Of a stretch of 54,550 nt of DNA, positions 1 through 54,550 are shown piece after piece. The position numbers and the translations under genes were made by a program. This DNA is from Lutibacter sp. (GTDB lineage Bacteria; Bacteroidota; Bacteroidia; Flavobacteriales; Flavobacteriaceae): assembly GCF_030692605.1 (NCBI RefSeq), contig NZ_JAUYUD010000060.1, positions 1 through 54,550 of the forward strand, written 5' to 3'. The first letter of the stretch is position 1; every line of letters begins with the position of its first letter. The notes beneath the pieces are model-generated. The model was not told the DNA's origin. It made no database searches and saw nothing but the letters and a program-made list of their open reading frames with translations.

Positions 1-90
1 CAATTGAATTTAGACCATCAGCCAACAGGATTATATGTGGCTAAAGTTCATTTAGAAAAACCGGTAACGCTTAAAATTATTAAACAGTAA
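1..90 (+). CDS. C-terminal end of a secreted protein with a type IX secretion sorting tail (partial)
   Basis: The reading frame is open from the left edge and ends with TAA at 88-90, giving 29 residues. The pattern is Leu-Asn-Leu, then PTGLYVAKV, and finally the basic end KIIKQ. This is the usual shape of the last strands of a type A T9SS C-terminal sorting domain (G-[IL]-Y, V-K/H-V, then K-x-I-K). Such proteins cross the outer membrane through the gliding/T9SS machinery, which fits the gldD and gldE genes at 46-48 kb. The catalytic or binding part lies outside the window, so its function is unknown. Confidence 0.6.
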   Translation, partial: QLNLDHQPTGLYVAKVHLEKPVTLKIIKQ

Positions 91-169
91 AGGGGGAAAA
101 GTAAAAGTTAGAAACAATAATTGAATTATAAATTCTAATAATCTATAAAACAGATATAAAACACACAAA

Positions 170-871
170 ATGAAATACATACAAAATATTTTATATGCAA
201 GCATACTAAGTTCATTAGTATGGTCTTGTGGCGGTGGCGGTGGAGACACTCCACCACCCCCTGTTAATAATAAACCATCTACTGCAACACTTGTTTATCC
301 TACCCATAATTTGTTGTGTATAAATAATGTACTTAATTTTCAATGGAATGCTGCTACTGATCCTGATGGAGATGCGTTAACGTATCAAATACAAGTTTCA
401 AAAGACAATCAATTTATTATCATTGCTCATTCTCTTTCTGGAAATACGCTAAGTCAAACTATTTCATTAGAAAAAGGCGTCGCCTATTATTGGCGCGTAA
501 AAGCCATCGACAGTAAAAATTTATCGGGAGATTATTCATCAACATTTAGTTTTTACACCGAAGGCATTGGAGTAAGTAATTACTTACCTTTTTCACCAGT
601 TCTATCAGCACCAATACTTAATAGTATTGTATCAACAAGTACAGTAACATTAACGTGGACTGCCTCGGATGTGGATAACGATCCATTGACTTACGATGTT
701 TTTCTGGGAACTGTAAATCCACCAACTGCTAAAATAGCCACTAATATTACAATAGCCACTGTGGGAAGTGGAACTTTAACGGCATCAACAAAATATTACT
801 GGAAGGTGGTTGTAAAAGATACCAAAGGCGGTCAAACAACTGGTCAAGTTTGGAGTTTTACAAAAGATTAA
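170..871 (+). CDS. Lipoprotein with two fibronectin type III-like domains
   Basis: This 233-residue protein starts with a lipoprotein signal; the lipobox LVWSC places the acylated Cys at about residue 20. A Gly run and a PPPP linker follow. Two similar beta-sandwich repeats come next, at about residues 35-130 and 140-233. Each has a W-x-A-[AS]-D-x-D-x-D-[AP]-L-[TY] strand pair and ends in a YYW[RK]V plus F-[SY]-F signature, as in Fn3-like modules of Bacteroidota surface lipoproteins. It probably serves as a binding or spacer module on a membrane surface. No catalytic motif is visible. It lies 80 bases after the T9SS-tail gene and about 200 before the TonB receptor. A role together with either neighbour is only a guess. 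Confidence 0.75.
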   Translation: MKYIQNILYASILSSLVWSCGGGGGDTPPPPVNNKPSTATLVYPTHNLLCINNVLNFQWNAATDPDGDALTYQIQVSKDNQFIIIAHSLSGNTLSQTISLEKGVAYYWRVKAIDSKNLSGDYSSTFSFYTEGIGVSNYLPFSPVLSAPILNSIVSTSTVTLTWTASDVDNDPLTYDVFLGTVNPPTAKIATNITIATVGSGTLTASTKYYWKVVVKDTKGGQTTGQVWSFTKD

Positions 872-1077
872 ATTCGGCTTCTTATACTTACTATTTTTTG
901 GATAGAAAATAGAATAAAAACCATTCAATTTTTACCTTAAAAAAAGGTTATAACTATTAATATTATAATAGAAAAACTATATTTATAAACATACAATTTA
1001 TTTTTATGACATTTTTTATGATAATAGGAAAAAAATTGTATTTTGCGTACATGTTAATCAAATCAATTAATTAAATT

Positions 1078-3981
1078 ATGAGAAAAATTTTAAGTGCTGT
1101 TTTTGCCTTACTGGTAGGAACTACAATGATGGCCCAAACCACCATTTCAGGTACTGTTTTGGAAGCTAAAACTCAGCAACCAATTCCTGGCGCAAACATA
1201 AAAGTAGTGGGGAAATCTATTGGAACTACTGCAGATTTTGACGGGAAATTTACCTTAACGGTAAATCAAGAACCTCCATTTTCAATTGAGGTTTCTCTTA
1301 TCGGTTTTTCTACTTCAAAAGTAGAAATAACTAAAAGTAAACAAGTAGTTAATGTATTGTTAGATGAATCTGCAACTGCTTTAAATGAAGTGGTAGTTTC
1401 AGCATCTAGAACTCCAGAGCGTATCTTGGAGTCTCCTGTTACAATTGAGCGTATGGATGCAAAGACAATTGCCAACACATCTTCACCAACATTTTATGAT
1501 GGTTTGGAAAATTTAAAAGGAGTAGATGTTAACACCAATAGTTTAACATTTAAATCAATTAACACACGTGGTTTTGCAACATTTGCTAACACTCGTTTTA
1601 TGCAATTAGTTGATGGTATGGACAACTCTTCACCTGCACTTAACTTTAATTTAGGTAACTTATTAGGAATGTCTGAATTAGATGTTAGCACTGTTGAATT
1701 AATGCCTGGAGCTTCTTCAGCTTTATATGGTGCGAATGCCTTTAATGGTATTTTATTTATGACAAGTAAGAATCCTTTTGATTCTGCTGGAATTAGTGTT
1801 TATTCTAAAACAGGTTTAACATCTCAAAAAGCCGCTGGCGATAATGCTTATACAGATGTTGGAATTAGAATGGCATATAAATTTAGTGATAAATTTGCTG
1901 CTAAAGCATCTTTCTCGTACTTAAAAGGAACAGAATGGTATGCAACAGATTACGGAAACACAAATGATCAAGGTAGTTATATTGCTGGGACAAGAGATAA
2001 TCCTAGTTATAATGGATTAAATATTTATGGAGATGAAGTTTCAATTGATATGGACGCAACTTTCGGAACCCCAAAAGGTGCCTTAGGTACAGTTTCCAGA
2101 ACTGGATACAAAGAATCAGATTTGATGGATTATAATGCTGAAAGTGCTAAGGCTGATTTCGCATTACATTATAAGCCTTTTGCAAATGATATTGAATTAA
2201 TTTACAATGCCAAATTTGGAAAAGGAAATACTATTTATCAAGGAGCAAATAGATATTCAATTAAGAATTTCTTTATGCAACAGCACAAAATAGAGGTAAA
2301 AGGCACTAACTTTATGGTTAGAGCGTATGTTACAGATGAAGATGCTGGAGATTCTTATGATAGCCGTTTTGCTGCCATAAATGTTAATAGACTTGCGAAA
2401 GGAGACCCAAACTGGTTTACAGATTACTTTTTAAGTTTTACAGGAGCATTACGTAACCCAGCATTTGGAGGCGTATTTAATGCTATTGCGCCAGCACCAG
2501 GTTCTCATAGTGCTGCTCGTGCATTTGCAGATGGGAATGTGTTGAATAATTCAAAGTTAAACCCATTCCAATTGGGCGCTTTAAATGCAGGAATTGCACC
2601 ACTTTTAAAGTTGCCATCTTGGATTAGAAATGATAGTGAAAGATTTGTTCCTGGAACAGCAGCATTCGATAATGCATTTAATAAAGTAATTACTAATCCA
2701 GATTTAACAACTGGATCAAAATTTCAAGACGCAACAAAAATTTATCATTCAGATGCTAATTACAATTTTGCAGACCAAATTGAATTTGCCGACATCCAAA
2801 TAGGTGGTTCTTGGAGAAAATATTCTTTAAATTCATCAGGAACAATTTTTACAGATTATGATGGGCCAATTAATTATGAAGAGTATGGTGTTTACACCCA
2901 AGTTCAAAAGAAATTTGTTGATGACCGATTGAAGTTTACAGGATCTTTACGTTATGATAAAGCTCAAAATTTTGATGGAAGCGTTTCTCCAAGAGTGTCA
3001 TTATCTTATTCATTGGGAAAAGGAAAGACTAGAAATTTAAGAGCTTCATATCAAACAGGATTTAGAAACCCAACTACACAAGATCAGTACATTGGTCTAG
3101 ACGCTGGTAGAGCTTTCTTAGTAGGTTCTGCGCCAGACAACTTAGATAGATATACAACAGGTCCATTGCCAGTGAGTCCAACCGGAAGAGCTTTAAGCGG
3201 ATTGCCTGCAACAACTAAGTTAGTTGGAAGACAAGCCTATGAAAATGCATTTTCATTATCTTCAGTTTTAAAGGGAGCACCGGCAAAAGCCAATTTTGCT
3301 TATGTAAAACCAGAAAAGGTTACAGCGTATGAAGTTGGGTATAGAGCTGGTTTTGGGCGAGTATCATTAGATGCTAGTGCATACTACAACCAATATGAAG
3401 ATTTTATTGGAAACAAAACAGTATTAGTACCTTATTACGGTAAAACTGATTTTTCTGATTTTACTCCTGGAGGTGGATTACCTGCACCATTAGCTGCAAT
3501 TGCTTTAAGTCAAAAGGATTTTAAAGCATTCCAAGTATATACGAACTCTTCAGCAGATATTTCTTCTTATGGTGGTAGTTTAGGTTTAACCTCAAGAATA
3601 TTTGGAAATTATAATTTCGGGCTTAACTATACGTATGCTAAATTTGATTTTGATCAAACAACTGATCCAGATTATGAAGCAGGGTTTAATACACCTGAGA
3701 ATAAGGTAAAAGTATCGTTTGGTAATACAGAATTGCTTGAAAACTTAGGATTTAATTTAGATTTTAGATGGAGTGATGAGTTTTTATGGCAATCTTCTTT
3801 TGCTGATATTATGGTTGATTCTCGAACTGTTGTAGATGCTCAAGTTAATTATACAGTAACGAAATGGAAATCTGTATTTAAAATTGGAGGCGCAAACCTA
3901 GGTGGTAAAGAATATTTTAGTGCACCTGGAGTTGGTAAAATAGGTTCACAATACTATGTTTCTTGGACCATTAATCCATAA
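1078..3981 (+). CDS. TonB-dependent outer-membrane receptor with carboxypeptidase-regulatory-like domain
   Basis: This 967-residue protein has a signal peptide (residues 1-19, cleavage after MMAQ). A carboxypeptidase-D regulatory-like beta domain follows (about 22-100: TISGTVLEAKTQQPIPGANI). Next come a TonB-box-like segment (NEVVVSAS, about 105) and a plug domain (about 115-235, with the RGF and LYGANAFNG motifs). The rest is a 22-stranded barrel by homology, ending in alternating aromatic residues. It takes up a ligand across the outer membrane using TonB-ExbBD energy. No SusD-like lipoprotein follows, so it is probably not a classical Sus glycan pair. The substrate cannot be read from the sequence. 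A strong terminator follows the stop codon, so it is probably monocistronic. Confidence 0.9.
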   Translation: MRKILSAVFALLVGTTMMAQTTISGTVLEAKTQQPIPGANIKVVGKSIGTTADFDGKFTLTVNQEPPFSIEVSLIGFSTSKVEITKSKQVVNVLLDESATALNEVVVSASRTPERILESPVTIERMDAKTIANTSSPTFYDGLENLKGVDVNTNSLTFKSINTRGFATFANTRFMQLVDGMDNSSPALNFNLGNLLGMSELDVSTVELMPGASSALYGANAFNGILFMTSKNPFDSAGISVYSKTGLTSQKAAGDNAYTDVGIRMAYKFSDKFAAKASFSYLKGTEWYATDYGNTNDQGSYIAGTRDNPSYNGLNIYGDEVSIDMDATFGTPKGALGTVSRTGYKESDLMDYNAESAKADFALHYKPFANDIELIYNAKFGKGNTIYQGANRYSIKNFFMQQHKIEVKGTNFMVRAYVTDEDAGDSYDSRFAAINVNRLAKGDPNWFTDYFLSFTGALRNPAFGGVFNAIAPAPGSHSAARAFADGNVLNNSKLNPFQLGALNAGIAPLLKLPSWIRNDSERFVPGTAAFDNAFNKVITNPDLTTGSKFQDATKIYHSDANYNFADQIEFADIQIGGSWRKYSLNSSGTIFTDYDGPINYEEYGVYTQVQKKFVDDRLKFTGSLRYDKAQNFDGSVSPRVSLSYSLGKGKTRNLRASYQTGFRNPTTQDQYIGLDAGRAFLVGSAPDNLDRYTTGPLPVSPTGRALSGLPATTKLVGRQAYENAFSLSSVLKGAPAKANFAYVKPEKVTAYEVGYRAGFGRVSLDASAYYNQYEDFIGNKTVLVPYYGKTDFSDFTPGGGLPAPLAAIALSQKDFKAFQVYTNSSADISSYGGSLGLTSRIFGNYNFGLNYTYAKFDFDQTTDPDYEAGFNTPENKVKVSFGNTELLENLGFNLDFRWSDEFLWQSSFADIMVDSRTVVDAQVNYTVTKWKSVFKIGGANLGGKEYFSAPGVGKIGSQYYVSWTINP

Positions 3982-3999
3982 AAAACAAAATAAATAATT

Positions 4000-4029
4000 A
4001 AAAACGCCTTAAGAAATTAAGGCGTTTTT
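4000..4029 (+). terminator. Intrinsic terminator after the TonB receptor
   Basis: A perfect 13-bp stem (4000-4012 with 4017-4029) closes on a GAAA tetraloop (4013-4016). Its GC core is ACGCC/GGCGT and it ends in a T run. It lies 19 bases after the receptor stop codon. Confidence 0.88.
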
Positions 4030-4049
4030 GTTTTTCAAAAAACATTTGG

Positions 4050-4070
4050 ATTTTATTTCAGAAATAAAAT
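4050..4070. promoter_or_regulatory. Perfect 21-bp palindrome upstream of the atpD promoter
   Basis: ATTTTATTTC (4050-4059) is the exact reverse complement of GAAATAAAAT (4061-4070) around a single central base. It ends 8 bases before the -7 box of atpD, so it covers the -33 region. The one-base centre makes a protein-binding dyad more likely than an RNA hairpin. The AT-rich composition lowers confidence. Confidence 0.35.
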
Positions 4071-4078
4071 CAAAAAAC

Positions 4079-4086
4079 TATCTTTG
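4079..4086 (+). promoter_or_regulatory. -7 box of the atpD promoter
   Basis: TATCTTTG matches the Bacteroidota -7 consensus TAnnTTTG exactly. The following bases, GCGCTTTTA, are the same as after the leuS -7 box. No clear TTG is present at the -33 position. The predicted leader is about 55 bases. Confidence 0.55.
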
Positions 4087-4136
4087 CGCTTTTAAAAATA
4101 AGGTTTAGCCTAATAGATTAAATACCTAAATAATAA

Positions 4137-5657
<1,521 letters not shown>

Positions 5658-5667
5658 AACAAGTATT

Positions 5668-5720
5668 CAGTAATCAGTTACAGTAACTAATACTAAGACT
5701 GAAAACTGAGACTGAAAACT
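5668..5720 (+). repeat. Short-period degenerate repeat filling the atpD-atpC spacer
   Basis: The spacer is built of units of 6-7 bases that each begin with C (CAGTAAT, CAGTTA, CAGTAA, CTAATA, CTAAGA, CTGAAAA, CTGAGA, CTGAAAA). The phased C positions are 5668, 5675, 5681, 5687, 5693, 5699, 5706, 5712 and 5719. GACTGAAAACT occurs twice exactly (5697-5707 and 5710-5720). AGTTAC-A-GTAACT (5676-5688) is a perfect dyad. The function is not known. Confidence 0.6.
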
Positions 5721-5728
5721 TAAAAAAT

Positions 5729-6007
5729 ATGATTTTAGAAATAGTAACACCTGAGGCAACATTATTACATTCGGAAGTAGATTTAGTGTCTGTTCCTGGT
5801 ATAAATGGAGAGTTTCAAATGTTAAATAATCACGCCCCAATTGTTTCTTTATTGGTTAAAGGGATTGTGAAATTTAAAGGAGAAAAAATAAATATAAAAG
5901 AGGAAGTTCAGGATTTATTTTCAATTGTTAAAGGTGAATATAGTGTTGCTATTAAAAGCGGAACTATTGAAATGAAAAACAATAAAATTATTATTTTAGC
6001 TGATTAA
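5729..6007 (+). CDS. atpC: F1Fo ATP synthase subunit epsilon
   Basis: This 92-residue protein has the N-terminal beta-sandwich of subunit epsilon (I-V-T-P-E, then PGINGEFQMLNNHAPIVSLL). It lacks most of the C-terminal helical hairpin that inhibits the enzyme in E. coli (about 138 residues there). Short epsilon subunits are common in Bacteroidota. It connects the beta-barrel ring to the rotor. It is the second gene of the atpD transcript and is followed by a strong terminator. Confidence 0.95.
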   Translation: MILEIVTPEATLLHSEVDLVSVPGINGEFQMLNNHAPIVSLLVKGIVKFKGEKINIKEEVQDLFSIVKGEYSVAIKSGTIEMKNNKIIILAD

Positions 6008-6030
6008 ATTTTCTCAAATTATAACAACAA

Positions 6031-6056
6031 AAAAATCCTCATATATGAGGATTTTT
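6031..6056. terminator. Bidirectional terminator between atpC and rseP
   Basis: An 11-bp perfect stem AAAAATCCTCA/TGAGGATTTTT closes on a TATA loop (6042-6045). It is flanked by A and T runs, so it serves the convergent atpC and rseP transcripts. Confidence 0.88.
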
Positions 6057-6088
6057 TTTTGCGTAAATCTAAAATCAATCAATCTTAT

Positions 6089-7402
6089 TTACGAAAAGAG
6101 TTTAACAACATCGTTACCATTAGCCAATAATAGTAGTGCAATTAAAATTAAGAACCCAGTAATTTGAGCATATTCTAAAAATTTATCATTTGGTTTTCTG
6201 CCTGATATCATTTCATATAAAGTAAACATTACGTGCCCCCCGTCAAGTGCTGGAATTGGTAATAAATTCATAAAGGCAAGCATTATAGATAGGAAAGCGG
6301 TAATACTCCAAAAAGAATACCAACTCCAAGTAGCAGGAAATATATTTCCAATGGCAATAAAACCACCAATACTGGTTGCTCCTTTTTTGGTAAAGACATA
6401 TTTAAACTGAGTAATATAATCTTTTAAAGTCCATATAGCTAACGAGTTACCTTTTGAAATACTTTCAATAAAGGTATATTTTTTGGTTTGTACATTTACA
6501 CCTCTCGATTTGAAGTTAGAAACACCAATAGTTTTATCTTCACTAGGCTCTACCGTAATAGTTTCTTGTACCCCATTTCTGTCTACTAATAATAAAACGT
6601 TTGTTTCTGAAGCAATTACATGTTGCGTAAATTCGTGCCAATAAAAAACTGGAGTATTATTTACTGCCAAAATTTTATCACCTTTTAAAACACCTGCCTT
6701 AGCAGCGGGCGATTCTACAACTACCGTATCAATTACTGCAACAGATCTTACTACAAACGGCTCCATAACTCCTTTTTCCCACATTATATTTCCTATATCT
6801 TCAGGAATGGCAATGGTTTCGTTTTCTCCATTTTCGTGAATAACTTCTATAGATGTGAGGTCTCTTAAAAATAAATGTTTGTTTACAGCTGTAACATCAA
6901 TAGGTTCTTCACCATTAAATTTGCTAATTTTATCACCATCTTTAAATCCAAACTCTTTAAAAGTTTCATGAACGGCAAATCCATTTGTAACATCATTTGA
7001 TTTAATGGACTGAACACCCCATACAAAGGTAATCATGATGTAAATAAGAATTCCAAGTATAAAATTTACAACAACCCCACCAAGCATAATAATTAATCGT
7101 TGCCATGCTGGTTTAGATCTAAATTCCCAAGGTTGTGGTGGAAGTTTCATTTGTTCAGTATCCATACTTTCATCAATCATTCCAGAGATTTTTACATAAC
7201 CTCCTAATGGAATCCAACCAATACCATAAACGGTATCTCCTATTTTCTTTTTAAATAAGGAAAATTTATAATCAAAAAATAAATAAAATCGTTCAACCCT
7301 AGTTTTAAATAATTTTGCTGGAATAAAGTGTCCCAATTCGTGCAAAACAATTAAAAAGGATAAACTTAAAATAAACTGAGCGGCCTTTATAATAATTTCC
7401 AT
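6089..7402 (-). CDS. rseP: Site-2 intramembrane zinc metalloprotease (M50, RseP-like)
   Basis: This 437-residue integral inner-membrane protein has the HELGH zinc motif at residues 21-25 inside the first membrane segment, and the third ligand motif LDGGH near the end (NLLPIPALDGGH). A periplasmic PDZ region lies between (about 115-330). Family members cut anti-sigma factors and leftover signal peptides within the membrane. The gene faces away from the SCO gene and has its own perfect -7 box. No dxr gene is adjacent, unlike in E. coli. The function call is strong, but the substrate is unknown. Confidence 0.93.
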   Translation of the reverse strand: MEIIIKAAQFILSLSFLIVLHELGHFIPAKLFKTRVERFYLFFDYKFSLFKKKIGDTVYGIGWIPLGGYVKISGMIDESMDTEQMKLPPQPWEFRSKPAWQRLIIMLGGVVVNFILGILIYIMITFVWGVQSIKSNDVTNGFAVHETFKEFGFKDGDKISKFNGEEPIDVTAVNKHLFLRDLTSIEVIHENGENETIAIPEDIGNIMWEKGVMEPFVVRSVAVIDTVVVESPAAKAGVLKGDKILAVNNTPVFYWHEFTQHVIASETNVLLLVDRNGVQETITVEPSEDKTIGVSNFKSRGVNVQTKKYTFIESISKGNSLAIWTLKDYITQFKYVFTKKGATSIGGFIAIGNIFPATWSWYSFWSITAFLSIMLAFMNLLPIPALDGGHVMFTLYEMISGRKPNDKFLEYAQITGFLILIALLLLANGNDVVKLFS

Positions 7403-7427
7403 ATGTGTTTTTCAAAATAAAATCGCA

Positions 7428-7435
7428 CAAATGTA
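7428..7435 (-). promoter_or_regulatory. -7 box of the rseP promoter
   Basis: On the minus strand this reads TACATTTG, an exact TAnnTTTG match 26 bases upstream of the rseP ATG. No good -33 TTG is visible. Confidence 0.5.
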
Positions 7436-7528
7436 CGGTTTTATAAACGGTTAGCGAAAAAGAAAAGAATGCTTTCTATATCTTTTAACAAAGTTTAACA
7501 ATTTAATAAACTTTTAAGGCATTTGTTC

Positions 7529-7536
7529 TAATTTTG
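7529..7536 (+). promoter_or_regulatory. -7 box of the SCO gene promoter
   Basis: TAATTTTG matches TAnnTTTG exactly and lies 18 bases before the ATG, which predicts a very short leader. No clear -33 TTG is visible at the expected spacing. Confidence 0.45.
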
Positions 7537-7554
7537 TAATTCATTTTAATAATT

Positions 7555-8223
7555 ATGGATTTAAAGTTTTTTAAAAAATCGATTACACCACTAATAATAA
7601 TGGGTTTATTTTCTATTATTATGATTTTTGCAATTTATACACTTCTTACACCTGAAAAGAAATTGCCAATTTATAATCCAGCCGATGTAAATCCAAAGCT
7701 AGTTGATGAAAATCTAATTCACATTAGGCGAAATCATAACATTGCAGATTTTAAGTTAATAAATCAAAATGGCGACACTATTACCCAAAAAGACTATGAA
7801 AACACCATTTATGTTGCAGATTTTTTCTTTACGCGTTGTACTACTATTTGTCCAATTATGACTAATAATATTGGGAAGTTGCAAGAAGTTTTTAAAGAAA
7901 ATAACGATGTTAAATTTTTATCTATGTCTGTAACTCCAGAAATGGATAGTGTTCCAGTTTTGAAAACCTATGCAATTCAAAAAGGAGTTATTGACGCTAA
8001 ATGGAATATAACTACTGGTTCTAAAAAGCATATATACGAATTAGCACGTAAAAGTTATTTTGCAGTTTTAGAAGAAGGAGATGGCGGTTTGCAAGATTTT
8101 ATTCATACCGAAAATTTTATTTTAGTCGATAAAAAAAAGAGAATTAGAGGGTATTATGATGGAACAGATAATGAAGATATGGCGCGTTTAAGGGATGATA
8201 TTATACTACTTTTAGAGGAATAA
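7555..8223 (+). CDS. SCO1/SenC-family thioredoxin-fold copper protein
   Basis: This 222-residue protein has one N-terminal membrane anchor (about 13-31) and a thioredoxin-like domain in the periplasm. The copper site is complete: C-T-T-I-C (CxxxC, about residue 99) in FTRCTTICPIM, and the distal His in FIHTENF. Family members deliver copper to the CuA site of cytochrome oxidase or act as thiol reductants. ctaA at 48 kb provides the haem A for the same oxidase. It sits 75 bases upstream of feoA on the same strand, but feoA has its own promoter. Confidence 0.9.
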   Translation: MDLKFFKKSITPLIIMGLFSIIMIFAIYTLLTPEKKLPIYNPADVNPKLVDENLIHIRRNHNIADFKLINQNGDTITQKDYENTIYVADFFFTRCTTICPIMTNNIGKLQEVFKENNDVKFLSMSVTPEMDSVPVLKTYAIQKGVIDAKWNITTGSKKHIYELARKSYFAVLEEGDGGLQDFIHTENFILVDKKKRIRGYYDGTDNEDMARLRDDIILLLEE

Positions 8224-8242
8224 AAGGTAATGACAAATATCA

Positions 8243-8273
8243 TTGTTTAGAATCATTCTAATTAATACCTTTG
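8243..8273 (+). promoter_or_regulatory. feoAB promoter with a palindromic operator in its spacer
   Basis: TTG (8243-8245), 20 bases, then TACCTTTG (8266-8273) is a complete Bacteroidota promoter (TTTG/TAnnTTTG). The spacer holds the perfect 15-bp dyad TTAGAAT-C-ATTCTAA (8247-8261). Its half-site resembles that of the dyad before the DtxR-type gene at 12326-12341. A metal-loaded repressor bound here would block RNA polymerase. The regulator could be the DtxR/MntR homologue or an unseen Fur. Confidence 0.6.
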
Positions 8274-8298
8274 TACTTAATAAATCTAATTCTAAATA

Positions 8299-8529
8299 AT
8301 GAAAATGACCATTGGAAATTTGAAGGTTGGAGAGTGTGGTATCATTGAAGAGTTTTCATTGGATATTATTCCATTAAGTCTTCTTGAAATGGGTTGCTTA
8401 CCAGGAAAAGAGGTGAAATTATTGCAAATAGCACCTTTAAATGATCCTTACTATATTAAAGTAAACGGTAGTCATTTAGCAATTAGAAAGGAAATGGCCG
8501 ATCAAATTACTATAACTAAATTAGGGTAA
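8299..8529 (+). CDS. feoA: Ferrous iron transport protein FeoA
   Basis: This 76-residue SH3-like cytosolic protein has the family pattern: L-x-V-G-x-x-G-I-I near the start, S-L-L-E-M-G-C-L-P-G in the middle, and H-L-A-I-R-K-E-M-A at the end. FeoA assists FeoB in Fe(II) uptake. Its stop codon overlaps the feoB ATG by one base (TAATG), so translation is probably coupled. Confidence 0.95.
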   Translation: MKMTIGNLKVGECGIIEEFSLDIIPLSLLEMGCLPGKEVKLLQIAPLNDPYYIKVNGSHLAIRKEMADQITITKLG

Positions 8530-10640
8530 TGGAGGTCAATGCTGTTGTAAAAATTGCTCTTGTTGGAAACCCAAATACAGGAAAAACCTCATTATTTAAT
8601 CAACTTACAGGTTTAAAACAAAAAGTAGGAAATTATCCAGGAATTACGGTAGATAAAAAAGTTGGAAAATGTAAAATTTCAGAAGCATTAATTGCTGAAA
8701 TAATTGATTTACCAGGCACATACAGTATTAATCCTACTACTTTAGACGAATCAATTGTTTTAGATACCTTACTTAATAAATCTAATGAGTCTTACCCAGA
8801 TTTGGTGATAGTGGTAGCAGAAGTAGAAAATTTAAAAAGAAATTTACTGTTATTTTCCCAAATTAAAGATCTAGAATTACCAACGCTTTTGGTAATTAAT
8901 ATGGCAGATCAAATGGCTAGAAAAGGCATTTCTTTTGATTTGGAAAAGCTGAAAGAAGAGCTAAATTCAGAAATTATTTTAGTGAGTGCAAGAAAAAACA
9001 GCGGAATTGATGAATTAAAAAATGAAATTAGAAATTTTAAAAAATGGAATACAAAACCAATGGCGAGTATTTCATCAAAAATTGATGAAGAATATTTTAA
9101 GGTAGTAAAAAACACATTTCCAGAGTTTTCCTTATACAAGTCGTGGTTACTAATTACACAGCAAAATAATTGTAATTTTTTATCTCCCGAATTTCAACAG
9201 AAACTTTCAGTTTTAAATGCGGATAAAGAGAAAATAAAAAAATATCAGCATAAGGAAACTATCTTCAGGTACCAAATAATTAATGATATTTTACATAAAA
9301 CGTATGTTATTAATAGAAATGAAGCTACTGAGTTTAGGTTTAAACTAGATAAAATTTTAACTCATAAAATTTTTGGTTATCTTATTTTTGCTAGTGTATT
9401 ACTGCTTATATTTCAATCTATATTTGAATGGGCAAGTATACCTATGGATTTAATTGATGGTTTTTTTGCAAATTTTAGTGAATATGCAAAAGCCAATTTG
9501 CCAGAAGGAATTTTCACTAATTTAATTGCTGAAGGAATTATTCCAGGAATTGGAGGTATTGTTATTTTTATACCTCAAATTGCTATTTTATTCTTATTTA
9601 TTTCCGTTTTAGAAGAAACCGGATACATGAGTAGAGTGGTTTTTTTAATGGATAAAATTATGCGAAAATTTGGAATGAGCGGCAAAAGCGTAATACCTTT
9701 AATTTCAGGTACTGCTTGTGCAATTCCTGCTATTATGGCTTCAAGAAATATTGGAAGTTGGAAAGAACGGTTAATAACAATTTTGGTTATTCCTTTTACT
9801 ACATGCTCTGCGAGACTTCCTGTTTATGCAATTTTAATTGCTTTAATTATTCCAAATAAACGAATTTTAGGAATTTTTAATTTACAAGGATTAACATTAA
9901 TGGGCCTTTATTTGCTTGGTTTTACAGCTGCCATTTTATCGGCAATTTTATTGCACAATGTGTTGAAAATTGAAAATAAAAGTTTGTTTGTAATAGAAAT
10001 GCCAAACTATAAATTACCCTCTTTAAAAAATGTTTTTTATGAAGTTGTTGAAAAAACGAAAGCTTTTATAGTTGGTGCTGGTAAAATAATTTTGGCTTTA
10101 TCTATTGTACTGTGGTTTTTAGCTTCAAATGGTGGTGAATCATTTAAGACTGCTAATGACACTGTAAAACAAGATATAGGAAATCAAAATTTAACAAAAG
10201 TTGAATTACAAAAAAAGACGGCTTCATTTAAATTGGAGCATTCCTATATTGGGGTAATGGGTAAAATGATTGAGCCAGTTATAAAACCTTTGGGTTACGA
10301 TTGGAAAATTGGAATTGCGCTAATTAGTTCCTTTGCTGCACGAGAAGTATTTGTTGGAGCCCTTGCAACTATTTACAGTGTTGAAAGTGAAGGAGAAGAT
10401 GTTGGAACTATTAAAGAACGGATGGGAGCAGAAGTAAATTCTATAACAGGGCAAAAGCGATTTAATTTACCAACCGGAATGTCTTTATTAATGTTTTATG
10501 CATTTGCAATGCAATGTATCGGAACTTTAGCCATTGTAAAAAGAGAAACTAAAAGTTGGAAATGGCCGATTCTTCAATTAGTTGGAATGGGCATATTAGC
10601 ATATATTTCGGCATTAATAACCTTTAATTTTTTTAGCTAA
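8529..10640 (+). CDS. feoB: Ferrous iron transporter FeoB
   Basis: This 703-residue inner-membrane Fe(II) permease has an N-terminal G domain. The G1 loop GNPNTGKTS is at 13-21, G3 is DLPGT and G4 is NMAD. A GDI-like helical segment follows, then two membrane Gate domains with the conserved Cys-containing pieces SGTACAIPAIMASR and TTCSARLPVYA. It moves Fe(II) into the cytoplasm when oxygen is low. It overlaps feoA by one base. Its stop codon shares an A with the start of a 37-codon Cys-tailed gene. Full length, no damage seen. Confidence 0.97.
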   Translation: MEVNAVVKIALVGNPNTGKTSLFNQLTGLKQKVGNYPGITVDKKVGKCKISEALIAEIIDLPGTYSINPTTLDESIVLDTLLNKSNESYPDLVIVVAEVENLKRNLLLFSQIKDLELPTLLVINMADQMARKGISFDLEKLKEELNSEIILVSARKNSGIDELKNEIRNFKKWNTKPMASISSKIDEEYFKVVKNTFPEFSLYKSWLLITQQNNCNFLSPEFQQKLSVLNADKEKIKKYQHKETIFRYQIINDILHKTYVINRNEATEFRFKLDKILTHKIFGYLIFASVLLLIFQSIFEWASIPMDLIDGFFANFSEYAKANLPEGIFTNLIAEGIIPGIGGIVIFIPQIAILFLFISVLEETGYMSRVVFLMDKIMRKFGMSGKSVIPLISGTACAIPAIMASRNIGSWKERLITILVIPFTTCSARLPVYAILIALIIPNKRILGIFNLQGLTLMGLYLLGFTAAILSAILLHNVLKIENKSLFVIEMPNYKLPSLKNVFYEVVEKTKAFIVGAGKIILALSIVLWFLASNGGESFKTANDTVKQDIGNQNLTKVELQKKTASFKLEHSYIGVMGKMIEPVIKPLGYDWKIGIALISSFAAREVFVGALATIYSVESEGEDVGTIKERMGAEVNSITGQKRFNLPTGMSLLMFYAFAMQCIGTLAIVKRETKSWKWPILQLVGMGILAYISALITFNFFS

Positions 10641-10753
10641 TGCAAGAAATTTTAGTTTATATAGCTCTTGGTTTAGCAATTGGATTTTTAGTTAAAAAAT
10701 ATTTTTTTAAATCTAAAAAGAAAAAGAACTGCGACTCGGATTGCGGTTGCTAG
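10640..10753 (+). CDS. FeoB-associated Cys-rich membrane miniprotein
   Basis: A 37-residue reading frame starts at the ATG that shares its A with the feoB TAA. It has one membrane helix (about 4-18, ILVYIALGLAIGFLV), then a very basic stretch (KKYFFKSKKKKK), then a Cys-rich end NCDSDCGC. This is the layout of the FeoB-associated Cys-rich membrane protein family. It takes the place of FeoC in many Bacteroidota. The three Cys may bind iron or sense redox state near FeoB; that part is inference. It is too short for normal ORF cut-offs. Confidence 0.85.
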   Translation: MQEILVYIALGLAIGFLVKKYFFKSKKKKNCDSDCGC

Positions 10754-10811
10754 GGTATTGAATTAAGAAATTTTGAATCTTGTATTTACTTTCGCTTTTC
10801 AAACTATATGA

Positions 10812-11633
10812 CTAACTAAGCCCAACGTCTAAAGTCATCATAATAATAAAACCACCAATAAAACCAAGCGTTGCAATATCTGTATATTTATCTCTTTGTG
10901 TTTCAGGAATAACCTCTTCAACTACAACAAATATCATTGCGCCAGCCGCAAAAGCTAAAGCATATGGTAAAATTGGTTGAAATGTCATAACAGCCCACGC
11001 ACCTATAACAGCAGCAATTGGTTCTACAATGGCCGAAGATTGTCCGTACATAAAACTTTTTCTTTTACTAAGACCTTGCCTTCTTAAAGGCATTGAAACA
11101 GCAAACCCTTCTGGAAAATTTTGCAATCCAATTCCAATTGCCAGTGCAACAGCGCCTCCAATAGTTGCACCATCAAAACCGGCTGCAACACCTCCAAATA
11201 ATACACCAACGGCTAATCCTTCTGGAATATTATGAAGCGTAATTGCCAATACCAATAGGGTAGTTTTATGCCAAGGAGTTTTAACACCTTCTTTTTCAGA
11301 TTCCTTGAAATTGATGTGAAGATGTGGTAGAATCTTATCGAGGCCAAATAAAAATAATGCACCTAAACCAAACCCAACAACTGCAGGAATAACTTTAGTA
11401 AATCCTTCGCCAGGACTCATTTCAATCCCAGGAGCCAACAAACTCCAGAAACTTGCAGCTACCATTACGCCACCAGTAAAACCTAGCATCCCATCAAAAA
11501 AGGCACGATTTACACCTTTAAATAAAAACACCAAAGATGCTCCTAAAGCGGTTAATCCCCACGTAAAAAGAGTTGCATAAAAAGCTGCTAATATTGGATT
11601 TATACTTTCGAAATAGGCAATAATTTGATCCAT
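10812..11633 (-). CDS. ZIP-family divalent metal transporter (GufA/ZupT-like)
   Basis: This 273-residue membrane protein has about eight helices and both signature metal-binding helices of the ZIP family: HNIPEGLAVG (TM4) and LQNFPEGFAVS (TM5). A cytoplasmic His-containing loop (LPHLHINFKE) lies before TM4. It imports Zn, Fe or Mn into the cytoplasm. It starts three bases after the stop of the upstream DtxR-type gene, so the two form a regulator-transporter operon. The metal cannot be named from the sequence. MntR-type control would favour Mn or Fe. Confidence 0.9.
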   Translation of the reverse strand: MDQIIAYFESINPILAAFYATLFTWGLTALGASLVFLFKGVNRAFFDGMLGFTGGVMVAASFWSLLAPGIEMSPGEGFTKVIPAVVGFGLGALFLFGLDKILPHLHINFKESEKEGVKTPWHKTTLLVLAITLHNIPEGLAVGVLFGGVAAGFDGATIGGAVALAIGIGLQNFPEGFAVSMPLRRQGLSKRKSFMYGQSSAIVEPIAAVIGAWAVMTFQPILPYALAFAAGAMIFVVVEEVIPETQRDKYTDIATLGFIGGFIIMMTLDVGLS

Positions 11634-11636
11634 AAT

Positions 11637-12293
11637 TTATATGTTTTTTACAAATAAGTTTTTTGATATTTGATTTGATATTGAAATTAAAGAATTGTTA
11701 TTTTCAATAATTATTGAATTATCAAATTCTTCTTTAGCAATTACTTTTACAGTGCGCCCTAATTGAATATTAGCCTTGTCCAAAAATTTCAAAAACGAAG
11801 AAGTAGAATCTTTAACGCCAATTACAATACAGCTACGATTAGGTTCAATGGATGAAAGCATTATTTTCTTATGGTGCGCAATATTTCCATGTTCATCAGG
11901 AATTGGATCACCATGCGGGTCATGTTTAGGAAATTCTAGAAACGCCTCTAACCTACCAACTAATGTATCGGATTTTATATGTTCTAATTGTTCAGCTATT
12001 TCATGAACTTCATCCCAATTATAATGAAGTTTATTCGTTAAAAAAACCTCCCAAAGCCTATGTTTTCTTACAATTTCAATAGCAATTTTTTTCCCATTGA
12101 ATGTTAAAAAAACTCCCTTATATTTTTCGTAATTAACAAGTTCTTTTTCTGCTAATTTTTGAATCATGTCTGTAACTGAAGAAGGTTTTGTTTTTAACTT
12201 TTGTGCTATTAGCGTTGTATTTACACTTTTAGAATTGGATAGACCTAAAGTGTAAATGGCTTTTAAATAATTTTCTTCTGTTTGAGATAGCAT
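11637..12293 (-). CDS. DtxR/MntR-family metal-dependent transcriptional repressor
   Basis: The 218 residues comprise a winged helix (1-70, with the TKPSSVTDMIQKLAEK recognition region), a dimerisation and metal-binding domain (about 75-135: HRLWEVF, EIAEQLEH, FPKHDPHGDPIP), and a C-terminal FeoA/SH3-like domain (about 145-218). DtxR-family proteins repress uptake genes when loaded with Fe(II) or Mn(II). It is the first gene of an operon with the ZIP transporter. A perfect dyad overlaps its own promoter, which suggests autoregulation. A similar dyad lies in the feoA promoter 4 kb away. Confidence 0.92.
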   Translation of the reverse strand: MLSQTEENYLKAIYTLGLSNSKSVNTTLIAQKLKTKPSSVTDMIQKLAEKELVNYEKYKGVFLTFNGKKIAIEIVRKHRLWEVFLTNKLHYNWDEVHEIAEQLEHIKSDTLVGRLEAFLEFPKHDPHGDPIPDEHGNIAHHKKIMLSSIEPNRSCIVIGVKDSTSSFLKFLDKANIQLGRTVKVIAKEEFDNSIIIENNNSLISISNQISKNLFVKNI

Positions 12294-12309
12294 AAAATTT
12301 AAATTTAGA

Positions 12310-12341
12310 CAAATATAAATAAAAATTTAGATAAATCTAAA
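12310..12341 (-). promoter_or_regulatory. Promoter and candidate autoregulatory operator of the DtxR-type gene
   Basis: On the minus strand TATATTTG (12310-12317) is a perfect -7 box. Eight bases upstream of it lies the exact 16-bp dyad TTTAGAT-AA-ATCTAAA (12326-12341). A second half-site TTTAGA lies at 12304-12309. The dyad covers the spacer and -33 region, the same geometry as in the feoA promoter. The -33 TTG is missing. Which protein binds is inferred. Confidence 0.6.
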
Positions 12342-12378
12342 AAAGTTTTATTTGGCCTATATATATTAAATTAAAATG

Positions 12379-12386
12379 TATTTTTG
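12379..12386 (+). promoter_or_regulatory. -7 box of the ketopantoate reductase gene
   Basis: TATTTTTG matches TAnnTTTG exactly, 19 bases before the ATG. A TTTG at 12351-12354 could serve as the -33 element, but the 24-base spacer is long. The promoter points away from the DtxR promoter in the same gap. Confidence 0.4.
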
Positions 12387-12405
12387 AATTAAAAACAAAT
12401 ATAAA

Positions 12406-13344
12406 ATGAATATCGTAATTTATGGTACTGGAGGTGTTGGTGGCTATTTTGGAGCAAGATTAGCACAAGCCGGAAATATCGTTACATTTATAGCTCGTGG
12501 ACAACATTTAGAAGCCATCCAACAAAAGGGACTTCAACTTAAAAGTATAAAAGGAGACCATTTAGTGTATCCAGCAAATGCTACTTCAAACATTTCTGAA
12601 GTAAAAAATATTGATTTAATATTAATTTGTGTTAAAACCTGGCAATTGAGTGAAACTGCTGAAAATATAAAAGCAGTTTTAAATGAAAATACGATGGTTA
12701 TTTCCTTACTAAATGGAGTAGAAAATGACCAAATAGTATGTAGTATTCTTCCAAAACAACATGTTTTAGGAGGTTTATGTAAAGTGGTAAGTAAAATGGA
12801 GGAATACGGAGTTATTAATCATTTTTCATACGATCCAACTATTGTTTTTGGAGAATTAAACAATGAAAAAACATCTAGAGCTCTTCAATTAGAACAAACC
12901 TTTTTAAATGCAGGAATTACATCAAAATTGGCAACAAACATTACTCAAGAAATATGGACAAAGTTCTTATTTATTACAACAATTAGTGCTATTGGAGCAC
13001 TAACTAGATCAACTATTGGAGAAATGATTGTTTCACCTGAGATTAAAAAAATAATGTACCAAACAGCTGAAGAAATTGTGGCTATTGCAAAAGCAAAAGG
13101 TATAATTTTATCCGACGACATTATTGAAAAACAATTTAAATTAATTGAGAATCAGCCTTTTAATACAACGGCTTCTTTACAAAGAGATATAATGCAAGGA
13201 AAACCATCCGAATTAGAATCTCAAAATGGAACAATTGTTAGAATGGGAATAGAGTTTGGTATTCCAACTCCAGTAAATTCTTTTATTTATAATTGTTTAC
13301 TTCCGCAGGAAAATAGAGCACGTGAGAGTAGTTCTATGTTTTAA
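12406..13344 (+). CDS. panE: 2-dehydropantoate 2-reductase (ketopantoate reductase) family
   Basis: This 312-residue NADPH-dependent enzyme has a Rossmann start (IYGTGGVGGYFGARLA, residues 4-19) and the ApbA/PanE C-terminal helical domain (ITQEIWTKFLFITTISAIGALTR, with the conserved Lys). Also present are SLQRD and E-L-E near residues 264-275. It reduces ketopantoate to pantoate in coenzyme A synthesis. Bacteroidota often carry several paralogues, so a different 2-keto acid substrate is possible. It is a single gene between divergent and convergent neighbours. Confidence 0.85.
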   Translation: MNIVIYGTGGVGGYFGARLAQAGNIVTFIARGQHLEAIQQKGLQLKSIKGDHLVYPANATSNISEVKNIDLILICVKTWQLSETAENIKAVLNENTMVISLLNGVENDQIVCSILPKQHVLGGLCKVVSKMEEYGVINHFSYDPTIVFGELNNEKTSRALQLEQTFLNAGITSKLATNITQEIWTKFLFITTISAIGALTRSTIGEMIVSPEIKKIMYQTAEEIVAIAKAKGIILSDDIIEKQFKLIENQPFNTTASLQRDIMQGKPSELESQNGTIVRMGIEFGIPTPVNSFIYNCLLPQENRARESSSMF

Positions 13345-13372
13345 GATGTTGTTTGTCGATACCTATGGTTTT

Positions 13373-13400
13373 AACCTTAAACCTTGAGCCTTTTGCCTAA
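13373..13400 (+). repeat. Exact-period-7 CCTT repeat in an intergenic spacer
   Basis: Four units read AACCTTA, AACCTTG, AGCCTTT, TGCCTAA. The CC pairs fall at 13375, 13382, 13389 and 13396, a period of exactly seven. The repeat lies between the convergent panE and EamA genes, where no hairpin terminator is visible. It resembles the C-phased spacer between atpD and atpC. Confidence 0.5.
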
Positions 13401-13413
13401 TTTCTATTGCTTT

Positions 13414-14313
13414 TCAACTTTTTTTACTAATCATATAAACCCCAATAATAACCATAAAACAACTCAAAATTTTAATAAAATTAATGTCTTGAGCATATTT
13501 TTCATTCCCTAAAACATATGCATAAATGCTAACCATTAAAAAACTTAATACAGGTTGTAAATAAATAAAACTTCCATTTACACTAGCAGAAACATAATTG
13601 AGTGCATAGATATTAAATAAATAAGTTAAAAAAGTAGTTCCGATAATTACAAAAGCAACTGCTAAATAAGTGTTCGTTGTAAAGGCATTAAAATTGGTGT
13701 TTAGTAAATCGTTAAATCCAAAAGGAAGAACAAAAATAAATCCAAATAAAAATACCCAACTTATAACTGTTATGGCTTTATATTTTTGCATTAAGGGTTT
13801 TACTAAAACTAAATACAATCCATACGAGCAAGCATTTAAAAAAATAAATAGGTTACCTAAAAAGGAGCTGGTTCCACCAGATTTTTTACCAAACCAAACC
13901 AATAAAAAGGCGCCAATTGCACCAATAAAAATTCCAATGAATTTGTTTTTGGTTATTTTTTCATTCAATAAGAAAAAACTTAGAATTAAGACAATTACAG
14001 GTGTGGTTGTCATAATTATTGAAGCATCTATTGGCGAGGTTAAACTCAATCCGTGAAAAAACAACAGCATATTTGTTGAAATACCAAATAATCCACAAAC
14101 GATTAATAATTTGAAATCTTTTTTATCAACTTTTTCTTTTATAAATTGTTTTACAAACCAAAATAATAAACCTGCCCCAATAATTCTCAACAAAACTAAG
14201 GCTGAAGCACCCATTTTATCGGGCATAATTCCTTTGGCAATTAAAAAATTTGCGCCGTAAATAATATTAGCTCCAAGTAGTGCTAAATGTGCTTTTTGTG
14301 TATTTTTTATCAA
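13414..14313 (-). CDS. EamA/DMT-superfamily exporter
   Basis: This membrane protein of about 300 residues has ten helices in two five-helix EamA repeats. The first repeat holds LALLGANIIYGANFLIAKG and the second QPVLSFLMVSIYAYVLGNE. Members export amino acids or other metabolites; the substrate here is unknown. The start is uncertain: there is no ATG upstream of the first helix, and TTG codons at 14313 and 14343 are both possible. I chose 14313, which gives MIKNTQKAH directly before the first helix. It runs toward panE. Confidence 0.82.
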   Translation of the reverse strand: MIKNTQKAHLALLGANIIYGANFLIAKGIMPDKMGASALVLLRIIGAGLLFWFVKQFIKEKVDKKDFKLLIVCGLFGISTNMLLFFHGLSLTSPIDASIIMTTTPVIVLILSFFLLNEKITKNKFIGIFIGAIGAFLLVWFGKKSGGTSSFLGNLFIFLNACSYGLYLVLVKPLMQKYKAITVISWVFLFGFIFVLPFGFNDLLNTNFNAFTTNTYLAVAFVIIGTTFLTYLFNIYALNYVSASVNGSFIYLQPVLSFLMVSIYAYVLGNEKYAQDINFIKILSCFMVIIGVYMISKKS

Positions 14314-14380
14314 ATTAATTATTTTGAATTGGGGAAAATACAAACTTACAATCGAAAAAAGTAAAATTTCTATTTATTAA

Positions 14381-15151
14381 TTAAGAAATGGAATCTATTA
14401 TTTTATCAATTTCGGTTAAGGCATGTTTATAACCAATATCAAATGATTTTCGTATGGCATTACCCTCTAAGACACCTACTTTTTCAATATTTGGAGGAGA
14501 AAATACATAATTGCACTTTTCAAATTTTTTAATATTATTTGCATCAAGCCCAATATGGTAAACGCGATATAATAATTTAAGAGACGTGTTTATATCTGCA
14601 TATTCACATTTTGCGACCGGATTTACAAAACTCCCAATAATTTTTGAACAATTTTTGGTAAGTGGTTCTATCGGAAAATTATTTAAAATTCCACCATCTG
14701 AAAAGTAATGACCATCAATTTCTAGAGGTGAAAAAAAGGGAGGTAATGCCGATGAAGCAATTAGAGGTTTTATTAATTCGCCCGAATTAAAATATTCCAA
14801 CGTGCTATTAAGTAAATTAGTTGCTGTAATTGTTAACGGATATTTCAAACTTTCAAAAGTGTTTTCAGGGAAATAATTGATAAAATATTTGGCATATTTG
14901 GCACTGTCCAACATTCCTGGCTTATTTCGAGCGTAGAGCGATAATTTTAATAAGGGAGTTTCTTCAAAAAAAGAAAGCATTTTTTCTGGCTCATAGCCTG
15001 CGGCATATAAGGCAGCAACTAAACCACCCGCACTTGTGCCTGAAACTTCTGTTGGAACAATATTTCTTTCGAGCAAGGCTTTTAAAAGACCAATGTGTGA
15101 AATTGCCCTAACTCCTCCTCCTGAAAGTACCAATCCAATTTTATCTTTCAT
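14381..15151 (-). CDS. Patatin-like phospholipase (cytosolic type)
   Basis: The 256-residue single-domain protein has all patatin motifs: the oxyanion loop SGGGVR (about 10-15), the nucleophile GTSAGG (Ser about 41), and the catalytic Asp in DGGILNNFP (about 152). No signal peptide is present. Family members are Ser-Asp dyad lipid acyl hydrolases. The RssA-like group, which it resembles in length, is cytosolic. A second patatin in this window (40202-42430) is exported and fused to a barrel. Confidence 0.9.
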   Translation of the reverse strand: MKDKIGLVLSGGGVRAISHIGLLKALLERNIVPTEVSGTSAGGLVAALYAAGYEPEKMLSFFEETPLLKLSLYARNKPGMLDSAKYAKYFINYFPENTFESLKYPLTITATNLLNSTLEYFNSGELIKPLIASSALPPFFSPLEIDGHYFSDGGILNNFPIEPLTKNCSKIIGSFVNPVAKCEYADINTSLKLLYRVYHIGLDANNIKKFEKCNYVFSPPNIEKVGVLEGNAIRKSFDIGYKHALTEIDKIIDSIS

Positions 15152-15243
15152 TTCGCAACTTATTTTTCACACAGTCAAAATTACGAATTAATTAAGTTGC
15201 TTGTTAGCCAAAAAATACACTTTAAAGTTTTGTATATAAAATG

Positions 15244-15251
15244 TAACTTTG
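15244..15251 (+). promoter_or_regulatory. -7 box of the leuS promoter
   Basis: TAACTTTG matches TAnnTTTG exactly, 24 bases before the ATG, and is followed by GCGCTTTTA as at atpD. No TTG lies at the right spacing for a -33 element. Confidence 0.55.
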
Positions 15252-15275
15252 CGCTTTTATAATTGAAAAGTAAAA

Positions 15276-18200
15276 ATGGAATACAATTTTAGAAAGATTG
15301 AGGATGATTGGCAAAAGTATTGGGCAGAAAAACAAACGTTTAAAGCAGAAAATAACGCCACAAAACCTAAATATTATGTGTTAGATATGTTCCCTTATCC
15401 GTCTGGAGCAGGGTTACATGTTGGGCATCCACTTGGATATATTGCTTCAGATATTTATGCACGTTACAAACGACATAAAGGATTTAATGTTTTGCATCCG
15501 CAAGGGTACGATTCTTTTGGATTACCAGCAGAACAATATGCAATTCAAACAGGGCAGCATCCAGCTATTACTACAGAAGCTAACATAAAAACATATAGGA
15601 AACAGTTGGATCAAATTGGATTTTCATTCGATTGGTCTCGCGAAGTACGGACTTCAGATCCAAGTTATTATAAATGGACTCAGTGGATTTTCATTCAATT
15701 ATTCGAATCTTATTATTGCAAAGATGCAAATCAGGCAAGATCAATTTCAGAATTGGAAGCTGTTTTTGCTACTGAAGGAAACTATAGAATTAATGCAGCT
15801 TGTGATGATAATATTGAAATTTTTGGTGCTGATGATTGGAAAAACTATTCAGAAGAACAAAAACAGAAAATTTTATTAAAATACAGACTTACTTTTTTAT
15901 CTGAAACTGAAGTAAACTGGTGCCCTGCTTTGGGAACTGTATTAGCAAATGATGAAATTGTAAACGGTGTTTCTGAACGTGGAGGACATACCGTTATTCG
16001 AAAAAAAATGATGCAATGGAGTATGCGAATTACTGCATATGCACAGCGTTTATTGGATGGTTTGGCTAAAATAGATTGGCCACAACCTTTAAAAGATTCA
16101 CAAACGTATTGGATTGGAAGATCTGAAGGAGCAATGGTTTCATTTAACGTCATTGCGAGTGAAACGAAGCAATCTCTACCTTATAAGATTGATGTTTTTA
16201 CAACTCGCCCTGACACCATTTTCGGAGTTAGCTTTATGACACTTGCTCCCGAACACGAATTAGTTTCAAAAATTACAACTCCAGAACAAAAAGAAGCAAT
16301 TGAAACGTACAAAAAAGCTACCTCAAAACGAAGTGAATTAGAACGTATGGCTGATGTAAAAACAATTTCGGGAGTTTTTACAGGCGCTTATGCCCAACAT
16401 CCATTTTCTGGCAAAGAAGTTCCAATTTGGATTGGAGATTATGTATTAGCTGGTTATGGGACAGGTGCCGTTATGTCGGTTCCATGTGGTGATGAACGTG
16501 ACTATGCTTTTGCGAAACATTTCAATATTGAAATTCCAAATATTTTTGAAGGTGTTGATATTTCCGAAGAAGCTTATACCGATAAAGAAAATTCTGTAAT
16601 TGCTAATTCTGATTTTTTGAATGGATTGCCTTATAAAAAAGCAATGAAAACCATTATTTATGAAATAGAAAAACGTGGTTTTGGATATGGAAAAATAAAT
16701 TACCGTTTGCGCGATGCAGTTTTTAGTCGTCAACGATATTGGGGAGAACCTTTTCCGGTATATTACAAAAACGGAATGCCTCAAATGATTGACAAACAAT
16801 ATTTGCCAATTGTATTACCAGAAGTTGAAAAATACTTACCAACAGAAGATGGTCAACCACCTTTAGGTAATGCAACTACTTGGGCTTGGGATACAAATAC
16901 AAACACAATAGTTAGTAACGATAAAATAAGTCACCCTTCGGGGGATTTAGGGGGCGTTTTTTCGCTGGAATTAAACACAATGCCGGGTTGGGCAGGAAGT
17001 TCTTCTTACTTTAACCGGTATATGGATTCTGAAAACACAGAAGAATTTGTAAGCAAAGAAGCTGTAAATTATTGGCAAGATGTAGATTTGTATATTGGTG
17101 GAAGTGAACACGCAACTGGGCATTTATTATACTCTCGTTTTTGGCAAATGTTTTTATACGACAAAGGAGTTGTACCTGTTGAAGAATATGCAAAAAAACT
17201 GATTAACCAAGGAATGATTACTGGGACTTCAGCTTTTGTTAAAAGAGTAGGTTTTACTTTTTTTAACTTAGCAGGAATTGATTTTTCTGTAAAAGATAAT
17301 GAAAATTTAAATCTTTTAAGAGAAGAATTTAAGGTGGTAAAGGATAAAATTATTTCAGAGGACTTAATATTATATTTAAAAAAAACATACAATCTTGATA
17401 AAACGAACAATAAAGAGCATATTGAACATATGAAAAAAAGAGAAGTTTTGATTAATTATTTAATTAATCCAATTTCTCAAAAAATTAGTGAATTAGGCTT
17501 AATTGATAAAATATTGATTGATGATGGAGATTTACAGTTTTTCAAAACACACGTATCGGTTGACTATGTAAATTCGAATGATCAATTAGATTTTGAAAGA
17601 TTAAAAAAGGAGGATATTCTATATAAGGAAGTAGAATTTATAACAGCAGATAGTAATATATTTTTGTGTTCTCGCGAAGTAGAAAAAATGTCTAAATCCA
17701 AATACAATGTTGTAAATCCAGACCAAATTTGTGTGGAATACGGAGCGGATAGTTTACGAATGTTCGAAATGTTTTTAGGTCCGTTAGAGCAGTCTAAGCC
17801 TTGGAAAACTTCCGGAATTTCGGGTGTTTACAGTTTCTTAAAAAAATTGTGGAAATTATATATTGTAAACGATGTTTTTTCTGTTTCAGATGAAGAGCCA
17901 ACACCTGAAGAATTTAAAGTTTTGCACAAAACTATTAAAAAAGTGGAAGAAGATATTGCAAATTTCTCTTTCAACACTTCGGTTTCAACATTTATGATTG
18001 CGGTAAACGAATTAACAGCTTTAAAATGTAATAAAAGAGCAATTTTAGAGCCACTAGCCATTATTATTGAGCCTTATGCACCGCATATTGCTGAAGAATT
18101 ATGGAAAAATCTAGGACATTCAACATCTATTTCAACTGTTGAATTCCCTGTTTTTGAACCAAAATATTTGGTAGAAAGCAGAAAGGAATATCCTGTTTCA

Positions 18201-18365
18201 TTTAATGGTAAAATGCGTTTTAAAATAGAATTATCATTAGATTTGGGGATAAAAGAAATTGAAGATGCTGTTTTGGCTCATGAAAAAACGCAAGAGCACT
18301 TACAAGGAAGAATTCCTAAAAAGGTAATTATAGTTCATGGTAAAATTATAAACATTGTTGAATAA
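15276..18365 (+). CDS. leuS: Leucyl-tRNA synthetase with repeat-derived insertions
   Basis: This class I enzyme charges tRNA-Leu. The HVGH motif is at 48-51 and KMSKS at 804-808. The CP1 editing domain lies at about 220-420, including TTRPDTIFG. At 1029 residues it is long; from memory the flavobacterial enzyme is about 920-950. Three insertions explain this. Residues 292-300 (VIASETKQS) are encoded by a GTCATTGCGAG...GAAGCAATCTC element. About residues 553-560 (HPSGDLGG) come from a GC-rich CCCTTCGGGGG stretch. A block of about 85 residues lies at 648-755. Residue 577 is Ser where SSWYF is usual. The frame is intact, so the enzyme is probably active. It heads a cluster with a SemiSWEET gene 7 bases downstream. 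Confidence 0.96.
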   Translation: MEYNFRKIEDDWQKYWAEKQTFKAENNATKPKYYVLDMFPYPSGAGLHVGHPLGYIASDIYARYKRHKGFNVLHPQGYDSFGLPAEQYAIQTGQHPAITTEANIKTYRKQLDQIGFSFDWSREVRTSDPSYYKWTQWIFIQLFESYYCKDANQARSISELEAVFATEGNYRINAACDDNIEIFGADDWKNYSEEQKQKILLKYRLTFLSETEVNWCPALGTVLANDEIVNGVSERGGHTVIRKKMMQWSMRITAYAQRLLDGLAKIDWPQPLKDSQTYWIGRSEGAMVSFNVIASETKQSLPYKIDVFTTRPDTIFGVSFMTLAPEHELVSKITTPEQKEAIETYKKATSKRSELERMADVKTISGVFTGAYAQHPFSGKEVPIWIGDYVLAGYGTGAVMSVPCGDERDYAFAKHFNIEIPNIFEGVDISEEAYTDKENSVIANSDFLNGLPYKKAMKTIIYEIEKRGFGYGKINYRLRDAVFSRQRYWGEPFPVYYKNGMPQMIDKQYLPIVLPEVEKYLPTEDGQPPLGNATTWAWDTNTNTIVSNDKISHPSGDLGGVFSLELNTMPGWAGSSSYFNRYMDSENTEEFVSKEAVNYWQDVDLYIGGSEHATGHLLYSRFWQMFLYDKGVVPVEEYAKKLINQGMITGTSAFVKRVGFTFFNLAGIDFSVKDNENLNLLREEFKVVKDKIISEDLILYLKKTYNLDKTNNKEHIEHMKKREVLINYLINPISQKISELGLIDKILIDDGDLQFFKTHVSVDYVNSNDQLDFERLKKEDILYKEVEFITADSNIFLCSREVEKMSKSKYNVVNPDQICVEYGADSLRMFEMFLGPLEQSKPWKTSGISGVYSFLKKLWKLYIVNDVFSVSDEEPTPEEFKVLHKTIKKVEEDIANFSFNTSVSTFMIAVNELTALKCNKRAILEPLAIIIEPYAPHIAEELWKNLGHSTSISTVEFPVFEPKYLVESRKEYPVSFNGKMRFKIELSLDLGIKEIEDAVLAHEKTQEHLQGRIPKKVIIVHGKIINIVE
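16149..16176 (+). repeat. GTCATTGCGAG...GAAGCAATCTC palindromic repeat inside leuS
   Basis: The ends ATTGC/GCAAT form an imperfect dyad. I recall this sequence as a dispersed palindromic repeat in many AT-rich bacterial genomes. It reads through leuS in frame as VIASETKQS, at the base of the editing domain. Confidence 0.6.
16932..16955 (+). repeat. GC-rich repeat-like insertion inside leuS (second site)
   Basis: CACCCTTCGGGGG followed by ATTTAGGGGGC is strikingly GC-rich for this genome. It contains CCC-TTCG-GGG, a short hairpin with a UUCG loop in RNA. It encodes about eight extra residues before the conserved LNTMPGWAGSS block and resembles dispersed G-rich repeats of Bacteroidota genomes. 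Confidence 0.45.
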
Positions 18366-18372
18366 TAATTAA

Positions 18373-18630
18373 ATGATTGACAAATTTGAAATAATAGGAT
18401 TAATTGCAGCTGTTTTAACAACATCGGCTTATGTTCCTCAGGTTTATAAAACTTGGAAAATAAAATCGGCAGGTAATTTATCATTAACAATGTACATCAC
18501 CATGTTTATTGGAATTATATTATGGTTGGTTTATGGAATTCATTTGAATAGTTTCGCAATGATTATTGCTAATAGTATCACCGCCATGTTAACCTTTTTA
18601 TTGATTGTTTTTAAACTTAAATATAAATAA
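18373..18630 (+). CDS. SemiSWEET sugar transporter (PQ-loop/MtN3 family)
   Basis: This 85-residue protein has three membrane helices and the PQ-loop signature AYVPQVYKTWKIKSAGNLS. That matches one triple-helix bundle of the SWEET family. SemiSWEETs work as dimers and move sugars such as glucose or sucrose down their gradient. It starts 7 bases after leuS and ends 2 bases before the PepSY gene, so the three are probably co-transcribed. The sugar is not known. Confidence 0.88.
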   Translation: MIDKFEIIGLIAAVLTTSAYVPQVYKTWKIKSAGNLSLTMYITMFIGIILWLVYGIHLNSFAMIIANSITAMLTFLLIVFKLKYK

Positions 18631-18632
18631 CA

Positions 18633-19382
18633 ATGTTCAAAAAAAATATTAATTATAACGCTCGAAAAACACATAGATATTTAGGTGTTATCATTGGTAT
18701 TCAATTTTTATTTTGGACACTTGGCGGTTTGTATTTTAGTTGGAACAATATGGATGATGTGCATGGTGAAACGCTTTTAAAACATGATGAATATTCCGTA
18801 AAAAACTTCGATTTTTCTTTGATTCAACAAGGAATAGATTCCTTAAAAATTGTGAAAGGATTGGATTCAATTCGATCTATTAATTTTATAGAAATATTGG
18901 ATAAACCTACTGCGCAAGTAAGATATTTTTATGATGGACATCTTCAAATTCAACTAATAAATTCGGAAACGGGGAAATTGCGTTCAGAATTAACAGGTCA
19001 AGAGTGTATTGAAATAGCCGAAAAACAGTTACTAAAACCAATTCCAATTATTAAAGCAGTGTTATTAAAAAAGCACACCGCTGGAGATCATCATGAATAT
19101 AGAGGGAAGTTATTGCCAGCCTATGCTTTTACATTAGATCATCCAACAAAAACTACCATTTATGTTTCTACCGAATTAGGTGAAATCACAAGTGTAAGAA
19201 ATAACAATTGGCGTCGTTTCGACTTTTTATGGATGCTTCACACCATGGATTATTCTACAAGAGACCATATAACAAACTGGGTATTACGTATTTTTTCAGT
19301 GTTTGGGTTAGTTACAGTATTATCAGGCTTTTATCTTTTCTATTTATCGTCACCATTTATGAGAAAATTCCGTAAAAAATAA
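18633..19382 (+). CDS. PepSY-domain membrane protein
   Basis: This 249-residue protein has an N-terminal helix (about 17-36, GVIIGIQFLFWTLGGLYFSW), a periplasmic region with a PepSY-like module (about 110-190, ending STELGEITSVRNN), and a C-terminal helix (about 220-240). The segment WMLHTMDYSTRD and the helix with the pattern FGLVTVLSGFYL are typical of PepSY-associated membrane proteins, some of which work with iron reductases or respiratory complexes. The exact role is unknown. Confidence 0.75.
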   Translation: MFKKNINYNARKTHRYLGVIIGIQFLFWTLGGLYFSWNNMDDVHGETLLKHDEYSVKNFDFSLIQQGIDSLKIVKGLDSIRSINFIEILDKPTAQVRYFYDGHLQIQLINSETGKLRSELTGQECIEIAEKQLLKPIPIIKAVLLKKHTAGDHHEYRGKLLPAYAFTLDHPTKTTIYVSTELGEITSVRNNNWRRFDFLWMLHTMDYSTRDHITNWVLRIFSVFGLVTVLSGFYLFYLSSPFMRKFRKK

Positions 19383-19472
19383 GTTAAACTCATGTTGATT
19401 TCAATTTGAAGGTGATGTATAAAATGTTTTTCATCCAGTAAAATATTAGTTATATTTACTTCAAATTATAGT

Positions 19473-20927
19473 ATGAAAATAAAGCAACTTTCTTTACGAA
19501 TCCGTATTTTTTTAGCAATGATTTTGCTGATATTATTGGCATCGGTATTAATTGCGGCGGTTACTATATATCAATACAAAGAGCAAACCGAAGAGTATAA
19601 TGAAGGCAGATTATTGCGTAAAGAGGAAGCCGTAAAAGCATCAATAAATTATTGGCTCTCAAGTGGGAATACTTTCCCTTTGGAAGCTGAGAATTTAAAA
19701 TTTATTTTCAAAGATAAAATTTATGAAATTTCTGATATTGAAAAATTAGAAATTAATATTTACGATTTAAATGGAAACAAGGCCATCAGTTCTCATGCAG
19801 GTTTTATAAAAAGTGATGCTCCAGTTGCACTTTCAAAGGAGCTAATTAATTATTTATCAAATAATATAGAACATAAATATTCAAGTTCATTAAACCTTGA
19901 AGGAAGTACTTTTCAAACTTCTTTTTCTTATATTATTGATAATAAATTTAAACCATTTGGGATTTTGAATTTACGTTATGAGCAAGACAATACTGCTCAA
20001 GATGAAGATTTGAGAGAGTTTTTGTATAGGATGTTAATGGTGTATGTTTTAATGTTCGCAATAGCCATTTTACTTGCTTATTTTATCTCAAGTTATGTTA
20101 CCAAAAATATAAAAGCTGTAACTGATAAAATGAAAAGCACATCGTTAAATTCAAGAAACGAAAAAATTGAAATAAAAAATGCAAGTTTAGAAATTAACAC
20201 ACTAGTTAACGCATATAATTTTATGGTCGATGAACTTGAAAGCAGTGCAATTAAATTAGCTAAAGGGGAAAGAGAACAGGCGTGGCGCGAAATGGCAAAA
20301 CAGGTGGCTCATGAAATTAAAAATCCGCTAACGCCAATGAGACTTACGGTGCAAAGTTTTCAACGAAAATTTGATGCTAACGATCCTGAAATTAAAGATA
20401 AAATTAATGAATATAGCAAAACATTGATTCAACAAATTGATACCATGAGCCTTATAGCTTCAGCCTTTTCAGATTTTGCTAAAATGCCAGCACAACAAAA
20501 AGAAGAATTGGATGTGGTAGAAGTTATAAAACATGCACTTGATATTTTTTCTGAAGAGTATATTTATTATTTTCCTAAAAAGGAATCAATTATTGCAGAA
20601 TTAGATAAAACGCAATTAATAAGGGTTATAACAAACTTAGTAACTAATGCCATTCAAGCATTACAAGAAGTTGAACACAAAAAAATTGAAGTTACTGTAA
20701 CCGAAGAAAATGAAAAAGTGATTATTGTTATTGCGGATAATGGAAAGGGAATTTTGGAAAATGATAAAATAAGGGTTTTTGAGCCAAAATTTACGACCAA
20801 ATCCAGTGGAATGGGATTGGGATTGGGAATGGTTAAAAACATAATTGAAGCATATAACGGAACAATTACTTTTACATCAAAACAACAAGTTGGAACCGTT
20901 TTTAATATCGAAATACCAAAAAAATAA
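19473..20927 (+). CDS. Membrane sensor histidine kinase (NtrY-like, HAMP-HisKA-HATPase)
   Basis: The 484 residues comprise membrane helix 1 (about 10-32), a periplasmic sensor (33-185), helix 2 (about 188-210), a HAMP linker (211-262), and a HisKA helix with the phospho-acceptor His280 in AHEIKNPLTPMRL. The HATPase domain has the N box NLVTNAIQAL, G1 ADNGKG, F box FEPKFTTK and G2 GLGLGM. The HEIKNPLTP form is typical of NtrY-like kinases. No response regulator is adjacent. The crotonase gene follows after 3 bases. The signal is unknown. Confidence 0.92.
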   Translation: MKIKQLSLRIRIFLAMILLILLASVLIAAVTIYQYKEQTEEYNEGRLLRKEEAVKASINYWLSSGNTFPLEAENLKFIFKDKIYEISDIEKLEINIYDLNGNKAISSHAGFIKSDAPVALSKELINYLSNNIEHKYSSSLNLEGSTFQTSFSYIIDNKFKPFGILNLRYEQDNTAQDEDLREFLYRMLMVYVLMFAIAILLAYFISSYVTKNIKAVTDKMKSTSLNSRNEKIEIKNASLEINTLVNAYNFMVDELESSAIKLAKGEREQAWREMAKQVAHEIKNPLTPMRLTVQSFQRKFDANDPEIKDKINEYSKTLIQQIDTMSLIASAFSDFAKMPAQQKEELDVVEVIKHALDIFSEEYIYYFPKKESIIAELDKTQLIRVITNLVTNAIQALQEVEHKKIEVTVTEENEKVIIVIADNGKGILENDKIRVFEPKFTTKSSGMGLGLGMVKNIIEAYNGTITFTSKQQVGTVFNIEIPKK

Positions 20928-20930
20928 GAA

Positions 20931-21707
20931 ATGGAATTTAATAATATTTTAGTTGAGATTGATGCAAATATTGCATTTATTACAATAGACCGTCCTCAAA
21001 AATTGAATGCTTTAAATATAGACACTATTGAGGAGCTTCATGAAGCATTTAAAAGTTTGAATAACAATAAAAATGTGAAGGTAATTATAATTACAGGAAG
21101 CGGTGAAAAGGCTTTTGTAGCTGGTGCAGATATTTCAGAATTTGCTCATTTTTCAGTTTTGGAAGGAGCTGAGTTAGCAAGAGAAGGACAATATAAATTA
21201 TTCGATTTTATTGAGAACCTAGAAACTCCGGTTATTGCAGCAATTAATGGTTTTGCACTTGGAGGAGGTTTAGAATTGGCTATGGCAGCGCATTTTAGAG
21301 TGGCAAGCTCCAATGCAAAAATGGGATTACCAGAAGTTAGTTTGGGTGTAATTCCAGGGTATGGAGGCACACAGCGTTTGCCACAATTGGTAGGAAAAGG
21401 AAAAGCAATGGAACTTATTATGACTGCCGGAATGATAACTGCTGATGAGGCTAAAGATTGGGGGCTTGTAAATTATGTGGTAACACAAGAAGAATTATTA
21501 TCTTTTTGTGAAACTCTAGCGCAAAAAATTGCAAGAAACTCTTCTGTGGCAATTACCGCTGCAATAAAATCGGTAAACGCAAATTTTACGAATGGTGTAA
21601 ATGGTTACAATGTTGAAATAGAAAATTTTGGGAAAAGTTTTGGCACCAATGATTTTAAAGAAGGGACAACGGCATTTTTAGAAAAACGAAGACCTAATTT
21701 TGAGTAA
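20931..21707 (+). CDS. Enoyl-CoA hydratase/isomerase (crotonase family)
   Basis: This 258-residue protein has the crotonase oxyanion-hole segments (AFVAGADISEF and INGFALGGGLELAM). Both Glu residues of true hydratases are present (GGGLE and LPEVSLG, followed by PGYGGTQRL). It hydrates trans-2-enoyl-CoA in beta-oxidation or amino-acid breakdown. It starts 3 bases after the histidine kinase and ends 3 bases before the stop of the convergent NlpC/P60 gene. No hairpin separates the two. Confidence 0.92.
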   Translation: MEFNNILVEIDANIAFITIDRPQKLNALNIDTIEELHEAFKSLNNNKNVKVIIITGSGEKAFVAGADISEFAHFSVLEGAELAREGQYKLFDFIENLETPVIAAINGFALGGGLELAMAAHFRVASSNAKMGLPEVSLGVIPGYGGTQRLPQLVGKGKAMELIMTAGMITADEAKDWGLVNYVVTQEELLSFCETLAQKIARNSSVAITAAIKSVNANFTNGVNGYNVEIENFGKSFGTNDFKEGTTAFLEKRRPNFE

Positions 21708-21710
21708 ATT

Positions 21711-22547
21711 TTAAAAAATTCTATTTATTTGAACAAATCTTTTTGAATAGTACATCTCTTTAATGGATGAAATTATAACACCTAAACTTGTTGAAGAATG
21801 AATAAATTTTATTTCGTCTTCAATAATTTCTGTAATCATACCCACATGACTTATGCTCCCTATTCTATTGGTAGCAAAAAAGATTAAGTCGCCTATTTTG
21901 GCTTCGGAACGATCTATTTTGGTTCCAACTTTAGCTTGTTGATGAGACGATCTTGGAAGGGTCATGTTTATTTCTTTAAAAGTAGTATACATTAATCCAG
22001 AACAATCAAAACCTTTAGCGCCTGTTCCACCTCTTCTGTATCTAGTACCAATATTTTTCGATGCGGTTTCAATTAAAAAATCAATTTGTGAAGTTTCAAA
22101 TACAACTTCTTCAATAGGTGCCTTTACAACAATATTTTCAATGGCTACAATTGGAGCTTCTTCTCTTAATATTAAAACATGACCAATAGGTAGTTTTGCC
22201 GTAACAGACGGGTTTAAATGTTCAAGTTCTTGAATACTAATCCCATATTTTTTTGAAATTCTAAATAAAGTTTCGCCTGAAACAACAGTATGATTTTGTA
22301 TTTGAGAAAGATCTATTTCATTCGTTTTTACTTGTTTATTTGGTATTTGAACAATTGTATTTAATTGTAATAACTTTCCTTTAAGTTTAGGATTAAGGGC
22401 ATAAATGACCGTTTCTTTTACATCGTATTTTTTAGCAATGGCATAAATACTTTCACCTTTAGCTACTTTATGTGTAACAGTGGTTTGAGAAAAAACCAAC
22501 GAGCTAGTTAGTATAAAAAAGAAGGATAAAAGTTTATAACTATTCAT
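21711..22547 (-). CDS. Peptidoglycan endopeptidase: two LysM domains and NlpC/P60
   Basis: The 278 residues start with a signal peptide (SSLVFSQ). Two LysM repeats follow, at about 25-67 (THKVAKGESIYAIAKKY) and 85-130 (THVVSGETLFRISKKYG form). The NlpC/P60 domain is at about 155-278, with the catalytic Cys in GFDCSGLMYT and the His in SHVGMI. It cuts stem peptides of the cell wall in the periplasm. I chose the ATG at 22547; a TTG three codons upstream is also in frame. It converges with the crotonase gene. Confidence 0.92.
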   Translation of the reverse strand: MNSYKLLSFFFILTSSLVFSQTTVTHKVAKGESIYAIAKKYDVKETVIYALNPKLKGKLLQLNTIVQIPNKQVKTNEIDLSQIQNHTVVSGETLFRISKKYGISIQELEHLNPSVTAKLPIGHVLILREEAPIVAIENIVVKAPIEEVVFETSQIDFLIETASKNIGTRYRRGGTGAKGFDCSGLMYTTFKEINMTLPRSSHQQAKVGTKIDRSEAKIGDLIFFATNRIGSISHVGMITEIIEDEIKFIHSSTSLGVIISSIKEMYYSKRFVQINRIF

Positions 22548-22668
22548 ATATTTCAATGTGTTTTAACAATAGTTGCCAAAAGTATAAAAACTATCAATTG
22601 GGTTTAAGATATTAACATAACTTTATCATTCCTAAACAAATTGTTTCTTCAAAGATAAAACTTATTAT

Positions 22669-23322
22669 TTATTTTACCCCATTCCATTCATTGTAAAACT
22701 GCTGAAGAAAAGTTTCCATATATTGGTGACGTTCTTCAGCAATTTTTTTACCTGATACGGTGTTCATTTTATCTTTTAATAATAACAATTTTTCATAAAA
22801 ATGATTAATTGTTGGAGCGTCTGACTTTTTATATTCTTCTATATTTTGATTTAGTTTTGGAGCAATTTCAGGGTTGTATAATTCCCTGTTTTTAAAACCT
22901 CCGTAATTAAAACAACGAGCAATACCAATTGCACCAATTGCATCTAACCTGTCTGCATCTTGAATAATAGCAAGTTCTGGTGAATTGAATTTTTGCTCAA
23001 AATTTCCACCTTTATATGATATGTTCGAAATTATTTTTTCAATATGAACGATAATAGAATCATCAACTTGCTGACTTTCTAAAAATTCACGTGCTATTTT
23101 AGGTCCAATAGTTTCATCACCATTATGAAATTTTGAGTCGGCAATATCGTGCAATAAAGCACCCAATTCAACAATAAACAAGTCAATATTTTCTCCTTTT
23201 GCTATTAATTTGGCATTGTTCCAAACACGTAAAATATGAAACCAATCATGTCCACCTTCGGCATTAATTAAGCTCGCTTTTATAAATACTTCAGTATTTG
23301 AAATTATTTGTTGTTTATTCAT
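22669..23322 (-). CDS. HD-domain phosphohydrolase
   Basis: This 217-residue cytosolic protein has the HD metal-binding set: His in GHDWFHILRVW, the HD pair in GALLHDIAD, and the distal Asp in IQDADRLDAIGAIG. It belongs to the YedJ/YpgQ-like group, several of which hydrolyse nucleotides. The substrate cannot be named. It lies downstream of the DUF1080 gene, but a terminator separates them. Confidence 0.88.
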   Translation of the reverse strand: MNKQQIISNTEVFIKASLINAEGGHDWFHILRVWNNAKLIAKGENIDLFIVELGALLHDIADSKFHNGDETIGPKIAREFLESQQVDDSIIVHIEKIISNISYKGGNFEQKFNSPELAIIQDADRLDAIGAIGIARCFNYGGFKNRELYNPEIAPKLNQNIEEYKKSDAPTINHFYEKLLLLKDKMNTVSGKKIAEERHQYMETFLQQFYNEWNGVK

Positions 23323-23334
23323 TGCTTAAAATTA

Positions 23335-23364
23335 AAAAATCCACTTTAATTAAAGTGGATTTTT
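23335..23364 (-). terminator. Terminator after the sugar-locus minus-strand operon
   Basis: The sequence is fully palindromic, with an ATCCACTTTAA/TTAAAGTGGAT core, flanked by A and T runs. It lies just downstream of the DUF1080 stop codon and upstream of the HD gene start. Confidence 0.85.
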
Positions 23365-23388
23365 ATATTTATTTTTTTTTAAAAAATA

Positions 23389-24174
23389 TTACAATTCTTT
23401 TATTCTGATATTTCTGAACCAAACATCATCACCATGGTCTTGTAGTCCGAAATATCCTTTTGAAGCAACATCGGCCCAGTCTTTATTTAATGATGGGAAT
23501 TTACTTCCAGCAACAAGTTCGTTCCATTCTGGAGTCCATAAATGATATTCTAAAACATTTTCACCATTCATTTTGTGCACAACAGTTCCTTTATAAACTG
23601 TAATTTCAACAGTATTCCATTCTCCAACCGGTTTGGCGTTTTGTGGTTTTGCTGGAATTAGATCGTATAATGAACCTGCCATTCGATTTCCGTCTTTTCC
23701 TAATTTAGCGTCAGGATGTTTCTCATTATCAAGAACTTGCATTTCTGGTGCCGTTTTCCAAATATAATCGAGCTTTTCTTGTCCAAGGTAAAATATACCA
23801 GAATTTCCACCTTCAGAAATTTTCCATTCTAATTTTACGGTAAAGTTTTGAAATTCTTTATTATAAAGGATATCTCCACCTTCCTTGTTTCCAGCTTCAC
23901 CTCTTCCAGATCCAATACAGTGGATTGTACCATCAATAATTGTCCAACCATTAGGTAAATATTCTTTTTTGTAACCTCTCCAACCTTCAGCTGTTTTACC
24001 ATCAAAAAGTAGCAACCAACCTTCTTCTATTTCAGCTTGAGTTAACGTATTTATTGGAGTTTCTATATTCACTTTTTCTTCTTCGGCAGTTTCAACAGGC
24101 TTTTTTATTTCAGGTTTACAACTTATTATTAAGATAAGAATGAGAGAACCAAACATTAAATTTTTTGTTTTCAT
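23389..24174 (-). CDS. 3-keto-disaccharide hydrolase family (DUF1080) lipoprotein
   Basis: The 261 residues start with a lipoprotein signal (lipobox LIISC). A jelly-roll domain of the 3-keto-disaccharide hydrolase/DUF1080 family fills about 50-261. Landmarks are GWLLLFDGKTAEGWRGY, IGSGRGEAG, LEWKISEGGNSGIFYLG, PEMQVLDN and GYFGLQDHG...VWFRNIRIKEL. Known members split 3-keto-glycosides made by FAD glycoside 3-dehydrogenases. The ATG at 24174 puts the signal peptide at the start; an upstream in-frame start at 24240 would overlap the previous gene. It is the last gene of a three-gene operon and faces the GMC dehydrogenase genes. Confidence 0.9.
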   Translation of the reverse strand: MKTKNLMFGSLILILIISCKPEIKKPVETAEEEKVNIETPINTLTQAEIEEGWLLLFDGKTAEGWRGYKKEYLPNGWTIIDGTIHCIGSGRGEAGNKEGGDILYNKEFQNFTVKLEWKISEGGNSGIFYLGQEKLDYIWKTAPEMQVLDNEKHPDAKLGKDGNRMAGSLYDLIPAKPQNAKPVGEWNTVEITVYKGTVVHKMNGENVLEYHLWTPEWNELVAGSKFPSLNKDWADVASKGYFGLQDHGDDVWFRNIRIKEL

Positions 24175-24212
24175 TTGTTTAAATTTTATTATTTTTATAA
24201 ATATGTTTTTAA

Positions 24213-25694
24213 TTATTTTGGCATATCTGGTAATGACCATCCATTTCTATAATTATGTTTAATCAATTCTTCTGCAAATAAATTTGCGTTAACTGGTTCT
24301 GTCCATACTTGATCAAAAGTTGGGTGTCCATCATGAATTTTAAAATTATCTTCTTTAATAATTTTAATAAACTCATTATCATTTATATTGGTAAACTTCA
24401 TGTTTTTTCCATCCCACTCCAATTTTTTATTTAAATTTTGAAGACGAACGGCAAGTACTCCCATTACAACCATTTCGTTAAATGGTCCAGCTTCTTTAAA
24501 AGGTGAAGCGGTTTCAATTCTACTTCCTGCATTTTCCTTACATGCTCTTATCCAATCTTGTTCATGAGAAACTTCAATTCTACGTCTGAATTTTGGAGCT
24601 GATGGAATTCTTCCTGACAATAACCAAGGATCCATACCATAACATCCACAAATAAGTGTGTCTTTGGTACCATGGAAAATAACACCACCACCTGAATTGT
24701 TCATGTCCTTACCTTCTGGCCATCCTACTGGTTTATTTGGTTGCAAACCACCGTCATACCATGTAACATCTACTTGAGGTAAATTTAGGTTATTCTTAGA
24801 CATTCTTTTTGGGAAGGTAAGGGTTACCTTTTCAGCATTTGGTGCAGAGTCTGTAAGTAACATTGTGGAACTTGCTTGAGCAGAGATAGGATACCCTAAT
24901 TCGAGCCCAACAAAAACTGGATGTAAAATATGACAAGCCATGTCACCAAGTGCTCCTGTTCCAAAATCCCACCATCCACGCCAGTTCCATGGAGTGTAAA
25001 TTTCGTTATATGGTCTCATTTTTGCTGGTCCAACAAAAAGATCCCAATCTAATGTTCCTGGTGATTCCATAGCGCCTGGAATTGGTTGTCCTTGTGGCCA
25101 AATTGGCCTGTCAGTAAAAGCTTCCACACTTGTTACTTCACCAATTTCATTGTTTGCTATCCACTCTGCAATCAAATTAACGCCTTCCCCAGATGCACCT
25201 TGGTTACCCATGGAAGTTGCTACTTTGTATTTATTTGTTAGATTAGTCAAAAGTCGAGATTCATAAACTGTATGCGTCAAAGGTTTTTGCAAAAAAACGT
25301 GTTTCCCCATTGTAATTGCATCTGCGCTGATAATAGCATGAGTATGATCAGCAGTCGCCACAACAACAGCATCAATAGATTTACCTAGCTCATCATACAT
25401 TTTTCTAAAATCTTTATATATTTTAGCTTTTGGATAATGTTTAAAAACTCGATCAGAATATTTCCAATCAACATCACACAAACCAACAATATTCTCGGTT
25501 TCCATTTTTTTAAGGTTACTAAACCCCATTCCACCAACACCGATTCCAGCTATATTTAGCTTATCGCTTGGAGCAATATGGCCTAAACCACTTACAGTAA
25601 AAGATGGAATAATAGTAAAACCAGCTGTTGCAACTAAACTTTTTTTCACAAAGTCTCTTCGCGAGAATGCATTTTCTTTTTTAATTCTACTCAT
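24213..25694 (-). CDS. Tat-exported Gfo/Idh/MocA-family oxidoreductase
   Basis: The 493 residues begin with a twin-arginine signal (SRRDFVKKSLVATAGF, about 11-26). A Rossmann fold follows (about 45-165: IAGIGVGGMGFSNLKKM, VATADHTHA, KHVFLQKPLTH with the catalytic-type EKP/QKP Lys), then the long C-terminal sheet domain of the family. The cofactor must be loaded before export. Members oxidise, reduce or epimerise sugars, and some use a bound NAD(H) as internal hydride carrier. Here it probably acts on a keto-sugar in the periplasm. It ends 38 bases before the DUF1080 start. Confidence 0.9.
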   Translation of the reverse strand: MSRIKKENAFSRRDFVKKSLVATAGFTIIPSFTVSGLGHIAPSDKLNIAGIGVGGMGFSNLKKMETENIVGLCDVDWKYSDRVFKHYPKAKIYKDFRKMYDELGKSIDAVVVATADHTHAIISADAITMGKHVFLQKPLTHTVYESRLLTNLTNKYKVATSMGNQGASGEGVNLIAEWIANNEIGEVTSVEAFTDRPIWPQGQPIPGAMESPGTLDWDLFVGPAKMRPYNEIYTPWNWRGWWDFGTGALGDMACHILHPVFVGLELGYPISAQASSTMLLTDSAPNAEKVTLTFPKRMSKNNLNLPQVDVTWYDGGLQPNKPVGWPEGKDMNNSGGGVIFHGTKDTLICGCYGMDPWLLSGRIPSAPKFRRRIEVSHEQDWIRACKENAGSRIETASPFKEAGPFNEMVVMGVLAVRLQNLNKKLEWDGKNMKFTNINDNEFIKIIKEDNFKIHDGHPTFDQVWTEPVNANLFAEELIKHNYRNGWSLPDMPK

Positions 25695-25748
25695 GATTTG
25701 ATACTTTTATAATTAATTATTTTTTTTGGAACTATTTTATGAGGATAC

Positions 25749-26741
25749 TTAATTTAACATTTTTGCAGCCTTTATCATAAGGTTTTTAGTGGCCATAATA
25801 CCAGCTATTTCATCTAAGTTATTACCTTCGTACTCAACCCCTATATAACCTTTGTAGCCTGCATCTTTAACAATTTGAAGCATTTTTACATAATCAATTT
25901 TAGGTTGATTACCATCTGAATCAAAATCATAACTTTTTGCACTAACTCCTTTTGCAAATGGCATTAATTCTTTAACACCTTTATAAATATCATACGCATC
26001 TTTACAGTTTTCACTATTAATTGAACCATAATCTTTAGTTTGACAAAAATTACCAAAATCTGGTAAAGTACCGCAATTGTCTTTTCCTATTTTGGTCATT
26101 ACATCCGCCAACCAAGCTCCATTTGAAGTATATCCACCATGATTTTCTACTATAACATTAATATTTTTTTCTTTAGCATAGTCGGCTAATTCACTTAAGC
26201 TATTTATTGCAGCATTTGCAACATCTGTAGAACTACCCTTTCCATGAGCATTAACTCTAATTGAATGACAACCTAAATAGGCGGCAGCATCTACCCATTT
26301 TTTATGATTCTCAACAGCGTTACTTCTTTCGTTATTATCCAATGAAGCCAAATCACCCTCACCGTCAACCATAATTAGAACATTTTCTACATTATATTTT
26401 TCACTATTAATTTTAAGTATTTTCAATAGATTTTCCATGGCAATTTTTGGATTATCGCCTTTTGCTAATTCCACTTTATAAAGTTGACTTACATACTCTA
26501 TACCATCAAAGCCTAATTCATTGGCTTTTTTAGCAAAATCTAATGGATCTAGGGTTTTTTCTCTTAAAATGGCCTTATTTAAAGACCACTGAGCTAAAGA
26601 AATTTTAAAAAATAAAGAAGGTTCTTTCTGTAAGATTTCTTTTGATAATAATGCAATTTCTTTTTCTTTAGTTTTTGACGAAGTACAAGCGCTAACCCCT
26701 AGAATTACAAGCGCAAAATAAATTAAAACTGATTTTGACAT
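25749..26741 (-). CDS. Xylose-isomerase-like TIM-barrel lipoprotein (sugar epimerase/isomerase)
   Basis: The 330 residues have a lipobox (GVSAC, Cys at about residue 19) and a TIM barrel of the AP-endonuclease-2/sugar isomerase family (about 50-330). Landmarks are LGFDGIEYVSQLY, VENVLIMVDGEGD, IRVNAHG, INVIVENHGGYTSN, GTLPDFGNF and GYIGVEYEGN. Glu, Asp and His residues in these strands can form the divalent metal site. It probably epimerises or isomerises a keto-sugar in the periplasm. I chose the ATG at 26741; a GTG at 26762 adds seven residues. It is the first gene of the minus-strand operon. Confidence 0.85.
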   Translation of the reverse strand: MSKSVLIYFALVILGVSACTSSKTKEKEIALLSKEILQKEPSLFFKISLAQWSLNKAILREKTLDPLDFAKKANELGFDGIEYVSQLYKVELAKGDNPKIAMENLLKILKINSEKYNVENVLIMVDGEGDLASLDNNERSNAVENHKKWVDAAAYLGCHSIRVNAHGKGSSTDVANAAINSLSELADYAKEKNINVIVENHGGYTSNGAWLADVMTKIGKDNCGTLPDFGNFCQTKDYGSINSENCKDAYDIYKGVKELMPFAKGVSAKSYDFDSDGNQPKIDYVKMLQIVKDAGYKGYIGVEYEGNNLDEIAGIMATKNLMIKAAKMLN

Positions 26742-26955
26742 GAAATGAATATTTTTTTTCACAATTTATTATGAATTTAAAAGATTAATAATTATTTAAC
26801 TAGGCATAAATTTAATGAATATTCTTTTAAAAATGCTTTAATATTTGAAAACAATAATTAATTTTTATTACAGCATGGTTGTTAAATATTAAGGCTATAA
26901 ATTGTTATATTAGCAACCGAAAAAAATATTTTAATTATAAAATTTCTTATAATCA

Positions 26956-28677
26956 ATGCTTAAAAATGAGATTAATAAACAACCTGAATACGATGCTATA
27001 GTTATAGGAACTGGTATTACAGGCGGTTGGGCTGCAAAAGAACTTTGTGAAAATGGTTTAAAAACCTTAGTATTGGAAAGAGGGCGAATGGTTAAACATA
27101 TTGAAGATTACCCTACCATGCTTAAGGATTCATGGGATTTTGAATTTAGAGGAAAGGCCTCAAAACAAGATTTAGAACGTCAACAAAAACAAAATAGATC
27201 AGAGGGGTTAATTAATCCAGCTCATAATCATTGGTTTGTAGATGATATTCAACATCCGTATACCGAAACAAAACGATTTGATTGGATAAGAGGTTATCAT
27301 GTCGGAGGCAGATCAATAACTTGGGGAAGACAATCGTATCGATGGAGCAACTTGGACTTTGAAGCTAATAAAAAAGATGGTTTCGGGGTAGATTGGCCAA
27401 TACGTTATAAAGATATTGAACCTTGGTATGATAAAGTTGAGCAATATATAGGCGTATCTGGAGAAAATTTAGGTCTTGCCCATTTACCTGACGGGAAATT
27501 ATCTAAACCGATGGAATTGAATTGTGTAGAGTTGGATTTTCGAAGAGGTTTAGCTGAAAAATTTGATGATAGAATTCTTACAATTGGTAGAACAGCGAAT
27601 TTAACAGGAGATAAAGTGCATGAAGGAAGATCAAACTGTCAATTTAGAGATAGATGTATAAGAGGTTGTTTATTTGGAGGTTATTTTAGTAGTAATTCAT
27701 CGACGCTACCAGCTGCTGAACGAACAGGAAATATGACATTAAGACCGAATTCAATTGCTTTTGAAATAGTATACGATGAGCAAAAAGGATTAGCTTCAGG
27801 TGTGAGAGTAATTGATACTTTAACCAAAGAAAAACATTTTTTTAAAGCATCGATTATATTTTGTTGCGCCTCTACTATTGCAACTGCAAGTGTTTTAATG
27901 CAATCGAAATCAAATAGATTTCCTAATGGTTTGGGTAATGATAGCGGGGAACTTGGACATAATGTAATGGATCATCAATTAAATGTTGGAGCATATGCAA
28001 CCGTAGAGGAACACCAAGATAAATATTATAAAGGTAGAAGACCAAATGGGTTTTATATACCAAGATTTAGAAATTTGGATAAAAAAAGTGAACAAAAAGA
28101 TTTTATAAGAGGATATGGATATCAGGGAGCTGCTTTAAGAAACGATTGGAGTAGTGCTGTAGCGGAAATGAGTTATGGAAAAGAGTTGAAAGAAGAATTG
28201 ACAAAACCAGGTCAATGGTCTATTGGCATGGGTGGTTTTGGAGAATGTTTGCCTTATCATGATAATAAGATTAGTTTGAATTATGATAAATTAGATGAAT
28301 GGGGATTACCAACGGTTGATTTTGATGTGGAATTTAAAGATAATGAAAAGAAAATGCGAAAAGACATGCAAGAGCAGGCTGTAAAAATGCTTGAAGCAGC
28401 GGGATATAAAAATGTTAAAGGATTCGATAAAACAGAATCTTTTTACCCAGGTCTAGGTATTCATGAAATGGGTACAGCTCGAATGGGGCTTGATCCAAAA
28501 ACATCTGTATTAAATAAAAATAATCAAATACATTCAGTACCAAATGTATATGTGACCGATGGCGCATGTATGACTTCTTCTGCTTGTCAAAACCCTTCGT
28601 TAACATATATGGCATTAACGGCAAGAGCAGCAAATCATGCCGCTGAAGAGCTAAAAAAGAATAAAAAGAAGTTATGA
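26956..28677 (+). CDS. GMC-family FAD oxidoreductase (glycoside 3-dehydrogenase-like large subunit)
   Basis: This 573-residue protein has the ADP-binding start DAIVIGTGITGGWAAKELCENG (about 14-35) and the GMC/gluconate-dehydrogenase middle segment GGRSITWGRQ. The C-terminal active site has the His in GIHEMGTARMG and the Asn in SACQNPSLTYMAL. It takes hydride from a sugar hydroxyl onto FAD. It has no signal peptide of its own, whereas its partner gene (4-base overlap) carries a Tat/lipoprotein signal. Export as a complex is therefore likely. Neighbouring DUF1080 and isomerase genes point to C3 oxidation of glycosides. No cytochrome c subunit is present here. Confidence 0.9.
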   Translation: MLKNEINKQPEYDAIVIGTGITGGWAAKELCENGLKTLVLERGRMVKHIEDYPTMLKDSWDFEFRGKASKQDLERQQKQNRSEGLINPAHNHWFVDDIQHPYTETKRFDWIRGYHVGGRSITWGRQSYRWSNLDFEANKKDGFGVDWPIRYKDIEPWYDKVEQYIGVSGENLGLAHLPDGKLSKPMELNCVELDFRRGLAEKFDDRILTIGRTANLTGDKVHEGRSNCQFRDRCIRGCLFGGYFSSNSSTLPAAERTGNMTLRPNSIAFEIVYDEQKGLASGVRVIDTLTKEKHFFKASIIFCCASTIATASVLMQSKSNRFPNGLGNDSGELGHNVMDHQLNVGAYATVEEHQDKYYKGRRPNGFYIPRFRNLDKKSEQKDFIRGYGYQGAALRNDWSSAVAEMSYGKELKEELTKPGQWSIGMGGFGECLPYHDNKISLNYDKLDEWGLPTVDFDVEFKDNEKKMRKDMQEQAVKMLEAAGYKNVKGFDKTESFYPGLGIHEMGTARMGLDPKTSVLNKNNQIHSVPNVYVTDGACMTSSACQNPSLTYMALTARAANHAAEELKKNKKKL

Positions 28678-29288
28678 AACGTAGAACAGCGCTAAAAAAT
28701 TTATCCTTAAGTTTTGGATATGTAGTTGCCACTCCAACAATAATTAATATACTATCATCTTGTACAGAAAGCGTTGAAACTTGGAAGCCTTTATTTTTAT
28801 CATCTGAAGAAAAACATTTAGTAACCCACTTAGTTGACATTATTTTACCAGCATCTGAAATTCCTGGGGCATTAGATGTTAACGTTCCTCAATTTATTGA
28901 TAAAATGTATAAAGAAGTTGAATTTGAAAGTAATCAAAAGATATTTCAAAAGGGAGCAACTATTTTTATCCAAAAATTTGAAGACAACTTTGAAAAAAGA
29001 GTAGAAAAGGGTTTTAGACAAGAAATTGAGCAATTATTTGAAACGTACTTTAAATTACCAATATTTGAAACAGAAAAGATAATACAAGAACAAAGGTTAA
29101 CGGAATCTGAGGTAAGTAATAGCAGAAAAGAGGATTATTTAATGTATAAGTTTTTATTCTCTGTAAGAAATTATACCTTATTTGGGTATTATACCTCAGA
29201 AAAAATTGGTAAAGAAGTATTGACTTATGATCCAATTCCAGGGGCATATAAGGGTTGTTTGCCTATTGAAACATTAGGGAATGTATGA
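28674..29288 (+). CDS. Gluconate 2-dehydrogenase subunit 3-like partner with Tat/lipoprotein signal
   Basis: The 204 residues start with MKRRTALKNLSLSFGY, a twin-arginine pattern, and reach a lipobox-like LSSC at about residue 28-31. The body matches the small helical subunit of membrane FAD dehydrogenases (LVDIILPASEIPGALDVNVPQFID motif). It should carry the GMC subunit through the Tat pore and anchor it to the periplasmic face. It overlaps the GMC gene by 4 bases (ATGA), so translation is coupled. It ends 43 bases before a strong terminator. Confidence 0.88.
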   Translation: MKRRTALKNLSLSFGYVVATPTIINILSSCTESVETWKPLFLSSEEKHLVTHLVDIILPASEIPGALDVNVPQFIDKMYKEVEFESNQKIFQKGATIFIQKFEDNFEKRVEKGFRQEIEQLFETYFKLPIFETEKIIQEQRLTESEVSNSRKEDYLMYKFLFSVRNYTLFGYYTSEKIGKEVLTYDPIPGAYKGCLPIETLGNV

Positions 29289-29330
29289 TCATTATAAGCA
29301 CTACTTTTATAAATGAAATACAATCAAAAA

Positions 29331-29361
29331 AAATCCTAAAAAAAATATTTTTTTAGGATTT
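29331..29361. terminator. Bidirectional terminator after the GMC operon
   Basis: A 14-bp perfect stem AAATCCTAAAAAAA/TTTTTTTAGGATTT closes on a 3-base loop. It serves the plus-strand GMC operon and the convergent lipoprotein gene. Confidence 0.85.
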
Positions 29362-29388
29362 AAAATTTTCAAAAAACACAAAATATTT

Positions 29389-29778
29389 TCAAAAAACAGC
29401 AACACATTTACCGTCTACACAAGAAAGCGCTGTTGGAGGCATTGCAAAAGCGCAATCTGAACCAATGCTCCATTTTTTGTTATAGACACTTTCTTTCAAA
29501 TTGTAAATGGCTACTTTTTCCTTTAATAAATCAATATTAACAGATTTACTAAACACTATGTAACTCCATGGACCTCCACAGGGTTTACTTCCAAAGGCCA
29601 AATAATCACAGTTGGAATTTTCGATGCAACTACCTGTTGCAACAAGTTGATCAATTTCTTTTTTTAAAGAATTTAATTCTTTTAAATCATCTTCTTGATA
29701 CCCTTCACTTTCGTTTGAGCAACAAAAAAGGAATGGTAAAAACAGAAGTATTTTTGTAAATGAAATAAACATTTTCAT
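29389..29778 (-). CDS. Small Cys-containing putative lipoprotein of unknown function
   Basis: The 129 residues start with a hydrophobic signal ending LFCCSNES, a likely lipobox. The mature part is short, with a helical stretch (about 30-50) and six Cys after the signal: GSCIENSNCDYLAFG, KPCGGPW, SDCAFAMPP, and SCVDGKCVAVF. The spacing suggests two or three disulfides in the periplasm. I do not recognise a named family with certainty. I chose ATG 29778; an in-frame TTG lies at 29793 and another ATG at 29772. The bacilliredoxin gene lies 72 bases upstream on the same strand. Confidence 0.7.
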   Translation of the reverse strand: MKMFISFTKILLFLPFLFCCSNESEGYQEDDLKELNSLKKEIDQLVATGSCIENSNCDYLAFGSKPCGGPWSYIVFSKSVNIDLLKEKVAIYNLKESVYNKKWSIGSDCAFAMPPTALSCVDGKCVAVF

Positions 29779-29850
29779 AAATAGATTATTCAATTGAGTT
29801 TAAAAAACATCAAAAATCAATCCAAATTTAAATTAATTTTGAAAATTATT

Positions 29851-30261
29851 TTAGCAATATTCTTCATAAGCACCTGCTAAATTTGAAGCAATTACTTCTG
29901 CGGGTCTTCCTTCGATATGATGACGTTCTAACATGTGAACTAGTGTACCGTCTTTAAACAGTGCAATGGCTGGAGATGAAGGAGGAAAAGGAACCATAAA
30001 TTCACGTGCTTTAGCCGTTGCATCTGAATCAACACCTGCAAAAACAGTTACTAGATTAGTAGGTTTTTTATCGTATTGCAAAGAGACTACCGCTCCAGGA
30101 CGTGCAGTACCAGCGGCACAGCCACATACAGAATTAACAACTACCAATGTAGTGCCTTCTTTTTTTAACGCTTCTTCTACCTCTTGAGCCGAATGTAATG
30201 ATGTAAAACCAGCGTTTTCTAATTCAAGTTGCATTGGTTTTACTATTTCTTGTGGATACAT
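29851..30261 (-). CDS. BrxA/BrxB-family bacilliredoxin-like protein
   Basis: The 136-residue thioredoxin-like cytosolic protein has the family signature NSVCGCAAGTARPGAV (CGC active site, about residues 53-55) and the C-terminal FPPSSPAIALFKDG and HMLERHHIEGR segments. In Bacillus, BrxA and BrxB remove bacillithiol from oxidised proteins. Many Bacteroidota have the same family. The active site is CGC rather than CxxC, which is normal here. No bacillithiol synthesis gene is in the window. Confidence 0.93.
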   Translation of the reverse strand: MYPQEIVKPMQLELENAGFTSLHSAQEVEEALKKEGTTLVVVNSVCGCAAGTARPGAVVSLQYDKKPTNLVTVFAGVDSDATAKAREFMVPFPPSSPAIALFKDGTLVHMLERHHIEGRPAEVIASNLAGAYEEYC

Positions 30262-30401
30262 AATATATTTTTTTAGTTAAATAATTGAAGCTGCAAATAT
30301 AACAGATTTAAAGTAAAATGATGTTTTTTTCAATTTAAGTGTATGCTTTGTTTTTAAAAATAAGTATAAAACTACGTATATTTGAAACTTTATTTTAGAA
30401 T

Positions 30402-31142
30402 ATGGCAAATTTTGTAAAGTGGATAGGTGCTGGTTTAGGTTTTACATTGGGTGGACCAATTGGTAGTGTTTTAGGTTTTGTTTTAGGAAGTGTCTTAAGC
30501 GGGTTTTCGAAACAAGATATTGAGCAAGTAAGGCAATATAGGTCTGCTAGTGCAAATGCACAATCTGGTGATTTTGAAATTAGTTTATTGTTGCTTTCTG
30601 CAGTTGTTATTAAAGCAGATGGGAAAGTGAATCAAACCGAATTGAATTTTGTTCGTCAGCATTTTATTGTAATGTACGGTGAAGAAAGGGCCAACAATGC
30701 ATTTAAGTTGTTTAAAGGATTTACTGAAAATAACGATTTTTCGACAAGGCAAGTTTGTATTCAAATCAGACAAAATCTTTCGCATGCAGCTCGATTGCAA
30801 TTGTTACATTTTTTATTCGGAATTGCTAAGGCCGACGGAATTGTATCAGAATTGGAAATTGGAGCTATTAAAACATTGGCAGGATATTTAAATATCAATC
30901 ACAATGATTTTGAATCTATAAAGGCAATGTTTTATGAAAGTGTTAATAATGCCTATGTTATTTTAGAAATAGACAAAAATGTTTCAAATGAAGAAGTAAA
31001 ATTAGCTTATAGAAAAATGGTAAAAAAACACCATCCTGATAAATTACAACATCTTGGTGATGAACACGTTAAAGGCGCTGAAGATAAGTTTAAAGAAGTA
31101 CAAAAAGCATATGAACAGATTAAAAGTGAAAGAAATATGTAA
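30402..31142 (+). CDS. TerB-like and DnaJ-domain protein (DjlA-like)
   Basis: The 246 residues have three parts. A Gly-rich hydrophobic start (about 5-32, GAGLGFTLGGPIGSVLGFVLGSVLSG) may insert in the membrane. A TerB-like helical domain follows (about 50-165, with two ADGKV/ADGIV repeats). The C-terminal J domain (about 180-246) has HPD in KKHHPDKL. The layout equals E. coli DjlA, a membrane-linked DnaK co-chaperone. It has its own terminator at 31229. Confidence 0.9.
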   Translation: MANFVKWIGAGLGFTLGGPIGSVLGFVLGSVLSGFSKQDIEQVRQYRSASANAQSGDFEISLLLLSAVVIKADGKVNQTELNFVRQHFIVMYGEERANNAFKLFKGFTENNDFSTRQVCIQIRQNLSHAARLQLLHFLFGIAKADGIVSELEIGAIKTLAGYLNINHNDFESIKAMFYESVNNAYVILEIDKNVSNEEVKLAYRKMVKKHHPDKLQHLGDEHVKGAEDKFKEVQKAYEQIKSERNM

Positions 31143-31228
31143 AAAAAATATTTTTTGGTGACCAAATTCTAATGTTGGGGTCTTATAATTATATTATCAG
31201 GAATTAATAAGTTACCCAAAGATATGAG

Positions 31229-31251
31229 ACGCCTCCACAGAGGCGTTTTTT
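31229..31251 (+). terminator. Terminator between the DnaJ-domain gene and ileS
   Basis: A 7-bp GC-rich stem ACGCCTC/GAGGCGT closes on a CACA loop and is followed by a T run. It sits 86 bases after the DnaJ-gene stop and 162 before ileS. The arms are the same as in the terminator at 50834-50858. Confidence 0.82.
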
Positions 31252-31412
31252 ATTTCCCATAAATAGCAGTAAAATTCTTCTTTTTATTGAATATAAAATC
31301 AAAATTAACACAATTAACATCAATGTTTTATGTGATAATTTTTTTAACATTTTCAAACTGTTATTTTCAATAAAATATGTAATTTCGCAAACTAATTGAA
31401 TTAAGGGTAAAA

Positions 31413-34400
31413 ATGAGTAAAAAGTTTAGAGAATATAAGGGTTTGGACCTTTCCAAAATAGCCAATGAAACATTGTTATTTTGGGAAGCAGAAAATATTT
31501 TCGAAAAAAGTATCACTACTAGGAGTGAAAACAAACCCTATGTGTTTTTTGAGGGGCCACCTTCAGCAAATGGGTTACCTGGAATTCACCACGTGATGGC
31601 TCGTGCTATTAAAGATATTTTTTGCCGTTATAAAACCTTGCAAGGCTTCCAAGTGAAGCGTAAAGCAGGTTGGGACACTCACGGATTACCCATAGAATTA
31701 GGTGTTGAAAAGGAATTAGGAATTACCAAAGAAGATATTGGTGTAAAGATTACTGTTGAAGAATATAACGAGGCATGTAAAACTGCGGTGATGCGTTATA
31801 CCGATGTGTGGGAAGATTTGACACACCGGATGGGGCATTGGGTAGATATGGAAGATCCATACGTTACTTACAAGCCAAAATACATGGAAACTGTTTGGTG
31901 GTTATTGGCTGAAATGTATAAAAAAGGATTGATTTATAAAGGATATACCATCCAACCATATTCACCAAAAGCAGGTACTGGACTAAGTTCTCACGAATTA
32001 AATCAGCCAGGAACGTACCAAGATGTTACAGATACATCTGCGGTTGCTCAGTTTAAAGCTATAAAAAATACGTTGCCAAATTTTTTACAAGAAATAGCTG
32101 GAGATGTCTACTTTTTAGCTTGGACAACTACACCATGGACGTTGCCTTCAAACACTGCGTTAACAGTTGGTAAGAAGATAGATTATGTGTTGGTTAAGTC
32201 TTTCAACCAATATACTTTTGAGCCTATTAATGTAATTTTAGCTAAAAATTTAGTTGGAAAACAATTTGCAGGAAAATTCTTTTCAATTGAAGATGAATCG
32301 TTACTTTCTGAATTCAAAGAAAACGACAACCTGCCTGCCGGCAAGGCAGGGAAAATTCCTTTCATTGTTGTTCAAGAATTTAAAGGCGCTGATATATTAG
32401 AATCTAGATACGAACAATTATTGCCATTTACACTTCCATATCAAAATCCAGAAAATGCTTTTAGAGTTATTTCAGGTGATTTTGTGACTACTGAAGATGG
32501 AACAGGAATTGTACACACCGCTCCAACTTTTGGTGCCGATGATGCTATGGTTGCAAAACAAGCAAGCCCAGAAGTGCCACCAATGTTAGTGTTAGATGAC
32601 AATGGGAATCCAGTTCCATTAGTAGATTTACAAGGAAGGTTTACTAAGCACATGGGTGTATATGCTGGAAAATATGTAAAGAACGAATATTACGATGAAG
32701 GTGAAGCACCAGAACGCTCTTTAGATGTAGAAATTTCAATACAATTAAAAGAAGAAAATAAAGCATTTCATGTAGAAAAATACCGTCACAGCTATCCACA
32801 TTGTTGGAGAACTGACAAACCAGTTTTATATTATCCAATGGATTCTTGGTTTATAAAAGTGACCGAGAAGCGTGATAGAATGTTCGATTTAAATAATACT
32901 ATTAACTGGAAACCAAAATCAACTGGAGAAGGTCGTTTTGGAAATTGGTTAAAGAATGCCAATGACTGGAATTTATCTCGATCTCGGTATTGGGGAATTC
33001 CGCTGCCAATTTGGAGAACTGAAGACGGAACCGAAGAAATAATTATTGGTTCGGTTGAAGAATTAAAAATGGAGATGAAAAAATCTGTTGAGGCAGGTTT
33101 TATGATGCATGATATATTCTCTGATTTTGAAGTTGGAAATATGAGTAATGAAAACTATGATAAAATAGATCTTCATAAAAATATTATTGATAAAGTAGTG
33201 TTGGTTTCTGCAAAAGGACAACCAATGAAACGCGAATCAGATTTAATTGACGTTTGGTTCGATTCAGGTTCTATGCCTTATGCACAATGGCATTATCCGT
33301 TTGAAAATAAAGAATTAATTGACGAAAATAAATTCTTCCCTGCGGACTTTATTGCTGAAGGAGTGGATCAAACACGTGGGTGGTTTTATACATTACACGC
33401 TATTTCAACCATGGTTTTTGATTCGGTGGCATATAAAAATGTAGTTTCTAACGGATTGGTGTTAGATAAAGAAGGTAAAAAAATGTCGAAACGATTAGGA
33501 AATGCTGTGGATCCATTTGAAACAATGGATAAATACGGTGCAGATGCTACACGGTGGTATATGATTTCAAATGCAAATCCTTGGGATAATTTAAAATTTG
33601 ATATTGAAGGTGTAGACGAAGTTCGCCGTAAATTCTTTGGTACCTTATACAACACTTACTCATTCTTTTCTCTTTATGCAAATCTTGATAATTTTACCTA
33701 TGCTGAGGATGAAATTGCAATTAACGAAAGGCCAGAAATAGATCGTTGGATTTTATCAGAATTAAATACACTGGTGAAAAATGTTGAAAGTTTTTATGAA
33801 GACTACGAACCAACCAAGGCCGCACGTGCAATTCAGGAATATGTTGGTGAGAATTTAAGTAACTGGTTTGTTCGTTTAAGCAGAAGACGTTTTTGGAAAG
33901 GGAATTACGAACACGATAAAATATCGGCATATCAAACGTTATACACTTGTTTGTTAACGGTAGCAAAATTAAGTTCACCAATTGCACCATTTTTTATGGA
34001 CAATCTTTACAAAGATTTAATGAGTGTAACAGGAAAGGAAGATTTTGAATCGATACATTTGGGTACTTTTCCAACTTTTGATGAAAATTTGGTAGATAGT
34101 AAGTTGGAACATAAAATGCAACAAGCTCAAAAAATATCTTCTATGGTTTTGTCACTTCGTAAAAAGGAAATGATAAAAGTGCGTCAACCATTACAACGAA
34201 TTATGATTCCCGTTTTGGATGAAAAAGAAAGGGAAGAAATTTTAGCTGTTGAAAACTTAATAAAATCTGAGGTAAATGTAAAAGAAATTGAACTGATCGA
34301 TGATGCTTCTGGGATGTTGGTTAAGACTATAAAACCTAATTTTAAGATACTTGGGCCTAAGTTTGGTAAAGAGATGAGGTTTGTTTCAGAGGCCATTCAA

Positions 34401-34841
34401 AATTTAACTCAAGAAGATATTTCAATTGTTGAAAAACAAGGTGGAATTTCGTTAAAAATAAACGAAAATGTTGTATTTTTAGAACAGGAAGATTTCGAAA
34501 TTACCTCTCAAGATATAGAAGGATGGTTGGTAGCAAATCAAGGAGGCCTTACAGTTGCTTTAGACGTAACAATTACCGATGAACTACGAAAAGAAGGGAA
34601 TGCAAGAGAGCTAATTAATAGAGTTCAAAATTTACGAAAAGAGTCTGGTTTAGATGTAACAGATAAAATTAAATTAGTTATTCAAAAAAATAGTATATTA
34701 GAACAATCAATAGCAGCAAATGAGGACTATATAAAAACAGAAACATTAACTAATGAGCTGGTTTATGAAGAGTTTTTAGAACATGGGATAGAAATTGCTT
34801 TTGACGATGTTAACACGAAAATTTTAATTGAAAAAATGTAA
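31413..34841 (+). CDS. ileS: Isoleucyl-tRNA synthetase, type 2-like with swapped signature motif GIHH
   Basis: This 1142-residue class I synthetase charges and proofreads tRNA-Ile. Visible parts are the catalytic start, GWDTHGLPIE, a CP1 editing domain (with TTPWTLPSN and TVHTAP-like GIVHTAPTFG), WFDSGSMP, and KMSKR at 690-694. The HIGH motif reads Gly57-Ile58-His59-His60, so positions one and three of HxGH are exchanged. This GxHH form has been described in IleRS2 enzymes that are highly resistant to mupirocin. A repeat-like insertion LPAGKAG lies at 307-313. The dksA-like gene follows after 2 bases. Confidence 0.97.
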   Translation: MSKKFREYKGLDLSKIANETLLFWEAENIFEKSITTRSENKPYVFFEGPPSANGLPGIHHVMARAIKDIFCRYKTLQGFQVKRKAGWDTHGLPIELGVEKELGITKEDIGVKITVEEYNEACKTAVMRYTDVWEDLTHRMGHWVDMEDPYVTYKPKYMETVWWLLAEMYKKGLIYKGYTIQPYSPKAGTGLSSHELNQPGTYQDVTDTSAVAQFKAIKNTLPNFLQEIAGDVYFLAWTTTPWTLPSNTALTVGKKIDYVLVKSFNQYTFEPINVILAKNLVGKQFAGKFFSIEDESLLSEFKENDNLPAGKAGKIPFIVVQEFKGADILESRYEQLLPFTLPYQNPENAFRVISGDFVTTEDGTGIVHTAPTFGADDAMVAKQASPEVPPMLVLDDNGNPVPLVDLQGRFTKHMGVYAGKYVKNEYYDEGEAPERSLDVEISIQLKEENKAFHVEKYRHSYPHCWRTDKPVLYYPMDSWFIKVTEKRDRMFDLNNTINWKPKSTGEGRFGNWLKNANDWNLSRSRYWGIPLPIWRTEDGTEEIIIGSVEELKMEMKKSVEAGFMMHDIFSDFEVGNMSNENYDKIDLHKNIIDKVVLVSAKGQPMKRESDLIDVWFDSGSMPYAQWHYPFENKELIDENKFFPADFIAEGVDQTRGWFYTLHAISTMVFDSVAYKNVVSNGLVLDKEGKKMSKRLGNAVDPFETMDKYGADATRWYMISNANPWDNLKFDIEGVDEVRRKFFGTLYNTYSFFSLYANLDNFTYAEDEIAINERPEIDRWILSELNTLVKNVESFYEDYEPTKAARAIQEYVGENLSNWFVRLSRRRFWKGNYEHDKISAYQTLYTCLLTVAKLSSPIAPFFMDNLYKDLMSVTGKEDFESIHLGTFPTFDENLVDSKLEHKMQQAQKISSMVLSLRKKEMIKVRQPLQRIMIPVLDEKEREEILAVENLIKSEVNVKEIELIDDASGMLVKTIKPNFKILGPKFGKEMRFVSEAIQNLTQEDISIVEKQGGISLKINENVVFLEQEDFEITSQDIEGWLVANQGGLTVALDVTITDELRKEGNARELINRVQNLRKESGLDVTDKIKLVIQKNSILEQSIAANEDYIKTETLTNELVYEEFLEHGIEIAFDDVNTKILIEKM
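32331..32350 (+). repeat. GC-rich palindromic insertion inside ileS
   Basis: CTGCCTGCCGGCAAGGCAGG is a near-perfect palindrome (arms CTGCCT/AGGCAG around GCCGGC with one extra A). It encodes LPAGKAG in frame in the editing domain. It is nearly all G/C-rich codons in an AT-rich gene and matches a dispersed repeat type I recall from Bacteroidota genomes. Confidence 0.6.
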
Positions 34842-34843
34842 TT

Positions 34844-35221
34844 ATGACCGAAAATAATAGATACTCAGACAAAGATTTAGTTGAATTTAAAGAACTAATC
34901 TTAAGAAAAATTGAAGCTGCAGAAGAGGATTTGGCCTTAATAAAAAGCGCATTTAAGAACGATAGTAATAATGGAACTGACGATACCTCTCCAACTTTTA
35001 AAGCATTTGAAGAAGGTTCAGAAACCATGTCTAAAGAGGCAAATGTAGCTCTTGCTATTAGGCAAGAAAAATTTATTAGAGATTTAAAAAACGCTTTAAT
35101 TAGAATTGAAAATAAAACCTATGGTGTTTGCCGTGTTACAGGGAAATTAATTGTTAAAGAACGATTAAAATTAGTTCCACATGCAACATTAAGCATCGAG
35201 GCTAAAAATATGCAGCAGTAA
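34844..35221 (+). CDS. TraR/DksA-family protein without zinc cysteines
   Basis: The 125 residues form a coiled-coil helical hairpin (about 10-75) and the C-terminal DksA-like end YGVCRVTGKLIVKERLKLVPHATLSIEAK. Only one of the four zinc-finger Cys is left (C in GVCRVTG), as in other Bacteroidota members. DksA proteins bind in the RNA polymerase secondary channel. Two bases separate it from ileS, so it is co-transcribed. A strong hairpin follows before lspA. Confidence 0.88.
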   Translation: MTENNRYSDKDLVEFKELILRKIEAAEEDLALIKSAFKNDSNNGTDDTSPTFKAFEEGSETMSKEANVALAIRQEKFIRDLKNALIRIENKTYGVCRVTGKLIVKERLKLVPHATLSIEAKNMQQ

Positions 35222-35241
35222 AGTAGTACGCATTAATATTG

Positions 35242-35276
35242 AATGGAGCTTCCTAATTTGGGAGCTTCATTTTTTT
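35242..35276 (+). terminator. Terminator between the DksA-like gene and lspA
   Basis: A 12-bp stem (35242-35253 with 35260-35271) contains two G-T wobble pairs, closes on TAATTT and ends in a T run. It is followed 22 bases later by the TTG start of lspA, so lspA needs read-through or its own promoter. Confidence 0.8.
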
Positions 35277-35293
35277 AATAAAATTTTTAAAAA

Positions 35294-35890
35294 TTGAAAA
35301 AAGCACTTATAATTATTTTTACAGTTTTGTTCATTGATCAATGGAGTAAAATTTATATTAAAACTAATTTTTATTACGGAGAAGAAATTTTTGTTTTCGA
35401 TTGGTTTAGAATTCATTTTATTGAAAATAACGGAATGGCTTGGGGCTTTGAGTTCGGTGGTAAAGCAGGAAAATTATTTCTTTCATTGTTTAGAATTGTA
35501 GCAATTTCGGGTATTGGGTATTGGTTATATAAATCAATTCAACAAAAAGCACATTCTATTTTGATTGTAGCGGTATCTTTAATTTTTGCTGGGGCAATAG
35601 GTAATATAATAGACTCTATTTTTTATGGGTTAATATTTAATACACCAAATGGTCATGAAGTAGCTCAGCTATTTTCTAATGAACCGTATGGTAAATTATT
35701 TTTTGGAAAAGTAGTTGACATGCTATATTTCCCCATTTGGAGTGGAGACTTGCCTAATTGGATGCCTTTTTTTGGAGGAAAACCATTTACTTTTTTTAAT
35801 GCTATTTTTAATGTTGCTGATTCTGCTATTTCTACAGGGGTTGGATTATTAATTGTTTTTAACAAAAAAGCATTTCCAAACGAATTATAA
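35294..35890 (+). CDS. lspA: Lipoprotein signal peptidase (signal peptidase II)
   Basis: This 198-residue inner-membrane aspartyl protease cleaves prolipoproteins before the lipobox Cys. Four helices are visible. The active-site Asp residues are in GAIGNIIDSIF and FNVADSAIS. It starts with TTG: the next ATG lies after the conserved FIDQWSKI helix and would remove it. It serves the many lipoproteins in this window (at 170, 23389, 25749, 47583, 49246 and 49511). Confidence 0.95.
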   Translation: MKKALIIIFTVLFIDQWSKIYIKTNFYYGEEIFVFDWFRIHFIENNGMAWGFEFGGKAGKLFLSLFRIVAISGIGYWLYKSIQQKAHSILIVAVSLIFAGAIGNIIDSIFYGLIFNTPNGHEVAQLFSNEPYGKLFFGKVVDMLYFPIWSGDLPNWMPFFGGKPFTFFNAIFNVADSAISTGVGLLIVFNKKAFPNEL

Positions 35891-35926
35891 TATTTTTTAA
35901 AATTTAAAGATATTATTTTTTGATAT

Positions 35927-35963
35927 TTTATTATTTATCGTATTATTGCAATAAAATAATAAA
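35927..35963. promoter_or_regulatory. Inverted repeat overlapping the arsR promoter region
   Basis: TTTATTATTT (35927-35936) and AAATAATAAA (35954-35963) are exact inverted repeats 17 bases apart. Between them lies TATTATTG (35941-35948), one mismatch from the -7 consensus. It is a candidate ArsR operator ending 5 bases before the arsR ATG. The pure A/T arms make chance occurrence possible. Confidence 0.35.
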
Positions 35964-35968
35964 GCAAG

Positions 35969-36301
35969 ATGGGGACAACTAAATCTGAAATATTTAATGA
36001 GAATCAAAATCAAATTTCATTAATTGCAAAAGCCTTTGCGCATCCCGCTAGAGTGGCCATTTTACAGCAACTTTTTAAATTAAATACTTGTATTTGTGGT
36101 GATTTGGTAAATGAAATTGGTTTAGCTCAACCAACAATTTCTCAGCATTTAAAAGAACTGAAAAATTTAGGTATTATAAAAGGAACTATTGAAGGTACAA
36201 GTAGTTGTTATTGTATTGATGATAAGGTTTGGAAGGAAATGAAACAGCTTTTTATAAATTTTTTAAATCAAGATACTAATCCAAAAATAAAATGTTGTTA
36301 A
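35969..36301 (+). CDS. arsR: ArsR-family arsenic-responsive repressor
   Basis: The 110-residue winged-helix protein has AHPARVAILQQL, the metalloid-binding-type pair CIC in LNTCICGDLV, the recognition helix region LAQPTISQHLKELKNLG, and a Cys pair at the end (KCC). Binding of As(III) to these Cys releases it from DNA. It heads arsR-arsM-acr3; an arsenic role is supported by the neighbours more than by the protein alone. Confidence 0.9.
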   Translation: MGTTKSEIFNENQNQISLIAKAFAHPARVAILQQLFKLNTCICGDLVNEIGLAQPTISQHLKELKNLGIIKGTIEGTSSCYCIDDKVWKEMKQLFINFLNQDTNPKIKCC

Positions 36302-36344
36302 TAACACATTTTTTCAATTTTTTATTATATAAAATTAATTTAAT

Positions 36345-37181
36345 ATGAAAACTGCCCAAGAATTAAAAGATTTGGTAAAGCAAAAATATAGTGAAATTGC
36401 CTTACAAGACCAAAATGAAAATAGGGCTTCATGTTGCGGTTCTGGAGAATGCTCAACAGAAGTATATAACATTATGAGTGATAGTTACGAAAATCTAGAA
36501 GGTTATAATCCGGAGGCCGATTTAGGTTTAGGTTGTGGGCTTCCAACAGAATACGCTTTAATTAAAGAAGGCGATACTGTATTAGATTTAGGAAGTGGGG
36601 CTGGTAATGATTGCTTTGTTGCTAGAGCTCAAACAGGCGTAAAAGGGAAAGTAATTGGCGTTGATTTCACACCTATTATGATTGAAAAAGCACGTGAAAA
36701 TGGTGAAAAAAGAGAATTTAACAATGTAGAATTTCGGTTAGGAGATATTGAAAAATTACCTGTGTCTTCTAATTTAGTTGATGTTGTTGTTAGTAATTGT
36801 GTACTTAATTTAGTGCCTAATAAGAAAGGAGTATTTGATGAAATAATTAGAGTTCTAAAACCCGGTGGACATTTTAGTATTTCAGATGTGGTTTTAATAG
36901 GTGATTTACCTCTTGAGCTTACCCAACAGGCAGAAATGTATGCAGGATGTGTATCAGGAGCCATTCAAAAAGAAGCCTATTTAGATTTAATTAAAGAAAG
37001 TGGATTTGTTGGTATTGAAATTCAAAAAGAGAAACCTATTTTGCTTCCAGATGATATTTTAAAAAATTATTTAGGTGATGAAGCGCTAGTATTGTTTAAA
37101 AATTCTAATATTGGTATATTTAGTATCACAGTGTTTGCTAAAAAACCAAATAATTGTAATCCTGGAACGGGCTGTTGCTAA
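36345..37181 (+). CDS. arsM: Arsenite S-adenosylmethionine methyltransferase ArsM
   Basis: The 278 residues have a class I SAM domain ([13 protein letters not shown], about residues 79-91). Conserved Cys positions of ArsM are in [18 protein letters not shown] and MYAGCVSGA. There are extra Cys pairs at the start (SCCGSGECS) and end (GTGCC). It adds methyl groups to As(III), giving methylated and volatile arsenicals. It lies 43 bases after arsR and 7 before acr3. Confidence 0.93.
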
Positions 37182-37188
37182 TCAAAAA

Positions 37189-38220
37189 ATGAAAAAAAAA
37201 TTAAATTTTCTCGATAGTTATTTAACACTTTGGATATTTATAGCAATGGCATTGGGTGTTGGAATAGGCTATTTTACACCTTCATTTCCAATTTTAATAG
37301 ATTCATTGAGTAGCGGTACAACCAACATTCCTATAGCAATTGGTCTAATTGTAATGATGTACCCACCTTTAGCCAAAGTGAACTACGCCCTCTTACCTAG
37401 AATATTTAAAAATGTAAAAATATTGTCTATTTCATTACTGTTAAACTGGATAATTGGCCCAGTTTTAATGTTCATGTTGGCAATTACTTTTTTGCATGAC
37501 TATCCTGAATATATGGTAGGTTTGATTTTAATTGGCTTAGCACGTTGTATAGCAATGGTATTGGTTTGGAACGATCTTGCTGAAGGAAGTAGCGAATATG
37601 GTGCTGGTTTGGTTGCATTAAATAGCATTTTTCAAGTATTTGCGTATAGTTTTTATGCATGGTTATTTATAACAGTACTACCTCCTTATTTTGGGTTTGA
37701 AGGTGCCATAGTAGATATTTCTATTGTTACTATAGCTGAAAGTGTAGCTATTTATTTAGGAATACCATTTTTATTAGGAATTTTAAGTAGAGTAATTTTA
37801 GTAAAATTAAAAGGAGAAAATTGGTATACTCAAAAATTTATTCCCACTATTTCACCTTTAACATTAATAGCCTTACTATTTACAATTGTAGTTATGTTTT
37901 CTTTAAAAGGAGAATTAATTGTTGAAATACCAATGGATGTGTTGATAATAGCAGTGCCTTTATTAATATACTTTGCTATAATGTTTCTTATTGGCTTTTT
38001 TATAACCAAAGCAATGGGCGCTACTTATGATAAAACCGCAGCCGTGGCATTTACAGCAGCAGGTAATAATTTTGAATTAGCAATTGCTGTGGCAATTGCT
38101 GTTTTCGGTTTAAACTCTGGACAAGCTTTTGCTGGTGTTATAGGTCCTTTAGTGGAGGTTCCTGCACTTATTTTATTAGTGAGAGTTTCTTTTTGGTTAA
38201 AGAAAAAGTATTACTCATAA
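37189..38220 (+). CDS. acr3: ACR3-family arsenite efflux permease
   Basis: This 343-residue membrane protein has about ten helices. The essential Cys is in [18 protein letters not shown], and the C-terminal pattern [23 protein letters not shown] is typical of ACR3. It exports As(III) using the proton gradient. I chose the ATG at 37189, which starts [15 protein letters not shown] 7 bases after arsM. An earlier in-frame start would overlap arsM by 71 bases. Confidence 0.94.
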
Positions 38221-38414
38221 TTTTGTTTATATGAAAGTTGAAAATAAAAACACACCTCATAACTTTTTTGTTTTTAGCGAACTATTTTAGCATTTGAAGA
38301 TTTTGAGGTTAGATTATATGATTATTAAATAACAAACATTTCACTTACTGCGCACTTTTATTAAATTCACTTTCAATAAAAAAGAGTATTTTTAATTTTT
38401 AAAACAATAATTTT

Positions 38415-40205
38415 TTGGAATTAGAAATTCAAATTAAAACGTTACCAAATCAACCTGGAGTTTATCAGTATTACGATAAAAATGGAAAGATTTTGTATGT
38501 TGGTAAAGCAAAGAATTTAAAAAAAAGAGTTTCTTCATATTTTACAAAAAAGCATGACAATGGTAAAACAAAAGTATTAGTAAATAAAATTGTTACTATT
38601 GAGCACATTGTAGTTGAAACAGAAACAGATGCGTTGCTTTTAGAGAATAATTTAATTAAAAAGTATCAGCCCCGATACAATGTAATGTTAAAAGATGATA
38701 AAACCTATCCTTGGATTTGCATTAAAAAAGAACGATTTCCAAGAATATTTTTGACAAGGAATGTGATAAAAGATGGTTCTGAATATTTTGGACCATACAC
38801 ATCAGTAAGAACAGCAAAGGCATTATTAGATTTAATAAAAGAATTGTTTTTGTTACGAAGTTGTAATTACGATTTAAGTGAAAAAAATATAGAATTACAA
38901 AAATATAAAGTGTGTTTAGATTTTCATATTGGAAACTGTAAAGGTCCTTGTGAAAATTTGCAATCAGAAGAAGAGTACAATAACGATATTACTGCTATTA
39001 AAAATATTGTTAAAGGAAATTTTAAAGAGGCAATAAAATCGTTTCATAATTTAATGGTGAATTATTCGAATGAAATGGAGTTTGAAGACGCTCAAAAAAT
39101 TAAAGAAAAGATTGATTTATTAGCTAATTATCAAGCAAAATCTACAGTTGTAAACCCATCAATTACCAATGTAGATGTTTTTTCAATTATTTCAGATGAA
39201 AGTTACAGTTACGTTAATTTTTTTAAAATTATTAATGGAGCAATTATTCAATCTCATACGACCGAGATTAAAAAGAAATTGGATGAAGAGGATAAGGAAT
39301 TGTTAGAGCTAGCCATCATTGAAATTCGTCAACGATTTAACTCTCAATCTAAAGAAATTTATGTGCCTTTTGAAGTTGAATTAGGAGAGAATATAAAGGT
39401 TACTGTTCCTAAATTGGGAGATAAAAAACGAATAGTAGAATTAAGCTTACGAAACGCTAAATATTACCGTCAAGAACAATTTAAACAAATAAAAATTGTT
39501 GATCCAGATAGGCATGTAAATAGAATAATGGTTCAAATGAAAAAGGATTTGCATTTATCTTTGGAGCCAAGACATATTGAATGTTTTGATAATTCAAATA
39601 TTCAAGGAACCAATGCTGTAGCGGCGTGTGTAGTTTATAAAAACGGAAAGCCAAGCAAAAATGATTACAGGCATTTCAATATTAAAACAGTGGAAGGGCC
39701 AGATGACTTTGCATCCATGGAAGAGGTTGTTTTTAGGCGTTATAAAAGGATGTTAGAAGAAGATCAATCATTACCACAATTAATAATAATTGATGGCGGA
39801 AAGGGACAACTTTCTTCGGCACTAAAAAGTCTAGATATTTTAGGATTAAGAAATAAAATAGCCATTATTGGAATTGCAAAACGCTTAGAGGAAATCTATT
39901 TTCCAAACGATTCCATTCCACTTTATTTAGATAAGAAATCAGAAACTCTTAAAATAATTCAACAATTAAGAAATGAAGCTCATCGTTTTGGTATTTCACA
40001 TCATAGAAATAAAAGAAACAAAAGTTCGTTAGTTAATGAACTAGAGCAAATTTCTGGTATAGGTGAGCAAACTATTGTATCTTTAATGAAGCAATTTAAA
40101 TCTGTAAAAAGAATTACTGAAGCTTCCTTTGAAGAGATGGCTTCAATAATTGGAGATTCAAAGGCTACAAAAGTTTATAATTATTACCATAAAAAAAGTG
40201 AATGA
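38415..40205 (+). CDS. uvrC: Excinuclease ABC subunit C
   Basis: This 596-residue nucleotide-excision repair nuclease has the GIY-YIG domain (PGVYQYYDKNGKILYVGKAKNLKKR, about 13-37), a Cys cluster (VCLDFHIGNCKGPC), the UVR motif (FEDAQKIKEKIDLL), the RNase H-like 5' nuclease domain (ECFDNSNIQGTNAVA and IIDGGKGQL), and two HhH motifs at the end. It cuts both sides of a lesion. It starts with TTG, directly before conserved residues. It overlaps the next gene by 4 bases (ATGA). Confidence 0.96.
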   Translation: MELEIQIKTLPNQPGVYQYYDKNGKILYVGKAKNLKKRVSSYFTKKHDNGKTKVLVNKIVTIEHIVVETETDALLLENNLIKKYQPRYNVMLKDDKTYPWICIKKERFPRIFLTRNVIKDGSEYFGPYTSVRTAKALLDLIKELFLLRSCNYDLSEKNIELQKYKVCLDFHIGNCKGPCENLQSEEEYNNDITAIKNIVKGNFKEAIKSFHNLMVNYSNEMEFEDAQKIKEKIDLLANYQAKSTVVNPSITNVDVFSIISDESYSYVNFFKIINGAIIQSHTTEIKKKLDEEDKELLELAIIEIRQRFNSQSKEIYVPFEVELGENIKVTVPKLGDKKRIVELSLRNAKYYRQEQFKQIKIVDPDRHVNRIMVQMKKDLHLSLEPRHIECFDNSNIQGTNAVAACVVYKNGKPSKNDYRHFNIKTVEGPDDFASMEEVVFRRYKRMLEEDQSLPQLIIIDGGKGQLSSALKSLDILGLRNKIAIIGIAKRLEEIYFPNDSIPLYLDKKSETLKIIQQLRNEAHRFGISHHRNKRNKSSLVNELEQISGIGEQTIVSLMKQFKSVKRITEASFEEMASIIGDSKATKVYNYYHKKSE

Positions 40206-42430
40206 AAAGAATTTTAACCTTAATTCTATTAATTAACGTTGTTTTTTGTTTTTCTCAAAATGAAGAAAAAAAGGACATTAAAGTTGGTTTGGTATTAAGC
40301 GGTGGCGGCGCTAAAGGGTTTGCTCATGTGGCGGCTTTAAAAGTTATAGAAGAAGCAGGTGTTCGAGTGGATTATATTGGAGGAACAAGTATGGGAGCAA
40401 TAGTTGGTGCACTTTATGCTTCAGGTTATACTGCAGATCAATTAGATTCTATTGTAAGAACAATTAATTTCTCAAAAATTTTAACAAACGATTTGCCTCG
40501 AAAATCAAAACCCTTTTACGAAAAAGAAGCAGGTGAAAACTATTCCATTTCCCTTCCAATAAAAAATAGAAAAATTGGGATTCCTAAAGCAATTTCTGAG
40601 GGTCAAAATGTATTAAATTTATTAACTAGTTTAACGCAGCATGTTAATAATATAAACGATTTTAGCAAACTTCCAATTCCGTTTATTTGCATAGCAACGG
40701 ATTTAGCAACGGGAAAACAAGAAGTGTTAAAATCTGGGTTTTTACCGGAAGCTGTAAAAGCGAGCAGTTCATACCCAACACTTTTAGCGCCAGTTGAAAT
40801 AGATGGAAAATTACTTTCAGATGGGGGAATTGTCAATAATTTTCCAGTTGAAGAAGTTATTGCTATGGGTGCTGATGTAATAATAGGAATAGATATTCAA
40901 GGTGGTCTAAGTGAGAAAGAAAATTTAATTTCTGGGTTGGATATTTTAAATCAAATTGTTGGTTTTCAAATGTATAACACCTTAGCTTCCAAACACAATC
41001 TGGTCGATGTTTTAATTAAACCTAAATTGGACCATTTCAATGTAATTTCATTTAGTAAAACTAATGAAATTATGTTGGAAGGTGAAATTGCAGCAAGGCA
41101 ATATATAAAGGAATTGGAAGCTATAGCAAATGCACAAATTAAGAAAGATGTCCCCAAATTGAAAACATCAATTGTTAAAAAGTATTTCATAAAAAGAATA
41201 CATATAGAAGGCAATAATAATTATACTAGAGCCTATGTGCTAGGGAAACTTAATTTGAATATAAAAAACGCAACCAGTTATAAAAGTTTGATTGAAAGTA
41301 TAAATAATTTAACTGCAACAGGGAATTTTGAAAGCATTGAATATCAATTAATTGATGAAAAGGATGGAGTTGTTTTAAAATTAAATATGAAAGAGAATCT
41401 ATTATCTAATTTTTTACAACTTGGAATTCATTATGATAATTTGTACAAAACGGGTGTTTTATTAAATATAACGTCAAAGCACGTACTTAATAAAAACGAT
41501 GTAATTTCGACCGATATTATATTAGGTGATAATTTAAGGTATAATTTCAATTACTTTGTAGATAACGGATTTTATTGGAGTTTTGGCTTTAAATCTAGAT
41601 ATAATAGTTTTAATGCAAATGTGAATTTTGAGGAAGGTAATGTTAATAAAATTAATTTAGTGTATGAAGATTTTTCTAATTTGTTGTATTTCCAAACGGT
41701 TTTTAGTAGAAAATTTGCATTTGGTTTAGGTGCTGAACATAAAAGGGTAAAAGCATTTACTGAAACAATTACTTCATTAGATAATTCAAATACAGATAGA
41801 GATAAATCCTATTTTGACAAATCTAATTACTTTAATTTAATCACTTATTTTAAGATTGACACCTACGATAAAAAATATTTTCAAAAAAGAGGTTTTTATC
41901 TAGATTCTGAATTAAGGTGGTATTTGGCATCATCAGATTACCCGAATGATTTAGCAGTAGAGCACATAGAATTTAAGTCATTTTCTCAGTTTAAAAGTAA
42001 GTTCGGAATGGTTAACACGCTTTTTAATAAATTAACAGGTCACTATATTTCCGAAGTGGGTATTACAATGGGAGATAATTCGAATAGAGCATTGGATTAT
42101 AATTTAGGTAGTTATGGAGAAAATTTTATCAATAATTTTATTCCTTTTTATGGCTATAGTTTAGCCGAATTAAATTCAAATTCATTTTTAAAATCAACTT
42201 TTACCTTAAGGTATGAATTTATTAAAAAAAATTATATTTCGGCCACTGCTAATTATGCTCGATTTGATAAAGATTTATTTAATAAGGGAAAGATTTTTGA
42301 AAACACCAAATCGGGATATTTATTGGGATATGGCTTAGATACTTTTATTGGACCAATTGAATTAAATTATACTTGGTCACCAGACCATAAACAGAATTAT
42401 TGGTATTTTAATGTTGGGTTTTGGTTTTAA
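40202..42430 (+). CDS. Patatin-like phospholipase with POTRA and outer-membrane barrel (type Vd-like)
   Basis: The 742 residues start with a signal peptide (VVFCFSQ). A patatin domain follows (about 25-310: LSGGGAKGFAHVAAL, GTSMGAIVGAL with the nucleophile Ser, DGGIVNNFPVEE with the Asp). A POTRA-like module (about 325-395: IKRIHIEGNNNYTRAYVLGKL) and a 16-stranded barrel of the BamA/bacterial surface antigen type end in GFWF. This layout is that of type Vd autotransporters such as PlpD: the barrel anchors or exports the lipase. It overlaps uvrC by 4 bases. Confidence 0.9.
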   Translation: MKRILTLILLINVVFCFSQNEEKKDIKVGLVLSGGGAKGFAHVAALKVIEEAGVRVDYIGGTSMGAIVGALYASGYTADQLDSIVRTINFSKILTNDLPRKSKPFYEKEAGENYSISLPIKNRKIGIPKAISEGQNVLNLLTSLTQHVNNINDFSKLPIPFICIATDLATGKQEVLKSGFLPEAVKASSSYPTLLAPVEIDGKLLSDGGIVNNFPVEEVIAMGADVIIGIDIQGGLSEKENLISGLDILNQIVGFQMYNTLASKHNLVDVLIKPKLDHFNVISFSKTNEIMLEGEIAARQYIKELEAIANAQIKKDVPKLKTSIVKKYFIKRIHIEGNNNYTRAYVLGKLNLNIKNATSYKSLIESINNLTATGNFESIEYQLIDEKDGVVLKLNMKENLLSNFLQLGIHYDNLYKTGVLLNITSKHVLNKNDVISTDIILGDNLRYNFNYFVDNGFYWSFGFKSRYNSFNANVNFEEGNVNKINLVYEDFSNLLYFQTVFSRKFAFGLGAEHKRVKAFTETITSLDNSNTDRDKSYFDKSNYFNLITYFKIDTYDKKYFQKRGFYLDSELRWYLASSDYPNDLAVEHIEFKSFSQFKSKFGMVNTLFNKLTGHYISEVGITMGDNSNRALDYNLGSYGENFINNFIPFYGYSLAELNSNSFLKSTFTLRYEFIKKNYISATANYARFDKDLFNKGKIFENTKSGYLLGYGLDTFIGPIELNYTWSPDHKQNYWYFNVGFWF

Positions 42431-42460
42431 AAAAAGCCCTGCATAAATGCAGGACTTTTT
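42431..42460. terminator. Bidirectional terminator between the patatin-barrel gene and rng
   Basis: The stem has CCTGCA/TGCAGG around TAAA, extended by AAAAAG/CTTTTT past a single C-A mismatch. The A/T flanks serve both convergent genes. Confidence 0.82.
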
Positions 42461-42476
42461 GGATATTGGAATTGCT

Positions 42477-44027
42477 TTATTCAATTATTTCACCTTCTTT
42501 ATTGGTGAAATTGAAAAATAAATATTGATAAGCATTTCTAGGTAAAATTTTAATCCACTTTTTGTGTTTAGCAATCCATCTTTGTTGAATAGATGGAATT
42601 CCTTTTTTTAAATAAGCTGCAATAAAAGGATGTACATTAAGTACAATTTTGGTATTTGTTTTTTGACTTACAAGTCTTTCGAGCTCCGCTTCTATTTTAT
42701 CTAATATTATTATAGGAGCCTCTACTTCACCAATTCCACTTGGGTTTGGTTCTTGAGTTTTAATTACCAATTCTGGTCGAACACGTTGCCTTGTAATTTG
42801 AACTAAACCAAATTTACTTGGAGGTAATATTTTGTGCTTTGTTCTGTCGAAAGCCATCTCAGCTTTCAAGTGATCATAGAGTTTTTGTCTATGTTCAACA
42901 GCATGCATATCAATAAAATCTACCACAATTATTCCGCCCATATCTCTTAACTGTAATTGTCTTGCTATTTCTGAAGCAGCAATTAAATTAACTTCAAGAG
43001 CAGTGTCTGCTTGTGAATCGGCTTTATTAGATCTATTACCACTATTAACATCAATAACATGCAATGCTTCTGTATGTTCAATCACTAAATAAGCACCTTT
43101 ACTCATTGAGACTGTTTTTCCAAAAGACGTTTTAATTTGACGTTCGATGCCATAATGTTCAAAAATTGGAACTTTTGACTTGTATAAACTAACGATAGAT
43201 TCTTTATCAGGATCAATTTCTTGCATGTAATCTTTGGTTTCAATGTACATAGCTTCTTCGCTAGTAACAATACTTGTAAAAGTATCATTAAACAAATCTC
43301 TTAAAATAGAGGATGCTCTGTTTAATTCACTTAATACTTTTACGGGTGTGTGTTGTGCATGAGCAGCTTTAATCTTCTTGCACATTACAATCCATTTTTC
43401 TAATGAATTTTGTAAATCTTTATCTAGTTCTGCTACTTTTTTATTTTCGGCAACAGTTCTAACAATTACTCCAAAACCCTTAGGTTTAATGCTTCTAATA
43501 AGTCTTTTTAATCGGTCTTTCTCATGATTATCCATAATTTTCTGTGATACAGATACTCTGTCAGAAAATGGAACTAATACTAAATACCTTCCAGCTATGG
43601 AAATTTCAGAACTCATACGAGGTCCTTTAGTAGAAATAGGTTCTTTTACAATTTGAACCAATAAGCTTTGACCCGATTTAAGAATGTCAACAATACTTCC
43701 GTTTTTATCAATTTCGGTTTCAAGTTGAAAATTTTTTAAAGTGTAATCTTTTATTTTACCTGAGTTTATGCCTTTTATAAATTTATTTAAAGATTGCATT
43801 TGCGCACCTAAATCATGATAATGTAAAAAGCCGTCTTTTTCGTAACCCACATTAACAAATGCAGCGTTTAAGCCAGACAACACTTTTCCAATTTTTGCTA
43901 AAAAAATATCTCCAACGGAGAATTTATTATCATTGGTTTCATTATTTAAGGCAGTTAATCTACCATCTTTTAATAAAGCAAAGTCAATATCAGAGGAGTT
44001 CGATCTAATAATTAATTCTGTTTTCAC
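42477..44027 (-). CDS. rng: Ribonuclease G/E
   Basis: This 516-residue endoribonuclease has an S1 RNA-binding domain (about 35-125, with VGDIFLAKIGKVLSGLNAAFVNVG) and a catalytic RNase E/G domain with Asp residues in VIDVNSG and IIVVDFIDM. RNases of this family start mRNA decay and mature 16S rRNA. The E. coli RNase E scaffold tail is absent. The GTG at 44027 gives the normal start VKTELIIRSNSSDIDFALLKDG; an earlier in-frame ATG would add 30 unrelated residues. Its leader contains two hairpins, and the HU and basic-peptide genes lie upstream. Confidence 0.94.
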   Translation of the reverse strand: MKTELIIRSNSSDIDFALLKDGRLTALNNETNDNKFSVGDIFLAKIGKVLSGLNAAFVNVGYEKDGFLHYHDLGAQMQSLNKFIKGINSGKIKDYTLKNFQLETEIDKNGSIVDILKSGQSLLVQIVKEPISTKGPRMSSEISIAGRYLVLVPFSDRVSVSQKIMDNHEKDRLKRLIRSIKPKGFGVIVRTVAENKKVAELDKDLQNSLEKWIVMCKKIKAAHAQHTPVKVLSELNRASSILRDLFNDTFTSIVTSEEAMYIETKDYMQEIDPDKESIVSLYKSKVPIFEHYGIERQIKTSFGKTVSMSKGAYLVIEHTEALHVIDVNSGNRSNKADSQADTALEVNLIAASEIARQLQLRDMGGIIVVDFIDMHAVEHRQKLYDHLKAEMAFDRTKHKILPPSKFGLVQITRQRVRPELVIKTQEPNPSGIGEVEAPIIILDKIEAELERLVSQKTNTKIVLNVHPFIAAYLKKGIPSIQQRWIAKHKKWIKILPRNAYQYLFFNFTNKEGEIIE

Positions 44028-44042
44028 TCTGTATTGTATTGT

Positions 44043-44065
44043 GTTCTTTTTAAAATAAAAAGAAC
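44043..44065 (-). promoter_or_regulatory. Leader hairpin directly upstream of rng
   Basis: GTTCTTTTT/AAAAAGAAC is a perfect 9-bp stem with a 5-base loop. It ends 15 bases before the GTG start of rng. Its place in an RNase G/E leader suggests a control hairpin. Confidence 0.45.
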
Positions 44066-44099
44066 GATTTATAATAAGTTTTTCAGGATATACCCAACA

Positions 44100-44121
44100 A
44101 TATTTGCATTGCTGCAAATAT
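44100..44121 (-). promoter_or_regulatory. Second inverted repeat in the rng leader
   Basis: ATATTTGCA/TGCAAATAT is a perfect 9-bp stem with a 4-base loop, 73 bases upstream of the rng start. It may be part of a leader structure or a protein site. Confidence 0.4.
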
Positions 44122-44145
44122 CTATTTCAATGAACGTTGTAAACT

Positions 44146-44176
44146 AAGAAAAAGTAAGCTCAGCTTACTTTTTCTT
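44146..44176 (-). terminator. Terminator that contains the stop codon of the basic-peptide gene
   Basis: A 31-bp perfect palindrome (15-bp arms around one base) reads AAAAAGTAAGCT and its complement. On the minus strand, the last Lys codons and the TAA (44165-44167) of the 30-residue gene form one arm. Transcription from the HU side probably stops here before rng. Confidence 0.75.
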
Positions 44177-44257
44177 TTTATGTCTATTTGCTCTTGCTCT
44201 TTTTTTACGCTTGTGCGTTGATATTTTTGATCTCTTTCTTTTTTTACCACTTGGCAT
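44165..44257 (-). CDS. 30-residue extremely basic peptide, possible ribosome-associated protein
   Basis: The frame starts with ATG and reads MPSGKKRKRSKISTHKRKKR, then ARANRHKKKK and stop. Twenty of 30 residues are Lys, Arg or His, with no acidic residue. This composition equals that of tiny ribosomal proteins. From memory, near-identical peptides (MPSGKKRKRHK type) lie beside rng in other Bacteroidota. It lies between HU and rng on the same strand, 36 bases after HU. The function is not proven; RNA or rRNA binding is the natural guess. Confidence 0.75.
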   Translation of the reverse strand: MPSGKKRKRSKISTHKRKKRARANRHKKKK

Positions 44258-44293
44258 AATGTAATGTTGTTATAATTAATAAATAGGTTTTAG

Positions 44294-44584
44294 TTACGCT
44301 ACCGTAACTTTGGTTTTTACACCTTCAACAAATACTTTTGCCGGTTTAAATGATGGAATGTTGTGTGCTGGAATTTTTATTGTGGTATTTTTTGAAATGT
44401 TTCTTCCAGTCTTTTCAGCTCTAGTTTTAATGATAAAACTTCCGAATCCTCTTAAATAAACATTATCTCCTTTTTCTAAGGAAACTTTTACTTCTTCCAT
44501 AAACGCTTCTACAGTTGCTAAAACATCTGCTTTTTCTATTCCCGATTTGTCTGAAATATTTGATACGATTTCTGCTTTCGTCAT
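44294..44584 (-). CDS. HU/IHF-family DNA-binding protein
   Basis: The 96-residue histone-like protein starts at the ATG 44584 (MTKAEIVSNISDKSGIEKAD) and has the beta-arm and signature RGFGSFIIKTRAEKTGRNISKNTTIKIPAHNIPSFKPAK, where the intercalating Pro is in IPAHNIPSF. It bends DNA as a dimer and helps form the nucleoid. A longer reading frame from 44626 adds residues not seen in the family. A complete promoter lies 40-70 bases upstream. Confidence 0.95.
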   Translation of the reverse strand: MTKAEIVSNISDKSGIEKADVLATVEAFMEEVKVSLEKGDNVYLRGFGSFIIKTRAEKTGRNISKNTTIKIPAHNIPSFKPAKVFVEGVKTKVTVA

Positions 44585-44623
44585 TTTAATTATATTATAT
44601 AGGTTATTATAAATTTGAGAGGG

Positions 44624-44655
44624 CAAATATAGGATATATAAATCAAAATCAAAAA
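44624..44655 (-). promoter_or_regulatory. Promoter of the HU gene
   Basis: On the minus strand TTTG (44650-44653), 18 bases, then TATATTTG (44624-44631) gives both boxes of the Bacteroidota promoter. It is one of the two best promoters in the window. Confidence 0.65.
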
Positions 44656-44715
44656 GTTAATTCATTAAAATTTAATCAATTAAATCTAGTATCATTGTAT
44701 TTCATAATAAAACCT

Positions 44716-45756
44716 ATGAATTTTTCTAAACATCTAATAGACTGGTATTTAAAAAACAAAAGAGAATTACCGTGGAGACAGGCCAAAGACCCTTATTGTA
44801 TATGGCTTTCAGAAATAATATTACAACAAACAAGAATTGATCAAGGATTACCTTATTATAATAAGTTTGTTGCACATTACCCAACGCTAAACGACTTAGC
44901 AAAAGCTTCAGAAAAAGAAATTTTGAAGTTATGGCAAGGATTAGGGTACTATTCAAGAGCTAGAAATTTACATTTTTCAGCAAAACACATTGTAAATGAA
45001 CTTAATGGTGTATTTCCAAATACATATAAAAATTTACTTCAATTAAAAGGAATTGGAGATTATACAGCTTCTGCTATTGCATCTATATGTTTTAATGAAG
45101 AAACTGCCGTAGTTGATGGAAATGTGTACAGGGTATTAGCACGTTTTTTTGGAGTTGAAACGGCAATAAACTCCTCTAAAGGCATCAAGGAATTTAAAAA
45201 ATTAGCACAAGAGTTAATAAAAGGAGAGCATCCCGGAACTTTTAACCAAGCCATTATGGAATTTGGGGCTAGAATGTGTATTCCTCAAAATCCGAATTGT
45301 GATTTTTGCCCTGTAAAAAATGGGTGTATTGCTTTCGGCCAAAACAAAATTGAAACACTTCCTAATAAACCAAAAAAGACTGTTATAAAACAACGCTTCT
45401 TTAATTATCTTGTTATTGAAACTGAAAATAATTGTGGACATTTGGTAAAACGAAAAGAAGGAATATGGAAAAATTTGTATCAATTTCCGTTGATTGAAAC
45501 CGACAAAGTAATTGATGAAAAGGTGTTATTTTCTCATAATGAATTCGAAAATTTATTTAATAATATTTCGGTAAATATTAGGTTGCATAATACAACAATG
45601 GTGGTACATAAATTGTCGCATCAAACCATTTTTACAAAATTTTGGATTGTTAAATTAAAAGAAGATAAAAAATTTGTCACACATTGGGATACGTTAATTG
45701 AGTATCCAGTTCCTAAACTAATAGAGAATTTTTTGAAGACCTACAAAAGCAAGTGA
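44716..45756 (+). CDS. mutY: A/G-specific adenine glycosylase
   Basis: The 346 residues remove A opposite 8-oxoG. The catalytic Glu is in LSEIILQQTR and the Asp in TAVVDGNVYRVLARF, with the HhH LKGIGDYTASAI. The 4Fe-4S cluster has the right spacing C-x6-C-x2-C-x5-C (MCIPQNPNCDFCPVKNGC). A NUDIX-like C-terminal domain reads 8-oxoG. I chose ATG 44716; a TTG seven codons earlier is in frame. It is the first gene of mutY-ssb-gldE-gldD-ctaA. Confidence 0.95.
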   Translation: MNFSKHLIDWYLKNKRELPWRQAKDPYCIWLSEIILQQTRIDQGLPYYNKFVAHYPTLNDLAKASEKEILKLWQGLGYYSRARNLHFSAKHIVNELNGVFPNTYKNLLQLKGIGDYTASAIASICFNEETAVVDGNVYRVLARFFGVETAINSSKGIKEFKKLAQELIKGEHPGTFNQAIMEFGARMCIPQNPNCDFCPVKNGCIAFGQNKIETLPNKPKKTVIKQRFFNYLVIETENNCGHLVKRKEGIWKNLYQFPLIETDKVIDEKVLFSHNEFENLFNNISVNIRLHNTTMVVHKLSHQTIFTKFWIVKLKEDKKFVTHWDTLIEYPVPKLIENFLKTYKSK

Positions 45757-45765
45757 TAAATTTTG

Positions 45766-45773
45766 TATTTTTG
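45766..45773 (+). promoter_or_regulatory. -7 box of the ssb promoter
   Basis: TATTTTTG is an exact TAnnTTTG match, 23 bases before the ssb ATG at 45797 and after the mutY stop codon. No TTG is seen at the -33 spacing. Confidence 0.4.
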
Positions 45774-45796
45774 TTAAATAATTGGCACTTAAAATT

Positions 45797-46240
45797 ATGG
45801 CAGGAACAGTAAACAAAGTTATTTTAATTGGACACCTTGGGGACGAGGTTAAAATGCATTATTTTGACGGTGGAAATTCAATTGGAAGATTCCCAATTGC
45901 AACAAACGAAACTTATACAAATAAGCAAACTGGAGAGAAAGTTACCACTACAGAATGGCATAATATTGTTGTGAAAAATAAACTTGCAGAACTGTGCGAA
46001 AAATATTTAAGCAAAGGAGATAAAGTTTATTGCGAAGGTCGAATAAAATCACGACAATGGGAAGGTGAAGATGGACAAAAAAGATACACTACCGAAATTA
46101 TAGTTACAGAAATGACTTTTTTATCTATTAAAAACGAAGTGGGTGGAAGTGGAGTTATTAAAGAAAACTCAGGTTCACCTATAACCAACCTAAAACCAGA
46201 CTCTTCTGATAATAATGAAGAAGATGATTTACCATTTTAA
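45797..46240 (+). CDS. ssb: Single-stranded DNA-binding protein
   Basis: The 147 residues have an OB fold (MAGTVNKVILIGHLGDEV start, TEWHNIVVKNKLAELCEKYL, KGDKVYCEGRIKSRQWEGEDG) and an acidic tail ending DDLPF, the tip that recruits repair proteins. The ATG at 45797 is used; a TTG five codons upstream is in frame. It lies 40 bases after mutY. Confidence 0.95.
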   Translation: MAGTVNKVILIGHLGDEVKMHYFDGGNSIGRFPIATNETYTNKQTGEKVTTTEWHNIVVKNKLAELCEKYLSKGDKVYCEGRIKSRQWEGEDGQKRYTTEIIVTEMTFLSIKNEVGGSGVIKENSGSPITNLKPDSSDNNEEDDLPF

Positions 46241-46262
46241 GTTTAACTAATTCTAATTTCAA

Positions 46263-47573
46263 TTGGATCCCGAACCCTCATTTTTAACTAATTTTATTCC
46301 TGAAGAACTAGACACTTGGTATTTAATGAGTATTCTAATTCTATTTATCCTACTTATTTTATCGGCCTTAATTTCTGGTGCAGAGGTTGCTTTTTTCTCA
46401 TTATCAAAAACAGATATTAGCAAAGCTGCAGAATCAAAATCGAGTAAACTGAAAACAGTTGCTGAACTTATAGGAAATCCACAAAAATTATTAGCAACAA
46501 TTTTAATTTCTAATAATTTTGTAAATATTTTATTTGTATTAATTTTTGCATTTGTAGGTGATGAATTTTTTAAAGGAATTACATCAAGCATTATTAAATT
46601 TATTATTGAAGTACTTTTAGTAACCTTCTTAATTTTATTATTTGGTGAGGTTTTGCCAAAAGTCTATGCTACTAGAAACTCTTTAAAATTTGCTTCTTTT
46701 ATGGCGTATCCTCTTAAAATTTTAAATTCACTTTTATCTGTAATAAGTGTTCCTTTATTGGGATTAACCAAAATAATTGAGGGTAAATTGAGTAAAAGAC
46801 AATCAAGTCTATCCGTAGAAAAATTGTCTCAGGCTTTAGATTTAACTTCCAATGAAGCAACAACAAAAAATGAACATAAAATATTAAAAGGAATTGTAAG
46901 TTTTGGGAACACTGAAACAAGTCAAATTATGGTACCAAGAATTGATGTTTTTGTACTTTCCAGTTTAGATTCTTTCGAAAATGTTATTTCAAAAATAGTT
47001 AATGAAGGATTTTCAAGAATACCTGTTTACGGGGAAAATGTTGATGAAATAGTTGGTGTTTTGTACGCAAAAGATTTACTACCCCACTTTCATAAAAAAG
47101 ATTTTAAATGGCAAGAGATAATTAGACAGCCCTATTTTGTTCCTGAGAATAAAAAATTAGACGATTTATTAAAGGAATTTCAGGAGAAAAAAAATCATCT
47201 TGCGGTTGTTGTAGATGAATATGGAGGAACAAGTGGTATAATTACCTTGGAAGATGTTATTGAAGAAATTGTAGGAGAAATTAGTGATGAGTTTGATGAT
47301 GATGAACTTTCATATTCAAAATTAGATGATAATAATTGGGTTTTTGAAGGGAAAACTAATTTAAAAGATTTCTATAAAATTATGGAAATTGAAAACAGCT
47401 CTCTTTTCGATGAATTTAGAGGCGAATCTGAGACAATTGCTGGCTTTATTTTAGAAGTTCATGGAAAGTATCCAAAACTTGATAAAGTAATTCAATTTCA
47501 AAATTATTCATTTAAAATTGAAGCTATAGACAACAGAAGAATTAAGCAAGTAAAAGTCACTATAGACAGATAA
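46263..47573 (+). CDS. gldE: Gliding motility-associated protein GldE (CNNM/CBS/CorC-type)
   Basis: The 436 residues have a CNNM/DUF21 membrane part (about 20-200, three or four helices, ISGAEVAFFSLS), a CBS pair (about 215-340, MVPRIDVFVL and DEYGGTSGIITLEDVIEEIVGEI) and a CorC_HlyC domain at the end. In F. johnsoniae this gene type lies between ssb and gldD and is called gldE. It starts with TTG 22 bases after ssb (LDPEPSF). The biochemical role is unknown; related CorC proteins handle Mg or Co. Confidence 0.88.
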   Translation: MDPEPSFLTNFIPEELDTWYLMSILILFILLILSALISGAEVAFFSLSKTDISKAAESKSSKLKTVAELIGNPQKLLATILISNNFVNILFVLIFAFVGDEFFKGITSSIIKFIIEVLLVTFLILLFGEVLPKVYATRNSLKFASFMAYPLKILNSLLSVISVPLLGLTKIIEGKLSKRQSSLSVEKLSQALDLTSNEATTKNEHKILKGIVSFGNTETSQIMVPRIDVFVLSSLDSFENVISKIVNEGFSRIPVYGENVDEIVGVLYAKDLLPHFHKKDFKWQEIIRQPYFVPENKKLDDLLKEFQEKKNHLAVVVDEYGGTSGIITLEDVIEEIVGEISDEFDDDELSYSKLDDNNWVFEGKTNLKDFYKIMEIENSSLFDEFRGESETIAGFILEVHGKYPKLDKVIQFQNYSFKIEAIDNRRIKQVKVTIDR

Positions 47574-47582
47574 ATTAATATC

Positions 47583-48134
47583 ATGAAGCATTTTGGTTTG
47601 GTTTTAGTTTTGCTCATACTATTAGGGTCTTGTAACAGCGAAACGTTGCCTAAACCAAAAAGCTATTTAAAACTCGAGTATCCAACAAATACCTATTCAA
47701 AACCAGCGTTTAATTGTCCATATTCTTTTGAAATTTCTGAACAAGCAACTATTCAGTTTAAAAATAATTGTTGGGCAATTGTTCAATATCCAAAATTAAA
47801 AGCGACTGTTCATATTACTTATAGAAGCATCGATAATAATTTGGAAGAAATATTGAAAGAGATAGAAAAATTAACTTTTGAACATACAGTAAAAGCAAAT
47901 GCCATAAATGCTGTTCCTTTTGAAAATTATAAAGACAATGTTTACGGTAAATTGTATAATATTGAAGGGGATGTTGCAACTAATATACAATTTAGAGTTA
48001 CCGATAGTTTAAATCATGTGTTGGCAGGCGCCGTATATTTTTATGTTAAGCCTAATTACGATTCAATTTTACCCGCGGTTAAATACATTGAAAAAGACAT
48101 AATGCATTTAATGGAATCTGTAAAATGGAAATAA
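47583..48134 (+). CDS. gldD: Gliding motility lipoprotein GldD
   Basis: The 183 residues have a lipoprotein signal (ILLGSC) and the GldD body: YLKLEYPTNTY, FNCPYSFE, and the conserved end HVLAGAVYFYVKPNYDSILPAVKYIEKDI. GldD is required for gliding and for type IX secretion in F. johnsoniae. It lies 9 bases after gldE and directly abuts ctaA. Confidence 0.93.
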   Translation: MKHFGLVLVLLILLGSCNSETLPKPKSYLKLEYPTNTYSKPAFNCPYSFEISEQATIQFKNNCWAIVQYPKLKATVHITYRSIDNNLEEILKEIEKLTFEHTVKANAINAVPFENYKDNVYGKLYNIEGDVATNIQFRVTDSLNHVLAGAVYFYVKPNYDSILPAVKYIEKDIMHLMESVKWK

Positions 48135-49187
48135 ATGATCCACACTTTTAAATATAGTAGAACAATAAGAATTTGGTTACTAATTGGCTTGGTTATGCTT
48201 ATTGGTCAAGTAGTTATAGGAGGAATTACTAGATTAACAGGTTCGGGACTTTCAATTACCAAATGGGATATTTTAACAGGAGTTATTCCGCCTTTAAATG
48301 CAGAACAATGGCTTCAAGCTTTTAATTTGTATAAAGAAACGCCACAATTTCATAAAATCAACTCATTATTCTCGGTAAGCGATTTTAAATTTATTTATTT
48401 TTGGGAGTATTTTCATAGGCTTTGGGTTAGGGCGTTAGGAATTATCTTTTTAATACCATTTGTTTTCTTCGTTTTTAGAAAAAAAATTGACGGTTATTTA
48501 ATAAAGCGACTTGGGCTTGTTGTTTTATTGACAATTATAACCGCTTCTGCGGGATGGATTATGGTTAAAAGTGGATTGGTTAATAAACCTTGGGTAAATG
48601 CTTATAAATTAACGTTACATTTTGTTTTAGCAGTATTAGTTGTTGTTGCAATGGTTAGAACTATTGCCGATGTTTATAATTATGGAAGTTCAAGGAAAAA
48701 GCAAAACGTATCAATTGTAAAAATTGGTATTACAGTTACTTTTTTTCAAATGGTTATTGCAGGACTTATGGCTGGTATGAGAGCAGGGTTGTACTATCCA
48801 TCTTGGCCTGATATGAATGGTGAATTTTTACCAAGTGTTTTGAAGAATTCAGAAAATTACAGTTTGGGAAATTTAATTAATTACGATAGTTATTTGTTTG
48901 CTCCAGCGTTAGTACAATTTTCACATCGGATTTTGGCCTATATATTATTAGGTATTATCATATACATGTTCATGATTCTCAAAAATAAAATTAATAATAG
49001 GGCTCGCAAATGGTTAGATTATACCGTTATATTAATTGTTATTCAAGTTGTATTGGGTATCTTAACAGTTTTAGAAGTTGATGGAAAAATACCTTTGTTA
49101 TTAGCTGTGAGCCATCAGCTTATTGGTTTGCTATTTTTAATAAGCATTATGTTTTTACACTTTTCATTAAGAAAAGTTAAGGCATAA
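48135..49187 (+). CDS. ctaA: Haem A synthase (COX15/CtaA family)
   Basis: The 350-residue inner-membrane protein has eight helices. Motifs are GQVVIGGITRLTGSGLSITKWD near the start, His-containing FWEYFHRLWVR, and LVQFSHRILAYIL with SHQLIGLLF near the end, which supply haem ligands. It oxidises haem O to haem A for cytochrome oxidase. Its ATG follows the gldD TAA with no gap. A COX15 gene directly after gldD suggests a shared transcript rather than a shared function. Confidence 0.92.
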   Translation: MIHTFKYSRTIRIWLLIGLVMLIGQVVIGGITRLTGSGLSITKWDILTGVIPPLNAEQWLQAFNLYKETPQFHKINSLFSVSDFKFIYFWEYFHRLWVRALGIIFLIPFVFFVFRKKIDGYLIKRLGLVVLLTIITASAGWIMVKSGLVNKPWVNAYKLTLHFVLAVLVVVAMVRTIADVYNYGSSRKKQNVSIVKIGITVTFFQMVIAGLMAGMRAGLYYPSWPDMNGEFLPSVLKNSENYSLGNLINYDSYLFAPALVQFSHRILAYILLGIIIYMFMILKNKINNRARKWLDYTVILIVIQVVLGILTVLEVDGKIPLLLAVSHQLIGLLFLISIMFLHFSLRKVKA

Positions 49188-49190
49188 AAA

Positions 49191-49219
49191 AACCTCAAGT
49201 TTCCTTGAGGTTATTTTTT
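49191..49219. terminator. Bidirectional terminator after ctaA
   Basis: A 9-bp perfect stem AACCTCAAG/CTTGAGGTT closes on TTTC, with A and T runs at the two sides. It serves ctaA and the convergent small lipoprotein. Confidence 0.88.
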
Positions 49220-49245
49220 AACTTTGCAAAGTAAAAAAGTATGAA

Positions 49246-49428
49246 TTATTTAACTTCTTCAACAACTTCTTCAACAGCAGCAGCAGTGTCAACAGCCATA
49301 GTATCGATAGCTTCAACAGCTACTTCTTCAACAGCTTCTACTTCTTCTACTTTTGGAGTCTCTTTACAAGAAATAGCAAAAACACTAACTAATAATGCGA
49401 TTGCAACTAAAAATTTAATTTGTTTCAT
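49246..49428 (-). CDS. Small acidic low-complexity lipoprotein
   Basis: The 60 residues have a signal peptide with lipobox FAISC (Cys about residue 21). The mature part consists almost only of Val, Glu, Ala and Asp, in VEEVEAVEEVAVEA and AAAVEEVVEEVK repeats. It has no fold signature. Similar tiny VEE-rich lipoproteins are common and short-lived in Flavobacteria. It could be an abundant acidic surface coat protein, but that is a guess. Confidence 0.75.
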   Translation of the reverse strand: MKQIKFLVAIALLVSVFAISCKETPKVEEVEAVEEVAVEAIDTMAVDTAAAVEEVVEEVK

Positions 49429-49510
49429 TTTTGATTGATTTTTATTATAAGTGCAAATTTAAGATAATTTTATGATAAAAAAATAACTTTTTTAGTTTTT
49501 TTTAAATAAT

Positions 49511-49867
49511 TTAATCCAATTGTTCAATTTTTTCAACCCTGTAAAGGTTTCCACCAGCAATTTCGTTGATTTTCCTTATAATTTCAGCCTCAGATACAAC
49601 GTTTTCGTTAAAAGTGAAGCTTCCTTTTTTGGCTTCAAAATTAACTTTTACTTTTATAATGCCTTTAATTTTAGACACTTTTGACTCTATAAGTCGAGCG
49701 CAGCCAATTTCACACGTCATTCCACTAATTTCTGCTTCAAAACTCTTTAAAGAAACTGCTAATTCTTTATTTTTAGAATTATCTTTCAAGGAATCCTTAT
49801 TTGATGCGCCATTTGTACAATGCGTAAACAATATTATAACAAAAGCATAAAAGAAAAGTCTACTCAT
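49511..49867 (-). CDS. Lipoprotein with a heavy-metal-associated (HMA) domain
   Basis: The 118 residues have a lipobox (LFTHC) and an HMA ferredoxin-like domain (about 43-112). The metal motif is GMTCEIGC, with three residues between the Cys instead of the usual two (GMTCxxC). HMA proteins bind Cu(I) or Zn. This one should sit in the periplasm or on a membrane, unlike cytosolic CopZ. The role with the SCO protein is unknown. Confidence 0.88.
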   Translation of the reverse strand: MSRLFFYAFVIILFTHCTNGASNKDSLKDNSKNKELAVSLKSFEAEISGMTCEIGCARLIESKVSKIKGIIKVKVNFEAKKGSFTFNENVVSEAEIIRKINEIAGGNLYRVEKIEQLD

Positions 49868-49960
49868 AATATTTGTTAATTTCCATAAATCGAAACAAAT
49901 TTAGTTACTATTAACGTCTCTTCCGAATTTTTATTAGATTTTTGCATTATTAATTTTCAA

Positions 49961-50833
49961 ATGGTTTCAAAACAATTACGTTGGTTATATTTAGGTGCCC
50001 TAGCGCTAATTTGGGGTAGCTCATTCATATTAATGAAAAAAGCTTTAATAGATTTAACCCCAATGCAAGTTGGAGCATTAAGAATTCTAATTTCAGCTGT
50101 TTTTCTGATACTTATTGGCTTTAAGAAATTGTTTTCAATAAAAAAAAGGCATTGGTATTATTTAACGTTAAATGGACTATTGGGTACTTTTTTCCCTGCT
50201 TTTTTGTTTGCATTTGCAGTAGATAAAATTGACAGTTCTATTGCCTCCATATTAAATTCATTCACCCCATTAAACACCTTAATTTTTGGAACATTAATTT
50301 TTGGGTTTTCTTTTAGTAAAAGACAAGCAATTGGAATTTTATTTGGCTTAGTTGGAACTTTAATTTTAATTTTGAAAGGTGCCGAATTAAATCCTAATCA
50401 AGATTATTTTTATGCAAGTTTTATCCTTGTAGCTTCTATCGGTTATGCTTTAAATGTAAATATTTTAAAGAAATACCTGTATGAATTAGATGCCGTTTCT
50501 ATTGCAGTTGCAAATTTTACGTTATTAATTATTCCAACGTTTTTAATTTTATGGTTCACTGGCTTTTTTGAAACTGTAGAGGTCACTAAAACATATACAA
50601 GATCTTTACTTTATATTTTTATTTTGGGAATTGTAGGTACTGGCTTAGCTAAAATTATATTTAACAGATTGATTCAAATTTCCAATCCTGTATTTTCATC
50701 TTCAGTTACCTATTTAATTCCAATTGTGGCAATTACTTGGGGAATTTTAGATGGTGAAAAAATAAGTTTTATTCAATTTTTGGCAGGGTTTGTTATTATT
50801 TTTGGAGTTTATTTAGTAAACAAATCTAAATAA
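49961..50833 (+). CDS. EamA/DMT-superfamily exporter (second)
   Basis: This 290-residue ten-helix membrane protein has two EamA repeats: first ALALIWGSSFILMKKALIDLTP, second SSVTYLIPIVAITWGILDGE. It is of the RhaT/YdcZ-like metabolite exporter type; the substrate is unknown. It is unlike the EamA at 13414 in detail and probably not a recent duplicate. It is a single gene with a terminator. Confidence 0.88.
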   Translation: MVSKQLRWLYLGALALIWGSSFILMKKALIDLTPMQVGALRILISAVFLILIGFKKLFSIKKRHWYYLTLNGLLGTFFPAFLFAFAVDKIDSSIASILNSFTPLNTLIFGTLIFGFSFSKRQAIGILFGLVGTLILILKGAELNPNQDYFYASFILVASIGYALNVNILKKYLYELDAVSIAVANFTLLIIPTFLILWFTGFFETVEVTKTYTRSLLYIFILGIVGTGLAKIIFNRLIQISNPVFSSSVTYLIPIVAITWGILDGEKISFIQFLAGFVIIFGVYLVNKSK

Positions 50834-50858
50834 AAACGCCTCTGTGAAAGAGGCGTTT
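50834..50858. terminator. Bidirectional terminator between EamA and the M16 operon
   Basis: A 10-bp stem AAACGCCTCT/AGAGGCGTTT closes on GTGAA and is flanked by A and T runs. The ACGCCTC core equals that of the terminator at 31229. Confidence 0.87.
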
Positions 50859-50878
50859 AAAATTTATTATTTTTTTAT

Positions 50879-52939
50879 TTATTTAAAATCAGTGACTGTA
50901 ACACCTTCATTAATTTTAAGTTCTTTAGTTATAAAATCGAATTGCTGAGGTCCGGCAGACATTTTATACAAGTGTGGAAATTTAACGCCATTTACTTCTT
51001 TAAAATCAGCAAACTCCATTCCTTGTTGCATGGTTTGCCCCATTGCTTTTACTTCAGTAACTTGTTTAATTTTCAATCCAGATTTCACATCGTAATAAAT
51101 GGTTGTATCGTCTCCCATTTTAACAACGTAGGCATCGTTACCATTAATCGGTTCTATATTTACCAAGGTAACTTTGTCATTCTTACCATAACTTAGTTCA
51201 GGAAATAATTCGCTTGTAGCTTTAATTTTTTCAAGTTCATCTCCTGCTAAATCCTTTTTCGCTCCTTGTTGCTCAGAATAGCCTTTTTCGCCATCAAAAA
51301 TCATTTTAGAAAAAACCATTCCCATTCCAGAAACAATAACCGATTGTTTTGTTGGAGCCATAGATTTTATTTCCATGGTTAACGTCATTCCTTGCATAGT
51401 GGCTTCAGCTTTACTTAATACAGTTTTAATTTTAGCAACTTTATCAGCACCACCAATTGCTTTAATGTAATTATCAAAAACAACTTGTTTAGTAATTCCT
51501 GTAGGAATTGGTTTTGTTAATTCTGGTTTTGCAGTTACATTTCCTTCTTTATCATAAAAAACAATTTTATAAGGTAATTTTTCTAATGAAGGCAGAACAT
51601 CTAAAGCTTTACCAGTAACAATAATTCTAGCATTATCTGCACTAAAATATTTTTGAGAAACACGTTGAACATCTTCAATTGTTACTGCATTTAATTTTGT
51701 TAAATAAGTTTCATAAAAATCGGCTGGCAAATTATTTGTTCTAATGCTTAGAGCATAGCCTGCAACCGTTTGTGGTTTTTCAATATTTCTAACAAAACTT
51801 CCAACATAGGCGGCTTTCACATTAGCAAGTTCTTCTTCACTAACCTTAACTGTTCTAATTTGTTGAAGTTCTTTCATAATTTCAATAACAGTACTATCAG
51901 TTACTGCATTTCTAACTTGAGCACCAGAAGAGAAAACCGAAAAAGTATTTTTATCAGCACTAATTCCTGATCTCGCCCCATAGGTATAACCGTGCTTTTC
52001 TCTTAAATTCATATTCAAATGGCTGTTGAAATCGCCTCCAAAAATTCTATTGGCTAACAAAACAGCAAAATAATCAGCATCGTTCATTTTAAAATCTACT
52101 GCGTTTAAAACTGTAACATCAGATTGTACAGAGTTTGGCATATCTATAAAATTTATCTCAGTTTTAGAAACATTGTTTATAGAAGGATTCAAATATGCTG
52201 GCACAACTCCATTTTGCCATTTGCTAAATTGCGAGGTAACTAATTTTTTTACATCCTTAAAATTAACATCTCCTACAATTACTAAATAAGCATTTGTTGG
52301 TTTAAAATAGGTGTTATAAAAATTTTGAACATCGACTAAGGTAACTTTTTCAACAGATTCCTTACTTGCAAATTCACCATAGGGATGTTTTTTACTATAG
52401 GCAAGTCCATTTTGCACTCTACTTGCTATATTTTCAACACTTTTTTCCCCAGATTTTATATTGTCTAGTAATTTGTTTACCTCTTTGTCAAACTCAACTT
52501 GAGAAAATAAAGGATTTAATGCAGCATTTGCCATTAATTCAAGAATTCTTGGGTAGTATTTAGAAAGTGAACTCATACTTGCATTTTGGCTAGAAAAAGA
52601 AATTGAAGCCCCTAAATAATCTACTTCTTCATTAAAAGCATCTTTACTTATAGTTTTGGTTCCACCACCTAATAAGCTCCCTGTTAAACTGGAAACCCCA
52701 GCTTTTTCTCCTTCAAAAATTAAAGGGTTGTCTAATGTTAAAGTGGCAGAAACTCGAGGTAATTTATGATTTTCAACAACGAGAACTTTTAAACCATTTT
52801 TAAGTTCAAAAACTTGTGGTTTTCCTAAATTTATTTTAGGAGACGGACCTGGTTTTGGTTGTATGGACCTATCTATTTGTGCAACAAGTGAAGTTGCAAA
52901 TAGAAATAAGGTTATAATAGATAAAATTTTTGTTTTCAT
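50879..52939 (-). CDS. M16-family non-catalytic partner with C-terminal extension
   Basis: The 686 residues have a signal peptide (ATSLVAQ) and two M16 halves (about 35-270 and 275-470). The zinc motif HxxEH is lost: the site reads GVSSLTGSLLGGGT. The R/Y pair of the C half is kept (REKHGYTYGA). A further domain of about 200 residues (490-686) has the pattern VLSKAEATMQGMTLTMEIKSMAP...YYDVKSGLKIKQ, like a LolA/outer-membrane lipoprotein-sorting fold. Such subunits pair with a catalytic M16 chain, here the gene 11 bases upstream. The extra domain is unusual. Confidence 0.9.
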   Translation of the reverse strand: MKTKILSIITLFLFATSLVAQIDRSIQPKPGPSPKINLGKPQVFELKNGLKVLVVENHKLPRVSATLTLDNPLIFEGEKAGVSSLTGSLLGGGTKTISKDAFNEEVDYLGASISFSSQNASMSSLSKYYPRILELMANAALNPLFSQVEFDKEVNKLLDNIKSGEKSVENIASRVQNGLAYSKKHPYGEFASKESVEKVTLVDVQNFYNTYFKPTNAYLVIVGDVNFKDVKKLVTSQFSKWQNGVVPAYLNPSINNVSKTEINFIDMPNSVQSDVTVLNAVDFKMNDADYFAVLLANRIFGGDFNSHLNMNLREKHGYTYGARSGISADKNTFSVFSSGAQVRNAVTDSTVIEIMKELQQIRTVKVSEEELANVKAAYVGSFVRNIEKPQTVAGYALSIRTNNLPADFYETYLTKLNAVTIEDVQRVSQKYFSADNARIIVTGKALDVLPSLEKLPYKIVFYDKEGNVTAKPELTKPIPTGITKQVVFDNYIKAIGGADKVAKIKTVLSKAEATMQGMTLTMEIKSMAPTKQSVIVSGMGMVFSKMIFDGEKGYSEQQGAKKDLAGDELEKIKATSELFPELSYGKNDKVTLVNIEPINGNDAYVVKMGDDTTIYYDVKSGLKIKQVTEVKAMGQTMQQGMEFADFKEVNGVKFPHLYKMSAGPQQFDFITKELKINEGVTVTDFK

Positions 52940-52950
52940 TTTAATTTGTA

Positions 52951-54270
52951 TTATTCTTTATCTTTTTTAGGTAAATAATCTAACACCAATCGTTGATTAG
53001 GATTGAGGTATTTTTGAGCAATGTCTCTAATTTCTTCACGTGTAATAGAATTATAAATATCTATCTCAGTGTTTATTAAATTTACATCCCCATATAATAA
53101 ATAATAGGATGCTAACGAATCTGCAATTCCTTCAACACTAGAGTTCGAGTTAACAAATTGATTTTCATATTTATTTCTCAATTTTTGAAGTTCTTTTTCA
53201 GAAATTAATTCTGTTTGAATTTTAACTATTTCTTCATCCATTTCCTTTACTAAATCATCCAAAGTATTTTCTCCCAAAGGAAGTGCTAAAACAATATAAG
53301 CTCCGTAATCTTCTAATGAATAGTTAAATGCAGCTATTTGTAAGGCTTTTTTCTTTTCATCAACTAGTTTTTTATATAATCTAGAACTTTTCCCATCACT
53401 CAAAACAGTAGAAATCATATCTAAAATTCTAGCTTCTCTAGTTTTCATAGAAGGAGTTCTATAAACAGTAAATACTGCAGGAATTTGAATGTTTGGATCT
53501 TCAAAAGTGGTTTTTAATTCTTGTGTGATTGGCTTTTCAGAAATTTTACCTCTTTCAATAGGTTCTCCTTTTGGAATAGAACCAAAATAATCTTCAATTA
53601 GTTTCTTAGCATTATTTTTTTCAAAGTCACCAGCAACAACTAATACGGCATTGTTTGGCACGTAGAATTTTTTGTTGAATGCTTGAAATTCTTCTAAAGT
53701 AGCGGCATCCAAATGATCTAAAGAACCTATTGTTGTCCATTTGTATGGGTGCTCATTAAATAAATTTTTAAAAACTTCACCAGTCCATTGTCCATAAGGA
53801 GAATTATCAACTCTTAATCTTTTTTCTTCTTTTACCACTTCATTTTGGGTGTCTACCCCAATTTGATTTATTACTGGATGTAATAATCTTTCAGACTCCA
53901 TCCATAACCCTAATTCTAAATTATTAGACGGAAAAACCTCGTAATAATAAGTTCGGTCTTGGGTAGTGTTGGCATTATTTGTACCTCCATTAGAAGATAC
54001 AATTTTAAACCACTCGCCTCTTTTAATATGTGCAGTACCTTCAAATAATAAGTGTTCAAAAAAATGTGCGAAACCAGTACGCTCAGGGTTTTCGTCTTTT
54101 GCTCCAACATGGTACATTACCGAAGTAATAACAACTGGAGCAGAATTGTCTTGATGCAGAATTACATGCATGCCGTTGTTAAGTTTGTACTCTTCAAAAG
54201 TTACTTTTTGAGCAATTAAAGAACTGCAAAAAAGGAACCCTAAAAAGCTTAAATAAAATTGTTTTTTCAT
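52951..54270 (-). CDS. M16-family zinc peptidase, catalytic subunit
   Basis: The 439 residues have a signal peptide (SSLIAQ) and the zinc motif HFFEH at 69-73, with the third ligand Glu in NEVVKEEKR. It is of the PqqL/YmxG-like type; the periplasmic chamber degrades peptides or unfolded chains. It forms an operon with the non-catalytic partner 11 bases downstream. I chose ATG 54270; a TTG three codons earlier is in frame. Confidence 0.92.
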   Translation of the reverse strand: MKKQFYLSFLGFLFCSSLIAQKVTFEEYKLNNGMHVILHQDNSAPVVITSVMYHVGAKDENPERTGFAHFFEHLLFEGTAHIKRGEWFKIVSSNGGTNNANTTQDRTYYYEVFPSNNLELGLWMESERLLHPVINQIGVDTQNEVVKEEKRLRVDNSPYGQWTGEVFKNLFNEHPYKWTTIGSLDHLDAATLEEFQAFNKKFYVPNNAVLVVAGDFEKNNAKKLIEDYFGSIPKGEPIERGKISEKPITQELKTTFEDPNIQIPAVFTVYRTPSMKTREARILDMISTVLSDGKSSRLYKKLVDEKKKALQIAAFNYSLEDYGAYIVLALPLGENTLDDLVKEMDEEIVKIQTELISEKELQKLRNKYENQFVNSNSSVEGIADSLASYYLLYGDVNLINTEIDIYNSITREEIRDIAQKYLNPNQRLVLDYLPKKDKE

Positions 54271-54441
54271 TATTGACAATTTGTGTTTTAAAGATTAATA
54301 ATTATTTAGTAAGACGCAATTGCTAACATGACGTTACAATTATTTTATGAATATTGTAATCAAAGAAAATTAAAATAACATCATAGCAAAATGGCCTAGT
54401 CAAATTTAAGTATTAACCCGACGGCATTATATCTATAATTA

Positions 54442-54550
54442 TCAAGCTGCATATTGAATATCTTTATGATTGAAATATTTTTGAACTCTATCTGGATTTT
54501 GAACTAACATTTGCATATGGTTTTCTAAATTTTCTTTAAGTTTTTCATGG
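54442..54550 (-). CDS. C-terminal end of an unidentified protein, possibly a transposase (partial)
   Basis: The minus-strand frame is open at the right edge and ends with TGA at 54442-54444, giving 35 residues: HEKLKENLENHMQMLVQNP, then DRVQKYFNHKDIQYAA. The helical pattern and the end NPxRVxxYFxHxxIxYAA remind me of transposase tails, but I cannot name a family. Bases 54271-54441 hold no gene and may include the right end of an element. Confidence 0.4.
   Translation of the reverse strand, partial: HEKLKENLENHMQMLVQNPDRVQKYFNHKDIQYAA

What the first reader, a model, noticed from the sequence alone, without database searches (positions are those of the whole stretch)
16149..16176. Palindromic repeat element carried in frame inside leuS
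GTCATTGCGAG and GAAGCAATCTC flank a short centre and are read as VIASETKQS in the LeuRS editing-domain entry, right before TTRPDTIFG. I recall this sequence as a dispersed palindromic repeat in several AT-rich bacteria. In-frame capture inside an essential gene resembles Rickettsia palindromic elements and would be a protein-evolving repeat in Bacteroidota.
Basis: partly seen in the sequence, partly recalled or inferred. Interest (0 to 1): 0.75.

Follow-up and report, generated by a model that had tools for sequence, protein, structure and literature searches.

The report
Mobile palindrome inside leucyl-tRNA synthetase gene
A short piece of a roaming DNA repeat sits in frame inside an essential enzyme gene of a bacterium, at a spot where related bacteria carry nothing, other repeats, or a whole DNA-cutting enzyme domain, so the spot looks like a landing site for mobile DNA.

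Summary
16149-16176 lies in frame in leuS (15276-18365; genus Lutibacter by inference) and reads VIASETKQS. It belongs to a dispersed REP-like family: 3 strict copies in this genome, matches in 67 of 199 family genomes with none in the reversed control, and the exact 26-mer in at least 118 stretches from many phyla. The window copy is half of an inverted doublet and a weak palindrome by itself. In-frame capture recurs: 18 of 19 mid-ORF copies use this reading frame, leuS of other genera included.

The larger result lies around it. This LeuRS loop is an insertion hotspot. Of 38 genus genomes 33 were resolved: 14 empty, 3 VIASETKQS, 1 another palindrome, 15 a DUF559 endonuclease-type domain, often with C-rich palindromes at its edges. 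Such domains also sit in frame in MetH (this genome's too), IleRS, MetRS and HsdR-like ORFs. Insert and host-gene divergence disagree, so the inserts seem to move like homing elements, yet nothing suggests splicing. What moves GTCATTGCGAG is unknown. No cleavage or splicing was tested.

The parts
15276..18365 (+). leuS, leucyl-tRNA synthetase (1029 aa), the host gene
   Evidence: ORF; Pfam PF13603, PF00133, PF09334, PF08264
16148..16174 (+). REP-like half unit: CGTC tag plus the 26-mer GTCATTGCGAGTGAAACGAAGCAATC (16149-16174), read as VIASETKQS
   Evidence: exact 26-mer in many phyla; in frame at the same LeuRS site in other genera
16146..16193 (+). LeuRS insertion hotspot 1 (between GAMVSF and TTRPDT); relatives carry nothing, other palindromes or a DUF559 domain here
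   Evidence: the extra residues fall in a gap of the T. thermophilus LeuRS chain 1h3n
16932..16955 (+). Second in-frame C-rich repeat-like insert HPSGDLGG at LeuRS hotspot 2
   Evidence: 178 of 219 LeuRS rows have a 19-aa form here, the window 24 aa; single hit in the own genome by a pattern with up to 2 mismatches

Best explanation
The feature is a truncated (half) copy of a YGTC-tagged REP-like doublet that landed in frame in a turn at the entry of the LeuRS editing domain and is translated as a nine-residue linker. That turn is a tolerated landing site that has been occupied again and again: by this repeat, by at least two other palindrome families, and by DUF559 endonuclease-type domains, often with C-rich palindromes at their edges. 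The DUF559 inserts behave like homing elements: they spread between strains independently of leuS or metH, mostly keep their catalytic motif, some lose it, and short palindrome alleles sit on sister branches. SHOWN: in frame, dispersed, alternating alleles, insert and host divergence discordant, inserts under purifying selection. INFERRED: the turn is at the surface; the endonuclease cuts empty alleles and is copied in by repair; motif-less forms are decayed ones; short palindrome alleles are scars; the GTCATTGCGAG unit is moved by an unidentified enzyme acting on hairpin DNA.
For: Dispersed repeat. In-frame capture: 19 of 123 exact copies are mid-ORF, 18 of 19 in the VIASETKQS frame. Site alternation: 33 of 38 genus genomes resolved, 14 empty, 3 VIASETKQS, 1 VIPAEAG, 15 DUF559. 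On a LeuRS tree of 170 representatives without the insert columns, VIASETKQS (17 rows) needs 17 changes, as scattered as shuffled labels. MetH: 12 DUF559 and 18 empty alleles in 30 loci, same junction (genomes). Hairpins at DUF559: 23 of 27 phylum loci have more near than far, p 1.6e-5. Mobility: LeuRS insert dS is below host dS in 10 of 10 close pairs, 7 by bootstrap; in MetH, of 30 pairs with host dS under 1, 7 are significantly lower and 10 significantly higher. Motif present in 118 of 150 LeuRS site-1 and 113 of 150 MetH inserts. Link between the two: in Polaribacter glomeratus leuS (L224) VIASETKQS lies in frame at the right edge of a motif-less DUF559 insert, before the same KIDVFTTRPDT junction.
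Against: Apart from L224 the two kinds of insert share a site but not shown machinery: no GTCATTGCGAG-like hit within 300 nt of DUF559 in 31 genus and 30 phylum loci, nor of Y1 transposase in 30 loci (positions), and 0 of 143 large LeuRS inserts hold this repeat. The window copy alone is hardly palindromic. Shared 26-mers across genera could reflect transfer of leuS segments, and loci found with the 26-mer match it by construction. Over all pairs, saturated ones included, insert dS is lower in only 19 of 28 (LeuRS) and 31 of 55 (MetH); pairs are not independent. Tree representatives were thinned within class only, which inflates counts of changes. DUF559 sequences cluster by host gene, which vertical descent would give too.
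Confidence: 0.68

Rival explanations
1. One ancient insertion of the repeat in leuS, kept vertically and lost in some lines; the site is not a hotspot for this family.
For: The 7 distinct genes have it at about the same place (the expression used looked only there).
Against: VIASETKQS is as scattered as shuffled labels (17 rows, 17 changes); the element is 25-26 of 26 nt identical in L010 and L030 while flanks are 75-88% identical; full doublet (L191), half unit and half unit beside DUF559 (L224) occur at this site, as do other palindrome families.
Confidence: 0.2
2. Selection on the protein: VIASETKQS is a convergent or functional loop peptide of LeuRS and the resemblance to a repeat is incidental.
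For: This turn varies in length in solved LeuRS.
Against: The exact DNA occurs outside genes and in unrelated genes in many phyla; empty alleles are common.
Confidence: 0.03
3. The DUF559 insert is a domesticated part of LeuRS/MetH, inherited with the host and not mobile.
For: Insert dN/dS 0.09-0.42; DUF559 sequences cluster by host gene (19 changes against 87 shuffled); a motif-less form is common (28 of 253 rows).
Against: Discordant insert and host dS in both directions; alternation with empty alleles in LeuRS and MetH; hairpins at the edges.
Confidence: 0.2

Closest known systems
CGTC-tagged REPs (Di Nocera et al. 2013, PMC3733652; abstract, passages, sections 6 and 15 seen)
   Same: CGTC/TGTC end tag, stem starting AT, dimers, Bacteroidetes among the host phyla, copies inside genes as 20-30 residue peptides, no dedicated transposase known
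   Different: Window copy is a half with a 5-bp stem; the exact 26-mer here spans more phyla; whether this sequence is one of their four families could not be seen (figures not held)
Rickettsia palindromic elements RPE-4/RPE-6 (as described in PMC3733652)
   Same: In-frame capture inside conserved genes
   Different: Other lineage and sequence; half unit
EDxHD (Vsr-like) homing endonucleases, I-Bth0305I; a DUF559 gene is assigned to this family in PMC9403480 (passages seen; the cited Taylor et al. 2011 is not held; 'Vsr-like' recalled)
   Same: DUF559 and homing are already linked in print
   Different: That passage is about inteins; here no intein domain was reported by Pfam in the 5 proteins scanned and no Rfam intron in 7 loci: the domain seems to stay fused to the host enzyme, with palindromic edges
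DUF559 (PF04480), solved relative 3hrl 'Endonuclease-Like Protein'
   Same: Pfam and PDB sequence matches; transposase/DUF559 segments are recombination hotspots in Legionella (PMC12308824, passages seen)
   Different: Embedded in LeuRS, MetH and others; no report of this seen in the listings

Membership tests
CGTC-tagged REP | CGTC (or TGTC) tag at one end | tested here: met
   Window 16148-16151 is CGTC; of 123 exact 26-mers 31 are preceded by C and 81 by T
CGTC-tagged REP | 8-9 bp stem beginning AT | tested here: not met
   Window copy pairs only ATTGC/GCAAT, z 0.03
CGTC-tagged REP | Many dispersed copies, often inverted dimers | tested here: met
   38 against 12 in the control with one mismatch; by loose expressions 35 of 82 and 62 of 123 26-mers have an inverted partner within 90 nt downstream
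RPE-like element | In frame inside a conserved gene | tested here: met
   leuS open through the element; 19 of 123 copies mid-ORF
RPE-like element | Peptide made and tolerated in vivo | not testable with these tools
   no proteomics
Homing element (DUF559 alleles, not the window copy) | Endonuclease domain with catalytic-type residues | tested here: met
   PF04480 E 5.8e-33; motif in 118 of 150 LeuRS site-1 inserts
Homing element (DUF559 alleles, not the window copy) | Empty alleles and history unlike the host gene | tested here: met
Homing element (DUF559 alleles, not the window copy) | Cleaves the empty allele and is copied in | not testable with these tools
   needs biochemistry
Intein or intron | Self-splicing domain or RNA | tested here: not met
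   no intein domain among Pfam matches of 5 proteins; 0 Rfam matches in 7 loci

The most novel reading that the evidence does not exclude
DUF559 inserts are a new class of mobile element: non-spliced, in-frame homing endonucleases with palindromic ends that live fused inside loops of essential enzymes (LeuRS, MetH, IleRS, MetRS, HsdR), cycling between empty, loaded, motif-less and palindrome-scar alleles; REP-like palindromes such as the window copy use the same loops and supply translatable linkers, and the window allele may itself be such a scar (compare L224).
Probability: 0.5. Interest if true: 0.86.

Novelty: new variant of a known kind. Interest (0 to 1): 0.74.

Why it matters
If right, essential housekeeping enzymes carry translated mobile endonucleases without intein or intron help, a direct natural route by which domains enter proteins. 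It would offer a lead to enzymes that use REP-like palindromes other than RAYTs, and it makes the old question of how palindromic repeats enter proteins testable, since empty, half, full and loaded alleles of one site coexist among near relatives. It also shows that some proteins annotated 'DUF559 domain-containing' are LeuRS or MetH (names).

Tried and rejected
RAYT (Y1_Tnp) as mobiliser of GTCATTGCGAG: 20 of 38 genus genomes have Y1_Tnp hits, but in 30 loci one motif hit was found in all and none within 300 nt. GIY-YIG as mobiliser: 4 of 30 loci have the motif within 300 nt, but near and far densities are alike (0.62 and 0.56 per kb); another motif, GAGCTTGTCGAAG, is denser near GIY-YIG (20 near, 9 far). 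A perfect-hairpin count (15 near, 16 far, 1.27 and 0.22 per kb) and a hairpin-energy count in genus loci (147 of 2082 windows near, 241 of 17578 far) were followed by a phylum test because genus loci are homologous. The hairpin measure for GIY-YIG loci was weak (10 near above far, 8 below, 27 loci, p 0.016). Raised identity around the element between G000 and G234 leuS was looked for and not seen. A structure model of LeuRS-DUF559 was not obtained: busy; accepted; unfinished; failed; a new job was not accepted. Paper searches of which I saw listings only: (two returned none); one search listed PMC3733652. Passages on DUF559 in PMC12308824 and PMC9403480 were then seen.

Limits of the counts. 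The 253 LeuRS rows come from two top-120 lists plus loci; one search selected for DUF559, which is therefore over-represented; 12 rows were dropped there. 'Empty' includes P0064 and P0120; P0120 is a C-rich short insert. The frame count is not independent: L137/L162, L163/L165 and L130/L237 are close homologues. L125, L163, L165, L191 and L224 were found through the repeat. In one search an expression found the DUF559 in 20 of 30 loci, 27 of 30 loci were long enough. One search assumed the domain at position 1501, wrong for a few cut loci; with the positions bears its zeros out. The motif excluded E-F-D-G, so its 0 of 4 for HsdR is an artefact; with F allowed it is 4 of 4, MetH 142 of 150, LeuRS site 1 117 of 147 before relabelling. 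In one search L038 was skipped; the MetH counts (bootstrap at least 0.98 or at most 0.02; one of the ten has a saturated insert dS) were read off its table; the LeuRS 10 close pairs are those among L024, L026, L027, L028 and L042.

Full report
1. The observation. Window 16149-16176 reads GTCATTGCGAG TGAAAC GAAGCAATCTC and is in frame in leuS (15276-18365), giving VIASETKQS at residues 292-300 between GAMVSFN and LPYKIDVFTTRPDTIFG. The gene is LeuRS by Pfam. Many of its nearest proteins are named Lutibacter, and contigs of two same-genus genomes have the lengths of contigs behind proteins named L. maritimus and L. oceani, so the genus is Lutibacter by inference. In the alignment to the solved T. 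thermophilus LeuRS 1h3n the extra residues fall in a gap just before the editing domain.

2. It is a dispersed repeat. GTCATTGCGAG-N(0-24)-GCAATC occurs 3 times in the own genome, 0 in the reversed control, and in 67 of 199 genomes of the family, 0 in the controls. With one mismatch GTCATTGCGAG occurs 38 times in the own genome against 12 in the control, several as inverted pairs 48-75 nt apart. On all 118 stored loci there are 123 copies; 31 are preceded by C and 81 by T, and by a loose expression 62 have an inverted partner within 90 nt downstream. The window copy alone folds no better than shuffles; a stretch with the doublet in a Polaribacter leuS folds with z -3.33. So the window holds a half unit.

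3. In-frame capture recurs. Of the 123 copies 19 lie inside an ORF of at least 250 aa, more than 60 residues from its ends, and 18 of these are read as VIASETKQS, although four of the six frames of the 26-mer are open (open frames worked out by hand). Hosts, recognised by eye, include LeuRS (Tamlana L163 and L165, Polaribacter L191 and L224), PurL (L189), GluRS (L130, L237) and Mfd (L188). The broader pattern is also in frame in leuS of G234, another genus, at the same site, and in a PurL-like ORF (L075). L010 and L030, two same-genus leuS genes found by protein similarity, match the window element 26/26 and 25/26 nt while their flanks are 75-88% identical.

4. The site is a hotspot. Between GAMVSF and TTRPDT, LeuRS proteins carry about 10 residues (empty), VIASETKQS, VIPAEAG (another palindrome), C-rich repeat peptides such as LSPTLSQGKG...LPLGKDLGW, or 140-170 residues that match DUF559, PF04480. 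Over 253 rows: 67 empty, 34 VIASETKQS, 4 VIPAEA, 5 other short inserts, 115 DUF559 with the motif, 28 without it. Among the 38 genus genomes 33 were resolved: 14 empty, 3 VIASETKQS (G000, G002, G021), 1 VIPAEAG (G028), 15 DUF559; G004, G006, G016, G034 and G060 were not. On a tree of 170 representatives without the insert columns VIASETKQS needs 17 changes for 17 rows and all states together 50 against a shuffled mean of 73; thinning within class raises these counts. P0120 (QVLSPTLFEGKGLGERIS) is sister to P0162, which carries like ends with DUF559 between: the best candidate for a scar. In Polaribacter glomeratus (L224) the window's own repeat lies in frame at the right edge of a motif-less DUF559 insert at this site; none of the 143 large inserts shows it, so this is a single case.

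5. DUF559 inserts elsewhere. The own genome has one in frame in metH (G000:C2:40726-41046, ORF 1055 aa, Pfam). In the genus metH is loaded in 12 and empty in 18 of 30 loci, at one junction where about seven residues are replaced; the genome listing gives 13 loaded and 23 empty of 36 genomes with metH. Large proteins with related DUF559 number 1313 and 1581 in two searches limited by word sharing; their best 120 include LeuRS, MetH, IleRS and MetRS. In the phylum 170 of 296 genomes have a DUF559 match, some in HsdR-like ORFs (4 loci). 40 of 321 proteins and ORFs with a match have more than one such domain. In 27 loci from across the phylum the share of strongly folding 32-nt windows is higher within 200 nt of the domain than beyond in 23 (Wilcoxon p 1.6e-5).

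6. The inserts seem to move separately from their hosts. In LeuRS, among five genomes with close host genes, insert dS is below host dS in 10 of 10 pairs, 7 with bootstrap above 0.975; over all 28 pairs, many saturated, it is lower in 19. In MetH, of 30 pairs with host dS under 1, 7 have significantly lower and 10 significantly higher insert dS, as expected if different insert lineages have been exchanged at one site; over all 55 pairs it is lower in 31. Insert dN/dS lies between 0.09 and 0.42. DUF559 sequences nevertheless cluster by host gene (19 changes against 87 shuffled), as expected of site-specific elements and also of plain descent. No intein domain and no Rfam intron was found, so a fused protein is the simplest product.

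7. What links the two. The shared fact is the site, plus the single case L224. The motif was not found within 300 nt of DUF559 in 31 genus and 30 phylum loci or of Y1 transposases in 30 loci, so its mobiliser is unknown. [quoted passage not shown] That paper also reports REPs, among them R. conorii RPE-4 and RPE-6, inside genes and some in tRNA synthetases of other bacteria. One paper assigns a DUF559 gene to the EDxHD homing family in a passage on inteins (PMC9403480), and one reports transposase/DUF559 segments as recombination hotspots in Legionella (PMC12308824). DUF559 inside LeuRS or MetH, or this repeat in genes, did not appear in the listings.

8. Verdict. The window feature is a new member of a known kind (REP/RPE-like, in frame). 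The surrounding system, palindrome-edged endonuclease domains living apparently unspliced inside essential enzymes at shared sites, is a new variant of homing elements if the inferred cleavage is real.

Noticed in passing
window 16932-16955: LeuRS hotspot 2: several repeat-like peptides (such as SPPSGDLGG, SPLGRLGG, TLSGVEGS, NQVQHD, HSALDAES) sit here in relatives, and some LeuRS carry DUF559 here too.
   Followed up: partly
window about 17247-17540: A third variable stretch of LeuRS (residues about 658-755): for most listed relatives the alignment breaks off here and resumes after it; inserts differ strongly within the genus.
   Followed up: no
L314, L315, L316 (metH): A different repeat-like stretch (TACTTCGAC..GCTCAGTACAGGCTCG) sits in frame inside the C-rich palindrome at the left edge of the DUF559 insert: a repeat nested in a palindrome.
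   Followed up: no
L278, L299 (own genome C82, C77): Two own Y1 transposase genes are flanked by their own palindromes of the type CCCCGAGGCTCTGCCTCGGG.
   Followed up: no
L095-L124: GIY-YIG genes of the genus have GAGCTTGTCGAAG-type repeats nearby (20 hits within 300 nt, 9 beyond), and L120 has a long alternating array of GTCATTGCGAG around one.
   Followed up: partly
L002: A doublet of the GTCATTGCGAG repeat is in frame in a restriction-modification-like ORF of the own genome (FVIARNEAIATDETASSLAVTG).
   Followed up: no
L130, L237: The full doublet sits in frame at the same place of a GluRS-like protein in two different organisms, another possible shared landing site.
   Followed up: no
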